Shown one piece after another: positions 1 to 64,000 of a stretch of 64,000 nucleotides of DNA. The stretch is taken from the IMG/VR virus record IMGVR_UViG_3300025876_000020, positions 1 through 64,000 of that record, one strand, 5' to 3'. The notes beneath the pieces are model-generated. The model was given only the letters and a program-made list of their open reading frames with translations. It was not told the DNA's origin and did not search any database. Positions within the stretch are counted from its first letter, which is position 1. Each line of letters starts with the position of its first letter. The DNA comes from a virus. The position numbers and the translations under genes were made by a program.

Positions 1-3000
1 TGCCTAGCTTATTTACCGCTGTTGTAAAGTCTATACCTGGTTGCTGAAACGGCTTCCAGCAAGTGTGATAATAATATACATTATGATCGATAGTTATATT
101 ACCAAGCTCATTTGTACTACCAGTATCATATCCAGAATCTTCTATTATTTTCTGTGTACCAGAAAGAGACTGATACTCACCTAGAGAAAAATAAGAGTTT
201 GAGTACTGTTGCTCATTAGCGTTAAGGAAGGGATTGGACGTATTACCGTGATCTGATGTTAGAAGTGCAAGGTCGTATTGATTACCAGCACTAACCCAAC
301 CATCAATGTGACTATCAGCATCAGTCAGCGCCGTCTTGATATTGTTCATATGACTACCCATACTGTTGGTGTAATCTACAATAAACGCCACATCTACGCC
401 GTCGTCAATACCTACAACAGCAGTATTAACAGTTCTAGAACTAACACTTACACCACCACCTGCTGTAACATTACAAACCATATCTACATCATTACTACTT
501 TCAGTAGTAAAGCTAAAGGTAGTACTAACTGCTTCACCGGGTTCGAGAGATATACCGGTTGTATACAGATCTTGTGGCGCGCCTGTTGCGGACGCCGTTG
601 GGTTAGGTACAAGCAGGATATTGCTTACAGGTACACTACCGTTGTTTCGTACTGTAGATTTATAATCAATTATACTACCTTTATAATAAGGACCTGTAGA
701 TGTTACATCCAACTGAACAGTTAAGGAAGGTATGGTATCATTAGTAATAAGGACCGGTGATATGAGCTCAGTCGTAACATCCTCCCTATCGTCAGCAATA
801 ACTGTACCGTAATTAATAACATATCCATTATCTGCGTCAACTGTAGATACTGTGTATTCATACTCTACAACAGCTACTTGATTTGGTTGTAGAGTAACAT
901 TCTGACTTGCGTCATATATATTTAAGGGATCATACGTAACGATTACACCGCCCAGTAAATCCTCCGTGAAAGAGACACTATTAACATCAGTAATACCTAT
1001 GTTAGTTATAACCGCCTTATATCTTATATTCTCACCAGACTTTTTAATATCACCAACTGTTTCTATACTAAGTGTTAGTATACCATCAACCTCAGGATCT
1101 AACTTAAAAGCCGGATCCTCGATATAGAAATTCGAGGTTTGGGTTGTATTTTTAGGTTGTACCTTTATAAAGTTAGTCAATATTAGTTGCGTTTTAAATA
1201 CGTTTTGTATAACTCTATTAATTGCACCTACTATATTTTCCTCATTAAAGTGTACAAAATAGTTCTCTATTATGTCCTCCTTAATATCTGCTAAACTTAC
1301 ATAATCATAATCACTTAATATAATATCATCATCCTTATAATCACCAGCGAACCTACCTACAATATTATTTTTTAAGGATAATAAGTCAAAAACAACTTTA
1401 TATATCTCGTTATTAATAACAGGCACTTGTATATATTCTTCTGGACTCAAAGAAAATCCATTAACGCCATAATTATCATAATTATCATTCTTAATCACCT
1501 TTTTATATCCTTTATAAGTTGGCTCATCAAAAAAGTAAAATCTTTTAGAGGTAAGTATGTTGAATCTATCGTTACCATCTGCACCTTTTAATATATTAAA
1601 ACTAGTGAATACGTCTTTTTCATCCTCACCTAAGAGTAGGTCATCGTCTGATAAAATTAGATTCCAAAGAAACCCTGCTCTATCGAAATTAACCCCTACT
1701 CTGTTATAACGGTTCTCTTCATCCACCGGATCTCCGATTCTAAACAAGCCGCCCTCATCAAAACTACCTATACCCTTGCTATTAGGTACAGTCTTGTACT
1801 TTTTATAGATTTTTTTATTAGTATTATAAAACCAGTAGTTACTATCCGAATCAGAAAATGAAATGTTTTTGATAACTTCATTAGTACTTAAAGAATCGCT
1901 AAGCTCAACTCTTTCAACCACTCTTGTAGTTGTATTGATTCTATACAAAACAACAGTATTACTATTTGACTTCGTTAACACATAAAGAGTCTTAAAATCC
2001 GGATCAAATCCCATAGTCTGAAACTGCTCTTGATCCTTACCTCTTTTTAACTGCAAGATAGAGAGTGTTTTAATAAAGTCTAAGTTACTACTATAAAGCT
2101 TAATAATACTATTACCACTGTCATAAACAGCAAGATAGTCTTCATTTGCTGCTAATTTAGTAGGCGCGTTAAAGTTAGTTTGTCTATCAGTACTACCTTT
2201 ACCACCTAAAACATCGTTAATATACATTCTGTTAGCTAGTGAGCTATCATTATTTAAATACCCACGTATATCATATTTTAATACTAGGTTGTTTGTAGTA
2301 TCGGAAACAAATAGATGTGTCTTATTTGAAGCAACACCACCTAAGTTACCAAGCGGTAAAATATTTTCCAAGCTTTGCTCGTAAGTTGAGTCAACAGATG
2401 CAATGTCAATATTAATACCATCAGAAGATAGAGCTACAATACCTGTACTATTAATACCAAAGAGAGCAAACTTCTCTGGATCTTCATAGTTTACCTGTGA
2501 CGTTGTTTCGGTTATTTGACCGATACTCTTAAAGAAGTCACTATCTCTGAATTCCGGATTACTTTCAACCGAGGCCGCTCCTCCTGTATTATCAGCAATT
2601 AGTAATTCTGTATCATATGCAGCCGTTAGAGCGGCATATTTAACGTCCACAGTTACCGGTAGATTGTTCGATGCTATAAACAACTGACTAAACACGTACG
2701 TGTTATTCTTTCTAATATTATCGAGTTTAAATTTTAACGTATCATAGTCAAGGGTCTCATTTAAACCAAAAGAGCATTGCTCATAACTAGCGGGTAATGT
2801 AATATCGCTATCATTTATATTTCTGTCTCTAAATAATCTAGAAGTAAATAGGTCGGTTTGGTAAGTATTTTTAAAATCTAAAATTGAACCACTGTCGTAA
2901 TCTGTAACCACTCCGTCTTTATATTGTGCATACCCAACGAAATCCTCTCCAGATAGAGAGAACATATCCCCATCTGTATACATTTTTTTATATGATTTGT

Positions 3001-3007
3001 AGTCCAT
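1..3007 (-). CDS. Giant adhesion-type protein with propeller, DUF11-like and vWA-like domains (C-terminus outside window)
   Basis: The frame is open from an ATG at 3007 to the left edge of the window, about 1002 residues, with no stop reached. The first 200 residues match nothing I know. Residues 200-420 hold repeated strand pairs such as LFVSDTTNNLVLKYD and LAVYDSGNSIIKLYS, which suggest an NHL-type beta-propeller. Two DUF11-like beta-sandwich stretches follow near 640-720 and 760-840 (SGENIRYKAVITNIG, GSIIDYKSTVRNNG). A von Willebrand A-like start follows near 870, with VAFIVDYTNSMGSH supplying a D-x-T-x-S metal site. The ATG overlaps the stop of the upstream gene by one base (TAATG), so the two are translationally coupled. 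It is probably a tail adhesin or baseplate-associated protein. The gene is certain; domain names are by pattern only. Confidence 0.8.
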   Translation of the reverse strand, partial: MDYKSYKKMYTDGDMFSLSGEDFVGYAQYKDGVVTDYDSGSILDFKNTYQTDLFTSRLFRDRNINDSDITLPASYEQCSFGLNETLDYDTLKFKLDNIRKNNTYVFSQLFIASNNLPVTVDVKYAALTAAYDTELLIADNTGGAASVESNPEFRDSDFFKSIGQITETTSQVNYEDPEKFALFGINSTGIVALSSDGINIDIASVDSTYEQSLENILPLGNLGGVASNKTHLFVSDTTNNLVLKYDIRGYLNNDSSLANRMYINDVLGGKGSTDRQTNFNAPTKLAANEDYLAVYDSGNSIIKLYSSNLDFIKTLSILQLKRGKDQEQFQTMGFDPDFKTLYVLTKSNSNTVVLYRINTTTRVVERVELSDSLSTNEVIKNISFSDSDSNYWFYNTNKKIYKKYKTVPNSKGIGSFDEGGLFRIGDPVDEENRYNRVGVNFDRAGFLWNLILSDDDLLLGEDEKDVFTSFNILKGADGNDRFNILTSKRFYFFDEPTYKGYKKVIKNDNYDNYGVNGFSLSPEEYIQVPVINNEIYKVVFDLLSLKNNIVGRFAGDYKDDDIILSDYDYVSLADIKEDIIENYFVHFNEENIVGAINRVIQNVFKTQLILTNFIKVQPKNTTQTSNFYIEDPAFKLDPEVDGILTLSIETVGDIKKSGENIRYKAVITNIGITDVNSVSFTEDLLGGVIVTYDPLNIYDASQNVTLQPNQVAVVEYEYTVSTVDADNGYVINYGTVIADDREDVTTELISPVLITNDTIPSLTVQLDVTSTGPYYKGSIIDYKSTVRNNGSVPVSNILLVPNPTASATGAPQDLYTTGISLEPGEAVSTTFSFTTESSNDVDMVCNVTAGGGVSVSSRTVNTAVVGIDDGVDVAFIVDYTNSMGSHMNNIKTALTDADSHIDGWVSAGNQYDLALLTSDHGNTSNPFLNANEQQYSNSYFSLGEYQSLSGTQKIIEDSGYDTGSTNELGNITIDHNVYYYHTCWKPFQQPGIDFTTAVNKLG

Positions 3008-6000
3008 TATTGCTTAAATTTAATATTATTAATTTCTACACCTACAGGTAATATATTACTAGCATCTTCGAGGATGTTAAGCTTTATTTGGTTTTGTATA
3101 TCCGCGTCTGTGATGTTAAAGTTATTTACAACTACATCTATCTTTTTAGATGAGTTATGCCTGCCCAGTTTATAGAATCTTTCTATTGTTGCCTTGTTGT
3201 TTCTTTGACCATGAGGAAGAGATAACACTAACTCATCTACATTGCCACCTAATAGATTTAAGGCATATATTAACTCGTTAGTTGCAGACTTATTATACAC
3301 GAACATATTACTAATAGTAAGGTCTTTAACATAATAATAACCTGGTTGTTTAAGGTAAGTTGAAAGATCTATACCGTTTACGAATCCAGCAGAGCCAACA
3401 TACAGCTCATCACTAAATATATTATGCAAGTTGTACTTACCTGGATCAAAGACTCTATCTTCATATAACAAACCGTCAACAAACAAAGTAGCTCTACCCT
3501 TAAGACTGTTAAACGAAAATGTAAATGTATGCACACCAACATCTATTCTATTAAGATCGTAGCCTATACTCTCTGATCTAATATCCTCTGAATTATATTC
3601 ATTTTTAAGTGTAAGTCTAAAGTCTAATGTTTTGCTGTCGTATATGCGATTAATAACGTTATGATTTGTTATTGGTGTTTTAATAAAACTGTCTTCTGTT
3701 ATATCACTTATTTGCGTTACCAACTCTTTAGGTTCGTTAAAAGATAAAATACCATTTTTATCCGCAAACAATATAGTAATTGACTTAGAGTTTACACCAC
3801 CAGTTACATACTCATTTACGTTATCTACTGCTAGTATCTTACCACCTACTAATGAATCCTCCTCTTGATCATCAGCATCAAGGTTAACCTCCCATAACCC
3901 CGGTGTATCGTAGTCGATTGTATCGATTAGTAAGCCTGCTGTATTGTATTGGTATAGCTTATTACCTATTGCTAATACTAGACTATTAACATCATCACTA
4001 AAGGTTATAGTCTTGTCTGTTATAGGTGCATCTGATCTAATAAACTTCTCCGGATACGTTTTTAAGTTATGTTTAATAACATACCAACCAGGTTCAGCTC
4101 CACCAGCTTTAATTGTGTAAAAGACTGTGTCCTCGTCTTCCCAAACTAGACTATCATCATTACCAGGAAGTAGATATACAATATTATTGTATACTAAAAG
4201 ATTCTCATACCACTCACCTGGTCCAAATACTTGTGAATACTCTTCAAACTCCTGATACACTTCATCTGTTATTTCAAGAGTGTTTAAATTTAATTTCTTT
4301 ACGACATTACCCTTTAGTAAGAAATATATATCAGTCTCCGTCATAAAGTGATTAATATAATTAAATATACCACTATCAATTTCTAACTTAATCTTATTAC
4401 CCTTAAGGTCAACTCTATAAATTCTGTTGTTTGTACATGTAACTATAAAATCCTGCAAAGCGGACCGTTTAAATACATCCTTAATCTGATCGTCAAACTT
4501 AACAAGATTTAAAAGTACACTATCTGTATTATATATCTGTAGCGTCGAGCCTCCTGCTACATGTAGAAACGGTGTTACTGTCATATCCTGAAACAATCCA
4601 AAACCAGTGTTTGTATTATTACCGAGTAACTCGAAACCGTAGCTTACTTTAGGGTCGATATATGCATCAAAAGAGATAGTAAACTCTTTCTCATCATTAA
4701 TTTGTTCATAAACATTTAACTTACTGTAAAATGTCCCGTCAAACGACAAAGAGCTGCTATTTATATCTTTACAAAAGTTTTCTGTTATCCCACCTAGATA
4801 TGGTTCACCGGATTTATCTATATTTCTCAGCGATTTGGAGGTTATGCAGCTATCAAAACTTGATAGTATCGGGGAAGATGAATTAACCACGGATCTTATT
4901 TTATTAGCACCTATACGTTCATATCTAACCAAACAATTAGGTGTAATTACTGCATCACTTCTCTTGTCAAAGTACTTAAATCCGTCTATTTTTATACGTA
5001 CTGCATCGGAATCAGTTACATCAGAATCTACATTATTATTAAAAGAGCTACTGTATTTTTCATTAAACTCAAGAGACTCATACTTATCTAACACGTCTGG
5101 GTAATAGTATCTATCAACCCAGACTCCAGTAGTATTAGCATCACCGGCAGAAAGCCACGTGCATAAATATCTACCGTTTTTGTATTGCTCAGGCTGGTCC
5201 TGCTTAATAAAGATTTTATCTGCAATATCAGGTCCGGGTCCACTAAACGCACCGTTTTTAACAAACGAAGTATCATTAATATTAAGCTTTTCAAAGGGAT
5301 AAAGTGACGGCCCAGCATTAAACGCTGTTGTTGTGTCGTTAGGAATGTAGATATCCTTATCGTAAAAATTGTACACTAAAGACATTTTATCATGCCCACC
5401 TTCTTCGCTATTACCAGTATCTAAGGTTGTATAGTTTCTTTGCTTAAAAGTAGGTATGGTGTTTAGAGCTTCAGTCATACTAGTACCTCTTTTAATATAA
5501 CCATACTCTGATCTACTAGTATCAAGGGTAAAGAAATTAAACTTTACCTGACCACTTTGTAAGTGCTGATCGTTATACTCAATATGGAATATATACTGAC
5601 CGTCTTGATCAAATATACTATTAACGGGATCTATAGTTAAATTATTTGTAAACCCGGTCTTATAAGATATAAAGTTATTATTTTGTACCTGAATTAAGTC
5701 TTCAAAAGTATCTTCAATAAAAATAGAATTTAGTATATTAGTATCAAGCGACCTACCGACAATAGCCTTCATGGTAATATCATCACCTTCACCAGTAAGC
5801 ATATATATTACACCATCAGCAGGATTACGCTTAAATAAGTATAATCTACCTCCATCCACTGTATAGTTATATCTGAATAAGTCAGAAGTTTCTGCAGATA
5901 CCCGACCGGTTGCGAGATTAGTCGAACCTATTCTCGAAAACCCTAAAACATTGTTAATATCATCCCACCTTAATACATAGTTATATGTACCATCATTATG

Positions 6001-6441
6001 CTTTATGCGTAAGAAGCTATTATCAACAAACTCTATCTCGAAGAAGTAATTACTACTATACGCGCCTGTTGTAATTCTTTCTAAACCAACAGGAAGTGTA
6101 TTCTTAACAGTATTATTGTCTGGATCTTTAAATACGTATAAAAACTCTGAATCTATTTCTGTAGCTTCTTTGTAAAACTCTAACCTTGTTATAATATTAT
6201 CCCTTACTGTTTTAAGTTGACTAGTATTAACTAAGTCGGTCAGCTTACTTTGAGGAGTAATGTAGTTTATACTAAAGTTATTAGATTTTTGATCTTCAAT
6301 ATTATTAAGAAAGTTAATATTATTAATTTGAAACCCTTGTTCGAGATTCGATCTATATTGTCTTATAACTCTTAATGGATCCGGGTATACAGCGGTTGGA
6401 AAACTAACCTCTGAAGTATCTGTATATAAAGCCTTGCTCAC
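3007..6441 (-). CDS. Large LamG/propeller tail adhesin (1144 aa)
   Basis: This is a single frame starting with GTG at 6441, six bases after a late promoter box. It has no signal peptide. A concanavalin/LamG-like jelly roll lies near residues 560-650 (FDGTFYSKLNVYEQ, FTISFDAYIDP). A stretch of short repeated strands near 650-900 looks like a propeller (YLLPGNDDSLVW, LVLAIGNKLYQYN). A second LamG-like domain lies near 950-1040 (GVHTFTFSFN, ATLFVDGLLYED). The last 80 residues (KIDVVVNNFNITDADIQ) match nothing known to me. The arrangement fits glycan recognition by a virion protein, which is inferred from fold pattern and from neighbouring fibre genes. It is first in a pair with the downstream vWA-like protein. 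Confidence 0.75.
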   Translation of the reverse strand: MSKALYTDTSEVSFPTAVYPDPLRVIRQYRSNLEQGFQINNINFLNNIEDQKSNNFSINYITPQSKLTDLVNTSQLKTVRDNIITRLEFYKEATEIDSEFLYVFKDPDNNTVKNTLPVGLERITTGAYSSNYFFEIEFVDNSFLRIKHNDGTYNYVLRWDDINNVLGFSRIGSTNLATGRVSAETSDLFRYNYTVDGGRLYLFKRNPADGVIYMLTGEGDDITMKAIVGRSLDTNILNSIFIEDTFEDLIQVQNNNFISYKTGFTNNLTIDPVNSIFDQDGQYIFHIEYNDQHLQSGQVKFNFFTLDTSRSEYGYIKRGTSMTEALNTIPTFKQRNYTTLDTGNSEEGGHDKMSLVYNFYDKDIYIPNDTTTAFNAGPSLYPFEKLNINDTSFVKNGAFSGPGPDIADKIFIKQDQPEQYKNGRYLCTWLSAGDANTTGVWVDRYYYPDVLDKYESLEFNEKYSSSFNNNVDSDVTDSDAVRIKIDGFKYFDKRSDAVITPNCLVRYERIGANKIRSVVNSSSPILSSFDSCITSKSLRNIDKSGEPYLGGITENFCKDINSSSLSFDGTFYSKLNVYEQINDEKEFTISFDAYIDPKVSYGFELLGNNTNTGFGLFQDMTVTPFLHVAGGSTLQIYNTDSVLLNLVKFDDQIKDVFKRSALQDFIVTCTNNRIYRVDLKGNKIKLEIDSGIFNYINHFMTETDIYFLLKGNVVKKLNLNTLEITDEVYQEFEEYSQVFGPGEWYENLLVYNNIVYLLPGNDDSLVWEDEDTVFYTIKAGGAEPGWYVIKHNLKTYPEKFIRSDAPITDKTITFSDDVNSLVLAIGNKLYQYNTAGLLIDTIDYDTPGLWEVNLDADDQEEDSLVGGKILAVDNVNEYVTGGVNSKSITILFADKNGILSFNEPKELVTQISDITEDSFIKTPITNHNVINRIYDSKTLDFRLTLKNEYNSEDIRSESIGYDLNRIDVGVHTFTFSFNSLKGRATLFVDGLLYEDRVFDPGKYNLHNIFSDELYVGSAGFVNGIDLSTYLKQPGYYYVKDLTISNMFVYNKSATNELIYALNLLGGNVDELVLSLPHGQRNNKATIERFYKLGRHNSSKKIDVVVNNFNITDADIQNQIKLNILEDASNILPVGVEINNIKFKQ

Positions 6442-6447
6442 TGTATA

Positions 6448-6455
6448 TATTTAAT
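6448..6455 (-). promoter_or_regulatory. Late promoter box ATTAAATA
   Basis: The box ends 6 nt before the GTG start at 6441. Confidence 0.55.
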
Positions 6456-6485
6456 ATAGGATCTACTTTAAGCAAAAAATAATAA

Positions 6486-7382
6486 CTAGTCTTCTGGGTT
6501 AACCATCTTAATAACATCCACAGGTGGTACAGCTATAATCTCCTCAGCCGGTCTTCTATCATATTCTTGACCGGTAAATCCAACTGAATCAATTATTGGT
6601 GTAAGCTCCGTAGGGTATTTAACAGTAATATCTGGTGCATCCTGCCTACCCTCAACATGAAAGCTATGTACCTTAATCCACATGGGAGAGTCTGCTGATG
6701 TTAGGGGTTTTGAGAAAGATACTCCAGGAGTTAACCTATTACCATCACCAGGTACCATCTCACTACCATCTAGTGCAGATATACTAGATATATCATGTGT
6801 TAATATATTAACAAAATCTGTCTTTCCATCCTCTCTATAATCTAGATATATGGTATTGCCAAAATTACCAAGTCGTGCTCTTATTACTTTAATACCTTCA
6901 CTTAACAGACTAAACTCGAGTATTTGTTTGTGTAAGTCTAAAAATCTATAGTTATCTAACTGACTACCTCTTACTGTTATAGAGTTTGGTAGAGTTATAT
7001 CTAAACCGGACCTCGTTGGCTCATCATCTACTCTAACAGTATTCGGCCAGTCTGAAGAGGCTGCAAATAATCCATGGGTATCTAGTCCGACACCTATAAC
7101 TCCACCGTTCATACCCTCTGCACTAGGGAGTCCCGGTACTATACCCGGTGTTCCAGAGTAACCTAAATCAATACCACGGCCACCACCGTAACTTTTGTTA
7201 TTTCGTAACTCAGCATTACTATCTCTAAGAAAAAAACAAAGACCGTAGTCGAGATTTTCACCTATAATAGTATTAAGAACCTCATATTTTATAGACCATA
7301 CAATATCATAGAAGGGTGAAAATTCCCCGTCGTTCATACTTACGGCAGCAGCAGATATTGGTAAATTTAAAGGGTAATCCAT
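6486..7382 (-). CDS. Lectin-like tail protein (298 aa)
   Basis: The middle of the protein (GGGRGIDLGYSGTPGI, then GGVIGVGLDTHGLFA) resembles the L-type lectin signature, in which a glycine-rich loop leads to a G-V-(E/G)-x-D-T-x strand carrying the metal-binding aspartate. Later strands (ITVRGSQLDNYRFLD, VIRARLGNFGNTIYLDYRED) fit the back sheet of that fold. No enzyme motif is visible. Position between two giant adhesins supports a carbohydrate-binding fibre or fibre tip. The lectin call is a pattern match only; the reading frame is well supported. Confidence 0.65.
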   Translation of the reverse strand: MDYPLNLPISAAAVSMNDGEFSPFYDIVWSIKYEVLNTIIGENLDYGLCFFLRDSNAELRNNKSYGGGRGIDLGYSGTPGIVPGLPSAEGMNGGVIGVGLDTHGLFAASSDWPNTVRVDDEPTRSGLDITLPNSITVRGSQLDNYRFLDLHKQILEFSLLSEGIKVIRARLGNFGNTIYLDYREDGKTDFVNILTHDISSISALDGSEMVPGDGNRLTPGVSFSKPLTSADSPMWIKVHSFHVEGRQDAPDITVKYPTELTPIIDSVGFTGQEYDRRPAEEIIAVPPVDVIKMVNPED

Positions 7383-7389
7383 TCTTCTT

Positions 7390-7397
7390 TATTTAAT
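7390..7397 (-). promoter_or_regulatory. Late promoter box ATTAAATA
   Basis: The box ends 7 nt before the ATG at 7382. Confidence 0.5.
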
Positions 7398-7605
7398 CTT
7401 CAACAACGAAAACTAAAGTAAAAGCTTCTAAGTTACTTGATGAAGTTTTATAAACTATTTTATACCCTAGCTTTACCAGCTCTAGTCTTACTGTACTATA
7501 ATGCTTTTTATCGATATTAACTAATACGCTACCTCGAGATTCATCCTCAAGTACGTAATCTGTAAACTCACTCAAGAGATTAAATGCACGGGTCTTTGAT
7601 AGCAT
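7393..7605 (-). CDS. Small hypothetical protein (70 aa)
   Basis: A 70-residue frame with its own late promoter at the usual 5-nt distance, which argues that it is real. It is a mixed alpha/beta sequence (LVNIDKKHYSTVRLELVKLGYKIVYK) with no recognisable motif, membrane segment or cysteine. It lies between the RCC1 fibre gene and the lectin-like gene, and its 3' end overlaps the next promoter. Its function is unknown; a small fibre accessory or chaperone would suit the position but is not shown by the sequence. Confidence 0.6.
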   Translation of the reverse strand: MLSKTRAFNLLSEFTDYVLEDESRGSVLVNIDKKHYSTVRLELVKLGYKIVYKTSSSNLEAFTLVFVVED

Positions 7606-7610
7606 ACATA

Positions 7611-7618
7611 TATTTATG
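7611..7618 (-). promoter_or_regulatory. Late promoter box CATAAATA
   Basis: The box ends 5 nt before the ATG at 7605. Confidence 0.65.
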
Positions 7619-7620
7619 GG

Positions 7621-10600
7621 CTAAGGTATCTCATCTGGCTCTGTTGATTCATCAGCAGAGCGAGGATAAGGCTCATCGTTAATAAAACGTATATTACCAC
7701 CTATTATATCACCCAGTAACTCAAATACGTTCGAACCTCCAGGAGGGTCGTTTTTGACTATATCAATTCTGTGTAAACCACTTGTAATATCAATTGTAAC
7801 CAATCGAGGACGCTCTCCTCCGTAATTAATATATGTTCCTTGTAAAACATCATCAACATATACGTAAAAATAATCATCATTAGCAAAATTATATAAAGTT
7901 ACATCTGTATCATCGCCTATGTTATCAACCCACATAGTATACATTAAACTATTAAAACTGCTGTGATATGCGTTGTTGAGTCCTGTATTAATTGCTCCTT
8001 TAGAAATCTCTGACCACTCTCCGTTAAAGTCACCGGGATCACTTAGCCGATCCGTTCTCATCTGCGCTGGTGTAGTACGACTCTGATTATTACTACATAA
8101 AACGTTCCAGAATGGTACAGTCTCCGGAGCCACAGTCTGTATTGAACCATCACTATACTGTATCGAGTTTGAAGATAGTGTATTAGTTTCAATACCACCT
8201 AACACTTCAATATTTTCTAGTGTAATATCCTGCTGTAACCCAATTTCAACATCACCGTTTAAATAATTAAACGGTAGGGTCTGATCGATACCATCAAGTG
8301 TGGCAGATAGATTGTCAGTTACAGATAACGATGTATCTAGAACCTCGTCTGGTATAGCTTTAATAACATAAACAGTACCTGTAATAGATACATCAGAATT
8401 AGTTACACCACCTACTAAGCTTTTCTCACCCGGGGTTGTTACTCTACTTAATATAGGCCGTGGCGTTTCATGATTACCGTACGGGTCTCCTGTTAAAAAT
8501 TGGTCACTAGCACCTGCTGCCATTATTTCGTTTTTATCTGTAACTGCAATCATAGCAGTTTTGCTATTATATCCAGTTAAATCAAAGTCTTTATAAACCG
8601 TACCTTTTGACATTCTAACCTTACCAAAGGTTGTTTTCTGATTTTTATCACCTCTACCTAGCTGACCGTATCCGTTATAGCCAGTTGACCATATTTCACC
8701 ATCTTCGTTAAGAAACGCAGCAAACGCGTATGTTGCATCATGTCCTTTTATTTTAACAACGTTTTGTGGGTTACCTACAGGTGTTTGTGGTGAGTTATAA
8801 TCTACCGTATTACCAGTACCTAATTGACCATAATTGTTATGACCCCACGTCCTTAAGGTACCGTCCTGAGTCAGAATCATTACTGAGCATGAACCATCTC
8901 GAGATAACGATATATCCTGTACCTGTTGCCCACCAAGATCAACAAGCTGGAAGGTAGATTTGTTGGTTGTATTACCTATACCTAACTGACCCACACCATT
9001 AAAACCACAAGAGTATAAACTACCATCACTAGTTATTGCGTATACGCTTTTTGTTGTGGTGCCATTTGATATTGCTATATCTACCACATTTCTACCCACC
9101 ATACTACTAACCTTCTTAAATTGATCAAGCTTATTATCGTTACCATGTCCTAATTGACCCTTATCATTATAGCCACATGAATATAGATCACCGTTACTAT
9201 CTATCAAGAAGCTACAACTATAATTATTAGCAGCAAACACCTTTACCGGTTTAGCACCAGCTGTTAAGAAATCTAGAGGTACTTGTACCGGTGATGTTCT
9301 ATTACTCTCATCATTTAGACCTAATTGACCGTATCCATTATAACCCCATGTCCATAGGTTATCATTCTCGTCAATTACCAAACAATGTGCAGCGTTATTT
9401 TGTCCAACACTTACCGTAAAATACTTAGCGTTACTACCGAAGCCGTTAACCCGTTGAAACTTGTTTCTAGTTGTAGTATTTCCTAGTCCTAATTCCCCAT
9501 GACCGTTATACCCGGATGAGTAAATTCGACCTTTATCAGAAATAACGAATACGCATGGATCGTCTGAACCCGCGGCCATATAATCTACTACCTTTTCATT
9601 TGCGTTTGTAAATGGTAGCTGTATTTTATTAAATCCGGCGAGGTAGTCCCGGGTGTCCCCCATTATCTCTTCACCACCACCATAACCACTAGCAAATAGA
9701 TTACCATCCTTGGATATGTAGAATGAAGTTCTATAGAAAGTACTATTAGTAACCCTTTGCATTTTCGTTCCAAAGGACGCAAAGGAGTCGTCTATATCAC
9801 TACTAAGACCATTGACGATGCTATAATCTGCCGTATTTGATGGATCACTGGTAGTGCCATATAGAGTTTTATTTCTATAATCCGGTACTTGAAAGTTAGT
9901 AGCGTCACCACCATAACTCGAGCCGATAGTATCATATAAATCAGGGTAATCAACACTAGCGTAGGTTTGACCGTCACATACTAGCCACCCTTGAGGAGCA
10001 GTAATAGATGTAAAAGGTATAACACAACCTACTGGAACTGGTCCATTTTCGGTATTAAATAAAGCGGTAGTTGGTAGTCCAGCCGGCGCCCACTGGAGAG
10101 TACCGTTACCATTAGTTGTAAGAACATTACCATTTGCACCACTGTTTGTAGGAAACGAGTATGAAGGTATACCTAATTTAAGGTTCTGAGGTAAATCTAA
10201 GTAATCAAAACCTCTAGTATCAATTTTATCTATATTAATAGTTGCTTTGAGAGCTACTCTACCCTCAGTATCTATCTCTAAAGACTCACCTATTGAGCCT
10301 AAGTTAAAATCACCTGCATCAACGGTTCCATCATTTACTGTTGATACTGTCTCCCATACACCATCTCCCTTAAAGGCGCATAATGATAGGCTACTAGAAT
10401 CAAAAGCCATATCACCTTTTACCGCTTCAGTAAACGTCGCAGCTGGTCCACCATCACTACCTAAAAACTTATTACCTACGATAATTCCACCGGTATCGCT
10501 ACCATTACCAATATATAGCCTCTCTGTATCTGTAGTATATCCAAGCTCACCTTCAGATAGGATTATTTGCTGCCTATCTGTATTCGTGCCTCGTCTTACT

Positions 10601-10647
10601 AAAAGTTTAAGGAGAGTGTTTTCTAATATTTCAATTTTTTTTGCCAT
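7621..10647 (-). CDS. Tail fibre: tail-collar domain split by an RCC1 beta-propeller (1008 aa)
   Basis: Residues 10-60 (KLLVRRGTNTDRQQIILSEG, then GELGYTTDTERLYIGNG) match the N-terminal fold of phage major tropism determinants. Residues 205-262 are the first half of a phage tail-collar domain (QGWLVCDGQTY, then NFQVPDYRNKTLYG). Residues 310-735 hold seven or eight RCC1 units, each about 50 residues, such as LWTWGYNGYGQLGLND and IWSTGYNGYGQLGRGD. The collar appears to resume after them (SITGTVYVIKAI). The last 200 residues contain a PA14-like beta stretch (DDYFYVYVDDVLQGTYINYG). RCC1 blades usually form a seven-bladed protein-binding disc. Here the disc probably projects from the fibre as a receptor-binding head. 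No promoter box lies at the start, so it is probably co-transcribed with the 384-residue fibre gene upstream. Confidence 0.85.
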   Translation of the reverse strand: MAKKIEILENTLLKLLVRRGTNTDRQQIILSEGELGYTTDTERLYIGNGSDTGGIIVGNKFLGSDGGPAATFTEAVKGDMAFDSSSLSLCAFKGDGVWETVSTVNDGTVDAGDFNLGSIGESLEIDTEGRVALKATINIDKIDTRGFDYLDLPQNLKLGIPSYSFPTNSGANGNVLTTNGNGTLQWAPAGLPTTALFNTENGPVPVGCVIPFTSITAPQGWLVCDGQTYASVDYPDLYDTIGSSYGGDATNFQVPDYRNKTLYGTTSDPSNTADYSIVNGLSSDIDDSFASFGTKMQRVTNSTFYRTSFYISKDGNLFASGYGGGEEIMGDTRDYLAGFNKIQLPFTNANEKVVDYMAAGSDDPCVFVISDKGRIYSSGYNGHGELGLGNTTTRNKFQRVNGFGSNAKYFTVSVGQNNAAHCLVIDENDNLWTWGYNGYGQLGLNDESNRTSPVQVPLDFLTAGAKPVKVFAANNYSCSFLIDSNGDLYSCGYNDKGQLGHGNDNKLDQFKKVSSMVGRNVVDIAISNGTTTKSVYAITSDGSLYSCGFNGVGQLGIGNTTNKSTFQLVDLGGQQVQDISLSRDGSCSVMILTQDGTLRTWGHNNYGQLGTGNTVDYNSPQTPVGNPQNVVKIKGHDATYAFAAFLNEDGEIWSTGYNGYGQLGRGDKNQKTTFGKVRMSKGTVYKDFDLTGYNSKTAMIAVTDKNEIMAAGASDQFLTGDPYGNHETPRPILSRVTTPGEKSLVGGVTNSDVSITGTVYVIKAIPDEVLDTSLSVTDNLSATLDGIDQTLPFNYLNGDVEIGLQQDITLENIEVLGGIETNTLSSNSIQYSDGSIQTVAPETVPFWNVLCSNNQSRTTPAQMRTDRLSDPGDFNGEWSEISKGAINTGLNNAYHSSFNSLMYTMWVDNIGDDTDVTLYNFANDDYFYVYVDDVLQGTYINYGGERPRLVTIDITSGLHRIDIVKNDPPGGSNVFELLGDIIGGNIRFINDEPYPRSADESTEPDEIP

Positions 10648-10661
10648 GGTTAGTTAAATGT

Positions 10662-11816
10662 TTATGATGTTGGAGGTCTAAAGACTGGTATTGCTACAAC
10701 ACCTGTTGTGCCACCCATGTCCATTTGAATAAATCCAGCTGATGTTAGGCTGGCAATATATGTGGTACTACCTACCGTTGAGAGGGTATCAATAATTGTT
10801 TGATCATTATAATCGGTTTGATCTAACCCACCGTTAAATGCACCGCTAAGAAACGGAACATTAACTCCACCCGATATAACGGTTGTAACCGTGCTCTCTG
10901 CTGAGAGTGGTAGGTCTAAAGAGCTTGAACTACCAGCTAACCTACCGTATTGATCGAAGGTAATGCTATCAGTAGAACGTATCTCTTGATTACCGAGAAA
11001 TAATGAATCTATGGTTAGTATATCAGTAAATGTTGTATCCGGTTGTTCAACACTACTAATAGTGAAGAATGAAGCATCAACACCTTGTATTACCGTTTCT
11101 AGAGTCTCATCCAATGGACTAACGCGTAACCCTTTACCTATAAAAACAGAGCTCAAAGAGCTTGTAGAAACAACACCTAGTGGTATATCTGTTAGAATTA
11201 ATTTGTTTCCATTAAAGCCAAGATAGGAAGTTTCAACATCCAGCTCAATAACCTCCCCACTACCACCGGTCAGCCCTCTACCTATAGTCGTTGACGTTAT
11301 ATAGGTTTCATCAATACAGTCAAGTTTTAATTGTAGCGCGTTACTTGACTTCTCTATAGTCACATCATCAACGTTAATAGATAATCCGTCAGCTATACTA
11401 AAATTAATTCCACCCGTTGCTAGTACAATACTACTATCAATTTGTGTGGTTGTTATACAACTATCTTTAAGGGTAAGTTCGTTTTGAGTATTATATTCAA
11501 TAAAAACAGGATCAATCTTTGTACCTATAAACTCCCAATCAGCCTCTGTTATGGGAGTTGTAGAAGTAAGCCTATAAAGCTTACCATTCTCATAAACAAC
11601 ATCTCCCTTTGTAGCAGTGGATATTGATGTTCTTGGTTGATTAGAGTCATAAACTTTATTTCCTATAATATTACCACCAGCAGTTATACCATCACCCACC
11701 CATAGCCTACTATAATCGGTTGTATATCCTAACTCTCCTTGTTCGAGAATAGTGATAGATCTCTGACTATCAGTACCTCTTCTAACTTTTAGCTTTACTA
11801 TATCTACTTCTGGCAT
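10662..11816 (-). CDS. Tail fibre with Mtd-like N-terminus (384 aa)
   Basis: Residues 5-55 (IVKLKVRRGTDSQRSITILE, then GELGYTTDYSRLWVGDG) match the N-terminal module of the adjacent RCC1 fibre closely, so the two genes share an attachment domain. The rest is serine/threonine-rich beta sequence typical of trimeric fibre shafts (SLSSVFIGKGLRVSPLDE). No C-type lectin fold or variable region is visible. The ATG at 11816 lies 6 nt after the stop of a 15-codon leader frame that carries the promoter, so translation probably depends on re-initiation. The downstream fibre gene follows after 14 nt. Confidence 0.75.
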   Translation of the reverse strand: MPEVDIVKLKVRRGTDSQRSITILEQGELGYTTDYSRLWVGDGITAGGNIIGNKVYDSNQPRTSISTATKGDVVYENGKLYRLTSTTPITEADWEFIGTKIDPVFIEYNTQNELTLKDSCITTTQIDSSIVLATGGINFSIADGLSINVDDVTIEKSSNALQLKLDCIDETYITSTTIGRGLTGGSGEVIELDVETSYLGFNGNKLILTDIPLGVVSTSSLSSVFIGKGLRVSPLDETLETVIQGVDASFFTISSVEQPDTTFTDILTIDSLFLGNQEIRSTDSITFDQYGRLAGSSSSLDLPLSAESTVTTVISGGVNVPFLSGAFNGGLDQTDYNDQTIIDTLSTVGSTTYIASLTSAGFIQMDMGGTTGVVAIPVFRPPTS

Positions 11817-11822
11817 AATATT

Positions 11823-11870
11823 TTAAATTTGTAATAAAGCCGATATTTGGCGAGTAAGGTTAATCAGCAT
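11823..11870 (-). CDS. 15-codon leader frame before the fibre gene
   Basis: ATG at 11870 starts exactly 5 nt after an AATAAATA late box and encodes MLINLTRQISALLQI, ending in TAA at 11823-11825. The stop is in frame with the fibre start at 11816, six bases on. It may be a leader peptide that couples translation, or an N-terminal extension cut by a stop codon. Only the promoter geometry supports translation. Confidence 0.4.
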   Translation of the reverse strand: MLINLTRQISALLQI

Positions 11871-11875
11871 ATGTA

Positions 11876-11883
11876 TATTTATT
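11876..11883 (-). promoter_or_regulatory. Late promoter box AATAAATA
   Basis: The box ends 5 nt before the leader ATG at 11870 and 59 nt before the fibre ATG at 11816. Confidence 0.6.
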
Positions 11884-11923
11884 ATATAAATATGCTTTTC
11901 TACTAAAATAAATGAAGTAACTT

Positions 11924-12451
11924 CTACTCAGAATTAATTTGTATATTACTACTTAATACATTAAGATGATTAGGTATCATATAAACCAGCCATGTCTGCT
12001 TAGAGCTAACAGTTGATATTTTATGCAATTTAGTTGGACTAAATTCAATAGCATGATACTGTGGTACCTTATATAGCTTATCTGCAATAGTTATATAGTT
12101 ACCCTTAGTTAAGGCTATAGAGAAAAACTTACCAACAGGCTTGTATCCAGATTTTTCGTTCCAGCAATCCTGCAGGTCTAGAAAATCCGTAGGTTGTAAT
12201 TGTAATATATAGTGCACTAGTACGTACTCCCATATATTAAGCTTAGTAGATATGTCTTTAATTTTTTTATATAAATTAATATCTTTTAAGAATCGTGATG
12301 TTCGAATATACTCATATTCCGACAACATACCTCGTTCCGCACTACCACCTGTTCTTCTACCAACACTGATAGCGCGCTTGAAGCCAGCACTATTACAAAA
12401 ATCTACAAAATCATCCAAATCATCTGCAGCATAACTAACATCATATATCAT
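11924..12451 (-). CDS. Hypothetical protein, possibly a degenerate cupin/2OG-type fold (175 aa)
   Basis: The C-terminal half alternates strands and turns (FFSIALTKGNYITIADKLYK, then HAIEFSPTKLHKISTVSS, then QTWLVYMIP). The order resembles the end of a double-stranded beta-helix oxygenase, where a distal histidine (here in LHKIS) precedes the last strands. No H-x-D pair is visible, so it may be inactive or unrelated. Its ATG overlaps the stop of the upstream oxygenase gene (ATGA), so the two are co-translated and probably work together. No promoter box was found in front. Confidence 0.6.
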   Translation of the reverse strand: MIYDVSYAADDLDDFVDFCNSAGFKRAISVGRRTGGSAERGMLSEYEYIRTSRFLKDINLYKKIKDISTKLNIWEYVLVHYILQLQPTDFLDLQDCWNEKSGYKPVGKFFSIALTKGNYITIADKLYKVPQYHAIEFSPTKLHKISTVSSKQTWLVYMIPNHLNVLSSNIQINSE

Positions 12452-13011
12452 AATGGTATACCGTATAAAAATATCGCACTATAGCGTAACGAGTTGGTAG
12501 GCGGTACCCAGTGAATGGGTGTTGTACCGCTAAATAAATACCCCCTACCCTTTACATCAGAAAAAGACCTCGTCATACCTAAGCTATCAGATTCCTCAAC
12601 ACTTATATTATTATAATACGCATCTGGATTACCAAATAAGAGGTAATTTTTATCATCGGTCTGTAGAGGTACAGTAACCGTATAAAGTGATAATCCTTTA
12701 TCTTTATGTGGTGGTATAAAATGACCTTCTTTATACTTATTTACCTGAACTTCGATCGGCTCGAAGCCCTTAACCAATTTATTTGCAAATAACCTATCCC
12801 ACTCCTTAGGGTAGCTACTGGGTATATATCCAACCGACTCGTAGTTACCTAAATCATTCTTAAGACCGTAATTAGGAACAAACTTTGACCTATCGTTCAT
12901 AGGCCTTGAATTAGCGATCTTTATTATATCATCACACTCATCTTCTGAAAGAAAATCTTCAATAACCTCTAGCCTGTGAGAGATTTTATCTAGATGGTTC
13001 TTATAGTCCAT
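12448..13011 (-). CDS. 2OG-Fe(II) oxygenase, prolyl 4-hydroxylase-like (187 aa)
   Basis: The iron triad is visible: H102-x-D104 in IPPHKDKG and distal H167 in TTPIHWVPP. R176 in NSLRYSAIF is placed to bind the C5 carboxylate of 2-oxoglutarate. The N-terminus (VIEDFLSEDECDDII) is the usual opening of P4H-type enzymes, and the length is normal. Known members hydroxylate proline or other residues using 2-oxoglutarate and oxygen. T4-like marine phages often carry such genes among structural genes with unknown targets. Placement inside the fibre cluster suggests a virion or fibre protein as substrate, which is inference. Confidence 0.85.
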   Translation of the reverse strand: MDYKNHLDKISHRLEVIEDFLSEDECDDIIKIANSRPMNDRSKFVPNYGLKNDLGNYESVGYIPSSYPKEWDRLFANKLVKGFEPIEVQVNKYKEGHFIPPHKDKGLSLYTVTVPLQTDDKNYLLFGNPDAYYNNISVEESDSLGMTRSFSDVKGRGYLFSGTTPIHWVPPTNSLRYSAIFLYGIPL

Positions 13012-13014
13012 ATA

Positions 13015-13662
13015 TTAGTTATGGTGACCCGGTTGATCCGCATCATTACGTGGGTCTTCATGAGGTAGGACTGAACCAGCCGGCCCATACTCTTCGTGTA
13101 GGCCACCATCCAGCTGTCTGGAAAGATCCTCCCACGCGTCACGCCTTGTCTTAAACTGAAAACTATCATCTGCCTTATACGCCTCTTTAAATTTAGCATT
13201 TGCTTCTTTACGTGCGCCAATAAATGTTAACATATCATTAAGTTCCTTTACCTCTTCACCCTCTATACCATTAACATCAGCTAGTTTTTGAACTACATTA
13301 GCAATAATATTTAACTGTGAGTAGTAGGGATATGACTGTACTATAACCATACCAGCCTGTACATCAATATCTTCTTCTAAGATTGTTGTTGGTATGTCTT
13401 CTTTAGGTATAATATTACCGGTATCATAATCACCACCGTTCCATGCATGTGTCTCGGAATTAAAATTCACTACCCTATATTTATAATGTGTAGATTGGTC
13501 AGGTTTGTTAATTGGATTAGACACCATCTCGCTCATAAAAGCACCTGACGCTTTGTTAAATACAAGAATTTTCTCGTGGTTATTACTATCTAAAACTGCT
13601 TTTAATTTGTCTCCTATATTATCATTCTCAGGATCATATGTAACTATTTCTCTTTCTTTCAT
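13015..13662 (-). CDS. Hypothetical protein in the fibre cluster (215 aa)
   Basis: An acidic, mostly soluble protein. Residues 1-60 are mixed alpha/beta (KAVLDSNNHEKILVFNK), followed by beta-type sequence around HYKYRVVNFNSETHAWNGGD. A helical stretch lies at 110-180 (NIIANVVQKLADVNGIEG), and the tail is flexible and rich in H, D and P. It resembles fibre-assembly chaperones in size and position only. The stop is 3 nt before the ATG of the oxygenase gene, so they form one operon. No clear promoter box was seen; an ATTAAATT sequence about 9 nt upstream is a weak candidate. Confidence 0.6.
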   Translation of the reverse strand: MKEREIVTYDPENDNIGDKLKAVLDSNNHEKILVFNKASGAFMSEMVSNPINKPDQSTHYKYRVVNFNSETHAWNGGDYDTGNIIPKEDIPTTILEEDIDVQAGMVIVQSYPYYSQLNIIANVVQKLADVNGIEGEEVKELNDMLTFIGARKEANAKFKEAYKADDSFQFKTRRDAWEDLSRQLDGGLHEEYGPAGSVLPHEDPRNDADQPGHHN

Positions 13663-13687
13663 TGTAAAATTAATTTAATATTTAACA

Positions 13688-14710
13688 TTAAGATGCTGAA
13701 TTCCATCGTTCAACTAGGTTCCATGTTTGATTATCATAGTTAGTACCGCTAATTCGATACATAAAAATATAATCTAGATTTCTATAACCAGAACCATTAC
13801 CCCACGAATAATAGTTATGATACTGACACTGCGCCATCACATAATCACCATTCCTTAAATTATCACCATTTACATTCCTAAATTGACTCTTAAGTTTATC
13901 AACTTGACCAGCAGTGGGGTTTGAGTTAGTTGGTGTTCTAAATAAATTATATGCGCTTAAAAAATGTAAAACTCCCTGTCTATCTGGATCCCTCCACTCA
14001 CAGTGACCATCCGCTCCTACCAATGTTAATATTCTACCCGGTACACCGTACCCAGGAATCTGAAGCCGTAGTGAACCGTTAACATCCAAAGTTTGCCAAC
14101 CACGAGAATACCCTCTACCAATCGATAGTCCTGTACGGTTAATAGTAGCTGTTACCTGCCTACCACCAGCACCATCCTGTGTTTCAAAATGTATATAATC
14201 ATTGCTATATAGCCTTAATGAATCCTGCGTACCTATACGGTAAGCATCAACACCTACATCTGGAAGACCGTCACCGCTGTCCCTACCCAGTAAAATCGAA
14301 CCATATACCCTGAAATTTTGATCACTTTGAAAGGCGCCAGCTATCTTCCGATTTGAATACCCACCTGTCCATACCTCTAGCCCGTTATTAGGAGTCTTAA
14401 CAATACGGCAGTCGAAGTCTACGGAGCTATTACCCTTAAAGTCAATATAAGGGTCTTTACTCTCAACGTCTACTAGTTCGATAGAGCCTTCATTTGCGTT
14501 CAAAAATACTCCTGTATTACTAGCATCTTTAAAGGTAGCGTCACCCTTTACCTGTATACTATTAATACCAACACTTAGTGCGGTCTTAGTACCCACACCA
14601 TCATATAAAGCTTCCGTTATACCGTCCGTTCTTAGCGCCTGCCCTCTTGCGTGCAAAACACCTTTATACGTGTCACTTATATTTGTATCTGTAAGTTTCT
14701 TTGATGCCAT
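13688..14710 (-). CDS. Tail fibre protein (340 aa)
   Basis: A beta-rich fibre with the segment PYIDFKGNSSVDFDCRIVKT followed by GLEVWTGG. The same pattern (D-F-K, then D-x-R-I, then L-x-F/V-x-x-G-G) occurs three times in the 1018-residue fibre at 40593-43649, so the two share a shaft module. The C-terminal 100 residues (HFLSAYNLFRTPTNSNP, then NYDNQTWNLVERWN) look like a globular tip. The N-terminus (KLTDTNISDTYKGVLHARGQ) is typical of virion-bound fibres. It lies directly after the baseplate genes in transcription order, consistent with a fibre attached to the wedge. Confidence 0.7.
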   Translation of the reverse strand: MASKKLTDTNISDTYKGVLHARGQALRTDGITEALYDGVGTKTALSVGINSIQVKGDATFKDASNTGVFLNANEGSIELVDVESKDPYIDFKGNSSVDFDCRIVKTPNNGLEVWTGGYSNRKIAGAFQSDQNFRVYGSILLGRDSGDGLPDVGVDAYRIGTQDSLRLYSNDYIHFETQDGAGGRQVTATINRTGLSIGRGYSRGWQTLDVNGSLRLQIPGYGVPGRILTLVGADGHCEWRDPDRQGVLHFLSAYNLFRTPTNSNPTAGQVDKLKSQFRNVNGDNLRNGDYVMAQCQYHNYYSWGNGSGYRNLDYIFMYRISGTNYDNQTWNLVERWNSAS

Positions 14711-14719
14711 ACTCTATTA

Positions 14720-14727
14720 TATTTATT
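14720..14727 (-). promoter_or_regulatory. Late promoter box AATAAATA
   Basis: The box ends 9 nt before the ATG at 14710, giving a short leader at most. Confidence 0.5.
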
Positions 14728-14763
14728 ACAGAAGGTACAATTTCAATCAATTACTTACGACAA

Positions 14764-17085
14764 TTATGGTATAGGTAAAGACTCACTTTCTTGTGGTAAT
14801 TCACAGTCCATTAATCCCAAACCATCATATAGAGAGTTAGAAAATATATGCGACATAATACCATTAGGTTTTGACCACTCCTTATATGTATACGAACTAT
14901 TAATAGTTGTATTATTATCTTTAAAGTTAATAATAGAATTATCGACATCGGTCTTTAAATAGCTACTCTTATAGTAAAACTTATACACATCAAATATTGT
15001 ACCATCTTTATCCGGTGTTATTGGCCATCCCCAAGTATCATTATAATCACTAAGCTGGTAGTATTTAGTATAAGGTGAAAAGATACCATCCATATTATAA
15101 TCACCCTCTAAACACATATGAAAGTACTCATTTTCAACCAGTATAGATGTTGATGTTTCTGTTGTTATAGGTGTACACGTCAAAAATCTAAAGCATGTTG
15201 TTAACGTATCTGACCCTTTAGGTATATCAAAGTAAAATGTTTTAAGTTGAGGTGGCTGACTCGCACTTAACGGTAGGTTTGAGTTGAGAGTTGTCCATCT
15301 ACCACTATATTTCTCGAAAGCTACAATATTTTGATTTTCAAAAACCGGCCCGTCTTCAGGGATAGGACTACACCTATCTAAACCGTAAAAGTCGTCCTGC
15401 ATATAACCGAAAGAGTTAAAGTCCTCCCTATTTTGGTTAATATTACCGAATAGTCTAGACTGACTTATTGACAGTAGGTCCATAAGTCTTTTAATTTTAG
15501 GCGGTAATGAGTATGTGTTTATTCTAGGTAGATTTACAGTATATAATATAGATGCTAGCTGGTCAATATTACAGTAATCTATAACAGTGTTATTATTAGT
15601 AAAGTTCTGTATCTTTTCATATGTACTCTTACCTATTGAATCTTGAGCTGAATCAATATTACCAAATATACCACCTAAGAAGTCGTTTAGTAATATTTTA
15701 GTATCATCAAATAATGGCTGCTTAGCAATATCGCTAAAAACATCACTAAAGTTAACATCTTCACCGTATTTAGCTACAATATAATAATCTTTAGGAAATA
15801 CGCTAAATGTATTACTTTGACCTGTTATAGTCGTACCGTTAACTGTAGTTGTAGCAGATATATATACGTCCTCAATTACTTCATCAGTATCTATATAAAA
15901 ATACCCCTTAAAGAAACCACCGGCATAGCCAGCATAAGAATCACCAGCTACCAAAGAACTAGATAGATCGTTAAAATCGGAGTAGAAGTTAGCATCGTAT
16001 GTTGATACACCATCTGTTAACGTTATGTCTACTTGCAAGTGATCACTATCTGGATGTGGAGATATGTCCATTATAGGCAGCGACTTATTCGTGAATCTTT
16101 CGTTATCTTTTAGTTTAATAACAAAAGAAGACTTAACACAAGAGAATTTAACAGGGTTAATATCAAAAGCATCTAAGATAATATCATCACCATCAATACC
16201 GTTTGAAGTTATAGTCATCTCTTCAACATCCAGGTTCTCTGCTATGGTGGCGCTTACACCGTAGTCCGTTGTGTTTGTAAATTCACCTATAGACCCTTGC
16301 TCAAAACCAAATAGTAAATTAAAATCACCAGGTATATCGCTTCTAAAGTATATGTCGTTCTTACTTGATAGACCTGCTTTAGTAGATGTATTATTAATAG
16401 GCTCAATAGATGTTACTAGCTCTTCATCTATTATTGTAACGTATATACTATCTTGGGTTGATATATTTACTGAACTGACTTGTAGGTTTTCTGTACCGTT
16501 AATTTTCTGTATAAAAGTATAAGATGGTAATAGGTGACCATAAGTCCGGTTAACACTCCCAGTTAAAAAGTAATCATAATCCTGATTAAAGGTAAGAGGT
16601 TCTGCGTAACATAGCAACTTAGGAGTATCACCACCGTTTTCATTAATGGCTCTAATGGAGTTATACTGTACTAATGTAATTGGATTTTTAACTTCACCGG
16701 TTAAATGTAGTATATCTTCTGACGTTGATATTTTAACACTATCTGAGATATAATCATACACATCTACTTCAACAGAAAACGTATTGTAATAACCATTACC
16801 TAAATTATCGTAAATGTATGATCTAACCTTATATGTACCAGGCTTGGTGTATGCATGTACTCCTGTTATAGCCTCCGACTTTGTACCATCACCATAATCC
16901 CAGACAATTCTCTTATCTGAAAATTCTGGCGGCCACTGCTCACCAACCGCAGGTCTAAACGTCATTGGGTAGTTGTCTAGAGCATACCCGGTTAAAGTCT
17001 CTTGGTTTGTAGCACCAGCTACTGTATAGTAAAAGGTATACTCAAACTTTACTTCACCAGATGAGTCTAATTCATTTTCCGCCAT
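14764..17085 (-). CDS. PKD-domain baseplate/tail protein (773 aa)
   Basis: Residues 60-110 form a PKD domain, with WDYGDGT, then HAYTKPGTYKVR ending in IYD. The middle is beta-rich. Residues 480-560 turn helical (ILLNDFLGGIFGNIDSAQ, then KIKRLMDLLSISQSRLFG). It follows gp6 in the wedge operon, the place occupied by gp7 or gp8 in T4, but no residue match to those could be made. PKD domains usually mediate protein or glycan contacts. I call it a baseplate-associated protein by position, with the exact homologue unknown. Confidence 0.7.
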   Translation of the reverse strand: MAENELDSSGEVKFEYTFYYTVAGATNQETLTGYALDNYPMTFRPAVGEQWPPEFSDKRIVWDYGDGTKSEAITGVHAYTKPGTYKVRSYIYDNLGNGYYNTFSVEVDVYDYISDSVKISTSEDILHLTGEVKNPITLVQYNSIRAINENGGDTPKLLCYAEPLTFNQDYDYFLTGSVNRTYGHLLPSYTFIQKINGTENLQVSSVNISTQDSIYVTIIDEELVTSIEPINNTSTKAGLSSKNDIYFRSDIPGDFNLLFGFEQGSIGEFTNTTDYGVSATIAENLDVEEMTITSNGIDGDDIILDAFDINPVKFSCVKSSFVIKLKDNERFTNKSLPIMDISPHPDSDHLQVDITLTDGVSTYDANFYSDFNDLSSSLVAGDSYAGYAGGFFKGYFYIDTDEVIEDVYISATTTVNGTTITGQSNTFSVFPKDYYIVAKYGEDVNFSDVFSDIAKQPLFDDTKILLNDFLGGIFGNIDSAQDSIGKSTYEKIQNFTNNNTVIDYCNIDQLASILYTVNLPRINTYSLPPKIKRLMDLLSISQSRLFGNINQNREDFNSFGYMQDDFYGLDRCSPIPEDGPVFENQNIVAFEKYSGRWTTLNSNLPLSASQPPQLKTFYFDIPKGSDTLTTCFRFLTCTPITTETSTSILVENEYFHMCLEGDYNMDGIFSPYTKYYQLSDYNDTWGWPITPDKDGTIFDVYKFYYKSSYLKTDVDNSIINFKDNNTTINSSYTYKEWSKPNGIMSHIFSNSLYDGLGLMDCELPQESESLPIP

Positions 17086-17090
17086 ATACT

Positions 17091-17098
17091 TATTTATA
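17091..17098 (-). promoter_or_regulatory. Late promoter box TATAAATA
   Basis: A perfect T4 late box that ends 5 nt before the ATG at 17085. It sits between the gp6 stop and the PKD gene. Confidence 0.7.
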
Positions 17099-17099
17099 A

Positions 17100-18926
17100 T
17101 TAAACTCTACGTATGCTTAGTTTATTAAGAATGTTTGAAATATCATAAAAATAAGCATACTCAAAATCCTTTAACTTATAATCCCTAGCCAATACCGTAC
17201 TATCAATATTTCTATAATCAGGATTCCAAATTACAAAACTCAAGTTGGGTGTAACATTATTACCGTTAACTGTCTCTAATCCCTCAACCCCATCAATGTT
17301 TAAAATATCACGTGTTATTGCGGCAACATCAATAACATCACCTAACTGTACGTCCTTGAAGTAGGATTCAATAATTTTAGATACTCTGCTTTTAATAGAA
17401 GTGTCGTTAATTGCAACATTCCGATCAACTGTAACTCTAAGCTTAGAATTAGTAATAACACTATCAACCGTGCTAGTATTGTTAATCTCACCTACACCAA
17501 AACTAAACGCTTTAAAAATAGGGTCTGATACAACTACGTTATGAGTTATGTCTTTTTTAACATTACAGAAGTTAATGATCGATCTCTTCTGACCTTCGTT
17601 TAAGTAGTTCGGAATTTTATCATCTATAATAGCCTCATTAGATCTAACTGCATAAACGTATATATTATTAAAGTTAGTCGATGTAGAGAAGTTGACTTGA
17701 GATAATAACGTCCTAGCATCATCTATACCTCGTTTAACACCTATATTATTAAAGTAAAATAATACTTGTGACGTATAATCCTCATTAGATAATACTTTAA
17801 CCGGTTTTGCAATGTTACCGAAGTTACGTGTTATTTGTGCGGCATAATCTGCCTTAGTAACTAATCTATCCTGCGTTGAAAATATACCTGGAGCGTTCTG
17901 CTTTATTTCTTCAACGGACTCAGCAGCTTTAATAGGTGTCGAGCTGTGTTTATTACTCACACTCAGGTTTTCAATTGTAGTTGGTGTAATAAGATTCTGT
18001 TCTGTATACAATTCATTTAACACCCCGTCAAAATCTGGTGATGTATATAATCCAAAACTCTTACCACTAGTAGCACCTGCACCTACAACAGCAGACTCAT
18101 TATCTGATTCTAAGTAAAACACTACCACTCTATCATTACCATTTAATGTTTGCCCGTTATTACCATCACCAAACTTAAACTCGTAGTTACCCTCAGAGTT
18201 AAACCGCTTTTCATACTTCTTATTGGTAGGATTCTCTAAATATAGTGATGCAGTCTCGGTCCACTCTGACCACCTACCCGTAAGACTATTACGTACATAT
18301 ATAGAAAAGGTATTATCTGCTACAAATTTTTCATCACTTACAGATCTAGCAGATTTAATCACCTGACTTGAAGTGTAAGTATCTATTAGGGTGATCGTTT
18401 CATATTCCTCACCGTTTGCAGTGAAAATAGCCTCTTTAAGAGAGCCTTGATGTAAACTGTTGTAGTTTAATTGTAAAAGCTCTGTAGAGTTATCTGTTAC
18501 CTTTTCAAATGTAATATCCTCTAAAGAGTAGTACGATACACCACCAACATTAATATTACAAAATTTAGGTAATGTATATACGTCAGATAATATATTATCG
18601 GCTGTAATATCTACGGCTAAAATTGATGTTTGATCACCTAATGGCTTATACCCAATATTAGAAACCAACTTATTCATGTTCTCATATATTGTAGCTGTGG
18701 TTAAGGTACTCTCATTGGACGTAGTGTTTAGGTAGAATAAAAGCACGTGATACATATACGCGACAACATCAATAACTGCGTTGAAGTTTGAACCCTCAAA
18801 GTTTTGATCTGTAAATACTTCATTTTCGTTTAAACGATCAATAATTAGGTTTTTAAGTGAGTTTGCATCGAAACTCAAATAAGCGTCTTTCGGTAGTTTA
18901 AAGTCTGTAAATTTTTCTAAGCTCAT
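17100..18926 (-). CDS. 6: Baseplate wedge protein gp6-like (608 aa)
   Basis: The N-terminus (FDANSLKNLIIDRLNEN, then FNAVIDVVAYMYHVLLFYLN) matches the conserved helical opening of T4 gp6, and the length compares with about 660 residues in T4. Later parts carry the gp6/J-like features, including a KADYAAQITRNFG segment in the middle and the QLGDVIDVAAITRDILNIDG region near the end. Gp6 dimers form the inner ring of the baseplate that drives the change from hexagon to star. Its ATG overlaps the gp25 stop (ATGA), as expected for coupled wedge genes. Confidence 0.85.
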   Translation of the reverse strand: MSLEKFTDFKLPKDAYLSFDANSLKNLIIDRLNENEVFTDQNFEGSNFNAVIDVVAYMYHVLLFYLNTTSNESTLTTATIYENMNKLVSNIGYKPLGDQTSILAVDITADNILSDVYTLPKFCNINVGGVSYYSLEDITFEKVTDNSTELLQLNYNSLHQGSLKEAIFTANGEEYETITLIDTYTSSQVIKSARSVSDEKFVADNTFSIYVRNSLTGRWSEWTETASLYLENPTNKKYEKRFNSEGNYEFKFGDGNNGQTLNGNDRVVVFYLESDNESAVVGAGATSGKSFGLYTSPDFDGVLNELYTEQNLITPTTIENLSVSNKHSSTPIKAAESVEEIKQNAPGIFSTQDRLVTKADYAAQITRNFGNIAKPVKVLSNEDYTSQVLFYFNNIGVKRGIDDARTLLSQVNFSTSTNFNNIYVYAVRSNEAIIDDKIPNYLNEGQKRSIINFCNVKKDITHNVVVSDPIFKAFSFGVGEINNTSTVDSVITNSKLRVTVDRNVAINDTSIKSRVSKIIESYFKDVQLGDVIDVAAITRDILNIDGVEGLETVNGNNVTPNLSFVIWNPDYRNIDSTVLARDYKLKDFEYAYFYDISNILNKLSIRRV

Positions 18927-19405
18927 ACTATTATATATCCATCTCTATTTAATGTTGTTTTTAAGGAGAGACTATAAATCTCTAAAAGGGGTATTGAAAA
19001 TATTATATCAATACTAAACTCTAACTGATCAGGTGATCCTGTTACCGTTACATTTTCAACCGTTACTCTTGGCTCTTGTGCTCCAAGCTGGTAGTATATG
19101 TCAGTAGCTAAAAAGTATGACGTTGTTGTATTGATCGGTTCAAAAAGATACTTCTTAATATCCAACCCAAACGTTGGATTTAACAACTTTTCACCAGGAG
19201 CTGTTGTTAATATGTTTTTAATCGATGTTATAACAGCATTTGCATCCTGTAGCTCACTTAAGTCTCGTGGCTGTGGTTCGGAGTATAGCTCCGATCTTAC
19301 AAACTTTGAGGCATCAAGGTCCAGTTTTAAGTCTTTAAAAATAAAGCCTCTTCTAATAGCATTATCTAGAGAGGTTGGTCTCTTTAATGAATCTATTTTA
19401 ATCAC
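18923..19405 (-). CDS. 25: Baseplate wedge protein gp25-like (160 aa)
   Basis: It matches the GPW/gp25 family: AVITSIKNILTTAPGEKLLN then PTFGLDIKKYLFEP, followed by an acidic strand pair and SLSLKTTLNRDGYIIV at the end. T4 gp25 is 132 residues; this one has a longer N-terminus. In contractile machines gp25 joins the wedge to the sheath and starts sheath assembly. The start is GTG at 19405, chosen because it lies exactly 5 nt after a late box. It is first in an operon with gp6. Confidence 0.9.
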   Translation of the reverse strand: MIKIDSLKRPTSLDNAIRRGFIFKDLKLDLDASKFVRSELYSEPQPRDLSELQDANAVITSIKNILTTAPGEKLLNPTFGLDIKKYLFEPINTTTSYFLATDIYYQLGAQEPRVTVENVTVTGSPDQLEFSIDIIFSIPLLEIYSLSLKTTLNRDGYIIV

Positions 19406-19410
19406 AACTA

Positions 19411-19418
19411 TATTTATT
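19411..19418 (-). promoter_or_regulatory. Late promoter box AATAAATA
   Basis: The box ends 5 nt before the GTG start of the gp25-like gene at 19405. Confidence 0.65.
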
Positions 19419-19509
19419 CCTTGTTACACTTTACAACAAGTTTTATCTCTAACATTATTATGTTATATACATAAAGTCATAACTTTCCATATAAATCTCA
19501 ACAAACTGA

Positions 19510-19517
19510 CATAAATA
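19510..19517 (+). promoter_or_regulatory. Late promoter box CATAAATA
   Basis: The box ends 5 nt before the ATG at 19523. It is divergent from the gp25 promoter, with about 90 nt of AT-rich DNA between them. Confidence 0.65.
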
Positions 19518-19522
19518 ATGTT

Positions 19523-20113
19523 ATGGCTAAGCAAAAGAGATTTATTCCACTATTCGAATCCTACATGAAAAGATTCGAAAGAGGTGGTTTTTTAGTAGGT
19601 GACATTTTTGAGTTTGATGATAAGTTTAAAAGTCATGATGAATATAAGGCTTTAGGCCAAAACATTAAGGATATGCTCGACGAAATGATTGAGTCTGGTC
19701 TCCTTATTCGTGTTGTAGGTATTAAGGATGAGTCGCCACAAAGATACCCTGCTAACAGTGACGGTGGTTCACTTTCACCTGTACTGAATATTGCACTTGA
19801 TAATACAGGTGGTAGAATTACACATCGTTGCTCTATTCCCTGTTGTTTAGGTCAGCCCGGTGAATCAGCATATCCCGGCTTAGATCCTATTCCAGATAGC
19901 TTATATCGTAAGGATAAGGTTAATATTAAGCCAGAAGAACTAGCCGAAGACGAGGAAAACCTTTCTAATAAGACAGATATAGGTGACGGTGAGCTTAGCC
20001 AAACACAAATAAAGCTACCTACACAAAACACTCAGATTCCTTCTAGTGCTGCAACTCCATCGATGGAAGTTAATGCATACACGAAGGATTACCTGAGTGG
20101 GTTAAAGGGCTAA
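19523..20113 (+). CDS. Probable structural-type protein of unknown function (196 aa)
   Basis: The N-terminus (RFIPLFESYMKRFERGGFLV, then GDIFEFDDKF) recalls proteins found among structural genes of T4-like marine phages, though I know no function. A cysteine pair occurs at HRCSIPCCLGQP near residue 105. Residues 135-185 are acidic and low in complexity. The gene runs against its neighbours and overlaps the 3' end of the clamp loader gene by 4 nt. It has its own late promoter, which supports expression with virion genes. Confidence 0.65.
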   Translation: MAKQKRFIPLFESYMKRFERGGFLVGDIFEFDDKFKSHDEYKALGQNIKDMLDEMIESGLLIRVVGIKDESPQRYPANSDGGSLSPVLNIALDNTGGRITHRCSIPCCLGQPGESAYPGLDPIPDSLYRKDKVNIKPEELAEDEENLSNKTDIGDGELSQTQIKLPTQNTQIPSSAATPSMEVNAYTKDYLSGLKG

Positions 20114-21033
20114 TAAGCTTTTTCTAGATTTACCCAACAAGCAAACGCGTTAATTTCCTTATCCAGGACTAACGCGCTTTTATAGAGATGATCAGCTAAT
20201 ATAGTGATCATCTCTTTCTTTTTCATATCATCCATAGGCTGCTCGTATAGATGATCTAGAAAGTTAGCCATAAGTGTATCATAGTCACCTTGAAATCTAT
20301 CTTCACTCTCAATTAAGTGCTTTCTTAGTTCTAATGACTTACCGGTAGTTATCTTTTCGAAGATCGACTTAAGTAAAGCTTCATCCGCAGCACTATTTGT
20401 AATATGCAGCTCAGAGTTAATTACACTCTTCTGCAACTCGTTAATAGTCTTACGAAGATCAGGGAAGTACCTCTTAACGAGCATTACAAACTCTTTCTTC
20501 TGTACATCTGATACTACTACCTCTTCTTGTTGTAGAATACTATAACACCTCTTAACAGCCTGATCAATTACAGGCTTCAGATCAAGTGATTGACACCTTG
20601 ATTGCAGGGCAGGAATGATCTTATGCTTGTAATTTGCAGTAAGAATAAAGCGGCAGTACTTAGCGTACGTCTCCATAGTATTACGCAATGCTCCCTGTGC
20701 CTGAGAGGTTAGACCGTCAGCCTCATCTAGTATTACCACTTTAACGCCACCGTCGAATGACTTGGTCTGAGCAAAGTTAGTGATATTGTGTCTGATGGTG
20801 TCAATACCTGACTCATCTGACGCGTTAATGTAAAGATAATTACATCCTAGTATATCATTAACAATAATCCTAGCTAAGGTCGTCTTACCTGTACCTGGAT
20901 TACCGGTGAATAGTAAGTTAGGTATTTCATCCTTAAACTGACTAACAACTCGAAGAGATTGTTCATCTAATATAAGATCATCAAGTTTTGTCGGTCTATA
21001 CTTCTCGACCCATATTTTATCAAATTCAATCAT
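20110..21033 (-). CDS. 44: Sliding clamp loader large subunit gp44-like (AAA+ ATPase, 307 aa)
   Basis: It shows all core AAA+ motifs of the RFC/gp44 family: Walker A GNPGTGKTT (44-52), Walker B VILDEAD (100-106), sensor 1 LTAN (131-134) and the SRC arginine-finger motif (145-147). The N-terminal WVEKYRPTKLDDL is the RFC signature. T4 gp44 is 319 residues. With gp62 it opens the gp45 clamp and loads it on DNA for replication and late transcription. No gp62 or gp45 lies in the window. The ATG overlaps the stop of the 38-residue basic protein (TAATG). Confidence 0.95.
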   Translation of the reverse strand: MIEFDKIWVEKYRPTKLDDLILDEQSLRVVSQFKDEIPNLLFTGNPGTGKTTLARIIVNDILGCNYLYINASDESGIDTIRHNITNFAQTKSFDGGVKVVILDEADGLTSQAQGALRNTMETYAKYCRFILTANYKHKIIPALQSRCQSLDLKPVIDQAVKRCYSILQQEEVVVSDVQKKEFVMLVKRYFPDLRKTINELQKSVINSELHITNSAADEALLKSIFEKITTGKSLELRKHLIESEDRFQGDYDTLMANFLDHLYEQPMDDMKKKEMITILADHLYKSALVLDKEINAFACWVNLEKAY

Positions 21034-21149
21034 TATCGCTTTTTACGTTTTTTCTTAGTAGGTTTACTTACAGACACTGTAACGGTCTTTCTAATCTTAG
21101 TTTTACCTACTTTTCGCTCAGTTACCTTTGTTCTTCTTGTTGTAGCCAT
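21033..21149 (-). CDS. Small highly basic protein (38 aa)
   Basis: ATG at 21149 reads MATTRRTKVTERKVGKTKIR, then continues to KPTKKKRKKR before TAA. About 16 of 38 residues are K or R. A GGTAAATA box ends exactly 5 nt before the ATG, and the stop overlaps the gp44 start by one base, so both ends are placed like those of a real gene. It may bind DNA or RNA, or be packaged; charge is the only clue. It may also serve to couple gp44 to a late promoter. Confidence 0.65.
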   Translation of the reverse strand: MATTRRTKVTERKVGKTKIRKTVTVSVSKPTKKKRKKR

Positions 21150-21153
21150 ATCT

Positions 21154-21576
21154 TTATTTACCTGAGGATCCAAATCCTTTATCACCTCTATCTGATTGTA
21201 CGACTGTTCCTTCTGTTACATTAACAGGATGATTACTATATACAACAAACTGTGCGATTCTATCACCAACCTTAACCTCGTAATCTTTATCAGTTAAGTT
21301 ATAAAGCTTTACACCTGCATCCCCACGATAACCTTCATCAATAATACCAGGATGAGGCATAATACCATGCTTGAACCCAAGTCCAGATCTACCTTCGATC
21401 TTAACCCAAAATCCAGGCTCAATAAAGCTAAACTTAAGTCCTACATCTACAACTGCTGAACCTTTTGCAGGGATTGTTACATCAACAACCGACGTTACAT
21501 CTAGACCAGTATCGTTATCATGATTCTTACCTGGAAGCACTGCATTACTATTTGTTTTCTCAAATCTTAATTCCAT
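21154..21576 (-). CDS. dut: dUTPase (140 aa)
   Basis: The five trimeric dUTPase motifs are present: NDTGLDVT (21-28), RSGLG (63-67), GIIDEGYRG (77-85), GDRIAQ (104-109) and RGDKGFGSSG (130-139). Motif III carries the tyrosine that stacks on uracil. The enzyme splits dUTP into dUMP and pyrophosphate, keeping uracil out of phage DNA and supplying dUMP for dTMP synthesis. I start it at MELRFEK (21576); the frame extends further up, but that part overlaps the promoter (-35 at 21607-21612). Confidence 0.95.
   Translation of the reverse strand: MELRFEKTNSNAVLPGKNHDNDTGLDVTSVVDVTIPAKGSAVVDVGLKFSFIEPGFWVKIEGRSGLGFKHGIMPHPGIIDEGYRGDAGVKLYNLTDKDYEVKVGDRIAQFVVYSNHPVNVTEGTVVQSDRGDKGFGSSGK
21155..21162 (-). 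promoter_or_regulatory. Late promoter box GGTAAATA
   Basis: The box ends 5 nt before the ATG of the 38-residue basic protein. It lies inside the 3' end of the dUTPase gene, and its first two bases differ from the usual box. Confidence 0.45.
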
Positions 21577-21584
21577 ATATACAT

Positions 21585-21612
21585 ATAATAGCATATAAAT
21601 GGAAAAAGTCAA
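21585..21612 (-). promoter_or_regulatory. Sigma70-type promoter for the dUTPase
   Basis: TTGACT (21612-21607), a 16-nt spacer and TATTAT (21590-21585). The predicted start of transcription lies within a few bases of the ATG at 21576. This is probably an early promoter read by host polymerase. Confidence 0.6.
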
Positions 21613-21619
21613 CTAAGAG

Positions 21620-21627
21620 ATTAAATA
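21620..21627 (+). promoter_or_regulatory. Late promoter box ATTAAATA
   Basis: The box ends 5 nt before the ATG at 21633 and fixes that start over the in-frame ATG at 21627, which overlaps the box. Confidence 0.6.
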
Positions 21628-21632
21628 TGTAT

Positions 21633-22088
21633 ATGAGTGAAATCGATGATGCTGTGGATGATATTTTATCACAAATCAAAGACCATAAAAGCACTACCCC
21701 GGAGATTAAGAGGGTGGAGGAGGATTTTGATGCTGATAAGCTGGAAGCGTTTATTCTTAATAAGACTAGCGCGCTAGTTAACACCTCTATTGATATGGTT
21801 GAAGATGTAAAGGACTACATTTCCTCAGCTCCAGAGAATAGAGATGTAGCAGCTATAGCTGAATTAATTAGGGCGTCTACTGGAGCTATTGATACACTTA
21901 ATAAACTACATGCCGCTAAAGAAGGTAATAAGTCTAGGATGGAAATAAAGCAAATAGACATTCAAGCAAAGGAGAGAATGAATATAGCTGATAATCAGAC
22001 TAAGGTACTACTCTCTAGAGACGATATTATGAAGGCACTAATGGATGATAGTGGTGATGATACGTTAGATAACACAGTTGATGTATAA
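21633..22088 (+). CDS. Probable terminase small subunit gp16-like (151 aa)
   Basis: A helical, acidic protein. The central part (IAELIRASTGAIDTLNKLHA, then KIDxQAK-like KQIDIQAKERMN) has the order and length of gp16-type small terminases of T4-like marine phages, in which a helical pair mediates ring formation. The T4 protein is 164 residues. Gp16 recognises concatemer DNA and stimulates the gp17 motor. Here it is not next to the large terminase (35401-37098), so the assignment rests on pattern only. It converges with the hub peptidase gene, with 4 nt between stops. Confidence 0.5.
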   Translation: MSEIDDAVDDILSQIKDHKSTTPEIKRVEEDFDADKLEAFILNKTSALVNTSIDMVEDVKDYISSAPENRDVAAIAELIRASTGAIDTLNKLHAAKEGNKSRMEIKQIDIQAKERMNIADNQTKVLLSRDDIMKALMDDSGDDTLDNTVDV

Positions 22089-22092
22089 CAAC

Positions 22093-24387
22093 CTACTTGA
22101 ACTCTGCCAACCATGGAGTTGTCCTAATCTTTTGAGAGGAGGACACTCCACTTTTTGTACTTATCCAGAAGTTAGATTGTGTCGTTGAGGTATATCCACG
22201 CGCTATATCAAAATGCACTGTATCTCCCATATAATTAGGGCCAGCACCACCTGCTGGTGTATAGCCTCTACCTCTCACAAAACTAACAAATCTTCTAGCT
22301 ATCTTAGTCCAACTACTATTATCACTAATCGGTAACACTCTACCTTGTGAATCATAAACTTTAAAGTCTGCGGCCATTCCCCCATAACCACCATTTACAC
22401 TATACACATTATGTCTAGATGATCCAAAGCTGTTACCACTGGTTTGTCCACCGCTAGTTATTTCGACTCGCTGAGCATTTATAGCACCTGCTGCATAAGT
22501 CAACGCCTCATATAGGTCAGGGTGAATAGGCTTATTGCGTATCTTGCCGCTATTTTTATAAATAACAGGAGTTTGTGTAACTATATCTGAACCTGTCGTA
22601 TTGGAAGAAGCTGTAAGTACCTCATCTGCATACGCCATAATGTCATATGGATCTCCTATAGCTAACCGCACCTCGCAATCAACTGTATGAGCTACAGTAT
22701 TTAAATATACCTGCCACCCTGCATCTTTAAACTTTTTTGTTGTTTTATCTTCACTAGGTGTCTTTTTAGGTAGAGTACCAAATACTGTGTTATATGCCGC
22801 TGGAGTTAAATCTATGCGTGGACTATCTCCTTCACCAGGACCAATTACTCTTACGTATTTTCTGTCTTGAGAACCACGTGGTGTTAATATAGCATATAAC
22901 CCTCTTTCTTGTATCGCCTCAGCAATACTATCGGAAGGAGCATCGTCATACCCATCAAAAAACTTAGTAAATATACTAGACAGAAATACACCTTCGTTAA
23001 ATTCCTTTGGTAATTCTTCAATGCTAAAATGTCCAGTATGACCATCAGCTTCATCCCCCTTTGAGAACGTATAATCATTTGCTATTTTATTAATTGCAAA
23101 CGCACCTGTCTCATCTAGATTAGCAGGTTTACCTAATAGTACTTGTGCTGCTCTCACACCATCACCTTCAGAATTTAAACCCGACGGGCAATAGTCTGGT
23201 ACTTTAGCAATACCGACTTTACCTTGTTTTCGTCGATCCGCAGAACTAGTATCTAATATTAGTACCTTCTCTTCTTTATTATAGTAGCTTCCTACAGAAC
23301 CAATAGTCTGTGGACTAAAAATAATTGACTTGGTTATTCTTACAAATCTATCATCGTCACCGGTTTTATAAGACGTATTGTCGTTACTAATTCTAATCCC
23401 ACCTTGAGAAGTCTGTGGTGCATCTGATGCTCCTATATCACCTGTAGGATATATACCATCATTATATCGAGTATATTTTTTACCGTTTGCTTGACCAGTA
23501 CTAATATTTGCTGGTGTACTTGTATTATCTCTATAAGGATTATACCGTAAGGCGCTTTGAGCTTTATCTGCACATCCACCTAGTTCAGCTGATATTTCAG
23601 TTAAAATGTTTGTAGCCACCTGATCTAGATCAAAGAAACTTTTAACATCAGGTGTATATAGTAATGGTTGTCCGTTACTGTCTCTATAACTTCTTGCATC
23701 ATTACCATTTGCTACCAAATGATTTAAAACGCCTTCAATATTCTCTTTACCAACAAAGGCTTCCTGTGTATTACTCCATGCCTGTTTAGCTGTTTGAGTA
23801 ATACTTGCAACACCATTAGCGAACATTTCAGGTATACTATTTCGTACAGCATCATCTAACCCGTTATACAAGTTTGTTAATGTACCTGCAACACTCCCAA
23901 CGTCAAAGGAGTTACTGCTAGTTTTATTAGATCCAACCTGTGCAAGTCTTCCAACACTATCTGACGTTTCAGAGAAAATATTGCATGGTGAATTCCAACA
24001 ATCACTTGCAGCCTCTTTCAATGAATCGATAAACTCCACCTCATCATCTCCACGAGTTACATCAGGGTAATTAGAATCATTAAATATTGCATTTATTCTA
24101 TCTATCTCACCACTAAAGAAGGGATGAGACTTCATTTTATCACAGTAAAAATTTAGAGTTGATTGATCGAGGTTAGCACTATTAATAACAAGGGTTTCAA
24201 TAGCTCTTCTTGCTGCATCAATATCACCATTATTCCAAGCCGCGTGAAAGTTTACAGCAATATCTACATCCACTTCAAAGTCAGGATCATCTACAAGCTC
24301 ACAGAAGGGTGTAGCATACGCTAAGTAGTCTTTACTTAACGCATTACCGAACAGCTTTTCGTGCATATTATTTCCGTATATTACCAT
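22093..24387 (-). CDS. Baseplate hub/tail lysin with C-terminal M15-like peptidase domain (764 aa)
   Basis: The C-terminal 130 residues resemble M15 D-Ala-D-Ala carboxypeptidases and endolysins. SSRH (H659), GGMAADFKV (D674) and DTVHFDIA (H725) supply the expected H, D, H zinc ligands. The 630 residues before it include two cysteines in SDCWNSPCNIF and beta-rich central sequence (TKSIIFSPQTIGSVGSYYN). The gene directly follows the gp27-like hub, which is where T4 encodes gp5, the hub lysozyme. It probably cuts peptidoglycan cross-links during injection, so a peptidase seems to have replaced the muramidase. I keep ATG 24387; MHEKLFG at 24366 is an alternative. Confidence 0.7.
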   Translation of the reverse strand: MVIYGNNMHEKLFGNALSKDYLAYATPFCELVDDPDFEVDVDIAVNFHAAWNNGDIDAARRAIETLVINSANLDQSTLNFYCDKMKSHPFFSGEIDRINAIFNDSNYPDVTRGDDEVEFIDSLKEAASDCWNSPCNIFSETSDSVGRLAQVGSNKTSSNSFDVGSVAGTLTNLYNGLDDAVRNSIPEMFANGVASITQTAKQAWSNTQEAFVGKENIEGVLNHLVANGNDARSYRDSNGQPLLYTPDVKSFFDLDQVATNILTEISAELGGCADKAQSALRYNPYRDNTSTPANISTGQANGKKYTRYNDGIYPTGDIGASDAPQTSQGGIRISNDNTSYKTGDDDRFVRITKSIIFSPQTIGSVGSYYNKEEKVLILDTSSADRRKQGKVGIAKVPDYCPSGLNSEGDGVRAAQVLLGKPANLDETGAFAINKIANDYTFSKGDEADGHTGHFSIEELPKEFNEGVFLSSIFTKFFDGYDDAPSDSIAEAIQERGLYAILTPRGSQDRKYVRVIGPGEGDSPRIDLTPAAYNTVFGTLPKKTPSEDKTTKKFKDAGWQVYLNTVAHTVDCEVRLAIGDPYDIMAYADEVLTASSNTTGSDIVTQTPVIYKNSGKIRNKPIHPDLYEALTYAAGAINAQRVEITSGGQTSGNSFGSSRHNVYSVNGGYGGMAADFKVYDSQGRVLPISDNSSWTKIARRFVSFVRGRGYTPAGGAGPNYMGDTVHFDIARGYTSTTQSNFWISTKSGVSSSQKIRTTPWLAEFK

Positions 24388-24393
24388 GTCTTA

Positions 24394-25902
24394 TTATTTA
24401 GTTGTTAAGATTTTTTTAACATTACCAAAAAAATCTGTGGTACCGGTTACTAGCTTTTTTAACCCCTCCTTTACTGCAGGTATAACATCACCCAGAGTTT
24501 CTACTACATCACCTGCTAGTAATACTAATGGGTAGAGATCACTATACATTACCTCGTAACTTTGGTCATTACCAGTCAATCGTACTGCAGTAATTTCATT
24601 TGTATGATCTAACCCGTTAAATATATGCTTTACAGATACAACAAACCATGGTTGTTTATCAAACTTAGGACCGTCACCGTTAATAGTTATAAACATACCC
24701 GGCTTTCTATACATCTTACCAGGTACATTTAAGATAATACTTTCACCTAAACATAAAAAGCTTCTTTTAGTCTTATTTTGTACACTATTTTTTAAAATGT
24801 CTACACCATCACTCTCTTTATTGTTATCACGTGCAACTGTAAAAAGCTTTTTATCTGCCTTACGTAAAAGTGGTATATTAGAATATATGGGGCCCCTCAA
24901 CTTTAAGTCATCTGATTCAAACGAACTTACTATAGATGTAAAGTCTAACAGCTCAACTCGAGTTTCTGTTAAATCCTCACCAGTTAAATCAAGTTGATAA
25001 TCTCCCCAGTGCTTACCTCTAGCCAGGTCTAGATCTGCCTCTAGTATTTGATAGTCCTCAATGTTATTTGTAGTTAGTGTTCCTGACTTACCAGTATATG
25101 GAGCTATGTTAAACTCTTCTAGATATACACTACTGTAATCACGACCACTTTCTATATTACCGGAAATATACGCATTTAAAAAATCAGCATGGTCATCTGT
25201 AAATAAGTCCTTAAAGGTTAACCTACGACCTGCATTTTCTGTTGAGACTATCTTAAGAATTGGTAGCTTACCAGATATATTTGTACTTAAAGCCATTTTA
25301 GATAGAATATCATACAACGACTCATTCGTATTATCCCTAAAAGATATAAAATCACCAGTTACAGGCGTCTCAATAAACTCTCCAAGTATATTACCCTCAC
25401 CTCTAGTGAGTATTTTTTCCTGCCACGTATTAATAATTCTTTTCATATGATTAGTGATATTATCACTATCATCATTGCTGAATAGATCAATAGAGTATAA
25501 GGACGACTTCTTAAGCAGAGATGAAACTACTTCTTCTATTTTATATACAGCTCTATTGTTTTGAATGTTTTCAGATAGAGACGAGCCATCTTCTATCAAC
25601 GATAAAAAACTAATCGACTTTTTACCGAGCTGCTTATTTAGAGACTCGGTATCCATTATATTAATATCAATATATGTACTGTGACTAGAACTACTATCTA
25701 ACTTATCTAATAACCTGTGTTTATTGTCAATAGATATAGTTCCCTTTAATCCCATATCGAGTATATTATCCTCAATCGAGAGATACGAAATTACACCGGG
25801 CGATAATGGAAGAGACTCTGTTTTACCGGTAAACTTATTCTCTTTTATCAGAGATAGGCTAAACTTTAAATTAGTGCCCTTAGTATTTACATCTGTACTC
25901 AT
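24394..25902 (-). CDS. Baseplate hub protein gp27-like (502 aa)
   Basis: It has the layout of hub proteins of the gp27/late-control-D fold: an N-terminal barrel (LSIEDNILDMGLKGTISI), a mid domain with LYDILSKMALST, and a second barrel near residue 390-450 (GESIILNVPGKMYRKPGMF, then WFVVSVKHIFNGLDHTNEIT). T4 gp27 is 391 residues. The hub trimer adapts the tube to the spike. A helical C-terminus (VVETLGDVIPAVKEGLKKLV) is extra. Its ATG overlaps the stop of the gp53-like gene (TAATG). Confidence 0.6.
   Translation of the reverse strand: MSTDVNTKGTNLKFSLSLIKENKFTGKTESLPLSPGVISYLSIEDNILDMGLKGTISIDNKHRLLDKLDSSSSHSTYIDINIMDTESLNKQLGKKSISFLSLIEDGSSLSENIQNNRAVYKIEEVVSSLLKKSSLYSIDLFSNDDSDNITNHMKRIINTWQEKILTRGEGNILGEFIETPVTGDFISFRDNTNESLYDILSKMALSTNISGKLPILKIVSTENAGRRLTFKDLFTDDHADFLNAYISGNIESGRDYSSVYLEEFNIAPYTGKSGTLTTNNIEDYQILEADLDLARGKHWGDYQLDLTGEDLTETRVELLDFTSIVSSFESDDLKLRGPIYSNIPLLRKADKKLFTVARDNNKESDGVDILKNSVQNKTKRSFLCLGESIILNVPGKMYRKPGMFITINGDGPKFDKQPWFVVSVKHIFNGLDHTNEITAVRLTGNDQSYEVMYSDLYPLVLLAGDVVETLGDVIPAVKEGLKKLVTGTTDFFGNVKKILTTK
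24395..24402 (-). promoter_or_regulatory. Late promoter box ACTAAATA
   Basis: The box ends 7 nt before the ATG at 24387 and overlaps the stop codon of the hub gene. Confidence 0.5.
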
Positions 25903-26282
25903 TAGGAATTATTCATTTGCGAGAGTATATCTATAACATACTCTGCCTTTATAAACTTAATAGGTATACCGCTTTTTGCAAGAAATATATAGTCAGGTCT
26001 ATTAACTAAAAATATTAACCACCATAAAGACATAGTACCATACACTTTATGAGAGAGGGTAGTCCAGGGTATATCATAACTTAATTCAGTTTCATTAAAA
26101 ACACTATCATCTAGATCCTCAGGTAACGATACATTATTAAGCGTATTGTAGAAGTAGTGCTGATTATCTATGTTGTCTAATATATTAACGTTAAATATAT
26201 TTTCATACAGGCTAAGATCTAGACTACTAATATCAGTATCCTTTATACTGTTCTGTTTAGCTCCATTGTTAATTGTACTCAT
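25902..26282 (-). CDS. Baseplate wedge protein gp53-like, LysM-type fold (126 aa)
   Basis: Residues 70-122 (WTTLSHKVYGTMSLWWLIFL, then SGIPIKFIKAEYVIDIL) fit the LysM-like core of T4 gp53, which has a similar A-x-x-x-Y-G-x-x-x-x-x-W-x-L pattern. T4 gp53 is 196 residues, so this is a short version with a different N-terminus. In contractile baseplates such LysM proteins clamp the wedge to the hub or sheath. It overlaps the gp27-like gene by one base. No promoter box is evident, so it is likely read from upstream genes. Confidence 0.65.
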   Translation of the reverse strand: MSTINNGAKQNSIKDTDISSLDLSLYENIFNVNILDNIDNQHYFYNTLNNVSLPEDLDDSVFNETELSYDIPWTTLSHKVYGTMSLWWLIFLVNRPDYIFLAKSGIPIKFIKAEYVIDILSQMNNS

Positions 26283-26312
26283 TATTAATGTTGTTTAATT
26301 TAACGTTCTGGG

Positions 26313-27725
26313 TTATAACCCAGTACCAAAAGTCCCCGAACCGCCAAAGGCACCGTCAAAATCATAGTTCCCCGCGCCATAGACTTTCTTCTTCACCTCA
26401 TCTGGCAGAGTTTCCGCCTTTGCTTTTTCAATCAACGCGGCTTGGAAATTTATTCTACCTTCGGGAGTATTCTCTTTGAGGTAAGGAGCACTAGTGTTCT
26501 GAGGAGCTGATGGATCCTGTGAAGGTGTAGGTCCGAATGTTGCAACAGTGTCACCGTCACCAGGTTTTGGTCCACCTGTATCATTTCGACCGACAGATAC
26601 TTCATTGTCTATTATTCTAACACCAAAACCCTCACCAACCATTAAGTTTGCGTAGTCAAGTATTAGTGACTGAAGCTCTATAGTAACTTCATATGCATCT
26701 GGTATAGGCGCAGTAATATTACCTAGCCCGTTAATGTAAAAACTCTTATTTCTTACAGTACCTTTAAAATCTACGCTGAGACTCTTAATATAAGCATATG
26801 GCATATTAACTAGTCCGGGTAAAGTAATGTCGTACATCTTAGGTGGCATTGTACGTGCAAAAGATGTTTTATATGGCTTGTTTTGATAAGTTAATAGCCA
26901 CAAAAATTCGTAGTTTTGTATATATGGTACCTTTGAGCCTCTCTTGACTGTATTAAACAATGGAATTGTTACAGTTAAGCTAGGCCCCTCGTCGTTGAAA
27001 TTATAATACTTTGCTTCTTGTATATAAACGCCTGGCTGAGACAAGTTAACTGCCTGAGACACCTCATTCACCATGTCCATACCAGTATTGATCGCGCCCC
27101 TTATAAGTCCTTGATTATCGGCACTACCCCAGTTATTAGTAATTGTAGGAGGGTTTTCAAAGTAAGGTAAGCAGTACTTAAAGCCGGTATCTTTTGTTAG
27201 ATAGAGTCCGATTAAAGAACGTAAATAGTTTTGGGTGAGTCTTTTCGCTTCAGCATCAGATGCTCCGGCTAAATTTTGACTTAAAAATTCGGCGCCTCTG
27301 TTTATTAAAGATAGCCCTGAATTAATACCGTCAAGTCCATTTGCAGCTAGCTGCCTTAGTATACCATTATCTTCACCAGCGCCCAATAACCATTGTTTCA
27401 TCTGGCTTGTAACTTCCTGAGCGTTTTCAATATCCTTCTGTGCAGATTCGAAGTAATATAAAGCTTGAGCTAGTTGCGAGTCAAGAATTTGCTCTTTCTC
27501 AACCATAAAAAGGTTTGGTATTTTTGCAATTGCAGCTTGTGTTAGGGCACTCGAAGTACCACCTGCAAACCAACTAAAATCGCGGATAACATCGATACAT
27601 GTTGATTTAGGTATAGGTTTTCTATATACGTCGTCATTAGGAATAGTAGTATCTTGACTACCACTCTTTAAAAAAGTGGCTAACCTAGCTTCCTTTACAT
27701 CTTCAAATTTATCTATATAATACAT
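26313..27725 (-). CDS. Baseplate tube-cap or hub protein, gp48-like (470 aa)
   Basis: The C-terminal part (IKSLSVDFKGTV, then IPDAYEVTIELQSLILDYAN) resembles the end of T4 gp48, where a tube-like beta domain closes with T-x-E-I-x-x-x-E-I-L-x-L-N-R. The N-terminal 200 residues are helical (LDSQLAQALYYFESAQKDIE). A glycine- and proline-rich linker (VGRNDTGGPKPGDGDTVA) leads to a short basic end. It sits between the tape measure-like and gp53-like genes, consistent with a protein on which the tube is built. The homologue assignment is tentative. Confidence 0.5.
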   Translation of the reverse strand: MYYIDKFEDVKEARLATFLKSGSQDTTIPNDDVYRKPIPKSTCIDVIRDFSWFAGGTSSALTQAAIAKIPNLFMVEKEQILDSQLAQALYYFESAQKDIENAQEVTSQMKQWLLGAGEDNGILRQLAANGLDGINSGLSLINRGAEFLSQNLAGASDAEAKRLTQNYLRSLIGLYLTKDTGFKYCLPYFENPPTITNNWGSADNQGLIRGAINTGMDMVNEVSQAVNLSQPGVYIQEAKYYNFNDEGPSLTVTIPLFNTVKRGSKVPYIQNYEFLWLLTYQNKPYKTSFARTMPPKMYDITLPGLVNMPYAYIKSLSVDFKGTVRNKSFYINGLGNITAPIPDAYEVTIELQSLILDYANLMVGEGFGVRIIDNEVSVGRNDTGGPKPGDGDTVATFGPTPSQDPSAPQNTSAPYLKENTPEGRINFQAALIEKAKAETLPDEVKKKVYGAGNYDFDGAFGGSGTFGTGL

Positions 27726-27730
27726 AATTA

Positions 27731-29251
27731 TTATGTGGGTTGCTCAGAGAAAGTCTTCCTGATACTTGATGTTGTATTCTGAGCAGCTCTACCAGACTGA
27801 GAAACTTGCACAACTGAGCCCTTCGTCTGATTTATACTCGTATTGGTAGCAATGACTCTTAAGAGCTCCGTCTGATCTTGCGCTATTTGTGCTATCCTCT
27901 TATTAATGCTTACTTCTTGTTGTAAGAGAGTATCACTAAGCTTGTTACCACCACTCTTAATAGCGCTATCGATAAGCCTATCAACAGCACCACCTGTCTT
28001 TATTCCTAACACATCATCTTGATTATCAAGACGTGTAATGGAACCATCACTGTGTTTAACAAAATCAGTAAAGGGTTGATTAAAGATTATATCATCCCGG
28101 TTCCATTCCTGATCAACCTCATCCTCATTCTGTTGGTCTTTCTGTTTAAGGTTAACCTTAAATATGTCTAACACTGTTGAACCTACCCCTGACAAGTCAG
28201 CACCTAAAGTATCTAAAAATTTATTCATAACCCACCTGCCTGCAAAATCACCACCAACAGCACCAACGAAAGTACCAAATCCCGGCCCGAGAAGTGCAGA
28301 ACCAATAGCAGCACCAATAGTGATACCTCCAATAGCACCTACCCCCTCTAGTACTCTTCTACCGATTATTTGGTCTAGCTCTGCCTTATCTATCTGCCTG
28401 TTCTTATGCATATCTATTGCACTCTTGATATCATAAGTAGCAAATAATCCCTCTATGATTGTACTCAACCCCGGTACCCTTTTTAGTATGCCACCCATTT
28501 TTGATAGAGAAATATGTTTTGAAATTACACCACCCATAGCCGCTAATGGCGCCTTTACTGCTGCAGGTATCATAGCACCTGCACGTGTAGCCACATTCCT
28601 AGCGGCTGTCTTAGTCTTATCCCACCATGTAGGTACTCTTGCGGCACTGTTGGCAGCAGTTGCACCAGCCGCGGTGGTTATGCTTCCGGATGCTGCTCTC
28701 CCGGGAGGCGCTGCAGTTCCCGGACCCGCTCGTCTAGCCGGCCTTGGCGCTGCTCCGCCTCTAGATAATAAACCTAATTTTACTAGCATTCTAGTCACAG
28801 CGCGCATCATATCATCTAAAAGAGTTTTTAGTGGTGAAAGCAGCTTAGTTAACTTTTCTTGTAAGAAGGTAGCCGCGGTGCCTAACACGCTACCTATTAA
28901 CATCAGCAGTTTAGATAAGAAACCGTCTTTACTCTTTTCTTTAAGTGTAACGTCTTTCTCTGAGCCACTAATACGCATCTTTTCTGATACTTTAGCAGCT
29001 TGTAGTTTTTCCGCCTCCGGTCCAGCAAAAACAACGTCTTTAAATATACCAAAAACTTGTTTAAATCTAGATGTTTCATTACTAGATAAAGATGAGTCAA
29101 CCTTGAGAATCTCCTTAAGATCGTCTCCCTCGTTGTCTTTTATTACTGCATTAGTCCCTTTAACAACACCACGTTCACCACTTATACCCATGAGACCACT
29201 TATCATCTCGCGAGCGTCTGAGCTAATTATACCAGTGTCGTTACTTTCCAC
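27731..29251 (-). CDS. Tape measure-like tail protein (506 aa)
   Basis: The sequence is helix-rich, with a hydrophobic helix near 115-135 (LSKLLMLIGSVLGTAATFLQ). An alanine/proline/arginine-rich linker follows at 168-200, then a glycine-zipper region near 300-345 (GAIGGITIGAAIGSALLG). The last 60 residues are a coiled coil (KRIAQIAQDQTELLRVIATN). This composition suits a tape measure, which sets tube length and enters the host membrane during injection; T4 gp29 is 590 residues. The start is GTG at 29251, exactly 5 nt after ATTAAATA. It precedes the gp48-like gene. Confidence 0.5.
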   Translation of the reverse strand: MESNDTGIISSDAREMISGLMGISGERGVVKGTNAVIKDNEGDDLKEILKVDSSLSSNETSRFKQVFGIFKDVVFAGPEAEKLQAAKVSEKMRISGSEKDVTLKEKSKDGFLSKLLMLIGSVLGTAATFLQEKLTKLLSPLKTLLDDMMRAVTRMLVKLGLLSRGGAAPRPARRAGPGTAAPPGRAASGSITTAAGATAANSAARVPTWWDKTKTAARNVATRAGAMIPAAVKAPLAAMGGVISKHISLSKMGGILKRVPGLSTIIEGLFATYDIKSAIDMHKNRQIDKAELDQIIGRRVLEGVGAIGGITIGAAIGSALLGPGFGTFVGAVGGDFAGRWVMNKFLDTLGADLSGVGSTVLDIFKVNLKQKDQQNEDEVDQEWNRDDIIFNQPFTDFVKHSDGSITRLDNQDDVLGIKTGGAVDRLIDSAIKSGGNKLSDTLLQQEVSINKRIAQIAQDQTELLRVIATNTSINQTKGSVVQVSQSGRAAQNTTSSIRKTFSEQPT

Positions 29252-29256
29252 ATATT

Positions 29257-29264
29257 TATTTAAT
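29257..29264 (-). promoter_or_regulatory. Late promoter box ATTAAATA
   Basis: The box ends 5 nt before the GTG at 29251. Confidence 0.6.
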
Positions 29265-29997
29265 CACTAGCCAGGAAACTCGCGTCAATTTCTACAATAG
29301 TTCCATCTTCTAGCGTTAAATTTTTCTCTTCTTTTTTCTTAAACTCACCAATCCATAGCAGTACCTCGTTGTTAAGCTTAAGGGGTAATGATTCGACTAA
29401 CTTCTTACTCTCATATATATTAAAATCATCAAATACAAATATATTGTCACCGAGCTTTACACTCTTAATAAACTTAACTACTTCATGAGTAACTGCCATA
29501 TTCAGGGTCTCCTTTTCCTTTTTATTATCAGTTAGTTTAGATAGTTCCGATATTAACTTTTTATTCATAGCAGTATCTCTAGCTAATGTAGGTATAACTA
29601 CCTCAACTGTAATACCGTTATACTCCAGTACATCTTCATACTTAAAGTCGAAGGATGGCTCTGGTAACTTATTAAGATCGTGCCGCTCATCATCAACAAT
29701 ATAATTATTACTAAGTGACTCTTTTCTAAGACCAAGAAGAACATAAGACCTATCCGCTAAGGAGAACTCTACAGGCTCTTCGCAATTATCCTTCAGGATA
29801 TCATTATATATGTTATTACTTTTGATTACCCCGGTAAACCCTTCAAATGCTGTTTTTAGTACACTCTTATGCTGCTGTACATTAAACAAACTAAAATTAT
29901 AACTCTTACCCTGTGAAGGTACTGTTAATTTAGTCTTGTTCTTTTCGCTTAAACTATCTAAATCCTTAATGAAGTTGCTTAAAGCTTCGTTGCTCAT
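29260..29997 (-). CDS. Baseplate hub/assembly protein, T4_baseplate-type (245 aa)
   Basis: I start it at ATG 29997 (MSNEALSNFIKDLDSL), 5 nt after a perfect TATAAATA. The frame opens 11 codons earlier, but that part would contain the promoter. The sequence (KLTVPSQGKSYNFSLFNVQQ, then HKSVLKTAFEGFTG) has the look of the T4 gp26/gp51 group of hub components and chaperones. A similar P-S-G-K opening occurs in the neighbour at 30027-30845, so the two may be paralogues. Together with that gene and the tape measure it probably forms the hub assembly set. The function is inferred. Confidence 0.5.
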   Translation of the reverse strand: MSNEALSNFIKDLDSLSEKNKTKLTVPSQGKSYNFSLFNVQQHKSVLKTAFEGFTGVIKSNNIYNDILKDNCEEPVEFSLADRSYVLLGLRKESLSNNYIVDDERHDLNKLPEPSFDFKYEDVLEYNGITVEVVIPTLARDTAMNKKLISELSKLTDNKKEKETLNMAVTHEVVKFIKSVKLGDNIFVFDDFNIYESKKLVESLPLKLNNEVLLWIGEFKKKEEKNLTLEDGTIVEIDASFLASD

Positions 29998-30002
29998 GGC
30001 TT

Positions 30003-30010
30003 TATTTATA
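30003..30010 (-). promoter_or_regulatory. Late promoter box TATAAATA
   Basis: A perfect box 5 nt before the ATG at 29997. It decides the start of that gene. Confidence 0.7.
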
Positions 30011-30026
30011 CCAAGTATTGTAATAC

Positions 30027-30845
30027 TCAACCCATTAGTCGTTCCTTTTTCTCTATCTCTTCATTTTCTTTTTGAACGCGTTCAGCATGTATCTTTAGTA
30101 ATAACTTAACTTCATTAAACGTTAAATTGAAAAAATCACCAGACCCGTTGCTTATAAACTGATTATAATTATAAAGAGTCTCATAAAAATATAAAAGATC
30201 TAGTTTGAATATAGAGCTCATAAAGTATATAACACCATTACCTATAACGTTAATGTTTATTTCAGATATATCAAAATCTTTATTTTCTTCTATTATTGTC
30301 AAGTCAAACAGAGAGTTTGATAAATCAGTTAGATACTCTTGTATGAGTACAAACATGGCTGTAGGTAACCTATCTAGTATTTGATTTTTTTCGTCATAAC
30401 TAATAGATGTAAAGTCTATGATATTATCTTTATATCTAACCTGGCGTATTGTGTATTGATATAAATCATCAATACTTTGAAAATACGAACCTACAGGTAT
30501 ATCTACTAATACGGTTAAACCATCTACAGATAATTCCTTCTCAACGCTAGTATGGTTATCTAATAGTTTTTCAAGTATATCATCTATACTATAAGATATA
30601 TCAACATCATCCTTACCTACGAATGCTAATTTACTACCAACGAATAGCTTCCTTACATACAACAGAACAAAGAACCTATCAAATATATCTAAGTCAGGTG
30701 TTAGGTATAATTTCTCAAAATATAAGTTTAGACCTTTGAAGTCACTGTTATGACAAAACTTAAGAATAGGTAAATAATCCTCATTATTCAATTCATTTAC
30801 CCTTATGGTCTTACCACTAGGTAAGTCTAGCTCTATACTGAACAC
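30027..30845 (-). CDS. Baseplate hub/assembly protein, gp26/gp51-like (272 aa)
   Basis: The opening (SIELDLPSGKTIRVNELNNE) is the pattern of the T4 base plate family (gp26-type), which starts with a strand, then P-S-G-K and a helical domain. The remainder is mostly helical, with long hydrophobic stretches (DRFFVLLYVRKLFVG) and a charged coiled C-terminus (RVQKENEEIEKKERLMG). The start is GTG at 30845; no clear late box precedes it. In T4 these proteins assemble the central hub on which tape measure and tube build. The family match is by eye. Confidence 0.5.
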   Translation of the reverse strand: MFSIELDLPSGKTIRVNELNNEDYLPILKFCHNSDFKGLNLYFEKLYLTPDLDIFDRFFVLLYVRKLFVGSKLAFVGKDDVDISYSIDDILEKLLDNHTSVEKELSVDGLTVLVDIPVGSYFQSIDDLYQYTIRQVRYKDNIIDFTSISYDEKNQILDRLPTAMFVLIQEYLTDLSNSLFDLTIIEENKDFDISEININVIGNGVIYFMSSIFKLDLLYFYETLYNYNQFISNGSGDFFNLTFNEVKLLLKIHAERVQKENEEIEKKERLMG

Positions 30846-30881
30846 AATATAGTTAGTTGCAACTCCTCTAAAATCAACGGG

Positions 30882-31580
30882 CTAGTGTAGTAACTTATAC
30901 TTAGAGAAGGTAAAGGATGTTGTTCTCTCTAAGTCGTCTTGTGTAAGCTCATTGTAGCTTAATTGATCACCCTCGATATTAATAGGAGCACAATCTTCGA
31001 ACAGATAAGATTTTCGTTTATTATAGTGACTACCAAACTTAACAAATTGTGATTGCCCTTCATAACCGCTTGGGTTACGTGAGTGTAAGTTAATTTGTAT
31101 ATCACACTTTAAGTCACGTGCATCAAATTCATCTTCAATTAGACCATAGTATGATGTCGCAACTAACCATGGTCTAATAAACATATCAACAATATCCTTA
31201 TTCTGCTCTAAAAACGTTATATCTAGTTTATTACCGCTACCGTAATCAACTCTACGGTCACCATAATATCCGGCTACAAAACCACCTGAACCTTTAACTG
31301 GAAGTGTACCTACTGTCACTTGCTCACTAGGAAGAGCTACTGACTGTGCAAAGATAAATCCAATATTATCGTCTGATCGTTTATCGAATAGGTTAGGTAT
31401 AACAGCAAACCTCTTATCGTCATAATCCTGCAGTACCCGTGCAACAGATACACCAACATTCTCCATTAATGCTCCCATACGGCCTGTAAAGTTAACAGTC
31501 CATAAAAATTTAGTCGGTATATCATTATCCCAAGACCGGGAAAGTGAATCGAGCCGACTGCCTATAGGATCAACAGACAT
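30882..31580 (-). CDS. Tube-fold protein, possible gp54-like tube initiator (232 aa)
   Basis: The protein has the tube fold seen in the gp19 family: a FLWTVNFTG strand, then SVALPSEQVTVGTLPV, then YGSGNKLDITFLEQN. It ends in a last sheet (LFEDCAPINIEGDQLSYN, then RTTSFTFSKYKL). It starts 3 nt after the stop of the main tube gene, so the two share a transcript. It is longer than the tube subunit, as expected for a protein that starts or ends the tube (T4 gp54 or gp3), but which of these it is cannot be told. Confidence 0.6.
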   Translation of the reverse strand: MSVDPIGSRLDSLSRSWDNDIPTKFLWTVNFTGRMGALMENVGVSVARVLQDYDDKRFAVIPNLFDKRSDDNIGFIFAQSVALPSEQVTVGTLPVKGSGGFVAGYYGDRRVDYGSGNKLDITFLEQNKDIVDMFIRPWLVATSYYGLIEDEFDARDLKCDIQINLHSRNPSGYEGQSQFVKFGSHYNKRKSYLFEDCAPINIEGDQLSYNELTQDDLERTTSFTFSKYKLLH

Positions 31581-31583
31581 ATA

Positions 31584-32144
31584 TTAGGATTGAGCAGCGC
31601 CAGTCTGTTTGTAGAAGTGATATGACATAGTTACATCCATCTCAACTGTAGTACCAGTACCTGTAGCCATTTGATACTCAATAGCGCCAATATCACGAAT
31701 TGAAGCACCATATAACATGTAATCGGAAATAGGCTCGAGCTTCTTATTGAGCTGCTGTAAGTGAATATAGTGCTCTTGAGTAGGTGTAGAATACTGACCG
31801 GTTGATGTTGAGTCATCGAAGACGATACGTGATGCAGCTTCCATTTTGTTTCTTAGTTCAGAATTTGCATCTAAGTAAAACTTAAGATTAAATGCCTCAG
31901 ATCCTGGATAGGTAACACTACCTGGAATATTAAAGTTCAATCCCATATAAGGTGTTTGAATGTTACTAATATTTCTTGCAGGTAAACTTGCAGCCTTGGC
32001 GTAAACTAACTCACTAGGCTCTAGTCCTACACCACCCGCTAATACGATATCGTGTACCCTAAAAAGAAAGTCACGAGCAAAATCTCTCGATTGAGCGCGA
32101 TCGTAGAAGGTCTCTATGTTCTGATTTGATCTGAAGTTTGACAT
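31584..32144 (-). CDS. 19: Tail tube protein gp19-like (186 aa)
   Basis: It matches T4 gp19 in length (163 in T4) and layout: FARDFLFRVHDIV, then AKAASLPARNISNIQTPYMG, GSEAFNLKFYLDANSELRNK, and the last strands SIRDIGAIEY and TVEMDVTMSYHFY. Gp19 hexamers stack to form the inner tube through which DNA passes. It sits directly after the sheath gene, as in T4, but with a strong terminator and its own late promoter between, so expression can be set separately. Tube and sheath are needed in equal number, about six per ring. Confidence 0.85.
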   Translation of the reverse strand: MSNFRSNQNIETFYDRAQSRDFARDFLFRVHDIVLAGGVGLEPSELVYAKAASLPARNISNIQTPYMGLNFNIPGSVTYPGSEAFNLKFYLDANSELRNKMEAASRIVFDDSTSTGQYSTPTQEHYIHLQQLNKKLEPISDYMLYGASIRDIGAIEYQMATGTGTTVEMDVTMSYHFYKQTGAAQS

Positions 32145-32149
32145 ATAAT

Positions 32150-32157
32150 TATTTATA
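32150..32157 (-). promoter_or_regulatory. Late promoter box TATAAATA
   Basis: A perfect box that ends 5 nt before the ATG of the tube gene at 32144. Confidence 0.7.
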
Positions 32158-32188
32158 GCATTAAACAGCTTTTATTACATTTTAACAC

Positions 32189-32214
32189 AAAAAAAGCCGG
32201 TCCAACGGACCGGC
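32189..32214 (-). terminator. Rho-independent terminator after the sheath gene
   Basis: On the minus strand GCCGGTCC pairs with GGACCGGC around a 3-nt loop, followed by seven T residues. It lies 18 nt past the sheath stop and 32 nt before the tube promoter. It is the strongest hairpin I noticed in the window. Confidence 0.9.
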
Positions 32215-32231
32215 TCTTGTTATTAAGTATA

Positions 32232-34751
32232 TTAACCTCCTGCTAACTCCTGGAAGTTTGCGTCCGTTCTTGTTGCATAGAAGTTGACTAAGATAAATTC
32301 AGCTGTCTTAACTGGCTTAAGATAAATATCAACTACCATCTCGTTTTGGTCAATAACCTCTGGAGTGTTGTTTCTTTCATCACATACAATCAAGTAATCG
32401 TATAAACCATCATCAACCTTAATTCTTTCGAACGTAGGTGTAAGAGTGTTAACAACTCGTGATCTTGTAAACAGTGTATTGTTCTCAAACAAGAAGAACT
32501 TCATAGTAGACTTTGTAATCTTCTCAAGATATAAGAACGTTCTTCTTACGTTAATTCTGTCAAACGCACTTGGCTTCTTAAGCAGTGTCTTCTGCCCGAA
32601 GAATACATTACCTCTATCTTGGAATGTAGCAATCGGGTTAAGATTAACGCTATATAAGTCATCACGTTGTCTCTGGTTAGGTGTTACAGCAATGTCAACC
32701 GCATCATTAATAATACCGCGATTGAATCCAGCAGGTGCACCCCATGGTCCGATTTGAGCATCTACAGAAGCCATCTTAGCAGAAGCAAATCCAGAAGATG
32801 GTACGTAGATAAACAATCCGGAGTAACTATCGTATACCTTCATGAAGTTTGCAAACACTGTAGCATACGAGGTATTAGCTAATTCAAACTGATGTCTTAG
32901 TGCCCAGTATACGTCTGTGTAGAAGTTCTTTGACTTATCATCAAGAATCTTACTATCCTTACCAGATACTATCACTTGGCGAATTGGGTCAGCAATGTAT
33001 AGTACATCACCTCTTCCACCGTCCTTAGTAGGTCCGCAGAATGTATTAAATCTATTGAAGATTGCCATGTAGTTGTCTCTAGCATCTCTACCTAACGCCT
33101 CTAAGTCTCTAGATGTTCTTAGCGCTTCGATAGCAGGAGTTGTTCTTGTATCATCAAACCCTAGCTCCTTAAGACCAGCCTCAGCAGTCTCGGAGTAAGT
33201 GTTAATGGTACCCAATCCAGCCTCAGCAATAATATCGATGTTAAACTTCTCATCGTTCTTAACACGCTCTAGAGCTCTGTCTAATTTAGCAGGAACTTTA
33301 CCAATCTTCTTATCAGCGAGATTAGTCTCACCATATACACCAATCGGGAATAGTGAATCTGCTAGCCCTAACGTACTAGTTAGATATGCTAGGTCATCAG
33401 TTGTACCTACACCGGCAATGTCTAGCGATACATCACCAGAACTAACTGCATCAACAAGTGACTGTGTAAGAACACGGATCTTTTTCTTAGGAGTACCATC
33501 GTCATTAAGCTGAATACCTGCAATCTTATCAGATAAGAAGGGGTTAACTAAAATATCAATGTTTCGTGAGCTGTTTTCCTCTGTCTCAAGGAAGAAGTTA
33601 ACAGGTGCACCACCATTCTCGGCATTTCTCTGCCTGTACTGACCAATTGAACCGTTGTATCCTTCTTCAAGTAGGTAATCCAATCCATAAGCGTCCTTTG
33701 AGAATACTGATTGTCTTATTTTAAATACTCCTACGTTGAGAGTATCATCAAACTCACGTGGAGAAATATCATAAGAAGCGATTCTGTCCTCCATTACTTG
33801 CGAGACGGAGTTAGTAGCAGGATTATCACCAAATTCTGGAGTAGCTGTTAGAGAGAATTCAAATCTTGTATCTGGGATTGTAGTAAAGTTAGTACTACCA
33901 GCATCACCTGCACTTCTTGTAGTGGTTTGAATACTGTTAATTGCATCAAAGTTACTAGCAGGGTTAATGTTTGTATTATCAGCTAAGCCGATGTAGTAGC
34001 CATTAAATTGACCATCCACAATAGTTTGTCCCTTGTTTATAACAATAACAGCTGCACTTGAAAGAGTTTGTAGAGAAGTGAAATCTTCAGATGAACCTGC
34101 AATATTAGACCACCCACCTGTAAACAAATCACCACTTGAGAGTCTTAAGTATTGCTCTTGTGTAATTTCGAATTGCTTAGGCTTACCAATGTAAAATGCT
34201 TCATTCCTACTAAAGTCATTAACTGTCTCTTGAGTAGCATCAAAATCAGAAAGATAAGCAGTAGTAGACTCGTAACGAGGATTCTGACCTACACCGTTAT
34301 CAATCCACTGATCAAATTCATCAGTTAAGTCTGTATATAAAATATCAGCAGAAGAAAGGCCGTTAGTTTCAGCATCACCATCAATTGGTCCAAATACTGT
34401 GATCTCAGCAGTATCTCTTTTACCAATAGCTGCTGGATACGCAAGAACGCCTACCTTGGATCCAAATCCCTGACCTTCTTCTTCACCGTAAGGTAGTCTA
34501 TTAACTAGTACCCGTCCGGTAGAGTTAAGAGCAGCTTTTACCGTATGGTAAAAGTATCTCTCAGCCGGTGTTCTTGGCATTCCGTAAATCTGCTCAAAGT
34601 CTGTAATACCAGTTACACCAACCACTTCATCGGTTGGTCCTTGATTCGAAAAGCCTGTAATATATGTTGTTGTTCCTTGTGAAACTGTCCGTAGTGATAA
34701 ATCACTCTCTCTGATTTCAACTCCTGGAGATTGTATTGTCCTTCTAGCCAT
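32232..34751 (-). CDS. 18: Tail sheath protein gp18-like (839 aa)
   Basis: The N-terminus (SPGVEIRESDLSLRTVSQG, then TTTYITGFSNQGPTDEVV) and the C-terminal domain (FERIKVDDGLYDYLIVCDER, then NEMVVDIYLKPVKTAEFILV) are the conserved ends of myovirus sheath proteins. The T4 protein is 659 residues; about 180 extra residues lie in the middle, so the outward-facing protrusion domains are probably enlarged. Six subunits per ring contract to drive the tube into the cell. Codon use looks more even than in neighbours, as for a highly expressed gene. Confidence 0.95.
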   Translation of the reverse strand: MARRTIQSPGVEIRESDLSLRTVSQGTTTYITGFSNQGPTDEVVGVTGITDFEQIYGMPRTPAERYFYHTVKAALNSTGRVLVNRLPYGEEEGQGFGSKVGVLAYPAAIGKRDTAEITVFGPIDGDAETNGLSSADILYTDLTDEFDQWIDNGVGQNPRYESTTAYLSDFDATQETVNDFSRNEAFYIGKPKQFEITQEQYLRLSSGDLFTGGWSNIAGSSEDFTSLQTLSSAAVIVINKGQTIVDGQFNGYYIGLADNTNINPASNFDAINSIQTTTRSAGDAGSTNFTTIPDTRFEFSLTATPEFGDNPATNSVSQVMEDRIASYDISPREFDDTLNVGVFKIRQSVFSKDAYGLDYLLEEGYNGSIGQYRQRNAENGGAPVNFFLETEENSSRNIDILVNPFLSDKIAGIQLNDDGTPKKKIRVLTQSLVDAVSSGDVSLDIAGVGTTDDLAYLTSTLGLADSLFPIGVYGETNLADKKIGKVPAKLDRALERVKNDEKFNIDIIAEAGLGTINTYSETAEAGLKELGFDDTRTTPAIEALRTSRDLEALGRDARDNYMAIFNRFNTFCGPTKDGGRGDVLYIADPIRQVIVSGKDSKILDDKSKNFYTDVYWALRHQFELANTSYATVFANFMKVYDSYSGLFIYVPSSGFASAKMASVDAQIGPWGAPAGFNRGIINDAVDIAVTPNQRQRDDLYSVNLNPIATFQDRGNVFFGQKTLLKKPSAFDRINVRRTFLYLEKITKSTMKFFLFENNTLFTRSRVVNTLTPTFERIKVDDGLYDYLIVCDERNNTPEVIDQNEMVVDIYLKPVKTAEFILVNFYATRTDANFQELAGG

Positions 34752-34756
34752 AAAAT

Positions 34757-34764
34757 TATTTATG
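34757..34764 (-). promoter_or_regulatory. Late promoter box CATAAATA
   Basis: The box ends 5 nt before the ATG of the sheath gene at 34751. Confidence 0.7.
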
Positions 34765-34783
34765 CCTATTCAGTTAAAAGTTG

Positions 34784-35392
34784 CTATATATTTAGCAGTT
34801 TAGTGTGTATTTGGGAATAAACAAACGTCATACTACTTTCCATTTGATCTGACTCTCTATAATTGTAGTTTATGCCACCTATTGTAATGGGAAATGCATT
34901 TTTATAAGTAAATTCAACCTTTTTATTATTGAACTCATCTAACCCAAATAAGGTTATATCTGTCTGATAGTCTGAATATTTAAACGGACCGGCTACTGCG
35001 CCATCTGTTATATTTCTCTCAGCTAGATCGTCCTCATCATATAAACCAGTTTTATCATCATGCATTAAATCTAACCACTTATAGATCGTCCAATAGTTGT
35101 TAAATTCATTATCAACTGTAAAGTCAACAGTTACAGGTGGATATGGCTCACGTGAATGTGATGAGTTGTATAAGTTACTACCACCGTACGGTATTTGTAT
35201 AGCAGGAACTGTTAGTTCTGGTACAACAACCCCATAAACAGATACCTGAAAAGAATCTTCATTAACATTATAAGTGGATCTTTGACTATTTTTATTTACT
35301 TTTCTTAAAGCTGGTGGAAGCTGAAAAACAAGTATAAATTTATCTAACCTATTTTTATTGAGGTGAGATTGCGGATTTTTATTTGTAGCCAT
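34784..35392 (-). CDS. Tube-fold protein between terminase and sheath (202 aa)
   Basis: It has the same strand order as gp19: KFILVFQLPPALRKV, then VPELTVPAIQIPYGGSNLY, PPVTVDFTVDNEFNNYWTIY, and a last pair KKVEFTYKNAFPITIGGINY and ESSMTFVYSQ. It is therefore a third tube-fold protein, separated from the main tube gene by the sheath. It may be a tail completion or terminator protein, or a tube initiator. It has its own late promoter overlapping the terminase stop codon. Confidence 0.6.
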   Translation of the reverse strand: MATNKNPQSHLNKNRLDKFILVFQLPPALRKVNKNSQRSTYNVNEDSFQVSVYGVVVPELTVPAIQIPYGGSNLYNSSHSREPYPPVTVDFTVDNEFNNYWTIYKWLDLMHDDKTGLYDEDDLAERNITDGAVAGPFKYSDYQTDITLFGLDEFNNKKVEFTYKNAFPITIGGINYNYRESDQMESSMTFVYSQIHTKLLNI

Positions 35393-35397
35393 ATTAT

Positions 35398-35405
35398 TAT
35401 TTATT
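35398..35405 (-). promoter_or_regulatory. Late promoter box AATAAATA
   Basis: The box ends 5 nt before the ATG at 35392 and overlaps the stop codon of the terminase gene. Confidence 0.65.
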
Positions 35406-37098
35406 GTAAAGGTTCATAACCAAACATAGATAACTCATCCATATCCATCTCTGCTTGATTTTCACCCATTCCGAACACCATTGGAGGTAGCGCGTTATTA
35501 TTACCTCCAACTATTTCATTATCTAGATATATCGAGGTAGCATCTTCGAAGTACTGAATACCGAAATCCATCTGATCAATAACACACGGTTTACCCATAC
35601 TATCAAGCTCTGCTATTTCGAAGAAGCGTTCTGTTATTTCCCTCTCCAATATAAAGAGAGCGTACAACAATGACATAACCATATCATCATGCTTACTCTG
35701 CCTTGCTTTCCATGTACCGTTTGGATATCTAATAAAGTTCTTAAGCTCCATTAATGTCTGCTCATCTTTAATGGTAACGGCGCGTGCCTCGTTAATATAA
35801 TAACGCATATTTAATACACCTTTGTACTTTGTATTAGTATGTGCAATCATACCCTGCATAACATTCTTACGGTTAGCTGCTTTATTACCATAAGATACTA
35901 TCTTATCATACCCTAAATCATTATATAGTCTATCAACAACCTGCGCCCCGCAATTGTTACGCTCAATTAAAGCTAACGGTGATCCGTAGTTTTTTAATAT
36001 AGAGTGTACTTTAGCAGTAAACTCAAGTGGTGGTATTTGGTTATTATTATAGCATGCTACCTGTCTAATGTCTCTGAGATCGGTTATATCTAGTATTTGT
36101 ACGCATGATGAGTCAGCGCCCACTCCTTCAGCTGTATCAACACCAGCTACATATAATCTAGATGGATCAGCTTCTTCCCATATCTTATACGCACCGTCAT
36201 CAAGCACGATTTTAGGATCACAAATTTCAGTCGCCATCTTCTCAAATAGCTCTGCATCAATAGTTGATTCACCAGTTTCAATCCACTCACACTCAAACTC
36301 CTGTCGCCAAGCATCTACTGATCCGATAGCCTGTCTTGTATTCTCGGCCCATGCTTCATCTCTTCCAGGTACCTCATTCCAGAGTATCTTATCATATCCC
36401 CAGCCGTTAGTACCTTCTTCAGCGCCTGTATATAATGTATGAAAAAGGTTACCTGTACCATTTGCAGTAGAACATACAAATACTTTAGATTTCTTCGATG
36501 ATGTAATAACAGGAAAGACTGATTTCCAGAACTCTTCAACCAAGTGAGGTTCAATGAAAGCCATTTCGTCAATTACAAGACAGTTTACAGATTGACCACG
36601 AGCAGCTGTACCAGTTGTAGTTGTAATACCTATACGACTGCCATTCTCAAGTGTCATAGATGTCTTTGCATACTCTTTAACAGGCGGCTTAAGCCAGTTA
36701 GGTAACTCCTCATATGCCATTCTAACCCTCTGAAAAATCTCAATAGCAGTAGCCTCTTTGTTCGCTACTAATAGAATCCTCTGATCCTTCGTAAAGCATG
36801 CCTGCCATAATAGGAAGATAGTCATCATTGTCGACTTACCTATCTGTCTAGATGCTAATAATACAAAGAACCTATTATCACGCATCTTTCTAATAGCGCG
36901 CTTTTGACATGGGTGTAGCTGAATTTTTTCCTTACCTCTATCTAGGTTAATAATATGAAAGAAGTTCTCAGCAAAGTATAGTATGTTCTTACTAGCCTTT
37001 TTAAGGTCTCGTATTTTGTCCTTGGTCCACTCCCCCTTCCAATTCGAGTTTGGAAGGTTGGTATTACCCATGTAGAACATATTATTTTCTTTTCCCAT
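35401..37098 (-). CDS. 17: Terminase large subunit gp17-like (565 aa)
   Basis: The ATPase and nuclease parts are both complete. Walker A is ASRQIGKST (82-90), Walker B with catalytic E is CLVIDE (173-178), and the coupling motif is CSTANGTGN (209-217). The RNase H-like nuclease has D321 in VAGVDTAEGVGADS, E379 in LIERNNCGAQ and D471/D472 in KHDDMVMS. T4 gp17 is 610 residues. It pumps DNA into the prohead and cuts it at the end of packaging. The divergent late promoters at 37105-37126 drive it and the plus-strand acidic protein. Confidence 0.95.
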   Translation of the reverse strand: MGKENNMFYMGNTNLPNSNWKGEWTKDKIRDLKKASKNILYFAENFFHIINLDRGKEKIQLHPCQKRAIRKMRDNRFFVLLASRQIGKSTMMTIFLLWQACFTKDQRILLVANKEATAIEIFQRVRMAYEELPNWLKPPVKEYAKTSMTLENGSRIGITTTTGTAARGQSVNCLVIDEMAFIEPHLVEEFWKSVFPVITSSKKSKVFVCSTANGTGNLFHTLYTGAEEGTNGWGYDKILWNEVPGRDEAWAENTRQAIGSVDAWRQEFECEWIETGESTIDAELFEKMATEICDPKIVLDDGAYKIWEEADPSRLYVAGVDTAEGVGADSSCVQILDITDLRDIRQVACYNNNQIPPLEFTAKVHSILKNYGSPLALIERNNCGAQVVDRLYNDLGYDKIVSYGNKAANRKNVMQGMIAHTNTKYKGVLNMRYYINEARAVTIKDEQTLMELKNFIRYPNGTWKARQSKHDDMVMSLLYALFILEREITERFFEIAELDSMGKPCVIDQMDFGIQYFEDATSIYLDNEIVGGNNNALPPMVFGMGENQAEMDMDELSMFGYEPLQ

Positions 37099-37104
37099 TG
37101 AAAA

Positions 37105-37112
37105 TATTTATA
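37105..37112 (-). promoter_or_regulatory. Late promoter box TATAAATA
   Basis: The box ends 6 nt before the ATG of the terminase gene at 37098. Confidence 0.65.
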
Positions 37113-37118
37113 CCTAGA

Positions 37119-37126
37119 CATAAATA
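37119..37126 (+). promoter_or_regulatory. Late promoter box CATAAATA
   Basis: The box ends 5 nt before the ATG at 37132. It lies back to back with the terminase promoter, 6 nt apart. Confidence 0.7.
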
Positions 37127-37131
37127 AATAT

Positions 37132-38328
37132 ATGTCTAAAGATGATATTAATAGCTTAGGTTCAGTATACGGGGGTATGTTGAACGGATTGAAGAAGGAT
37201 CTTATTAAGGAAGGTAAGATAGGTCCTAGTGAGATAGGTGATGCTGCTTTACAAACCGGAGGTCCAACTAAAGAAGGTGGTTTTGCAGAAGCTGAGGTAG
37301 ATATCGAAAAACTTACTGATAAGGAAAAAGAAGATAACTTATATAATATTAACAAGTTGTCGTATACTAGTAGTTATATGCCTGAAGAGGATGAGGAAGG
37401 TAAGCATGATGACAAAGATGGTAAGAAAGAGAAATGCGACTATGTTGACTGTGAAGAAGACAAAGAAGATGATGCTGCCGAAGAAGATGAAGAGAGGAGC
37501 GACGGTACTGATGACGGTGAATGTGAAGAGTGTGGTGGTTTAGGATGTGAGCCATGCAATGGTACAGGTGAGAAAAGCGAAGAAGACGAAGAAGGTAACA
37601 ATGTTAGTGTAAAACAAGAAGTACTTAACGCTGTTAAACACGGTGCTGGTGAGTTTGCTCATAAAGCAGCTGGTATGCTTCAGTCAGCTAAGGAGCTTCA
37701 TGCACAATACAGTGAACAAGGTGATCAGGAAAGAGTTAGTATTCTAAAGTCACTTATTAATCACTTCGCCACACAACTAAAGTTTGATGAAAATGAAGAA
37801 AGTTCACAAATATCAGAGAAAATCGCACAAGATGGCTTAAATAATTTTATGAAACAAAAATCACAGTTTGATAGTCTCTACAATAAGGTCATGGTTTCAG
37901 AAAACTTTGACGAGATGGAATCCGAAGATTTTGATGCTCTTGGTATTGATACCGAAGCACAAGATGAAGTAGAAGGTGGTGATGAAATCACCGTTACACT
38001 TTCAAAAGACGTTGCACAAGCACTTTGCGATGTTCTTCAAGCAGCCATGGGTGAGTCAGACAGCGAAGACGGTGACGAAGCTGAAGCTGCTACTGAAGGC
38101 GCATTTGGTGAAGAAGACGAAGAAGGTATTGATACTGGTTCAACACACAGTGGAAAATACGATGACGGTAAGAATAACAAGGTAGGTGATCTTAAGACCG
38201 CTGCTGCAGCTACTGCTAAAGGTGCTGATAGTAAGCTTGATAGCGGATCTAACCTCAACACTTCATACAACGACGGTAAGAGTAATAAAGTCGGTAGCCT
38301 TTCAACAGGTACACGTGCTGTAGATTAA
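37132..38328 (+). CDS. Acidic protein with DnaJ-type zinc ribbon (398 aa)
   Basis: Residues 131-146 hold two adjacent C-x-x-C-x-G-x-G units (CEECGGLG then CEPCNGTG), the zinc-binding signature of DnaJ, here as one compact module. The flanks (85-130, 147-160) and the region 290-325 are very rich in D and E. Residues 165-250 are helical (EVLNAVKHGAGEFAHKAAGM). The C-terminus has a repeated element, GKYDDGKNNKVGDL and then YNDGKSNKVGSL. It may be a scaffold, core or decoy DNA-mimic protein, but the sequence does not decide. A strong terminator follows the stop. Confidence 0.65.
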   Translation: MSKDDINSLGSVYGGMLNGLKKDLIKEGKIGPSEIGDAALQTGGPTKEGGFAEAEVDIEKLTDKEKEDNLYNINKLSYTSSYMPEEDEEGKHDDKDGKKEKCDYVDCEEDKEDDAAEEDEERSDGTDDGECEECGGLGCEPCNGTGEKSEEDEEGNNVSVKQEVLNAVKHGAGEFAHKAAGMLQSAKELHAQYSEQGDQERVSILKSLINHFATQLKFDENEESSQISEKIAQDGLNNFMKQKSQFDSLYNKVMVSENFDEMESEDFDALGIDTEAQDEVEGGDEITVTLSKDVAQALCDVLQAAMGESDSEDGDEAEAATEGAFGEEDEEGIDTGSTHSGKYDDGKNNKVGDLKTAAAATAKGADSKLDSGSNLNTSYNDGKSNKVGSLSTGTRAVD

Positions 38329-38349
38329 TTTGAAATAAAAACATAAATT

Positions 38350-38385
38350 AAAACCTGTTGAGTCGTATGATTCAACAGGTTTTTT
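38350..38385 (+). terminator. Rho-independent terminator
   Basis: AAAACCTGTTGA pairs with TCAACAGGTTTT around a loop of about 10 nt, followed by T residues. It closes the acidic protein gene just upstream of the next promoter. Confidence 0.85.
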
Positions 38386-38393
38386 ATTAAATA
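38386..38393 (+). promoter_or_regulatory. Late promoter box ATTAAATA
   Basis: The box ends 5 nt before the ATG at 38399 and begins directly after the terminator T-tract. Confidence 0.65.
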
Positions 38394-38398
38394 CTATT

Positions 38399-38728
38399 AT
38401 GATTACCTTTAAGGAGTACTATCAAGGAGACAAATATAGTGTTGCTCTTGCATCTCCTAATAATGGCAAGAGTATGATGAGGGGTGATAGGAAGCATCAG
38501 AACCTGATGAAGAAGGACCACCTACATAAAAGCCCGTATATTAACAACCTTGTTAACGGTGGAGCTGCTCAAATTAAGCTAATGGGGCAACCTCTGCTTA
38601 ATACACTATCACAGTATGGAATGGACTTCCAACCCGGTAAAACTAAATCACTTGGTAACTCTCATGTTGAGGTGAAGATGTTTGAAGACGAGGAGGGTAA
38701 TCAGTGCGGAATGTTAACTAAAAAGTAA
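38399..38728 (+). CDS. Hypothetical protein (109 aa)
   Basis: A basic first half (KSMMRGDRKHQNLMKKDHLH) is followed by a mixed alpha/beta second half (LLNTLSQYGMDFQPGKTK, then SHVEVKMFEDEEGNQCGML). No family was recognised. It has its own late promoter and stops one base before the start of the neck gene, so the two form a small operon. A role in head or neck completion would suit the partner gene but is not shown. Confidence 0.65.
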   Translation: MITFKEYYQGDKYSVALASPNNGKSMMRGDRKHQNLMKKDHLHKSPYINNLVNGGAAQIKLMGQPLLNTLSQYGMDFQPGKTKSLGNSHVEVKMFEDEEGNQCGMLTKK

Positions 38729-38729
38729 A

Positions 38730-39689
38730 ATGGCAGAGTGTAATCAATCTAGACTAAACTGCACACCAGACGAGATTATGTCTGTTGCTAATGCAGCCTG
38801 TAGTAGTATAGTTAGTCCTGATGGTTATAACGCAGAACAGTTGGTCTTTGATCAATCCTTTAATGATTTAATTAACAATTTTGGAGTTGAGGTGGACTAC
38901 TATATACATACGTTTAACTTTAGGAGCGCTGACACTCTCTACGGGGAAGAGCCTACTGCAGTACTTTACGGTCCAATACCTGTTAAAATGTACATAGAGC
39001 TCAGCAATGAAGGATTAAGCTTACAAAAATTCGGTTTTGATACTCAAGATGACTTTACCGGGTATGTACATATTAAGACATTCGAAGATACATTATCTGC
39101 TAGAGACTTATTCATCCGTACAGAGCGTGGTGATATACTACCGTTATTAGAATTTGCAGATGAGCTTGAGACAGAAAATGGTTCAATTGATATAGTAACT
39201 GAGAATGGCTCAGAGCAGCTTATTATAAATGACACATTATCGGATTCTTTGACTGCGCTATATGGTCAAACAGAGTATGAAATTATCGATAAGTTCATTG
39301 AGACAAATCATAAGTTAGAACCTAAGTCTGGTGATCTTATAGACTTCGTACAGCTAGGTTGTGATAGACCTGGTGATAGGTGCTCAAAAATATTTGAAGT
39401 AACTGAGAGAATGGATCAAGATATTGCTGGAGGGCTTAACCCAGCTCTTGGTCATTATGTATGGAGGTTAAGAGCTAAGAGATACGAGAGCTCGTTTGAG
39501 CCAGGTGCGCCTACAGAATGTGAGAACGAACAAGTTCACGATAATCTGTTTAATGGAGTAACTGATACAGATATTGCTACGGATGATGTTTCTGAAGCTA
39601 AGTCGTATCCAGGAGATATAGACGTTAAGTCAAAGGATATATTTGATATGGATGTTAATGATACCGATATTTACGGATCGTATTATTAA
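38730..39689 (+). CDS. Neck protein gp14-like (319 aa)
   Basis: The order of conserved elements follows T4 gp14: a VDYYIHTFNFRSADTLYGEE segment (T4 has YYVPREYVSPDLIFGED), a domain with LSLQKFGFDTQDDFTGYVHI, then LEPKSGDLIDFVQLG and KIFEVTERMDQD, and a Y-x-W-R-L-x-A-K-R-Y-E-S strand. T4 gp14 is 256 residues; this one has extra acidic sequence at the C-terminus. Gp13 and gp14 seal the packaged head and make the site for tail joining. It converges with the collar-type fibre gene at 39686, overlapping by 4 nt. Confidence 0.65.
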   Translation: MAECNQSRLNCTPDEIMSVANAACSSIVSPDGYNAEQLVFDQSFNDLINNFGVEVDYYIHTFNFRSADTLYGEEPTAVLYGPIPVKMYIELSNEGLSLQKFGFDTQDDFTGYVHIKTFEDTLSARDLFIRTERGDILPLLEFADELETENGSIDIVTENGSEQLIINDTLSDSLTALYGQTEYEIIDKFIETNHKLEPKSGDLIDFVQLGCDRPGDRCSKIFEVTERMDQDIAGGLNPALGHYVWRLRAKRYESSFEPGAPTECENEQVHDNLFNGVTDTDIATDDVSEAKSYPGDIDVKSKDIFDMDVNDTDIYGSYY

Positions 39690-40564
39690 CTAACTCTCAT
39701 CCATACATATACACCATACTCCGGTGGGACGTTATTGTGGGATTTGCTACCACCTGCATCCAATATACCTCTAATACCTGTATTGTAGGTGGATCCTGGA
39801 TTATGTGTTTGTTCAGGATCATCTTTTGTTAATTCAAAGGGAGACGGGCTTTGTCCGTCGTAATTACCATTAGCACCAGAAAATCCGTGTCTATGTACAG
39901 GCATTTCTTGTTGTGTTAAAGTGTGTTTGTATGCACCTCTGTTGCCGTTACCTGCGTTAAATGTAGGGTCACCTTGATCACCCCTGTTACCTTGACCAAC
40001 TAAAAATCTACCTTGTGATGTCTTTTGCCAAGTTCCAATACCTAAGAAGGAACCTGGATTATTGTTATTCACAGTCATGTATACAGCACCGATTGGATAC
40101 AGACCACCTAAAATCTCATTCTTAATAGCCTGAACATCTGTAAACCAGTCTGCGCTATTACTCTTAACTGTAGTATATGTACTATCCCATGTATCGCTAT
40201 CGTCTTGTACTCTCTGATATGTATCATTCCAGTTACCACTTACAGCCGCTATAGGTGAATCATCGTATTGAGTTGCCCATACTCCACTCAAGCTACTAAC
40301 TTTATCATAAGCAATATCCCAAAATGTTTGCGCACCATCAACTCTTTGATAAGTTGTCTCCCAGTTAGCACTATTAGATTCAACTGTTGTATAAGTATAT
40401 GTCCAGTTAGGATCTATGATAACAGGCTCTATGCTGTTAATAATATACTCTGTAATACCACTTACCGGTGTAACGTAGTTTGTGTTATCCTCTACTATAG
40501 GTATTAGGGATTGCTGATTAGGCTCACTAATTACTCCAAGATCTGTGAATTTAAGAATGTTCAT
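39686..40564 (-). CDS. Fibre with W/Y/V repeats and gp10/gp12-type C-terminal domain (292 aa)
   Basis: Residues 50-145 hold about six copies of a 14-residue repeat (WETTYQRVDGAQTF, then WDIAYDKVSSLSGV). The C-terminal 140 residues are a well-known fibre end: GGLYPIGAVYMTVN, then NPGSFLGIGTWQ, GRFLVGQGNRGDQG, HTLTQQEMPVHRHGFSGA and VPPEYGVYVWMRVS. This domain occurs at the end of T4 gp10-like and short-fibre proteins. The repeats are shared with fibres further downstream. Confidence 0.8.
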   Translation of the reverse strand: MNILKFTDLGVISEPNQQSLIPIVEDNTNYVTPVSGITEYIINSIEPVIIDPNWTYTYTTVESNSANWETTYQRVDGAQTFWDIAYDKVSSLSGVWATQYDDSPIAAVSGNWNDTYQRVQDDSDTWDSTYTTVKSNSADWFTDVQAIKNEILGGLYPIGAVYMTVNNNNPGSFLGIGTWQKTSQGRFLVGQGNRGDQGDPTFNAGNGNRGAYKHTLTQQEMPVHRHGFSGANGNYDGQSPSPFELTKDDPEQTHNPGSTYNTGIRGILDAGGSKSHNNVPPEYGVYVWMRVS

Positions 40565-40571
40565 ATGTTTA

Positions 40572-40579
40572 TATTTATG
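40572..40579 (-). promoter_or_regulatory. Late promoter box CATAAATA
   Basis: The box ends 7 nt before the ATG at 40564. Confidence 0.55.
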
Positions 40580-40592
40580 TGTCTAATGTAAA

Positions 40593-43500
40593 TTAACCCA
40601 ACAACACCCAAGTAGTTCCGTCCCAGCCTCTAAATTCCTTAGTAACATTGTCAAAGTATATAGTACCTTCGTCCGGAGTTATCGGTTGAGCATTACCCTT
40701 TAATACTAGCGCATTTCTAACAACTGACTTACCGGTATCAGTGACATAGAAGTCTGCTCCAACACCACCATTATCAGCTAACCGGTTTTGATTACCAACT
40801 AATCCTATACCCTTATTTTCAAAGCCACCGGGTGAACCAGTACCGTTAGCTGTTATAAAGCCGCCATCACCACCAGCAATTGTAGATGCAACATATATGT
40901 TACCCTCCGTAGTCAATATACCATTGGACTGAGGGGTCTCGTTACCAATACCAACACGACCGTCAGCATCAATAATAAATCTATTAGTGAAAATACCATT
41001 AGTTAAGACCTCATCCGGAGTCATGCCGTCGGTGATACCAGAATCACCAATAGTATCAAATCTAAATTCACCTGATGCTATCCGAACCCGGTCAGGGCCG
41101 GTGGAGGGAGCCAAAATACCGTTATCATTACCGTTGAATATGATTAATTCACTTTTCTGTACTGTACCATCATATCTACGTTCACCTATAAATGCGCCAG
41201 TATCAGCATACGTACCAGCGAAACGAATGTAGTTATGATTAGGTAGTAGTCCAGTCGCATCGGCAACCTTTTCACCAACCATTATATTACCTTTAACGTG
41301 TAGCTGTTCTAGTGGGTCTAGTACATTAATACCAACTTCACCACTATCTGATATTATCATCCTCTGAGTTGCTACAGGATCACCACCAGTAACGAAGGCT
41401 AAGCCGTTATCTTTCTGTATGATTCGTGTATCATGTCCCTCACTACGTGAAGTTTTAAAGTCAATATATGGATTATCAGTGCCTTGGGCGTCGATTATTT
41501 CTAAACCACCAACATTTGAATTAAGGTTAAATCCTGACGCTGGAGTAGATCCACCTGAAAGGCTCATATTACCAGTACCAATAATATTACCGCCTACAGT
41601 TAAGCTACCTCTTGTATAAGTAACACCACCATCAGTAACATATAAATCTGCACCAACTCCACCACTTTTAATTAGTCTACTACTATTACCACATATACCA
41701 ATACCACCTATTGTACCATCTTGTGTAATAAATCCAGCACCACCTATAGTAGCACCAAGTAAGGCAATATCACCATCTTGTATCTGTAGCTTATTCTGTG
41801 GATTGAGCTCACCTATACCAATATTACCATTACTAGAAATTACAAGAGCATTACTAATAATGCTACCATCACCTCCAACATCGAAGGCTAATTTACCAGT
41901 TGTAGTAGACTTAATGCGTGTATCATAATTATTAGCTGAGCTTTTAAAATCAATGACTGGTGTACCACCATCTTTTCTAAGTTCTATCCTACCATCTGGA
42001 AGAAGTCTTGTTGATGTTCCAGTGCCTCTAGTACTGATAGATGCATTTGAGTCTACGTGACCATCAACATTAACAGTACCTTCAATGAACATTTCACCAT
42101 TACAAGCACTAACCTGATTTAGGAATAATGTTGTATCACAGTAGACACTTCCTGCGCCTCCTAGGGCGTTAATATCTACCCACTGACTTGAGCTTTCATC
42201 CTCGTCAACATAGTACATGAATAAGTCACCGTTAGTTGAATCGAACCATAGGTCACCGTTAGTTAAATCTTCTTGAGCTGGTGCAGTCGCTGAAACATTT
42301 ACACTTGTGGACTTTTCCCATACAGCACTTGACGTTTGTACTACTGTTGTTGTGTCACACCACTCTTCACTATTACCACAACTAGCAGATAATACACCAG
42401 TAACTATCGCATCACCATCTGGAGTTATGCGAAGTGACCGTTGCGTATTACCATCACCACCGGTAAAGAAGTCAAGGTTATTGTTAGCATTACTCACTAT
42501 ACGTGAGTCAAAATCTGTACCTAGAGCAGCCTTAAAATCTATTAATGCTCCACCACCATCTTTAGCTAATTCAATTGTTCCAACGTCTCTGATGGATACA
42601 GCAGAGGTTCCAGGATCATCAGTTATTTTAATAGTACCACCCTTTATAAAGAGTTTGTTACTAGGTGTTTCAGTACCTATTCCAACGTTACCACCTTGAG
42701 CTACATACAGGTGTGACTCAGTAAGAGAGCTAGCTCCAGCACCACGCAAACCAATACCACTACCGGCTGGTCCCTGCCCAATATACCCCCAGTTATTATT
42801 ACCATTTGTATCAATCGCAATATCACCACCTTTAACAGTTACTTTGCTTATTGTTTGATCCGTATTAACTGATAAGTTTCCTCTAGTTACAGCATCACCA
42901 GCACTATTAACATACAAATCAGCCCCGTCTCCATCATTTTCAATTAGCTTGTTTGAAGCACCAGCCAGTCCAATACCACCAGCCGTTCCATCCCGAGTTA
43001 GGAATCCTAATCCACCGTTTTCAACACCGGATAAGCCAACCCAACCTACATCAACCTGAACGTTACCCTGTACATTTAATGCTTCTGCACCTCTTTGCAG
43101 TGATCCTACTGTAACCTTTTCTGCTACCTCAACAGAACCACCAACTTCAAACCCACTCAATTCTGATATAAGTATGTCTTGATAGTGAGTAAATGACGAT
43201 AAACTATGTATCTCGGTAGCAGTAAGAGAATTAATATTACCTATACTGCTGTTAGACATGTCAATAGGTGCACCATTACAAGCACTAACGGTACTTAAAT
43301 ATACTGTTTCATTACAAAAATCACCGTCCCAGAAGTCGCTTAGAGTATTAACTGTACTATATACGGAATCCCATTGACTAGATGTAGCAGCTACTGAACT
43401 ATAAACACTATCCCAAAAGAATGATCTATTAGATACTGTTATGAACGTGTCTTGCCATCCACCTGAGAGCGCTGCAAGATTATCTATACCAAGACTGACG

Positions 43501-43649
43501 TAGTAATAATCACCAACCTCTTGTATGTCTGTATTGTATGTAATAGTATCGCGAGCTATAGCAAGCTGCTCTGACCCGTTTAACTCAAGACTAAGGTTTG
43601 TGTTATTTGTTATCTGTGGTAGTTGTGAAATAGGAATTCCTGGGACCAT
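40593..43649 (-). CDS. Long tail fibre with repeated shaft modules (1018 aa)
   Basis: I start it at ATG 43649 (MVPGIPISQLPQ), 5 nt after ATTAAATA. A TTG seven codons earlier overlaps the box. The shaft repeats several modules: a VGIGTETPSNKL-type motif (four copies), a DFK/DTRI/TGG motif (three copies), a GGIGLAG/GADLYV motif (three to four copies) and one GDLWF unit. Two cysteine modules occur, FCNETVYLSTVSACNG and NSEEWCDTTTVVQTSSAVW. The C-terminus (GTIYFDNVTKEFRGWDGTTW) is short, with no S74 chaperone. It is a trimeric fibre by analogy. Confidence 0.8.
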   Translation of the reverse strand: MVPGIPISQLPQITNNTNLSLELNGSEQLAIARDTITYNTDIQEVGDYYYVSLGIDNLAALSGGWQDTFITVSNRSFFWDSVYSSVAATSSQWDSVYSTVNTLSDFWDGDFCNETVYLSTVSACNGAPIDMSNSSIGNINSLTATEIHSLSSFTHYQDILISELSGFEVGGSVEVAEKVTVGSLQRGAEALNVQGNVQVDVGWVGLSGVENGGLGFLTRDGTAGGIGLAGASNKLIENDGDGADLYVNSAGDAVTRGNLSVNTDQTISKVTVKGGDIAIDTNGNNNWGYIGQGPAGSGIGLRGAGASSLTESHLYVAQGGNVGIGTETPSNKLFIKGGTIKITDDPGTSAVSIRDVGTIELAKDGGGALIDFKAALGTDFDSRIVSNANNNLDFFTGGDGNTQRSLRITPDGDAIVTGVLSASCGNSEEWCDTTTVVQTSSAVWEKSTSVNVSATAPAQEDLTNGDLWFDSTNGDLFMYYVDEDESSSQWVDINALGGAGSVYCDTTLFLNQVSACNGEMFIEGTVNVDGHVDSNASISTRGTGTSTRLLPDGRIELRKDGGTPVIDFKSSANNYDTRIKSTTTGKLAFDVGGDGSIISNALVISSNGNIGIGELNPQNKLQIQDGDIALLGATIGGAGFITQDGTIGGIGICGNSSRLIKSGGVGADLYVTDGGVTYTRGSLTVGGNIIGTGNMSLSGGSTPASGFNLNSNVGGLEIIDAQGTDNPYIDFKTSRSEGHDTRIIQKDNGLAFVTGGDPVATQRMIISDSGEVGINVLDPLEQLHVKGNIMVGEKVADATGLLPNHNYIRFAGTYADTGAFIGERRYDGTVQKSELIIFNGNDNGILAPSTGPDRVRIASGEFRFDTIGDSGITDGMTPDEVLTNGIFTNRFIIDADGRVGIGNETPQSNGILTTEGNIYVASTIAGGDGGFITANGTGSPGGFENKGIGLVGNQNRLADNGGVGADFYVTDTGKSVVRNALVLKGNAQPITPDEGTIYFDNVTKEFRGWDGTTWVLLG

Positions 43650-43654
43650 ACCAT

Positions 43655-43662
43655 TATTTAAT
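43655..43662 (-). promoter_or_regulatory. Late promoter box ATTAAATA
   Basis: The box ends 5 nt before the ATG at 43649, which decides that start. Confidence 0.6.
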
Positions 43663-43721
43663 AGATACAATAATATTTGCCGAGATAATTAACCATAAAA
43701 CTACCACATTTATGTAGCGAC

Positions 43722-46112
43722 TTAGGTGATTAATATTGAACCATATACTCCACCATCGTAGCTATAGTCGTTACCAACCCCGGTTGCAGTTGGTGTCACC
43801 GGATTACCGGCGACAAGTATGGGAGTAAAGTCCGCCGCGAAGTCAGCCGGTGTACCGTAGGAGGTCTCTATCGTACCGAAAGAAGCCATCTCTATCGCTC
43901 CAGACGTCCCATTAGATGGTGTACTAATTACCGCTGGTGAAGGCATGTATATATACCCATTACCGTAAACCCTAACCCCAGCTGTTATGTTGTTTGTAAT
44001 ATTCACATTCGAAATCTTAGCGTAGCTATTACGTCTTACAGATATTACAGCATCAGTGGTACCGTTCATGCCACAGAAGTCAGCAGTAACGTTAATCGAA
44101 TCATTTTCACCAAAGGATGAATGATGCCTTATCTCTATTCCATGGTTTTGAATCTTAAATAAATCAATATAACTCATCTCACAAAATGAATTATTAATAT
44201 CTACTCCCTCATTACACCACACGATAGTCGCACCAGGATTCGTACTAGATCTTAATAGGGATCTATTAGTTGCAAAGAAACCAACGCGTGTGCACCAGGC
44301 TGCAGCTACTTGAGGACATCTAATATCAGAACCAGACTCAGCAATGATACCGTCCCTAAATCTAAAGAACGTGCAGCCCTGACAGTCAATATGAGCACCT
44401 TCGTCTGCGAATGCACCGTCTTTATCAGTACCAGCGGATCCAATAAACAGGCAGTTTTTAAAAATTAATGTTTTACCACTACCGGCTCTTAATCCTGGAT
44501 CGATAGTGTTCGTTTCTATTACCACTGGATATTTACTCCGTAACATAGCCTCATCAGCAACTATATCACCGGTACCTGTTGAAAAGTCAGAAGTAATTGG
44601 GTAGCTACTAGGCTCAGCAGCAGCATCAAACGGCTTATAGAAAATCCTTTCACCGTGAGGATGTCCAAATATAGAGAATTGATTCGTATAAGTACCTGGT
44701 CTAATTAGAACTTGTACTGTAATATTATGAGCAATATCAAAATGTGAAAGATAACGGTTAGCATCTGCAGGAGTAGCAAAATCATCACCGACACCACCTA
44801 CGGTAATTGTAAGATTGTCATTAATAATCTCCTTAACGTGCCATATTTTGGTAGAGTCTTTAAAAGATAACTGCCTATAGGCATCAGGATCAGCCTCTGT
44901 CCAAGTATAGAAGCCATTAGTAGTCATGGCACTTTCTGCTGCGTTAGTATCAGCCTGCACTCCTAAATCTATTACTGCAGTTTGATTCTCTTGCCAAGTA
45001 CCAACACCACTTGCATCAGTAGTAAGAACGTAGGTATCGGTTGCTCCTGTTGGCATTTTGAATCCCGCCTTGATATTTAAATTGGAAACGTATGCAGTAT
45101 CCTCTGCATCGGTAGTGATGCCCGTGCCTCCTAATATTACAGAGCGGTGATGATTGGTTTCTACCGTATTTGCCTCTCCACCTACTGTAGCGGCATGTTG
45201 AGCGTGTTGGATTTCTATATTTTCACCACCTAAGATAATAGAATGTTTTGCGAATGACTCATTTGCGTAAAGGTCTTCTGGGAATGGATCAACTCCACTC
45301 AGTGTTCCTATAGTGCTATTTGCTGCTCCTACAGCAGAAGCATATTTAGAAAATAATTTAAGGTTTACTGATCCTAAAGCCTCTGAATCAACGCCAATTA
45401 CGCTTTGATTGGTGCCTCCGACTGCGGTGCTGTCTGTGCCGCTTACTGTGTTTTTTCTACCTCCAAAAGCGGTCGACCTAATTCCGTTTGCATTGTTTTC
45501 CCTACCACCGATCGCAGCGGATTGCTGACCAGTGGCGCTGTTGTTTAGACCTACATTTGTTGGGTGCAATGTTACAATTCTCCCTACACTAATATCGTTG
45601 AGAGTTGCTGATCCGTTGTCTGTGACTGACTCTAGAGTATTAGCTGTATTATCCCAGTTAGTAGCACTATTTGATTGAACTACGCTTGATGTATCATCCC
45701 ACTCTGCACTAGCCGCTTGTAGAGTAGTTACAGGTGTATCATCATATGGATCTGTATGTGCATCCCAATCAGCGCTATTAGCAGTTACAGTTGTAAACGT
45801 ACTAGTCCAGTTAGCACTGCTTGAGTTAAGGGTTGTTAAAGTTTCAAAGTCACCACTACCTGCAGATACATCAACCCACTGTTGTGTATTATCTTCATCA
45901 TTAAGATAGTAAAACAATACACCTGTACTAGTATCAAACCACAAGTCACCGATACGAGGATTGTTCGGTGGTGTATCTTGACCTGGAATTATTTCTGTAC
46001 CACCTTTTACAGCTTCCCATGCTTGTTTGACATCGTTCCACCGCCACGTCTTTGAGCCTGTTACAAACTGTTCACCTGGTTGCGGGTTGTCTGGAAAATT
46101 AATTGCTGCCAT
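43722..46112 (-). CDS. Tailspike with YadA-type beta-roll and beta-helix (796 aa)
   Basis: The order is: the N-terminal anchor (INFPDNPQPGEQFV, TWRWNDVKQAW), one GDLWF unit (RIGDLWFDTSTGVLFYYL), W/Y/V repeats, and a YadA-head-like beta-roll at 185-300 (ATGQQSAAIGGRENNANGIR). A linker at 370-430 is shared with the next-but-one gene (AAESAMTTNGFYTW). A right-handed beta-helix fills the second half (IDCQGCTFFRFRDGII, then NVNITNNITAGVRVYG). No catalytic residues could be identified. It is one of four neighbouring spikes that share an anchor. Confidence 0.8.
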   Translation of the reverse strand: MAAINFPDNPQPGEQFVTGSKTWRWNDVKQAWEAVKGGTEIIPGQDTPPNNPRIGDLWFDTSTGVLFYYLNDEDNTQQWVDVSAGSGDFETLTTLNSSSANWTSTFTTVTANSADWDAHTDPYDDTPVTTLQAASAEWDDTSSVVQSNSATNWDNTANTLESVTDNGSATLNDISVGRIVTLHPTNVGLNNSATGQQSAAIGGRENNANGIRSTAFGGRKNTVSGTDSTAVGGTNQSVIGVDSEALGSVNLKLFSKYASAVGAANSTIGTLSGVDPFPEDLYANESFAKHSIILGGENIEIQHAQHAATVGGEANTVETNHHRSVILGGTGITTDAEDTAYVSNLNIKAGFKMPTGATDTYVLTTDASGVGTWQENQTAVIDLGVQADTNAAESAMTTNGFYTWTEADPDAYRQLSFKDSTKIWHVKEIINDNLTITVGGVGDDFATPADANRYLSHFDIAHNITVQVLIRPGTYTNQFSIFGHPHGERIFYKPFDAAAEPSSYPITSDFSTGTGDIVADEAMLRSKYPVVIETNTIDPGLRAGSGKTLIFKNCLFIGSAGTDKDGAFADEGAHIDCQGCTFFRFRDGIIAESGSDIRCPQVAAAWCTRVGFFATNRSLLRSSTNPGATIVWCNEGVDINNSFCEMSYIDLFKIQNHGIEIRHHSSFGENDSINVTADFCGMNGTTDAVISVRRNSYAKISNVNITNNITAGVRVYGNGYIYMPSPAVISTPSNGTSGAIEMASFGTIETSYGTPADFAADFTPILVAGNPVTPTATGVGNDYSYDGGVYGSILIT

Positions 46113-46115
46113 ACC

Positions 46116-46167
46116 TATATTTATACTATGTAGATAGTATTTTAATCTCTTTTATATAGAAATTATC
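46116..46167 (-). repeat. 52-bp promoter-region repeat, copy 1
   Basis: It differs from 49240-49291 at a single base. It contains a TATAAATA late box (46118-46125) and a 6-bp dyad with a 6-nt loop (46123-46140). Confidence 0.9.
46118..46125 (-). promoter_or_regulatory. Late promoter box TATAAATA
   Basis: The box ends 5 nt before the ATG at 46112. Confidence 0.7.
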
Positions 46168-46206
46168 TACATATACCATAGCGGTAGTGTATGCTGATAT
46201 TTTATA

Positions 46207-49200
46207 TTATGCCAGCTTGAGAATGTACAGCCTCACGTTACGGTATTCTAAGGTAGCATTAGCGCCAAATCCGGTGGCTTGTTCATCTGCAAATATATTA
46301 ACAGTCTGTGATGATGTACTGGTTATTAGAAATGTTGTTGATCTTGACAAAAAGGAACTATTTGTAGATTGAGTTTGTTCATCTGTTTCGTTGATAATAA
46401 AAATTGCTTTGTCAACACCATTGTGTCTTGTTATAACGTTGAAGAAATCCGTACTATCATTATCATCTTCCTTATACTCACCACTGTGAGTTATTTGGTA
46501 TGTACCCGCACCTAGTGTCACAACCCCACCACTCACTGTACCGATACCATCCGGATCAATCTCCTCTGTGATTGGTATAACGCTATCATTGGCAATTGTT
46601 CCAGACGCGTTTGAATACTGAGCAAACTTAATCGACGCAGTACCAACTACTGCTCCATTAATAGTATCACACGTAATATCACCACCAGATATTTGAACTC
46701 TAGCGCCAAACTTAGCATCATACCATACCTCTGTACCTAACTCATTAACATTTCCAAACCATTGAATCTCTTTATCAATATCATCAGCGTATGTACCGAT
46801 ACCAGTAAAGTTAATATAGCTACCGGTAGTTTCAAAGTCAGAGTCAAAAAAGCAACTGGTAACAGTGAGTCCCTTGACTGTTACATCAACACCGGAAGCG
46901 TTTTCAACATCAATAGCATCACTGTTTTGTACTTGATTCCAAGTACAGGCTGTAAAGGTGTTTTGATATTTAGTATCTGCAATAGTAACAGTAGTACCAG
47001 TGAAGATACAACCGATAAATGTTGTCCGTACATTTCCTACTCTAACATAACCTTCTCCAGATCCGGGGTTAGTAATACCCTGACTTAAAAAGTTACACCC
47101 TGTAAATACGTTGTCAATAGATCCGCTATAAATATTAGCAGTAAATCCTCCCTCCCGTAAAAGACAGTTTGTTATATTATTGTAATCTGAATTACCTTCT
47201 ATTTGAATGCAATTACCAGTACGGGATGTATCTAGTTCATAACTAGCTTCCCCTATTCCCCATTTTGAAACTATACAGTTAGAGACTACTTGATAATTAC
47301 CAGTCCAAAGTTTTATACCATAGTTCTCACCGCCTGCATTCTCACCAAAATGATGTATCTTGCAATTAATAATTGTATTTCCATAACCTCGTGAGAGTAT
47401 GCCACAAGTTAAACCATCTGCTAAGTCAGCAGACAGTCCTCCGTCAATGTGAACGCTGTCAACAACTGCACCGTCAGTAGCGGCATTTAAAATTAGTACG
47501 GCATTGTTCCATGTAGCATCTACAGATTCGATAGCTTTTAAAGTTCCGTTCTGAAATCGTATTGATTTCGATATATTAAGTCCTCCACCAATACCAATCT
47601 CTGGCTTAATTGCGTAATAACCACCCGCAAGGTCAACCGTTACTTTACTTGCGCCAAGTACCTTACCAGACTCATTATCATCTACAATTAAACTACTAGC
47701 AGCGTCAATAGCGGCTTGAATAGCAGCGCGATCATCAGTAGCACCATCACCTATAGTACCATAGTCACGAACATCGATTATTGTTTTTGCACCAACATAA
47801 CCCTCGACGTAATCTTCAATGCTTTGTGATGTAGCTAAAGAAGTAACACTAGCGTTGTTAGCAATATCATCGATGATCTCGGTAGCGGATAGTGTTGGCT
47901 GGCTATTAAACTGTAGAGCCGTTCCCGTCGCAACACCGTTTAAAATTTGGTAACTATCATTAAACTTAGCATCCATCCAAGCGAGATTGCCTTCTCCAGA
48001 TGTATTACCAATCCATTGAATTTTCTTTTCTACATCCGAAACATAACTACCAGCACCGCTTACTAGAAACTCTATAATTTCAGATCGTCGTCCGTTAAAT
48101 CTATTTGAAGAAACAATAAGACCACCGCAATTATAGTCTGGTTGATTGGTATTAATCTCAATAAAATTATTAGCAGGATCTGCAGTCACGTCAGTATAGT
48201 TTTTAAACAGACAGCTATTAATAGTTAGTGACTCAACCGGGTCATATAACTGGTCATCGTTAAGAGTAACATTACCACCTACAAACGTACAACCGTTTAG
48301 GTTATTATCACTCCCACCTTCAATATATACATTAACCTTTCCAGCTGTATCATCCGAACCACCTTGGCCAAATGTGCAATTAGATACGACATGCTCTGCT
48401 CCGTTAATATATAGTGGATATAGAGCCGTATCACCTTTACAGTCAATTAACTTATTCTGAAAGCCTTCCATTGAAAAGGATCGGGCTGTTCGTAAACTAC
48501 TATACTCTCTACCCTGCTCAGTAAACAGCCATTCTGTAAAATCACACTTCTTTATAACACAACCCTTATTGGCCTGTGGTGCTGGTGATAATTCGTCACC
48601 AATCCTGAGACCGTAAAGGGGAAAGTGGATACCTCTACAATTCGTTACGGTAACACGATTACATAAAATATGTACAAGGTTAGCATGACGTGTAAATGAT
48701 CCTGGTGTACCTACAACGTCTTCCGTAATACCACCGTCAAAATTAATATCTATAACTTCACTCTCTTCAGCACCGGTGGTAAGTGTTAGTATAAAGTCAC
48801 CTGTAAAACCAGGTAAGGCTAATAATCTACCATTAGTAAATCTAAGTTTTTTATTTATATTGAGTGTTGAGCCGACAGCGTACGTTTTACCGTCTAGATT
48901 AACTTCAATTGGCCGGTCATCAAAATATACAGCTGGGTCTGTGTCTAGAGTACCAGCATGGGTGATTGCGGCTTGTATCTCTGCTTGATCGTCTTGTACT
49001 CCGTCACCAGCAGCTCCAAAATCTAATACACTAATAACCGTACGTAATTTGTCTTGTAATGTAGTATCAACCGCTCCAACACCATCAGGTGTATAAGCTA
49101 TAGAAGCTGCATCAATATCTACGTTAGACAGAGATACACTATTCCAGGTACCGCTGGTACTATCATATCTCCAGCTCCTGTTATTTTGTGTATATATATA

Positions 49201-49236
49201 TCCTGGTGTTGGTGAACTTGGAAAATTGATAGCCAT
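46207..49236 (-). CDS. Tailspike with two pectate-lyase-type beta-helices (1009 aa)
   Basis: After the anchor (MAINFPSSPTPGYIYTQ, SWRYDSTSGTW) come two full beta-helix domains. Each opens with the pectate lyase 3 signature: VLDFGAAGDGVQDDQAEIQA near 90 and VRDYGTIGDGATDDRAAIQA near 490. Each closes with a matching strand (KKIQWIGN/MDAKF, then KEIQWFGN/YDAKF), so the unit was duplicated. The last 140 residues (IKFAQYSNASGTIANDSVIP, then ITHSGEYK) resemble a TNF/C1q jelly roll. Such spikes bind or cut surface polysaccharide. No acidic catalytic pair could be assigned. Confidence 0.85.
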   Translation of the reverse strand: MAINFPSSPTPGYIYTQNNRSWRYDSTSGTWNSVSLSNVDIDAASIAYTPDGVGAVDTTLQDKLRTVISVLDFGAAGDGVQDDQAEIQAAITHAGTLDTDPAVYFDDRPIEVNLDGKTYAVGSTLNINKKLRFTNGRLLALPGFTGDFILTLTTGAEESEVIDINFDGGITEDVVGTPGSFTRHANLVHILCNRVTVTNCRGIHFPLYGLRIGDELSPAPQANKGCVIKKCDFTEWLFTEQGREYSSLRTARSFSMEGFQNKLIDCKGDTALYPLYINGAEHVVSNCTFGQGGSDDTAGKVNVYIEGGSDNNLNGCTFVGGNVTLNDDQLYDPVESLTINSCLFKNYTDVTADPANNFIEINTNQPDYNCGGLIVSSNRFNGRRSEIIEFLVSGAGSYVSDVEKKIQWIGNTSGEGNLAWMDAKFNDSYQILNGVATGTALQFNSQPTLSATEIIDDIANNASVTSLATSQSIEDYVEGYVGAKTIIDVRDYGTIGDGATDDRAAIQAAIDAASSLIVDDNESGKVLGASKVTVDLAGGYYAIKPEIGIGGGLNISKSIRFQNGTLKAIESVDATWNNAVLILNAATDGAVVDSVHIDGGLSADLADGLTCGILSRGYGNTIINCKIHHFGENAGGENYGIKLWTGNYQVVSNCIVSKWGIGEASYELDTSRTGNCIQIEGNSDYNNITNCLLREGGFTANIYSGSIDNVFTGCNFLSQGITNPGSGEGYVRVGNVRTTFIGCIFTGTTVTIADTKYQNTFTACTWNQVQNSDAIDVENASGVDVTVKGLTVTSCFFDSDFETTGSYINFTGIGTYADDIDKEIQWFGNVNELGTEVWYDAKFGARVQISGGDITCDTINGAVVGTASIKFAQYSNASGTIANDSVIPITEEIDPDGIGTVSGGVVTLGAGTYQITHSGEYKEDDNDSTDFFNVITRHNGVDKAIFIINETDEQTQSTNSSFLSRSTTFLITSTSSQTVNIFADEQATGFGANATLEYRNVRLYILKLA

Positions 49237-49239
49237 ACA

Positions 49240-49291
49240 TATATTTATACTACGTAGATAGTATTTTAATCTCTTTTATATAGAAATTATC
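49240..49291 (-). repeat. 52-bp promoter-region repeat, copy 2
   Basis: It is identical to 46116-46167 except for one base in the loop of the dyad (dyad at 49247-49264). Confidence 0.9.
49242..49249 (-). promoter_or_regulatory. Late promoter box TATAAATA
   Basis: The box ends 5 nt before the ATG at 49236. Confidence 0.7.
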
Positions 49292-49339
49292 AGCCATAAT
49301 TGTAGGGATGATACTTACATTAGTGTATGCATTTAAGGT

Positions 49340-51160
49340 TTAATAACCTGTTGCTTGCCAAAAAACCCTCCCAACACCTGCACCAGATGTACCTTGATAT
49401 CCAATAATAGAAAATGCTGACAACGATAAATTTGCTATACCGCATAATTCAGCAGCACTACTATAAGTTCCATCTTGTGCAGTACAGTTAACACCTACTA
49501 TAGCATTGGGGAACGCGCCAGAAAGAGTAACATTTACTGAACTTGAATTCACATTTACAGTTCCATACTTTATAATTAAGCCCCCTGGTAGGGTATATGA
49601 TCCCTGCTCACCTATATTAGCAATGCCTGAAGTATTGCTAGGTAGGTTTGATGATGTAATTCCCCAACTAGCACTATTAGCACTTACAGTTGTATATGTG
49701 CTATCCCAATTTTCAATACTTTGAATAGGTTGACTGTTATCTTTAATAATTGATCCATCAGTATCAATAACATTTAGTGGAGAACTATAGGTTGTTGATC
49801 CTAAAATATTATTTACATCATTAGTAAAACTAACAGCTCCACCATCCTCAACCTCTATATCTTCAAAACCAACACCTGACCCACTAAGTGAAATAGGATC
49901 AAATAAGTATAAATTACTATCAGCATATGATCTAATATTCCACCTGTCACTATCTATACAAGTTAAATCACCTATTCTTGCTACACTAGATTGTGAGAGA
50001 AAAATACCAGCGTCACAGTTTTTAATTATATTACCAGATAAGGTACCTGCTCTAGGTGATAACAGAGTACCATGATCGGTTATACTTATTGCTTCACTCA
50101 GTGTTGCAAGAGGTCCTTTACCACACTCTTCTATGACGGATTCATACCATGTTCCCATACTATTTGTAGCTACTTGAAGACCATGATTATCACACTTATA
50201 AATTGTATTACGCCTTCCTAGTAATTGTGATGTTGAATTCACTTTTATACCAAATCCACCTGACCCGTCGACGGCATCTTCAGTTATATATGAAACACTG
50301 GTATCAAATATACGTAAATAACTACCATTAATTGCTTGAATACCGTTTCCAAAGCCAAAAAAGCTACAACCTACGCTGTAAAATTTACCTTGATCGATTA
50401 CATTAACAGCTCTAGTAATTGATTCTGTGTCTTTATAGATCAAAATATCCTCTATTCTGGCTGTACCAAATGGTACATTAAATGCATTAATTTGGTTAGA
50501 AGGACTAGTAAACTTAAACTTAACTGAATATTTACCTTTAAGCATGTCTAGATCATCTGCTGACACACCAGTAAAATCTGTACTTTTAGGATATGTAACA
50601 CTCGGTGAACCATCAAAAGGTCTGATAAATATATTGTCTCCATTATCGTGCGAAATATCTAAAGGACTACTAAATTCATATTCACCAGGCCTAATTTGAA
50701 TATAAATTACTGCACCATCTCTCATCTTAAGATATTGCACATATTGAATTGCAGTCTTAATACTAGTAAAATGATCACCAGGCTGATCACCAACAATAAA
50801 TGTCTCTCCATGAGAAAATTGTGATACATGAAATATTACAGTATCTCTCTTACATGACAGCATACTGCATGCTGGGTTTCCATCCAAAGTTTTACACCAT
50901 GTATAGAAGCCATCGTAAGTCATAGCTGCTTCAGCACTACTATCATTGTTAAATGTACCTAGATCCTTTACCGTCCAATCACCGCTAGCACTCTGAACTG
51001 TTGTATACGCTGAGTTCCAGTCAGCTGATGAAGTCGCGACAATAGTATCACCACCATCACCTGCACTTTCCCATGAAACTCCTGTCCACCTCCAACTCTT
51101 ATCGTTTTGTGTATGTATTTCACCAACTGTAGTTGGTACTGGGAAATCTAACTTAGCCAT
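49340..51160 (-). CDS. Tailspike with right-handed beta-helix (606 aa)
   Basis: It has the anchor (LDFPVPTTVGEIHTQ, SWRWTGVSWESA), one W/Y/V repeat, then a region related to the spike at 43722-46112 (SAEAAMTYDGFYTWCK, then IQIRPGEYEF). A beta-helix follows at 220-440 (SVGCSFFGFGNGIQAING, then IKNCDAGIFLSQSSVARI). Another W/Y/V repeat (WDSTYTTVSANSASW) leads to a C-terminal beta domain (GSYTLPGGLIIKYGTVN) seen at the end of many phage fibres. It is probably a receptor-binding spike. Confidence 0.8.
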   Translation of the reverse strand: MAKLDFPVPTTVGEIHTQNDKSWRWTGVSWESAGDGGDTIVATSSADWNSAYTTVQSASGDWTVKDLGTFNNDSSAEAAMTYDGFYTWCKTLDGNPACSMLSCKRDTVIFHVSQFSHGETFIVGDQPGDHFTSIKTAIQYVQYLKMRDGAVIYIQIRPGEYEFSSPLDISHDNGDNIFIRPFDGSPSVTYPKSTDFTGVSADDLDMLKGKYSVKFKFTSPSNQINAFNVPFGTARIEDILIYKDTESITRAVNVIDQGKFYSVGCSFFGFGNGIQAINGSYLRIFDTSVSYITEDAVDGSGGFGIKVNSTSQLLGRRNTIYKCDNHGLQVATNSMGTWYESVIEECGKGPLATLSEAISITDHGTLLSPRAGTLSGNIIKNCDAGIFLSQSSVARIGDLTCIDSDRWNIRSYADSNLYLFDPISLSGSGVGFEDIEVEDGGAVSFTNDVNNILGSTTYSSPLNVIDTDGSIIKDNSQPIQSIENWDSTYTTVSANSASWGITSSNLPSNTSGIANIGEQGSYTLPGGLIIKYGTVNVNSSSVNVTLSGAFPNAIVGVNCTAQDGTYSSAAELCGIANLSLSAFSIIGYQGTSGAGVGRVFWQATGY

Positions 51161-51165
51161 ACATA

Positions 51166-51173
51166 TATTTATG
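51166..51173 (-). promoter_or_regulatory. Late promoter box CATAAATA
   Basis: The box ends 5 nt before the ATG at 51160. Confidence 0.65.
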
Positions 51174-51210
51174 CTACCCGTTCAGAATTATTACGATAGA
51201 TTTTATAATA

Positions 51211-51597
51211 CTATACTGGTGTTACAGATGATGATCCGTCTGCGATATACCAAACATCGGTTGCTGACGCTCCAGCTGCAACCATGATCCTGTTGTTAGT
51301 AGTATCAAACACCATAAGTCCTTGACGCTTACGTGTGGTATTAATATCTGCTGTAGCGTCTAGAAGGTTAACTTCAGTGTCCATTACCAGTGTGATCTCT
51401 TGCTGCCCATTATTACGTACACGCGCAACTTCACTAGCGTTTGCCGCACTACCATCTGGCGTGAGGTAAGTAACCATACGGAATGGTGTATCAAAGGATG
51501 CATGATCACCATCAGCTTCAAACTGAATATATCCACCAGAGTTGGATGCTGCATTGTTTCCGAAGTCATTACCTCTATCTGCAACACCTCCGAATGG
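51211..51597 (-). pseudogene. C-terminal part of the tailspike, beyond an in-frame TAA (128 codons)
   Basis: The frame of the upstream spike continues without another stop from 51597 to 51211, reading PFGGVADRGNDFG and ending TDVWYIADGSSSVTPV. The section just after the stop (GGYIQFEADG, then TPFRMVTYLTPDGSA) is the usual completion of the tailspike domain that begins before it (KSRGTTIGTFGDDYLV). An ATG at 51477 could start an 88-residue piece, but no promoter box lies at 5 nt. This is therefore a separated C-terminus reached only by readthrough, or lost. Confidence 0.75.
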
Positions 51598-53556
51598 TTA
51601 CTTACTATCACCTTCAACTAAGTAGTCATCACCGAACGTGCCAATAGTTGTGCCTCTGGACTTAGCACCAACAAACATTACAGGGTCGGTACCTGTACCC
51701 CATCGCGACGCTGTAAATCCAGTTGATCTATCATCGTGAGCGGAGTAGGTTGTTAATCTATTGGCAATTTCTATGGCGTAGTCGTTTGTATTAGGAGATA
51801 CAACCAGTTTATCACCATCCCAATATAAACCTTCTGTAATCTGGTAGTTGTCTGGTAGCTCACCCCCATCTCGTAGACTACCGGTAACCGCAATACTATC
51901 TACACCAGTCCATGAGCCAACACCTTCTGCTGTCTTGGTAAACTGTGGTGATACATTTTCAAAGATGCACCCGACAACTACAACACCCTCAACAGTCTTG
52001 CCTGCCTCTGTTGCTTTGAAGCGGATAGCAGTATCAACACTAGTCGATGGTAACCCCTGCTGAACTGAGCTATCAACGAACTTGCATCCAGTAAATGAGT
52101 TCTTGAAACCGTTCTCAATTAACACTTCACCATTATCGAAGTAGCAACCTGTAAACATATTGCCTACTGCGTAAGTGCCTGCCACTGTGTCCGTCTTTAA
52201 CCAGACACATACATGACCCACGCCCTCGGTAGGTGCAGTTACAAAATGGCAGTTGTGCCAAAGATTAGCAGATCCTTTATCACTCTTCATCGGATACAAA
52301 CCATGTGAACAATTAATGTTTGAGAATAAGCAGTCGTTAGTATCAACACTTAAACAAGTTGATGTCCTGTAGGTATAATCCTCAATACCATTATTGGTTG
52401 GAACTGCATTTGTATCTGCATTTGTCCACTCGTTAAGGATCATGTTTTCAAACCTACCACCTTGAACGCTCACAATGTAGAGACCGAACTCCCTCATGTG
52501 GATCATGTTGATGTTGGTGAACAAGCATCGCTGACACTGAGTAGCGTAGATACCATTTGATCTCTTGCTGCTGTCAGAGACATCTAATCCGCAGTCGATG
52601 TCGAGGTCGTGAATGATTAAGCGTTCAGTAGCGAAGCTGGAGACATAGATAACACATGAGTCTGTGCCGTCACCAACAGGAAAGTCAGTAGTAACAATTA
52701 AGTTACCGTTGCCGAACTTGATCTTGCGGTTGATGGTAAGTGTTGATGTCACCCTGTAAAGTAATCCACCCAAGTCTACTTGGACGTATCCAGCACCAAC
52801 ATCAGAAAATTCAGTATCACACAGTGACTCGGCGTGATCAATGGCTGCTTGTATTGCTGCTGTGTCGTCCGTAGTTCCGTCACCCACTGCACCAAAGTCT
52901 GCTGGCGTAATACGCTCACGTAGCTTGGCTCGGACTGTGGTTACTTGCGCGCCAGTACCAGCCGGAGTGTATGATACAGCGGATGCATCCGCAGCAGTTG
53001 CAACTGTTGATACCCATTGGCTCGAGCCACCGACTTCAACGTAATAAACATACAAATTACCGTCACCAGTATTAAACCACAAATCACCGTCTGATGGGGT
53101 AGATGGTACAGTCTCGGAAGTTGTTACACTGGCACCACTACCTATAGATGCGATAGATGGTGTAACCGTTACCCATTGCAGCGTAGTATTATCTGCGTAA
53201 TATATATACAATACAGCTGTATTAGTATTAAACCAAAGATCACCTGCACTTGGATCTGCTGGTGCAGTTTCTTGAGATACAACATTAGCTCCTCCACCCT
53301 CAGCATTCGAACTAGTTGATACTGTTACCCACTGATCAGTATTACCATCACCATAGAAAACTGACAATACAGCAGTATTATCATTGAACCAAAGATCACC
53401 AATACTCGGATTTAGAGGAGGAGTTTCAGAAGTCGCAATAACAGTACCTTCACCTACACCTAAAGTAGTCCATGAATTGCCAGACCACTTCCATGTTTTT
53501 AATCCCGTATTATAAACTTGACCTACTGATGGGTTTGCTGGAAAATTTAAAGCCAT
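51598..53556 (-). CDS. Tailspike with three GDLWF units and pectate-lyase-type beta-helix, cut by an in-frame stop (652 aa)
   Basis: The anchor (LNFPANPSVGQVYNT, TWKWSGNSW) is followed by three consecutive 45-residue units (SIGDLWFNDNTAVLSVFY, SAGDLWFNTNTAVLYIYY, SDGDLWFNTGDGNLYVYY). The beta-helix opens with ADFGAVGDGTTDDTAAIQAA near residue 215. The protein stops inside a conserved C-terminal domain at SRGTTIGTFGDDYLVEGDSK, where a TAA (51598-51600) precedes 128 in-frame sense codons. The full product would be about 781 residues. Its base composition is higher in G+C than that of neighbours, suggesting a more recent arrival. Confidence 0.8.
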   Translation of the reverse strand: MALNFPANPSVGQVYNTGLKTWKWSGNSWTTLGVGEGTVIATSETPPLNPSIGDLWFNDNTAVLSVFYGDGNTDQWVTVSTSSNAEGGGANVVSQETAPADPSAGDLWFNTNTAVLYIYYADNTTLQWVTVTPSIASIGSGASVTTSETVPSTPSDGDLWFNTGDGNLYVYYVEVGGSSQWVSTVATAADASAVSYTPAGTGAQVTTVRAKLRERITPADFGAVGDGTTDDTAAIQAAIDHAESLCDTEFSDVGAGYVQVDLGGLLYRVTSTLTINRKIKFGNGNLIVTTDFPVGDGTDSCVIYVSSFATERLIIHDLDIDCGLDVSDSSKRSNGIYATQCQRCLFTNINMIHMREFGLYIVSVQGGRFENMILNEWTNADTNAVPTNNGIEDYTYRTSTCLSVDTNDCLFSNINCSHGLYPMKSDKGSANLWHNCHFVTAPTEGVGHVCVWLKTDTVAGTYAVGNMFTGCYFDNGEVLIENGFKNSFTGCKFVDSSVQQGLPSTSVDTAIRFKATEAGKTVEGVVVVGCIFENVSPQFTKTAEGVGSWTGVDSIAVTGSLRDGGELPDNYQITEGLYWDGDKLVVSPNTNDYAIEIANRLTTYSAHDDRSTGFTASRWGTGTDPVMFVGAKSRGTTIGTFGDDYLVEGDSK

Positions 53557-53563
53557 ATACAGT

Positions 53564-53571
53564 TATTTAGT
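53564..53571 (-). promoter_or_regulatory. Late promoter box ACTAAATA
   Basis: The box ends 7 nt before the ATG at 53556. Confidence 0.5.
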
Positions 53572-53662
53572 CACAATTACTATAAACAGTCGAAAATAAA
53601 AACCAAAACTTTATAAAAAACTCTAACGAATTAATTGCAATAGTTATGTTGTTGGATCCATT

Positions 53663-53803
53663 TCACCAGTCAATATCACAGTCGAATCCACCACCTGCTA
53701 CAGGAATGCTTATAGTGTAGTTATCTGAAGGTACAAGCCACTCCGACCTAAACCGCGTATCTCCTCCACTATGCTGACCTGGGGCTGTATCAATACCACT
53801 CAT
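53663..53803 (-). pseudogene. Remnant of a BspA/DUF285-type adhesin N-terminus (46 aa)
   Basis: ATG at 53803, 2 nt after the stop of the fibre gene, reads to FRSEWLVPSDNYTISIPVAG and then GGFDCDIDW before TGA. That is the standard opening of BspA-type surface proteins, which normally continue W-G-D-G. Here TGA replaces the glycine codon, and the next codons read NGSNN in frame before the sequence becomes unrelated. The gene was probably lost to a stop and a deletion of the rest. The remaining spacer to 53571 holds no other frame. Confidence 0.55.
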
Positions 53804-53804
53804 A

Positions 53805-56606
53805 TTAAACTGTTGACCATATATAGAAGTTTACACTATCATGAGTAAACCAAGATAGTTGAGCTAGCTCGTTGGGACCCATATCAACCGTTGCTGCAAC
53901 ATCACCCGCTGCTGTATTATAACCTGCGTCAAGTGTCAATAAATGACCTCCGACTGCATCTTGAATGACTGTTAAAGTACCACTACTTCCCGACGGGGCG
54001 TTCGTTATTGTGCTCAGTGTTCGATCCGCTGTAAGAGTAAGTAAGGCATTTATACCCGAACTGGCATCGTAAGTTACTGTCGCTTGATCTATTAAGGTCT
54101 GCGGTACAAGATAATCGTGAATAATCTCTTTATAATCCGTATTATCCCATGAGCTTAACGCAGCGTTAAACACCAAAATATCACCCTCCTGTGGATTGGT
54201 AATCCTAACATCGTGTAATTCATCAATGTGGTAACCGTGTTCTTGTCTTATAAATAATGTTCTTTTATTACCCTCTACACCTATAACCATAGCTGTAGGA
54301 ATAATTTTGTTTGGTGATAGTGGTGGGTTGTTCGTTAACTTACCAGCCTCTGTGCTTATATATAGAACAGTTCCTTGTTCCCAATCAGGATCCTCATCCT
54401 CAAATCCAGGCTTATCAATATTTTCTACACCAACAATATCTGTAACTATCGACTGACCATTCTCAACTACAACATCTCTTACTTTACCAAAGGTAGTAAT
54501 ATAACCAAATCCATTCTGAGCAAAATCTTGTGTTGCGACTCCAACAAAAAACAACTCGTCAGCTGCCCCGTGTACTACACCCTCAGCTGAACTAGCGCTA
54601 TATAATGAGACCTCTATCTTACCACTACCCCCACCTACAGCTCCAGATGCATAAACAACTTGACCGTTCAGAATTGCTTCAGATGCTTTAACATTAATAA
54701 CCTGCTCTTCACCAACCTGTAAGACCACATTATTATCTAGGCTCAAGTCTAATGTAGACTCATCTACATTCCAACTCAGATTACCAGCTACTGATGTTTC
54801 AGGGTCAGTATTAAAGTGTATTATATCAGCAGTTAGTGCAGTCGTAACCATATTACTTGCTGATAGTAAACCATCAACTGACGTAGTACCACCACAAGCA
54901 CTGACTTCATTTAAAAGAACCGTTGTATTACAAAAATCACCAGCGCCAGCACTACCCCATGAAGCACTATTAGCACTTACAGTAGTATAAGTAGACTCCC
55001 AGTTACCGGTTAACGGATACAGCCAACTATCATCGTATATTAATCCATCACCACCGTCCCACTGGCTACTTAAACTCTGAACAGTATTATATGTACTACA
55101 CCATTCGTCACTATCGCCACAGTTTGATGTTATAACACCATTGACTTGCAAATTACCATCCATTGTACCACCGAGAGCAAATTGTGTAGCCACACTACCA
55201 CCACCACTTGACATCTCAATAAGTCTTTTAAGGGAAGATATCTCATTAGTGAACCTCTCAGATATATCTTGTTGAAGTTCTGTTTTTAACTTTTTAACGC
55301 TCTTGTTAAAAGCTTTAGTACCTTTTTGCGGATTTAAGCTCTCTGCTATAATTGTAGAGTTAGTATTTGTATCTATTTGATTAAGTAGCTTATCCTTACT
55401 CTCCTCTATTACATTAGTAAAGTAATGTCTCTGTTCGGTAGTAAGTTCTTCCATTTGATTGGAGACCTTATCAATCTTATCATCGTAATAGCTACGTATA
55501 TTAGAATCTATACTCTGTAGTTCCTCTAATACCCTCTCTTCTAATAAAGTCACATCTCTAGATGTCGTTGTAACTTTATCTTTAATCTCTTTTTCTAATT
55601 GTAATACAGATGTTTTAATATTACCAACCCTACCAAGAGCCTTATCTACTCCTTTTTTAATCAGATCGTTTAGCTCTACATTTTGTGATGTAATAGTATT
55701 CTCTAAACTATCGATATATGATTTACTCTCGCTAAGCTCTAACTTAACCTGTTCAACTACTCGCTGCTCAGTTTCGCTTAACGTATTGTTAATATCCTCT
55801 GTAATAGAAAACAGCTTATCTTTACTACTACCAATTATATCATATAAGGCAGGATTAATCTTTTCCTCAACCAACTTATCAGTAATCTGATTAACTCTAT
55901 CGCTGAGAGAAGCAGTTAATTCCTTAATACGCTCGTTATTGTTTTCGAAGAAAACATTAAAATTGCTTTCAATTCTAGCTGTTAGGTATTTTTCTAACTG
56001 ACTATATTGTTGCTCGTTATGTACCTCCTGATCAGACCTGCTATTAATAAGGGCACTATTAAATTCGTCTAATAAGTCGTCCTTTGCTATATCTAAAAAC
56101 TGTTTAATAGCTAGCTGCTTCTCCTCTATAGTATCATTAGCTTCTTCTATCTTTTGAAGCTTTATTCTTTCTGCATACTCACCAGCTAGCTTTCTTGTGT
56201 TTTCAATCTCCTCAAATATGTCCTCTTTATACTGACCCTCTATATCAATAATTGCCTCTTCCTCCTCAATGAGCGGTTGAAGACTATGTAACTCTTCTTC
56301 AATTACAGACTCCTCTACTACATTACCCTCAATACAGGAAGCTACGTCCTTATTGTATAATACTTCGAATCTGTCTCCTTCAGTTAAAATAAAGGAGATA
56401 CTTCTACTAACGCCATCCTCTACTACTGGTATAGATATTACAGGACTACCCTTAAAGGTAGAATCTTTTTCTGCAATATACTTTGTACCGTTTATCTCAA
56501 ATTCAAACACATCGAAGAAAACCTCTTCATAGCTTTCAACTGTTAGGATGTTATGAACTGAGTTAGTAAAGGTCGGATTAACCTCTTCGCTAAACAGTTT
56601 GATCAT
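53805..56606 (-). CDS. Coiled-coil long tail fibre (933 aa)
   Basis: Residues 1-105 form a beta-type head (NILTVESYEEVFFDVFEFEI). Residues 110-470 are a long charged coiled coil with few breaks (EEAIIDIEGQYKEDIFEEIE through LKTELQQDISERFTNEISSL). Residues 490-600 carry the shared modules, W/Y/V repeats and the cysteine modules CGDSDEWCSTYNTVQ and CNTTVLLNEVSACGG. The last 300 residues form a beta tip (GQVVYASGAVGGGSGKIEVS, then DILVFNAALSSWDN). It resembles the hinge-and-rod build of a long fibre. The C-terminus ends at the DUF285-type remnant. Confidence 0.8.
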   Translation of the reverse strand: MIKLFSEEVNPTFTNSVHNILTVESYEEVFFDVFEFEINGTKYIAEKDSTFKGSPVISIPVVEDGVSRSISFILTEGDRFEVLYNKDVASCIEGNVVEESVIEEELHSLQPLIEEEEAIIDIEGQYKEDIFEEIENTRKLAGEYAERIKLQKIEEANDTIEEKQLAIKQFLDIAKDDLLDEFNSALINSRSDQEVHNEQQYSQLEKYLTARIESNFNVFFENNNERIKELTASLSDRVNQITDKLVEEKINPALYDIIGSSKDKLFSITEDINNTLSETEQRVVEQVKLELSESKSYIDSLENTITSQNVELNDLIKKGVDKALGRVGNIKTSVLQLEKEIKDKVTTTSRDVTLLEERVLEELQSIDSNIRSYYDDKIDKVSNQMEELTTEQRHYFTNVIEESKDKLLNQIDTNTNSTIIAESLNPQKGTKAFNKSVKKLKTELQQDISERFTNEISSLKRLIEMSSGGGSVATQFALGGTMDGNLQVNGVITSNCGDSDEWCSTYNTVQSLSSQWDGGDGLIYDDSWLYPLTGNWESTYTTVSANSASWGSAGAGDFCNTTVLLNEVSACGGTTSVDGLLSASNMVTTALTADIIHFNTDPETSVAGNLSWNVDESTLDLSLDNNVVLQVGEEQVINVKASEAILNGQVVYASGAVGGGSGKIEVSLYSASSAEGVVHGAADELFFVGVATQDFAQNGFGYITTFGKVRDVVVENGQSIVTDIVGVENIDKPGFEDEDPDWEQGTVLYISTEAGKLTNNPPLSPNKIIPTAMVIGVEGNKRTLFIRQEHGYHIDELHDVRITNPQEGDILVFNAALSSWDNTDYKEIIHDYLVPQTLIDQATVTYDASSGINALLTLTADRTLSTITNAPSGSSGTLTVIQDAVGGHLLTLDAGYNTAAGDVAATVDMGPNELAQLSWFTHDSVNFYIWSTV

Positions 56607-56615
56607 ATGTAATTA

Positions 56616-56623
56616 TATTTAGT
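56616..56623 (-). promoter_or_regulatory. Late promoter box ACTAAATA
   Basis: The box ends 9 nt before the ATG at 56606. Confidence 0.4.
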
Positions 56624-56650
56624 CTAAGTCGATCAAAAGACTACTAATAT

Positions 56651-57154
56651 TTATACCTCAATAGATGCAGCCTGCTGGAAGATAGTATCAAGTGCTGTGT
56701 CATCTAATCCAAGACCGGCTGCCATACCAACGAGCAGTGCTGAATCTCTCTCTAGAGTATTACCACCGTAGAATACTTCTTCTGCTACAGCCTTTTGTAC
56801 AGGATCACTAGATAAGCTCTCAACTATTGTATTAATACCATCCATAAGCATACCATCACCGTAAGGTGTTACCTTTGCTATAGCACGAATACGCCAAGCT
56901 GGTTGAACATACCATTTCGGGTTATGAGCTGGTGGAGCTTCTACTTGTTTCCAACCATATGCTTCTGTAGTAAGCTCACGCGACCAAACAAATCCTTCTG
57001 CAGGTGCTTCTTCAGGCCTTACTAAGTCCTCTACATAATTATAACCAGCAGGTGTAGGTGGGAGGCTGTTAGTAGTTAAAGATATAGGTAACCCACCTAG
57101 ACTTTTACTATAAAAAGCTAACGGGTTTGTTGTAATGAGTTTATATGTTTTCAT
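56651..57154 (-). CDS. Hypothetical protein in the fibre operon (167 aa)
   Basis: The first half is rich in proline and aromatic residues (GLPISLTTNSLPPTPAGYNY, then EAPPAHNPKWYVQPAWRIRA). The second half is helical (TIVESLSSDPVQKAVAEEVF, then MAAGLGLDDTALDTIFQQAA). I know no family. It is 8 nt downstream of the 484-residue fibre gene and has no promoter box, so it is in one operon with it. It may be a fibre chaperone or a connector that joins the fibre to the baseplate, which is only a guess from position. Confidence 0.6.
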   Translation of the reverse strand: MKTYKLITTNPLAFYSKSLGGLPISLTTNSLPPTPAGYNYVEDLVRPEEAPAEGFVWSRELTTEAYGWKQVEAPPAHNPKWYVQPAWRIRAIAKVTPYGDGMLMDGINTIVESLSSDPVQKAVAEEVFYGGNTLERDSALLVGMAAGLGLDDTALDTIFQQAASIEV

Positions 57155-57162
57155 ATATTAAA

Positions 57163-58617
57163 TTAAGCTATTGCGTTACTTACATAGAGGTAATTAAATT
57201 CGCCATCATAATACCAGCCTATTGTTATTCTACTTGAGATGCTATTTGTTAATGTTGCTATATCAGCAAGATCACCAGCCATAACAAGTGATGGATATAC
57301 ATCGGCTGGAAAGGTCCACCCACCGCCATCAGAAGATACTATAACCATACCAGATTCTCCTGGTACCGCGTTGGATATAGTGAATGATGTTACGTGACTT
57401 GTTAGTGTTGTTAATGCGCTTTCACCTAAGCCTACATCTAAATCTAGTGCACTATTTGAGGTTACTATTGTCTGTTGAGTATTATCCCAAGATGCACTAT
57501 TAGCACTTACCGTACTATATGTTGAATCCCATGTAGCGCTAGTTGATTGTAAAAGCGTATCATCATAACCTATGACCCCTTCTGGTAAGTTCCAATGCCC
57601 AGTACCGTCTGCATCTGTACATGTTAGGACTTTTCCAACTGCTTCGTTACCATCTACTAGTCTAAGACCGCCTAGAGCTTTAAAGTTTATCGAGTTAGCT
57701 TGTACTGATGAGAAGGCAGTTGTGGTAGTACTATCACTAAAGATGAAGACACCATCGTGCGATGCGCTAGCGGTTGAACCAACAGCAAAGGATTTATTAG
57801 CTCGTATACTATTATTAGTACCACCGGGGATAGTGTTAGCATATCCTATAATACTATTACTATCACCACCACCTATACTATTAGTATAGCCTATAATATA
57901 ACTATTGCTGCCGCCGCCTATAACATTATTAAATCCCATAGGGTCGAACGTAGCGTTATTATATCCCCCACCTATTGCATCTTGAGCACCGTTTGCCAGA
58001 TTACTATTACCACCAGCAATAACAGAATTAGATCCGCTTGCTACTTGTGTTTCTGTCTCTCTACTAGTTTGTAGATCTACACTACCTTCACCACGACTCA
58101 ATCCAGCAACCTGACCCTCGTCTGTAGCTCTTATATTAAGAGTATTTCCTAGTAATGAATCATCTTCGACCCAAATAACTCCGGAACCCTGTATAGTGCC
58201 ACCTATACTATCATTAAACCAATCAGCACTATTAGCGCTTACGGTTGTGTATGTTGACTCCCAGTTAGCACTAGGCGTTATAAGCCATGTATCATCATAA
58301 TCTACCCCAAACCAATCAGCACTATTAGCGCTTACGGTTGTGTATGTTGACTCCCAGTTAGCACTTGGAGATATAAGCCATGTATCATCATAATCTACAC
58401 CAAACCAATCAGCACTATTAGCGCTTACGGTTGTGTATGTTGACTCCCAGTCACCTGATAGTTCAGCTAATTCACTATCAGCTAATAACGCACCAGATAA
58501 ATAATTAGCGAGTAGATCTAAAGAGCCGGCTTTAGTAGTACCATCTTGTACCATTACTATTGTTTCGTCTCCGGTATAAAAATTACTACCAGGTAGTTCA
58601 GAAATCTTTTTCGCCAT
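57163..58617 (-). CDS. Tail fibre with tandem W/Y/V repeats and YadA-type beta-roll (484 aa)
   Basis: Residues 50-135 contain three near-identical copies of a 31-residue unit (WESTYTTVSANSADW plus FGVDYDDTWLI) encoded by a 93-bp tandem DNA repeat. Residues 190-290 are a YadA-head-like roll (NSVIAGGNSNLANGAQDAIG, then NNVIGGGSNSYIIGYT). A further W/Y/V repeat (WDSTYSTVSANSASW) precedes a C-terminal beta domain. The N-terminus (KKISELPGSNFYTGDETIVM) is the usual I-S-x-L-P opening of phage fibres. It heads the minus-strand fibre block and has a late box at 5 nt. Confidence 0.8.
   Translation of the reverse strand: MAKKISELPGSNFYTGDETIVMVQDGTTKAGSLDLLANYLSGALLADSELAELSGDWESTYTTVSANSADWFGVDYDDTWLISPSANWESTYTTVSANSADWFGVDYDDTWLITPSANWESTYTTVSANSADWFNDSIGGTIQGSGVIWVEDDSLLGNTLNIRATDEGQVAGLSRGEGSVDLQTSRETETQVASGSNSVIAGGNSNLANGAQDAIGGGYNNATFDPMGFNNVIGGGSNSYIIGYTNSIGGGDSNSIIGYANTIPGGTNNSIRANKSFAVGSTASASHDGVFIFSDSTTTTAFSSVQANSINFKALGGLRLVDGNEAVGKVLTCTDADGTGHWNLPEGVIGYDDTLLQSTSATWDSTYSTVSANSASWDNTQQTIVTSNSALDLDVGLGESALTTLTSHVTSFTISNAVPGESGMVIVSSDGGGWTFPADVYPSLVMAGDLADIATLTNSISSRITIGWYYDGEFNYLYVSNAIA
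58217..58460 (-). repeat. 93-bp tandem direct repeat, about 2.6 copies
   Basis: The same sequence starts at 58217, 58310 and 58403. The copies differ by a few bases and keep the reading frame (31 codons each). Confidence 0.9.
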
Positions 58618-58622
58618 ACTAT

Positions 58623-58630
58623 TATTTAGT
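58623..58630 (-). promoter_or_regulatory. Late promoter box ACTAAATA
   Basis: The box ends 5 nt before the ATG at 58617. Confidence 0.6.
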
Positions 58631-58657
58631 TGATAAAGATAAATTTTAACATATAAT
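58630..58657 (+). promoter_or_regulatory. Sigma70-type promoter for the PD-(D/E)XK nuclease
   Basis: TTGATA (58630-58635), a 16-nt spacer and TATAAT (58652-58657). The ATG at 58664 lies 6 nt after the -10 box, so the message should have no leader. It overlaps the divergent late box by one base. Confidence 0.7.
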
Positions 58658-58663
58658 AGTGAT

Positions 58664-59368
58664 ATGACTTCGAATATTCCTGTTAAGTTTGATGAAGAAT
58701 CACATACTTACACACATAAAACTCTAGATAAGTTAATATCTGTTACTACCTTACTAGGTAAATATAAAAAACCCTTCGATAGTAACTATCATGCAGAGCG
58801 GGTTGCTAAAAGAGAGGGTGTTTCAAAAGATATAGTACTTGAGATGTGGGAGGCGGAAAAGAATAAGGCTTGCGATAAAGGTACTAAGATACATAAGCTG
58901 CTAGAAGATTATATTTCGTATGGTGATATCAAAAATGATTACGGTTGGCTGTATAAGTCGTATGATAAAAGTGTAGAGTATTATATCGATAGGTTCAGTA
59001 AAGTTTACTGTGAGAAGCTACTATATAACGAAGAGTATAAAGTAGCAGGCACTGCTGATCTAATTTATGAGCATAGTAAAGATGAATTTACTTTAGGAGA
59101 CTTTAAGACTAATAAGAAGTTTAGATTTAGCTCTCCGTTTGGAGAGAGGTTATTAGAACCAGTTGATCATTTACATAATTGTGAGAATAATATATACGCT
59201 TTACAGTTATCCATGTACGCTTACTTTTACGAGCAGCTCACAGGTAAGCGTTGTAGAAAGTTAGTTATATTTTATCTGAGTGGTGATAGATTTAAGGCCT
59301 ATCACTGCAATTATCTTAAGAGTGATGTAGAAAAAGTATTAGAAAACTACAAACGACTGACTAAATAG
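58664..59368 (+). CDS. PD-(D/E)XK nuclease, RecB/Cas4-like (234 aa)
   Basis: The core is complete: helix GTKIHKLLEDY (73-83), D132 in KVAGTADLIYE, the D146-F-K148 pair in TLGDFKTNK and the Q181-x-x-x-Y185 motif in YALQLSMYAYF. These are the marks of RecB-type exonucleases of the PDDEXK_1 group. The N-terminus (FDEESHTYTHKTLDKLISVT, TLLGKYKKPFD) is the standard opening of phage members of this group. It probably degrades or trims DNA during replication or recombination, or attacks host DNA. There is no iron-sulphur cysteine cluster. Confidence 0.85.
   Translation: MTSNIPVKFDEESHTYTHKTLDKLISVTTLLGKYKKPFDSNYHAERVAKREGVSKDIVLEMWEAEKNKACDKGTKIHKLLEDYISYGDIKNDYGWLYKSYDKSVEYYIDRFSKVYCEKLLYNEEYKVAGTADLIYEHSKDEFTLGDFKTNKKFRFSSPFGERLLEPVDHLHNCENNIYALQLSMYAYFYEQLTGKRCRKLVIFYLSGDRFKAYHCNYLKSDVEKVLENYKRLTK
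59360..59367 (+). promoter_or_regulatory. Late promoter box ACTAAATA
   Basis: The box ends 7 nt before the ATG at 59375, at the very end of the nuclease gene. Confidence 0.5.
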
Positions 59369-59374
59369 CTTGAG

Positions 59375-59590
59375 ATGAAGGTTGGAAAACTAATCAAAAA
59401 ATTTGAAACGAAGCTAGATGAACTCTATGAATCTCTTTATGAGTTGAGAGATTCTCTCGATATGGTTGAGGATGAACAGGTTGACTATCTCGTCAATGGA
59501 TTCGTTGATCAAATAGAGCTAGTCGTTGACGAAGGTAAAATAACACCTGACGATATTAAAGATCAGCTCTTATCATTAGAAGAGGAATAA
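59375..59590 (+). CDS. Small acidic helical protein (71 aa)
   Basis: The protein is a single predicted coiled helix pair (KLIKKFETKLDELYESLYEL, then SLDMVEDEQVDYLVNGFVDQ) with a strongly acidic second half. It matches no family I know. It follows the nuclease gene by 6 nt and is followed by the DUF5661-like gene after 8 nt. It may be a small regulator or inhibitor, but nothing in the sequence shows which. Confidence 0.6.
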   Translation: MKVGKLIKKFETKLDELYESLYELRDSLDMVEDEQVDYLVNGFVDQIELVVDEGKITPDDIKDQLLSLEEE

Positions 59591-59593
59591 ATA
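59586..59593 (+). promoter_or_regulatory. Late promoter box AATAAATA
   Basis: The box ends 5 nt before the ATG at 59599 and overlaps the stop codon of the 71-residue gene. Confidence 0.55.
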
Positions 59594-59598
59594 AAAGT

Positions 59599-59805
59599 AT
59601 GAATGAGTTTGATAACCTTTGTGAAGGTATTTTAAGATCAGTAGATGACACTATTGACTATAATCCTGAGGAGTTAGCTAAAGGTATTAAAGTTGAGATG
59701 GAGCATACAACCGACAAAGCAACCGCTGAAGTAATTGCAAAGCAGCACATTGCTGAGGTATCCGATTACTATACAAGACTAGAAACAATAGATCCACATA
59801 AGTAG
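59599..59805 (+). CDS. DUF5661-like protein (68 aa)
   Basis: The second half (GIKVEMEHTTDKATAEVIAK, then HIAEVSDYYTRLETID) matches the short helical signature of the DUF5661 family, G-x-x-V-E-x-E-H-T, then A-x-x-I-A-x-x-H-x-x-E and Y-Y-x-x-L. These small proteins are common in phage genomes and their role is unknown. The box before it supports late expression of this gene within an otherwise early-looking region. Confidence 0.6.
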   Translation: MNEFDNLCEGILRSVDDTIDYNPEELAKGIKVEMEHTTDKATAEVIAKQHIAEVSDYYTRLETIDPHK

Positions 59806-59833
59806 TTGATTTTAATAATTCATATATTAAAAT
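59805..59833 (+). promoter_or_regulatory. Possible sigma70-type promoter for the epimerase gene
   Basis: TTGATT (59805-59810), a 17-nt spacer and TAAAAT (59828-59833), with the ATG at 59847 behind a run of TA repeats. Confidence 0.4.
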
Positions 59834-59846
59834 AATATATATATAT

Positions 59847-60695
59847 ATGAAAAAAGTTTTAATTTTAGGCTACGGCTATACTGGAGGGTATTTGTATAAT
59901 AGACTTAAGAAGGATCATGATGTAGAGATTGTCTCAAAAGCCTCTCTAAACTATACCGACTCTGATATTCTCGAGACGTATCTATTTGAGTATAAGCCTG
60001 ATTACGTAGTTAATTGTTCTGGCTACACAGGCAGACCTAACGTAGATGGATGTGAAGATAATAAAGAGGATTGCTGGAAGTTAAATGTAACAGCTCCTGC
60101 AATGGTCAACAACGCTTGTAGGGTGCATAATATTCCTTACATTCACATCTCCTCTGGTTGTGTTTACTCGGGTTATGAAAAAGCATGGACTGAAAAAGAC
60201 CCAGCAAACTATGGAGTGTTTAGTAACGAGTCGTCATTCTACTCAAAGTCGAAGCATGCTTATGAATTAGCGAGTAGTGATTATGGGCTGACTATCAGAA
60301 TCAGAATGCCATTTGATGATGATAATACTGATAGGTCTATTGTTGCAAAGCTTCTTAGATATGATAAGCTAATTGACCCGGGTAAAAACTCAAAGACATA
60401 CATGAATGATCTTACTAAGTTTATTAACAAATACATCTCAGAAGGTCATAATGATAATGAAATTATTAACTTTGTTAACCCAGAACCTCTTTCTACTCTT
60501 GAAGTTACAGAGATTATGAAGGTGAATGGTATGGTTAATGAAAACTGGGAAGTGGTTGAGTTTGAAGAGCTAGGAACAAAGTGTGGAAGAAGTAATTGTA
60601 CACTTGACATTACTAAGCTTAAGAATAAATATGGTTTTGAGCCTCTAACTGAACAAAAGGCTCTTCTTCAAGCACTATACTGGAATGCAAAATAA
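59847..60695 (+). CDS. NAD(P)-dependent sugar epimerase/reductase, RmlD-like (282 aa)
   Basis: The Rossmann start is VLILGYGYTGGYLYNRL (G8, G10, G13). The serine of the SDR triad is in HISSGCVYSG (102-104), and Y132-x-x-x-K136 stands in SFYSKSKHAYE. PDYVVNCSGYTGRPNVDGCE is typical of dTDP-4-dehydrorhamnose reductases and related enzymes. These act on nucleotide sugars during surface-glycan synthesis. The stop lies inside the next gene by 11 nt, and a cytidylyltransferase-like gene follows, so the three form one operon for a sugar or glycan step. The substrate is unknown. Confidence 0.85.
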   Translation: MKKVLILGYGYTGGYLYNRLKKDHDVEIVSKASLNYTDSDILETYLFEYKPDYVVNCSGYTGRPNVDGCEDNKEDCWKLNVTAPAMVNNACRVHNIPYIHISSGCVYSGYEKAWTEKDPANYGVFSNESSFYSKSKHAYELASSDYGLTIRIRMPFDDDNTDRSIVAKLLRYDKLIDPGKNSKTYMNDLTKFINKYISEGHNDNEIINFVNPEPLSTLEVTEIMKVNGMVNENWEVVEFEELGTKCGRSNCTLDITKLKNKYGFEPLTEQKALLQALYWNAK

Positions 60696-60909
60696 AAAAA
60701 AGAAATGGCTAATTTGTGATAGCGAAAAAGAAGTAATTATCGAAGCATTGACCATGTGGGGTGCATTAGGTATTCATCTACATGGGGATCGTTTTGGTCT
60801 CAGTAATGATTGGCAGTATACAACTACAAAGACAGGTTGGATACTTGCAGTAGATGGAGCTGAGCGTAAGTTTGGTAGGAAGAAGATTAAACTAAAGGAG
60901 ATTGAGTAA
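60685..60909 (+). CDS. Small hypothetical protein (74 aa)
   Basis: A basic N-terminus (MQNKKKKWLICDSEKEVIIE) is followed by an aromatic-rich middle (HLHGDRFGLSNDWQYTTTKT) and a basic end. No motif was recognised. The start overlaps the epimerase stop by 11 nt, and the stop overlaps the next start by one base (TAATG). Tight coupling on both sides suggests that it helps the flanking enzymes. It could be an accessory subunit, but this is an inference from position. Confidence 0.6.
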   Translation: MQNKKKKWLICDSEKEVIIEALTMWGALGIHLHGDRFGLSNDWQYTTTKTGWILAVDGAERKFGRKKIKLKEIE

Positions 60910-61448
60910 TGCAACATAACTGTGACTATAGTCTAGAGTATAGAGAGCTTAAGGCTGCGAACCCTGACAGACCTATTGTAGGATTTACGGCAGGTAATTT
61001 TGACATTTTACATTACGGATACACAGTTACGTTTGAGGAAGCGAAAAGGCATTGTGATAGGTTTATTGTGTTCTTACAACAGGATCCATCTGCAACTAGA
61101 AACACAAAGTATAAACCAATCGTGCCGTATTATGAGAGGTATAAGAACTTAATGGCTGTGAAGTATATTGATGAGATCTATATGTATCAGACTGAAGAAG
61201 AACTGATAGACTTGATACAATTCTTTAAGCCAGATATTAGAATACTCGGTGAGGATTATATTAGCATGCCCTTTACAGGTGACGATCTACCACCAAAGGT
61301 AGTTTATACAACAAGGTCACATGAGCGCTCTACTACAATGATTAAGAATAGAATCACTGCTATGACAATAGCTCAGAATCCTGAGCTGTTAGAGAAGATG
61401 AACACAACACAGATCAAGAAGGGTAACTTTTCTAGTATAGAGGGCTAG
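60909..61448 (+). CDS. Cytidylyltransferase-like nucleotidyltransferase with altered HxGH motif (179 aa)
   Basis: It belongs to the TagD/RfaE-type group: GFTAGNFDILHYGYTVTFEE at the nucleotide site, YYERYKNLMAVKYIDEIYMY in the middle, PDIRILGEDYI and RSHERSTTMIKNRI near the end. The HxGH signature reads H-Y-G-Y here, so the second histidine, which normally binds the triphosphate, is tyrosine. These enzymes join CTP or ATP to a phosphorylated alcohol or sugar. At 179 residues it is longer than TagD (about 130). It follows the epimerase, so a CDP-linked product is possible; activity is uncertain. Confidence 0.75.
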   Translation: MQHNCDYSLEYRELKAANPDRPIVGFTAGNFDILHYGYTVTFEEAKRHCDRFIVFLQQDPSATRNTKYKPIVPYYERYKNLMAVKYIDEIYMYQTEEELIDLIQFFKPDIRILGEDYISMPFTGDDLPPKVVYTTRSHERSTTMIKNRITAMTIAQNPELLEKMNTTQIKKGNFSSIEG

Positions 61449-61948
61449 AGTAGGTACTTTCTTATAAGACCATCATCAGATAAAATCTCCGCTGTAGGTG
61501 TTACAGGTGCCTTTACTTCCTCATCATCGTCATACCCTTCGTAGTAACCATACAAGTCATCACTGTCACTACTCTCCTCGAACGACATACTACTGGCTTG
61601 AGCAGGTGCTGGTGATGGTTCGGCATAAATATGCTTTATCTTTATATCTGCTAGAATAACTTTCTTTAACGCTTTGGTTTCTGGCTCACTGTTCGAGCGA
61701 TTTAAAAAATCCTCTACATCCACTTTAGTAAACTTACCCTTTAAACTTGTGACAGGGTCATCATATAACTCCCAAACATGTATAGGTAGGTACAATCTTG
61801 CTACTTTAGCGCAGTCCCTAATAACATAGTAAGCTGACTTCTTTAAGACCTCAATTCCAGTATCAGGACTATCATGCGCCTTGCCGGCTGGTCCCCAAAG
61901 CTTAGCAATTTGCTCTGGATTATTATTTAGTATTGCCTCTTCAAACAT
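61445..61948 (-). CDS. Hypothetical acidic-tailed protein (167 aa)
   Basis: The first 105 residues are helical (ILNNNPEQIAKLWGPAGKAH, then VIRDCAKVARLYLPIHVWEL). After a proline/alanine linker the tail is very acidic (SFEESSDSDDLYGYYEGYDD) and ends with DDGLIRKYLL. An acidic end followed by a hydrophobic tip recalls clamp-binding tails of T4 late-transcription proteins, but no body match to them was found. It runs against the plus-strand genes and overlaps the cytidylyltransferase gene by 4 nt. An ACTAAATA box lies 12 nt before its ATG. Confidence 0.6.
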   Translation of the reverse strand: MFEEAILNNNPEQIAKLWGPAGKAHDSPDTGIEVLKKSAYYVIRDCAKVARLYLPIHVWELYDDPVTSLKGKFTKVDVEDFLNRSNSEPETKALKKVILADIKIKHIYAEPSPAPAQASSMSFEESSDSDDLYGYYEGYDDDEEVKAPVTPTAEILSDDGLIRKYLL

Positions 61949-61960
61949 ATTGATTAATTA

Positions 61961-61968
61961 TATTTAGT
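61961..61968 (-). promoter_or_regulatory. Possible late promoter box ACTAAATA
   Basis: The box ends 12 nt before the ATG at 61948, further than in most genes. Confidence 0.35.
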
Positions 61969-61995
61969 TGCCATATAGAAAAGAGCTACTATAAT
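61968..61995 (+). promoter_or_regulatory. Sigma70-type promoter
   Basis: TTGCCA (61968-61973), a 16-nt spacer and TATAAT (61990-61995). A second TATAAT lies at 62008-62013. AAGG at 62017-62020 could be a weak ribosome site for the ATG at 62024, one of few in the window. Confidence 0.6.
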
Positions 61996-62023
61996 TAGGA
62001 ACACTGATATAATAATAAGGACA

Positions 62024-62227
62024 ATGAAATCGAAAAGTACAAAAGGAAAAAGTTTTCCTAAGAAGCCTGTTGAATTCGGAACATTTCTCATTGAGTATAG
62101 AGACTCAAAGGATGGAATGCTTCACTTTCTAAAGGAACGTATCGATACTATTGATGAGGCGCAAGCGGCTATAGATAAGTTACTACAGCAAGGCGCGTAC
62201 GAACCTACTATTAGAAAGATTGGATGA
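62024..62227 (+). CDS. Small hypothetical protein (67 aa)
   Basis: A basic N-terminus (KSKSTKGKSFPKKPVEFG) precedes a compact alpha/beta part (TFLIEYRDSKDGMLHFLKER, then AQAAIDKLLQQGAYEPTIRK). No family was recognised. It has its own sigma70-type promoter and overlaps the start of the protease-like gene by 4 nt (ATGA). The pair is likely co-translated, so it may partner the HExxH protein. Confidence 0.6.
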   Translation: MKSKSTKGKSFPKKPVEFGTFLIEYRDSKDGMLHFLKERIDTIDEAQAAIDKLLQQGAYEPTIRKIG

Positions 62228-62673
62228 TAACATTACTACCGTCAACTGGAGTTAAGAAGTTAACAGGTATCAACTATGATACATTAGAATGGGTAATAGA
62301 CAAAGTACTAACTGCAAACTTAGGGCAGAGCTTTAACTATAATATTACGATTCATAAGAGCCGTATTAAAGAGACTTCGTATGTGTGGCTTGAGAATAGG
62401 TCACGTAACTTTAAGATATACCTAGACTGCTCTGGTGACATTAGATATTCTATTAGCACAATTCTCCATGAGATTAGACATATTCTACAGCACAATTTCT
62501 TTAAGTTTAGTATGGCTTGTGCATACAGTACGTATAAAGAGTACTATAATTCTGCAGAGGAAAAGGATGCACGTAAGTTTGAGAAGCTAACTACTTCAGT
62601 ACTACATACATACAAAGCACTTGAGCAGTCTAAGGTAGTTTTTAAGAAGAACAACTTAGGAACTACTATATAA
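62224..62673 (+). CDS. HExxH-type metalloprotease-like protein (149 aa)
   Basis: H82-E83-I-R-H86 stands in TILHEIRHILQHN, a zinc-protease helix, and the third ligand is probably E112 or E113 in SAEEKDARKFEK, 26-27 residues on. Before it comes a strand and turn pattern (RNFKIYLDCSGDIR), as in the smallest gluzincins and SprT-like proteins. No zinc-ribbon end is present. A target could be a host factor or a virion precursor; nothing shows which. It has no signal peptide, so it acts inside the cell. Confidence 0.7.
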   Translation: MITLLPSTGVKKLTGINYDTLEWVIDKVLTANLGQSFNYNITIHKSRIKETSYVWLENRSRNFKIYLDCSGDIRYSISTILHEIRHILQHNFFKFSMACAYSTYKEYYNSAEEKDARKFEKLTTSVLHTYKALEQSKVVFKKNNLGTTI

Positions 62674-62784
62674 TAAGAGTATACAAAAAAAGAGCCTAAC
62701 GTTTTAAGTGAGCGCCTTCAAAAGGAACTACCTTATAATTAATAAGACAACAAACAACAACAATAAACAGTAGAAAATAATAAT
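62674..62784 (+). other. AC-rich leader before the DUF932 gene
   Basis: This 111-nt gap holds no frame of useful length. A TATAAT at 62734-62739 could be a -10 box, with no good -35 in front. It is followed by about 45 nt rich in A and C with no hairpin, an unusually long leader for this genome. Confidence 0.4.
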
Positions 62785-63618
62785 ATGGGATTCATAACCG
62801 AAATTAAAAGCCTCAATGAGGTACCGCAATTCGAAGTCGAAAAAGTACAAGTATTCGATGGTAATAGAAGGTGCATTGATGGTGTTTATTCACTCCAACG
62901 TTCTGATACAAATCAGCATTTAGGAATGGTTAAGGATAAGTATCGCCCTATTCAGATGAACGAGATGATTGATATCATTTCAGAAGCATCTGATAAGGTT
63001 GGTGATATTGATCACATTGGTTACACTACCTCTAAAGGTGGTCGTAAGGTCGTTATTCAATCGAAGTACCGTGACACGCTTGATGTAGGTGGTGATAAGA
63101 TTGATCCATATATCTATACTGTTATTGATAATACAGGTATGGGTAGTAATAAGATGATTCCAAGCTCTGTTCGAATTGCTTGTGATAATGCTTTCCACTT
63201 GATTGCTCAAAATGAGGAAGCTAGTGATCGTGCTCGTCACTCTGCATCATTCGATACGCATGTAGATGGTATGATTAACAATATCGTAAGTGCTATTTCT
63301 ACTACTAAGAACTTTACTCAGATTGTTGAGAAGCTTAAGAATGAGAAGTTCAACCGTGATCAGATGGTTCAGTTTACTCAGAAGCTTATCCCGATTGAGA
63401 AGGAAGAATCAACACGCCGTCAGAACAAGCGTGAGAAGCTTGTAGAGCTCTACGAAGGCGGTCGTGGTAATGTTGGTGAGAGTCGTTGGGATGCATTCAA
63501 TGCTATTACTGAGTTTGAGACTCATAGTGGTAAGCAGTCGCCAGAGAAGCTCATTCGTACTTTCTCTGCAAATACTTTATCACGCCAGGCTCTTAATCTC
63601 CTCACAATTGCGGGTTAG
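62785..63618 (+). CDS. DUF932 family protein (277 aa)
   Basis: It matches the DUF932 (phage/plasmid-like) family: RRCIDGVYSLQRSDTNQHLG and VKDKYRPIQMNEMIDIISEA near the N-terminus, KVVIQSKYRDTLDVGGDKID, then DNTGMGSNKMIPSSVRIACD. The charged helical end (VEKLKNEKFNRDQMVQFTQK) is typical as well. The family is widespread in phages and plasmids, and its function is not known to me. The end of the gene uses GC-rich codons (CGT, AAG, GAG) more than its neighbours, in keeping with strong expression. Confidence 0.8.
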   Translation: MGFITEIKSLNEVPQFEVEKVQVFDGNRRCIDGVYSLQRSDTNQHLGMVKDKYRPIQMNEMIDIISEASDKVGDIDHIGYTTSKGGRKVVIQSKYRDTLDVGGDKIDPYIYTVIDNTGMGSNKMIPSSVRIACDNAFHLIAQNEEASDRARHSASFDTHVDGMINNIVSAISTTKNFTQIVEKLKNEKFNRDQMVQFTQKLIPIEKEESTRRQNKREKLVELYEGGRGNVGESRWDAFNAITEFETHSGKQSPEKLIRTFSANTLSRQALNLLTIAG

Positions 63619-63622
63619 TTCT

Positions 63623-63630
63623 AATAAATA
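63623..63630 (+). promoter_or_regulatory. Late promoter box AATAAATA
   Basis: The box ends 6 nt before the ATG at 63637. Confidence 0.5.
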
Positions 63631-63636
63631 ACTATA

Positions 63637-63813
63637 ATGTATAAAGATAAAATTGGAAGATTTGAATTTGTATTTGAGGAAGCAACAGCTCGTATCATCG
63701 TCTATAGAAGCGGTGATGCGGCCCCTGTTCGCCACATCAATGTAAGTAAGGAGCTATCTGAGAAGGACTTCCATTATGAGATAATGGACTTTGCTGCAAA
63801 GATGGGTGATTAA
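63637..63813 (+). CDS. Small hypothetical protein (58 aa)
   Basis: ATG at 63637 reads MYKDKIGRFEFVFEEATARI, then a short alpha/beta end (NVSKELSEKDFHYEIMDFAA) to TAA at 63811. No family was recognised. A late box lies 6 nt before the ATG, and the next gene starts 6 nt after the stop, so it looks like a genuine small gene in an operon with the membrane protein that follows. Confidence 0.6.
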   Translation: MYKDKIGRFEFVFEEATARIIVYRSGDAAPVRHINVSKELSEKDFHYEIMDFAAKMGD

Positions 63814-63819
63814 ACTAGA

Positions 63820-64000
63820 ATGAATATACGAAGACGCATAAAGAGGTTTTGCTTGCATAGCTATGAGACTGATCGTACTGCATTTGTATGTGAGCTAATC
63901 AGTCTTGTGTTTGCAGTTATAGCTAGCTTAATGTTAGCTGTGACAGCTGAATCACCGGACATGAGGCATATATATCCAGGCTTCTTTATAAGCTGTACAG
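63820..64000 (+). CDS. Putative small membrane protein (cut by window end)
   Basis: ATG at 63820 opens a frame with no stop before the window ends (60 codons). The N-terminus is basic (MNIRRRIKRFCLHSYETD), then comes one clear membrane helix (CELISLVFAVIASLMLAVTA). The basic start would stay in the cytoplasm, so the helix probably runs outward. Length and function cannot be judged. Confidence 0.5.
   Translation, partial: MNIRRRIKRFCLHSYETDRTAFVCELISLVFAVIASLMLAVTAESPDMRHIYPGFFISCT

Follow-up and report, generated by a model that had tools for sequence, protein, structure and literature searches.

The window analyzed here (64,000 bases from a virus record that is 66,844 bases long) encodes a tail fibre or adhesin in which an RCC1-type propeller interrupts a collar domain of the type known from T4 gp12. 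Orthologues with an empty site at the same position, compared by sequence, place this propeller inside the collar domain and not behind it. The protein likely serves a marine, T4-like myovirus as a tail fibre and is built on the plan of gp12, with the RCC1 propeller as putative binding head.

The fibre protein exceeds the Pfam cut-offs for Mtd_N (26.3 bits) and Collar (24 bits) with the scores given in the table. The matches to the RCC1 families begin at about residue 307 and comprise WD40_RLD (PF25390; 195 bits, cut-off 150), RCC1 (PF00415; 135 bits in six stretches, cut-off 21.7) and RCC1_2 (94 bits). The Mtd_N score agrees with an earlier reading of this end as Mtd-like and relates the protein to Mtd-type tropism determinants; Mtd_N is the conserved N-terminus and probably provides the attachment to the virion. 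A C-type lectin match was absent from the fibre protein in Pfam, and no reverse transcriptase was found in the 66.8-kb record, which is possibly a fragment. DGR variation was rejected on account of this missing reverse transcriptase.

Table 1. Features of the fibre gene and its direct neighbours in the window (residue numbers refer to the fibre protein).
Feature	Residues	Position	Strand	Evidence and remarks
Tail fibre/adhesin gene	1-1008	7621..10647	(-)	1008 aa; order Mtd_N, shaft, collar with RCC1 inside, C-terminal module
Mtd_N domain	17-51	10495..10599	(-)	Pfam, 37.6 bits; also whole-record search
Collar part 1	207-261	9865..10029	(-)	Pfam Collar, 66.1 bits; match to T4 gp12 (1OCY/1PDI); AF2 pLDDT 72-92
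Inserted segment	about 278-745	8413..9816	(-)	Without counterpart in nearly all orthologues
RCC1 propeller, eight four-strand units	about 293-735	8443..9771	(-)	Pfam, AF2 model, PDB matches, unit profile
Last collar strand, TVYVIKAI	758-765	8353..8376	(-)	Orthologue conservation; post-insert profile
Conserved segment past last strand	767-810	8218..8350	(-)	Orthologue profile; AF2 pLDDT 69-89
C-terminal module	811-1008	7624..8217	(-)	Family-less; swapped between orthologues
Downstream gene, 70 aa		7393..7605	(-)	Kept next to the fibre gene in most tested relatives
Upstream neighbour, also Mtd_N		10662..11816	(-)	Syntenic with the fibre gene

A baseplate wedge gene is located upstream of the fibre gene, and the tail sheath and the large terminase are encoded further along. 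Compared with named T4-like phages, the large terminase reaches about 38% identity at most, the nearest among the matches listed being Sinorhizobium phiM9. The sheath protein (32232-34751, minus strand) has 839 residues and its match to sheath families is confined to the last 215 of them. Three genes on the minus strand (46207-49236, 49340-51160 and 51598-53556) with pectate-lyase or beta-helix matches are probably tailspikes. The small downstream ORF, for which Pfam gave no match, is possibly an accessory protein or chaperone. The upstream Mtd_N gene is devoid of a collar in the window; many relatives (L067, L098, L118 and others) carry an own collar on an ORF at about the same upstream place, so that two adjacent genes seem to differ between relatives in whether they have a collar.

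Orthologues were searched among viral contigs, the queries being residues 1-305 of the protein and alignments of the family. Many contigs were found, 38-54% identical in the N-terminal part, and their match to the fibre protein stops at about residue 277. In these orthologues the collar motif PDY...LYG is followed by a short loop and then by the strand LFIIKA and a conserved segment, the loop between the two collar elements comprising 6-49 residues in the other aligned orthologues versus 494 in the window protein. A profile-based count in marine viral contigs yielded 92 distinct ORFs with both collar parts (for one of them, in L125, an adjacent collar gene may have been counted instead). Their spacer has a length of 11-60 residues in 85, is about zero in five and contains a large insert in two, and an RCC1 unit was detected in none of the 92. 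Since orthologues without insert are accompanied by conserved neighbour genes, with synteny kept in some relatives, it is one and the same locus that occurs both empty and filled. Across the orthologues I762 and K763 are invariant or nearly so.

Could RCC1 simply have been appended behind a complete collar, the match of the last strand being coincidental? The Pfam Collar model is already complete before RCC1 starts, the second half gives no Pfam match, and when the two collar sets were compared profile against profile, only the first collar part was aligned. Domain matches alone therefore cannot decide between insertion and placement behind the collar. However, a profile made from the last strand onward of 63 orthologues, with the window protein left out, matches the window protein at E=3e-20, where the best among 1000 shuffles gave 3e-5, and the empty-site orthologues have this strand directly behind their short loop, which makes coincidence hardly credible. 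The collar profile matches at E=3e-27 (best of 1000 shuffles 5e-4). Two AF2 models were made, one of the full-length protein and one of the propeller with an RCC1-only alignment. The full-length model reproduces the collar with confidence on both sides of the insertion site (pLDDT values in the table; the part behind the site starts at residue 761), whereas the RCC1 region and the C-terminus are of low confidence, in the propeller region because the fusion is absent from all homologues. Both the location of the RCC1 repeats between two collar halves and their origin by domain insertion, as proposed in the preliminary description, are borne out by these data together with the last strand common to orthologues and gp12-like proteins.

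An assembly chimera, in which RCC1 DNA of another virus was joined into a collar gene, has to be considered as well, because the RCC1-carrying collar fibre is a single example from a metagenomic contig and viral contigs often contain RCC1 genes. This origin would however need two in-frame crossovers exactly at the insertion site of the family. Both collar parts belong to the same family and the same reading frame. Moreover, the GC content of the insert (0.391) is within that of its flanks (0.37-0.40), and two orthologues, L013 and L014, carry other inserts of 265 and 663 residues at the same site; a chimera is thus very improbable. The first 145 residues of the latter two inserts are 48% identical to each other and unrelated to RCC1, and no Pfam family scored above its cut-off in them. 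A recent foreign origin by base composition was rejected, the insert resembling its flanks in GC.

The nature of the insertion site becomes apparent from T4 gp12. The collar matches gp12 structures (1OCY, 1PDI, 5IV5) both as a single sequence and as a profile (profile A6, E between 8e-7 and 8e-6), and the two collars are homologous. In T4 gp12 the collar comprises residues 342-397 and the C-terminal part is receptor-binding (PMC3004832). The match to gp12 ends at the collar; a knitted zinc-binding head of the gp12 type was not found in the window protein, its slot being occupied by RCC1. One gp12 and most other collar proteins examined possess a final strand of the xxYxIK type after their own head insert (the gp12 of the T4-like phage EAWsc9 ends after the head with ...NMSLNYIIKIHY), and the window protein likewise has such a last strand after a variable insert, in accordance with PF07484. 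Since gp12-like heads are located between the same two collar elements, RCC1 takes the position of a gp12-type host-binding head. Further similarity to gp12 concerns the last strand (xYIIK), which follows the head in both, and the location of the gene near baseplate genes. In contrast, the head of gp12 is a small intertwined zinc-binding fold and that of the window protein a whole RCC1 propeller; the latter protein additionally has the Mtd_N N-terminus and about 240 residues beyond the last strand. The variability of this slot is already known and the cargo, RCC1, is new.

The propeller is composed of the units 296-340, 353-399, 407-455, 467-512, 521-568, 576-621, 630-676 and 685-732. Its AF2 model from the RCC1-only alignment (m5589383529c3) has a pLDDT of 79 with core blocks above 90 and a pTM of 0.79, and the closest solved structures found by Foldseek are UVR8, HERC2, HERC1, RPGR and RCC1, with Z scores up to 33 (to HERC2 and UVR8). 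In the model the fold is therefore of RCC1 type. The rmsd to the seven-bladed structures amounts to 4-5 A over about 320-345 residues, apparently more than would be expected with equal blade number. In free-standing RCC1 proteins of phages (L001, L003 and S-SRM01) six full units are flanked by two halves that complement each other, which gives seven blades, and the first and last units of the window propeller are fuller than theirs. Unit 8 is visible in the model and by eye, without detection by the unit profile. Seven to eight blades had initially been counted and a closed seven-bladed propeller expected: the RCC1-type propeller is retained, and "seven-bladed" is probably wrong for this protein, which comprises eight units. 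Repeat sequence and fold class are common to the window propeller and UVR8, HERC2, RPGR and RCC1, which differ in that they are cellular, have seven blades and bind other partners. Over its whole length the model is matched by structures of phage proteins; the Littlefix tail fibre and PollyC gp12 are among the closest viral models. PLL-type lectin and other propeller matches of the full-length model were discounted, the propeller region having low confidence there.

The C-terminal module had been described as PA14-like. This identity was rejected as being without sequence support: no Pfam family was found up to E=10 and no phage match either, the best PDB match has E=0.6, and the AF2 pLDDT is mostly under 50. 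The C-terminal modules of the orthologues (window protein and L013-L132) form clusters unrelated to one another, with 39, 10, 5 and 2 members, plus two singletons, and from this it follows that the protein end is also exchanged.

The presence of RCC1 in phages is in itself already known: it ends T7-type tail fibres and occurs in virions. In PollyC (gp12) and SeaP1 (SeaP1_12) it follows the N-terminus of a T7 tail fibre, and these proteins together with Littlefix gp88 resemble the window protein in using RCC1 as adhesin module of a tail fibre; there RCC1 is distal on a fibre without Collar match and not inside a collar. In several named phages genes of RCC1 proteins adjoin tail fibre genes. RCC1 proteins were found by mass spectrometry in virions of phage W70 (phrog_4219; PMC11370258) and phage GAP32 (GAP_001; PMC5259590), but they are described as separate proteins and no collar fusion is described for them. 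On the bacterial side, bifidobacteria of the bee gut carry RCC1 repeats on proteins anchored in the cell wall (PMC4449606), and a predicted pilin of Saccharibacteria has them as well (PMC12206443). The receptor-binding protein of phage phi11 (Gp45) is a homotrimer bearing three propellers (PMC4901313); it is comparable in presenting propellers on a trimeric receptor-binding protein and differs in that these are five-bladed, not of RCC1 type, and combined with a helical stem and a C-terminal tower.

The combination of RCC1 and collar is rare. Viral contigs and a sample of named phages together gave 216 ORFs with RCC1, none of which had a collar. Nowhere in the phage collection is 80% of the fibre protein covered, and none among the matches listed spans both the collar and the main RCC1 repeats. 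Bacterial and archaeal genomes were scanned for the collar family and revealed no relative. In the open literature no description of RCC1 together with a tail collar was found; several seeming matches turned out to be numbers of RCC culture strains or names of rcc genes. The fusion may also occur in close relatives. Viral contigs further contain giant ORFs consisting nearly completely of RCC1 repeats, namely in L004 (1180-13860), L189 (2-9307), L145 and L179, with 4227, 3102, 2132 and 2049 residues, respectively.

Regarding function, RCC1 might be a spacer, a shield or a contact inside the baseplate, with the host being bound by the C-terminal module or by another tail protein. The assignment of orthologue C-terminal modules to unrelated groups is the usual mark of host-binding tips; residues 811-1008 could be the true tip instead, and the record holds the tailspike-like genes mentioned above. 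Against this stand the slot itself, which is the head position of gp12, and the distal location of RCC1 in tail fibres of other phages, and we consider a mere spacer or shield unlikely. Homology and position lend good support to a putative receptor-binding role of the RCC1 head, with the caveats that the confidence of the propeller is low in the full-length model and that only one RCC1-carrying example is at hand.

In the fibre proposed here the N-terminus would fix the protein to the virion, and shaft and collar would form a trimer. The chain would leave the collar after the PDY/LYG strand, build the whole RCC1 propeller and return as the last collar strand. The two ends of a propeller are near each other, so it can occupy a loop without breaking the collar. 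Three exposed discs around the trimeric collar would then bind a glycan or protein of the host surface, similar to the phi11 receptor-binding protein. It is conceivable, and we propose it only tentatively, that the collar of this marine phage family acts as an exchangeable one-loop socket for whole domains, in which the collar, and not a sharing of strands, closes an eight-bladed RCC1 propeller and three such discs sit on the trimer.

The fibre joins two elements that were previously separate, the gp12-type collar with its head-carrying loop and the RCC1 propellers, which turn up repeatedly in phage genomes. The label "chromosome condensation" given to RCC1 genes of phages is misleading. The orthologues with empty site provide a before/after pair for testing the swap of whole receptor-binding domains in phages. 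They also make it plausible that adhesins are the products of many phage genes labelled "RCC1".
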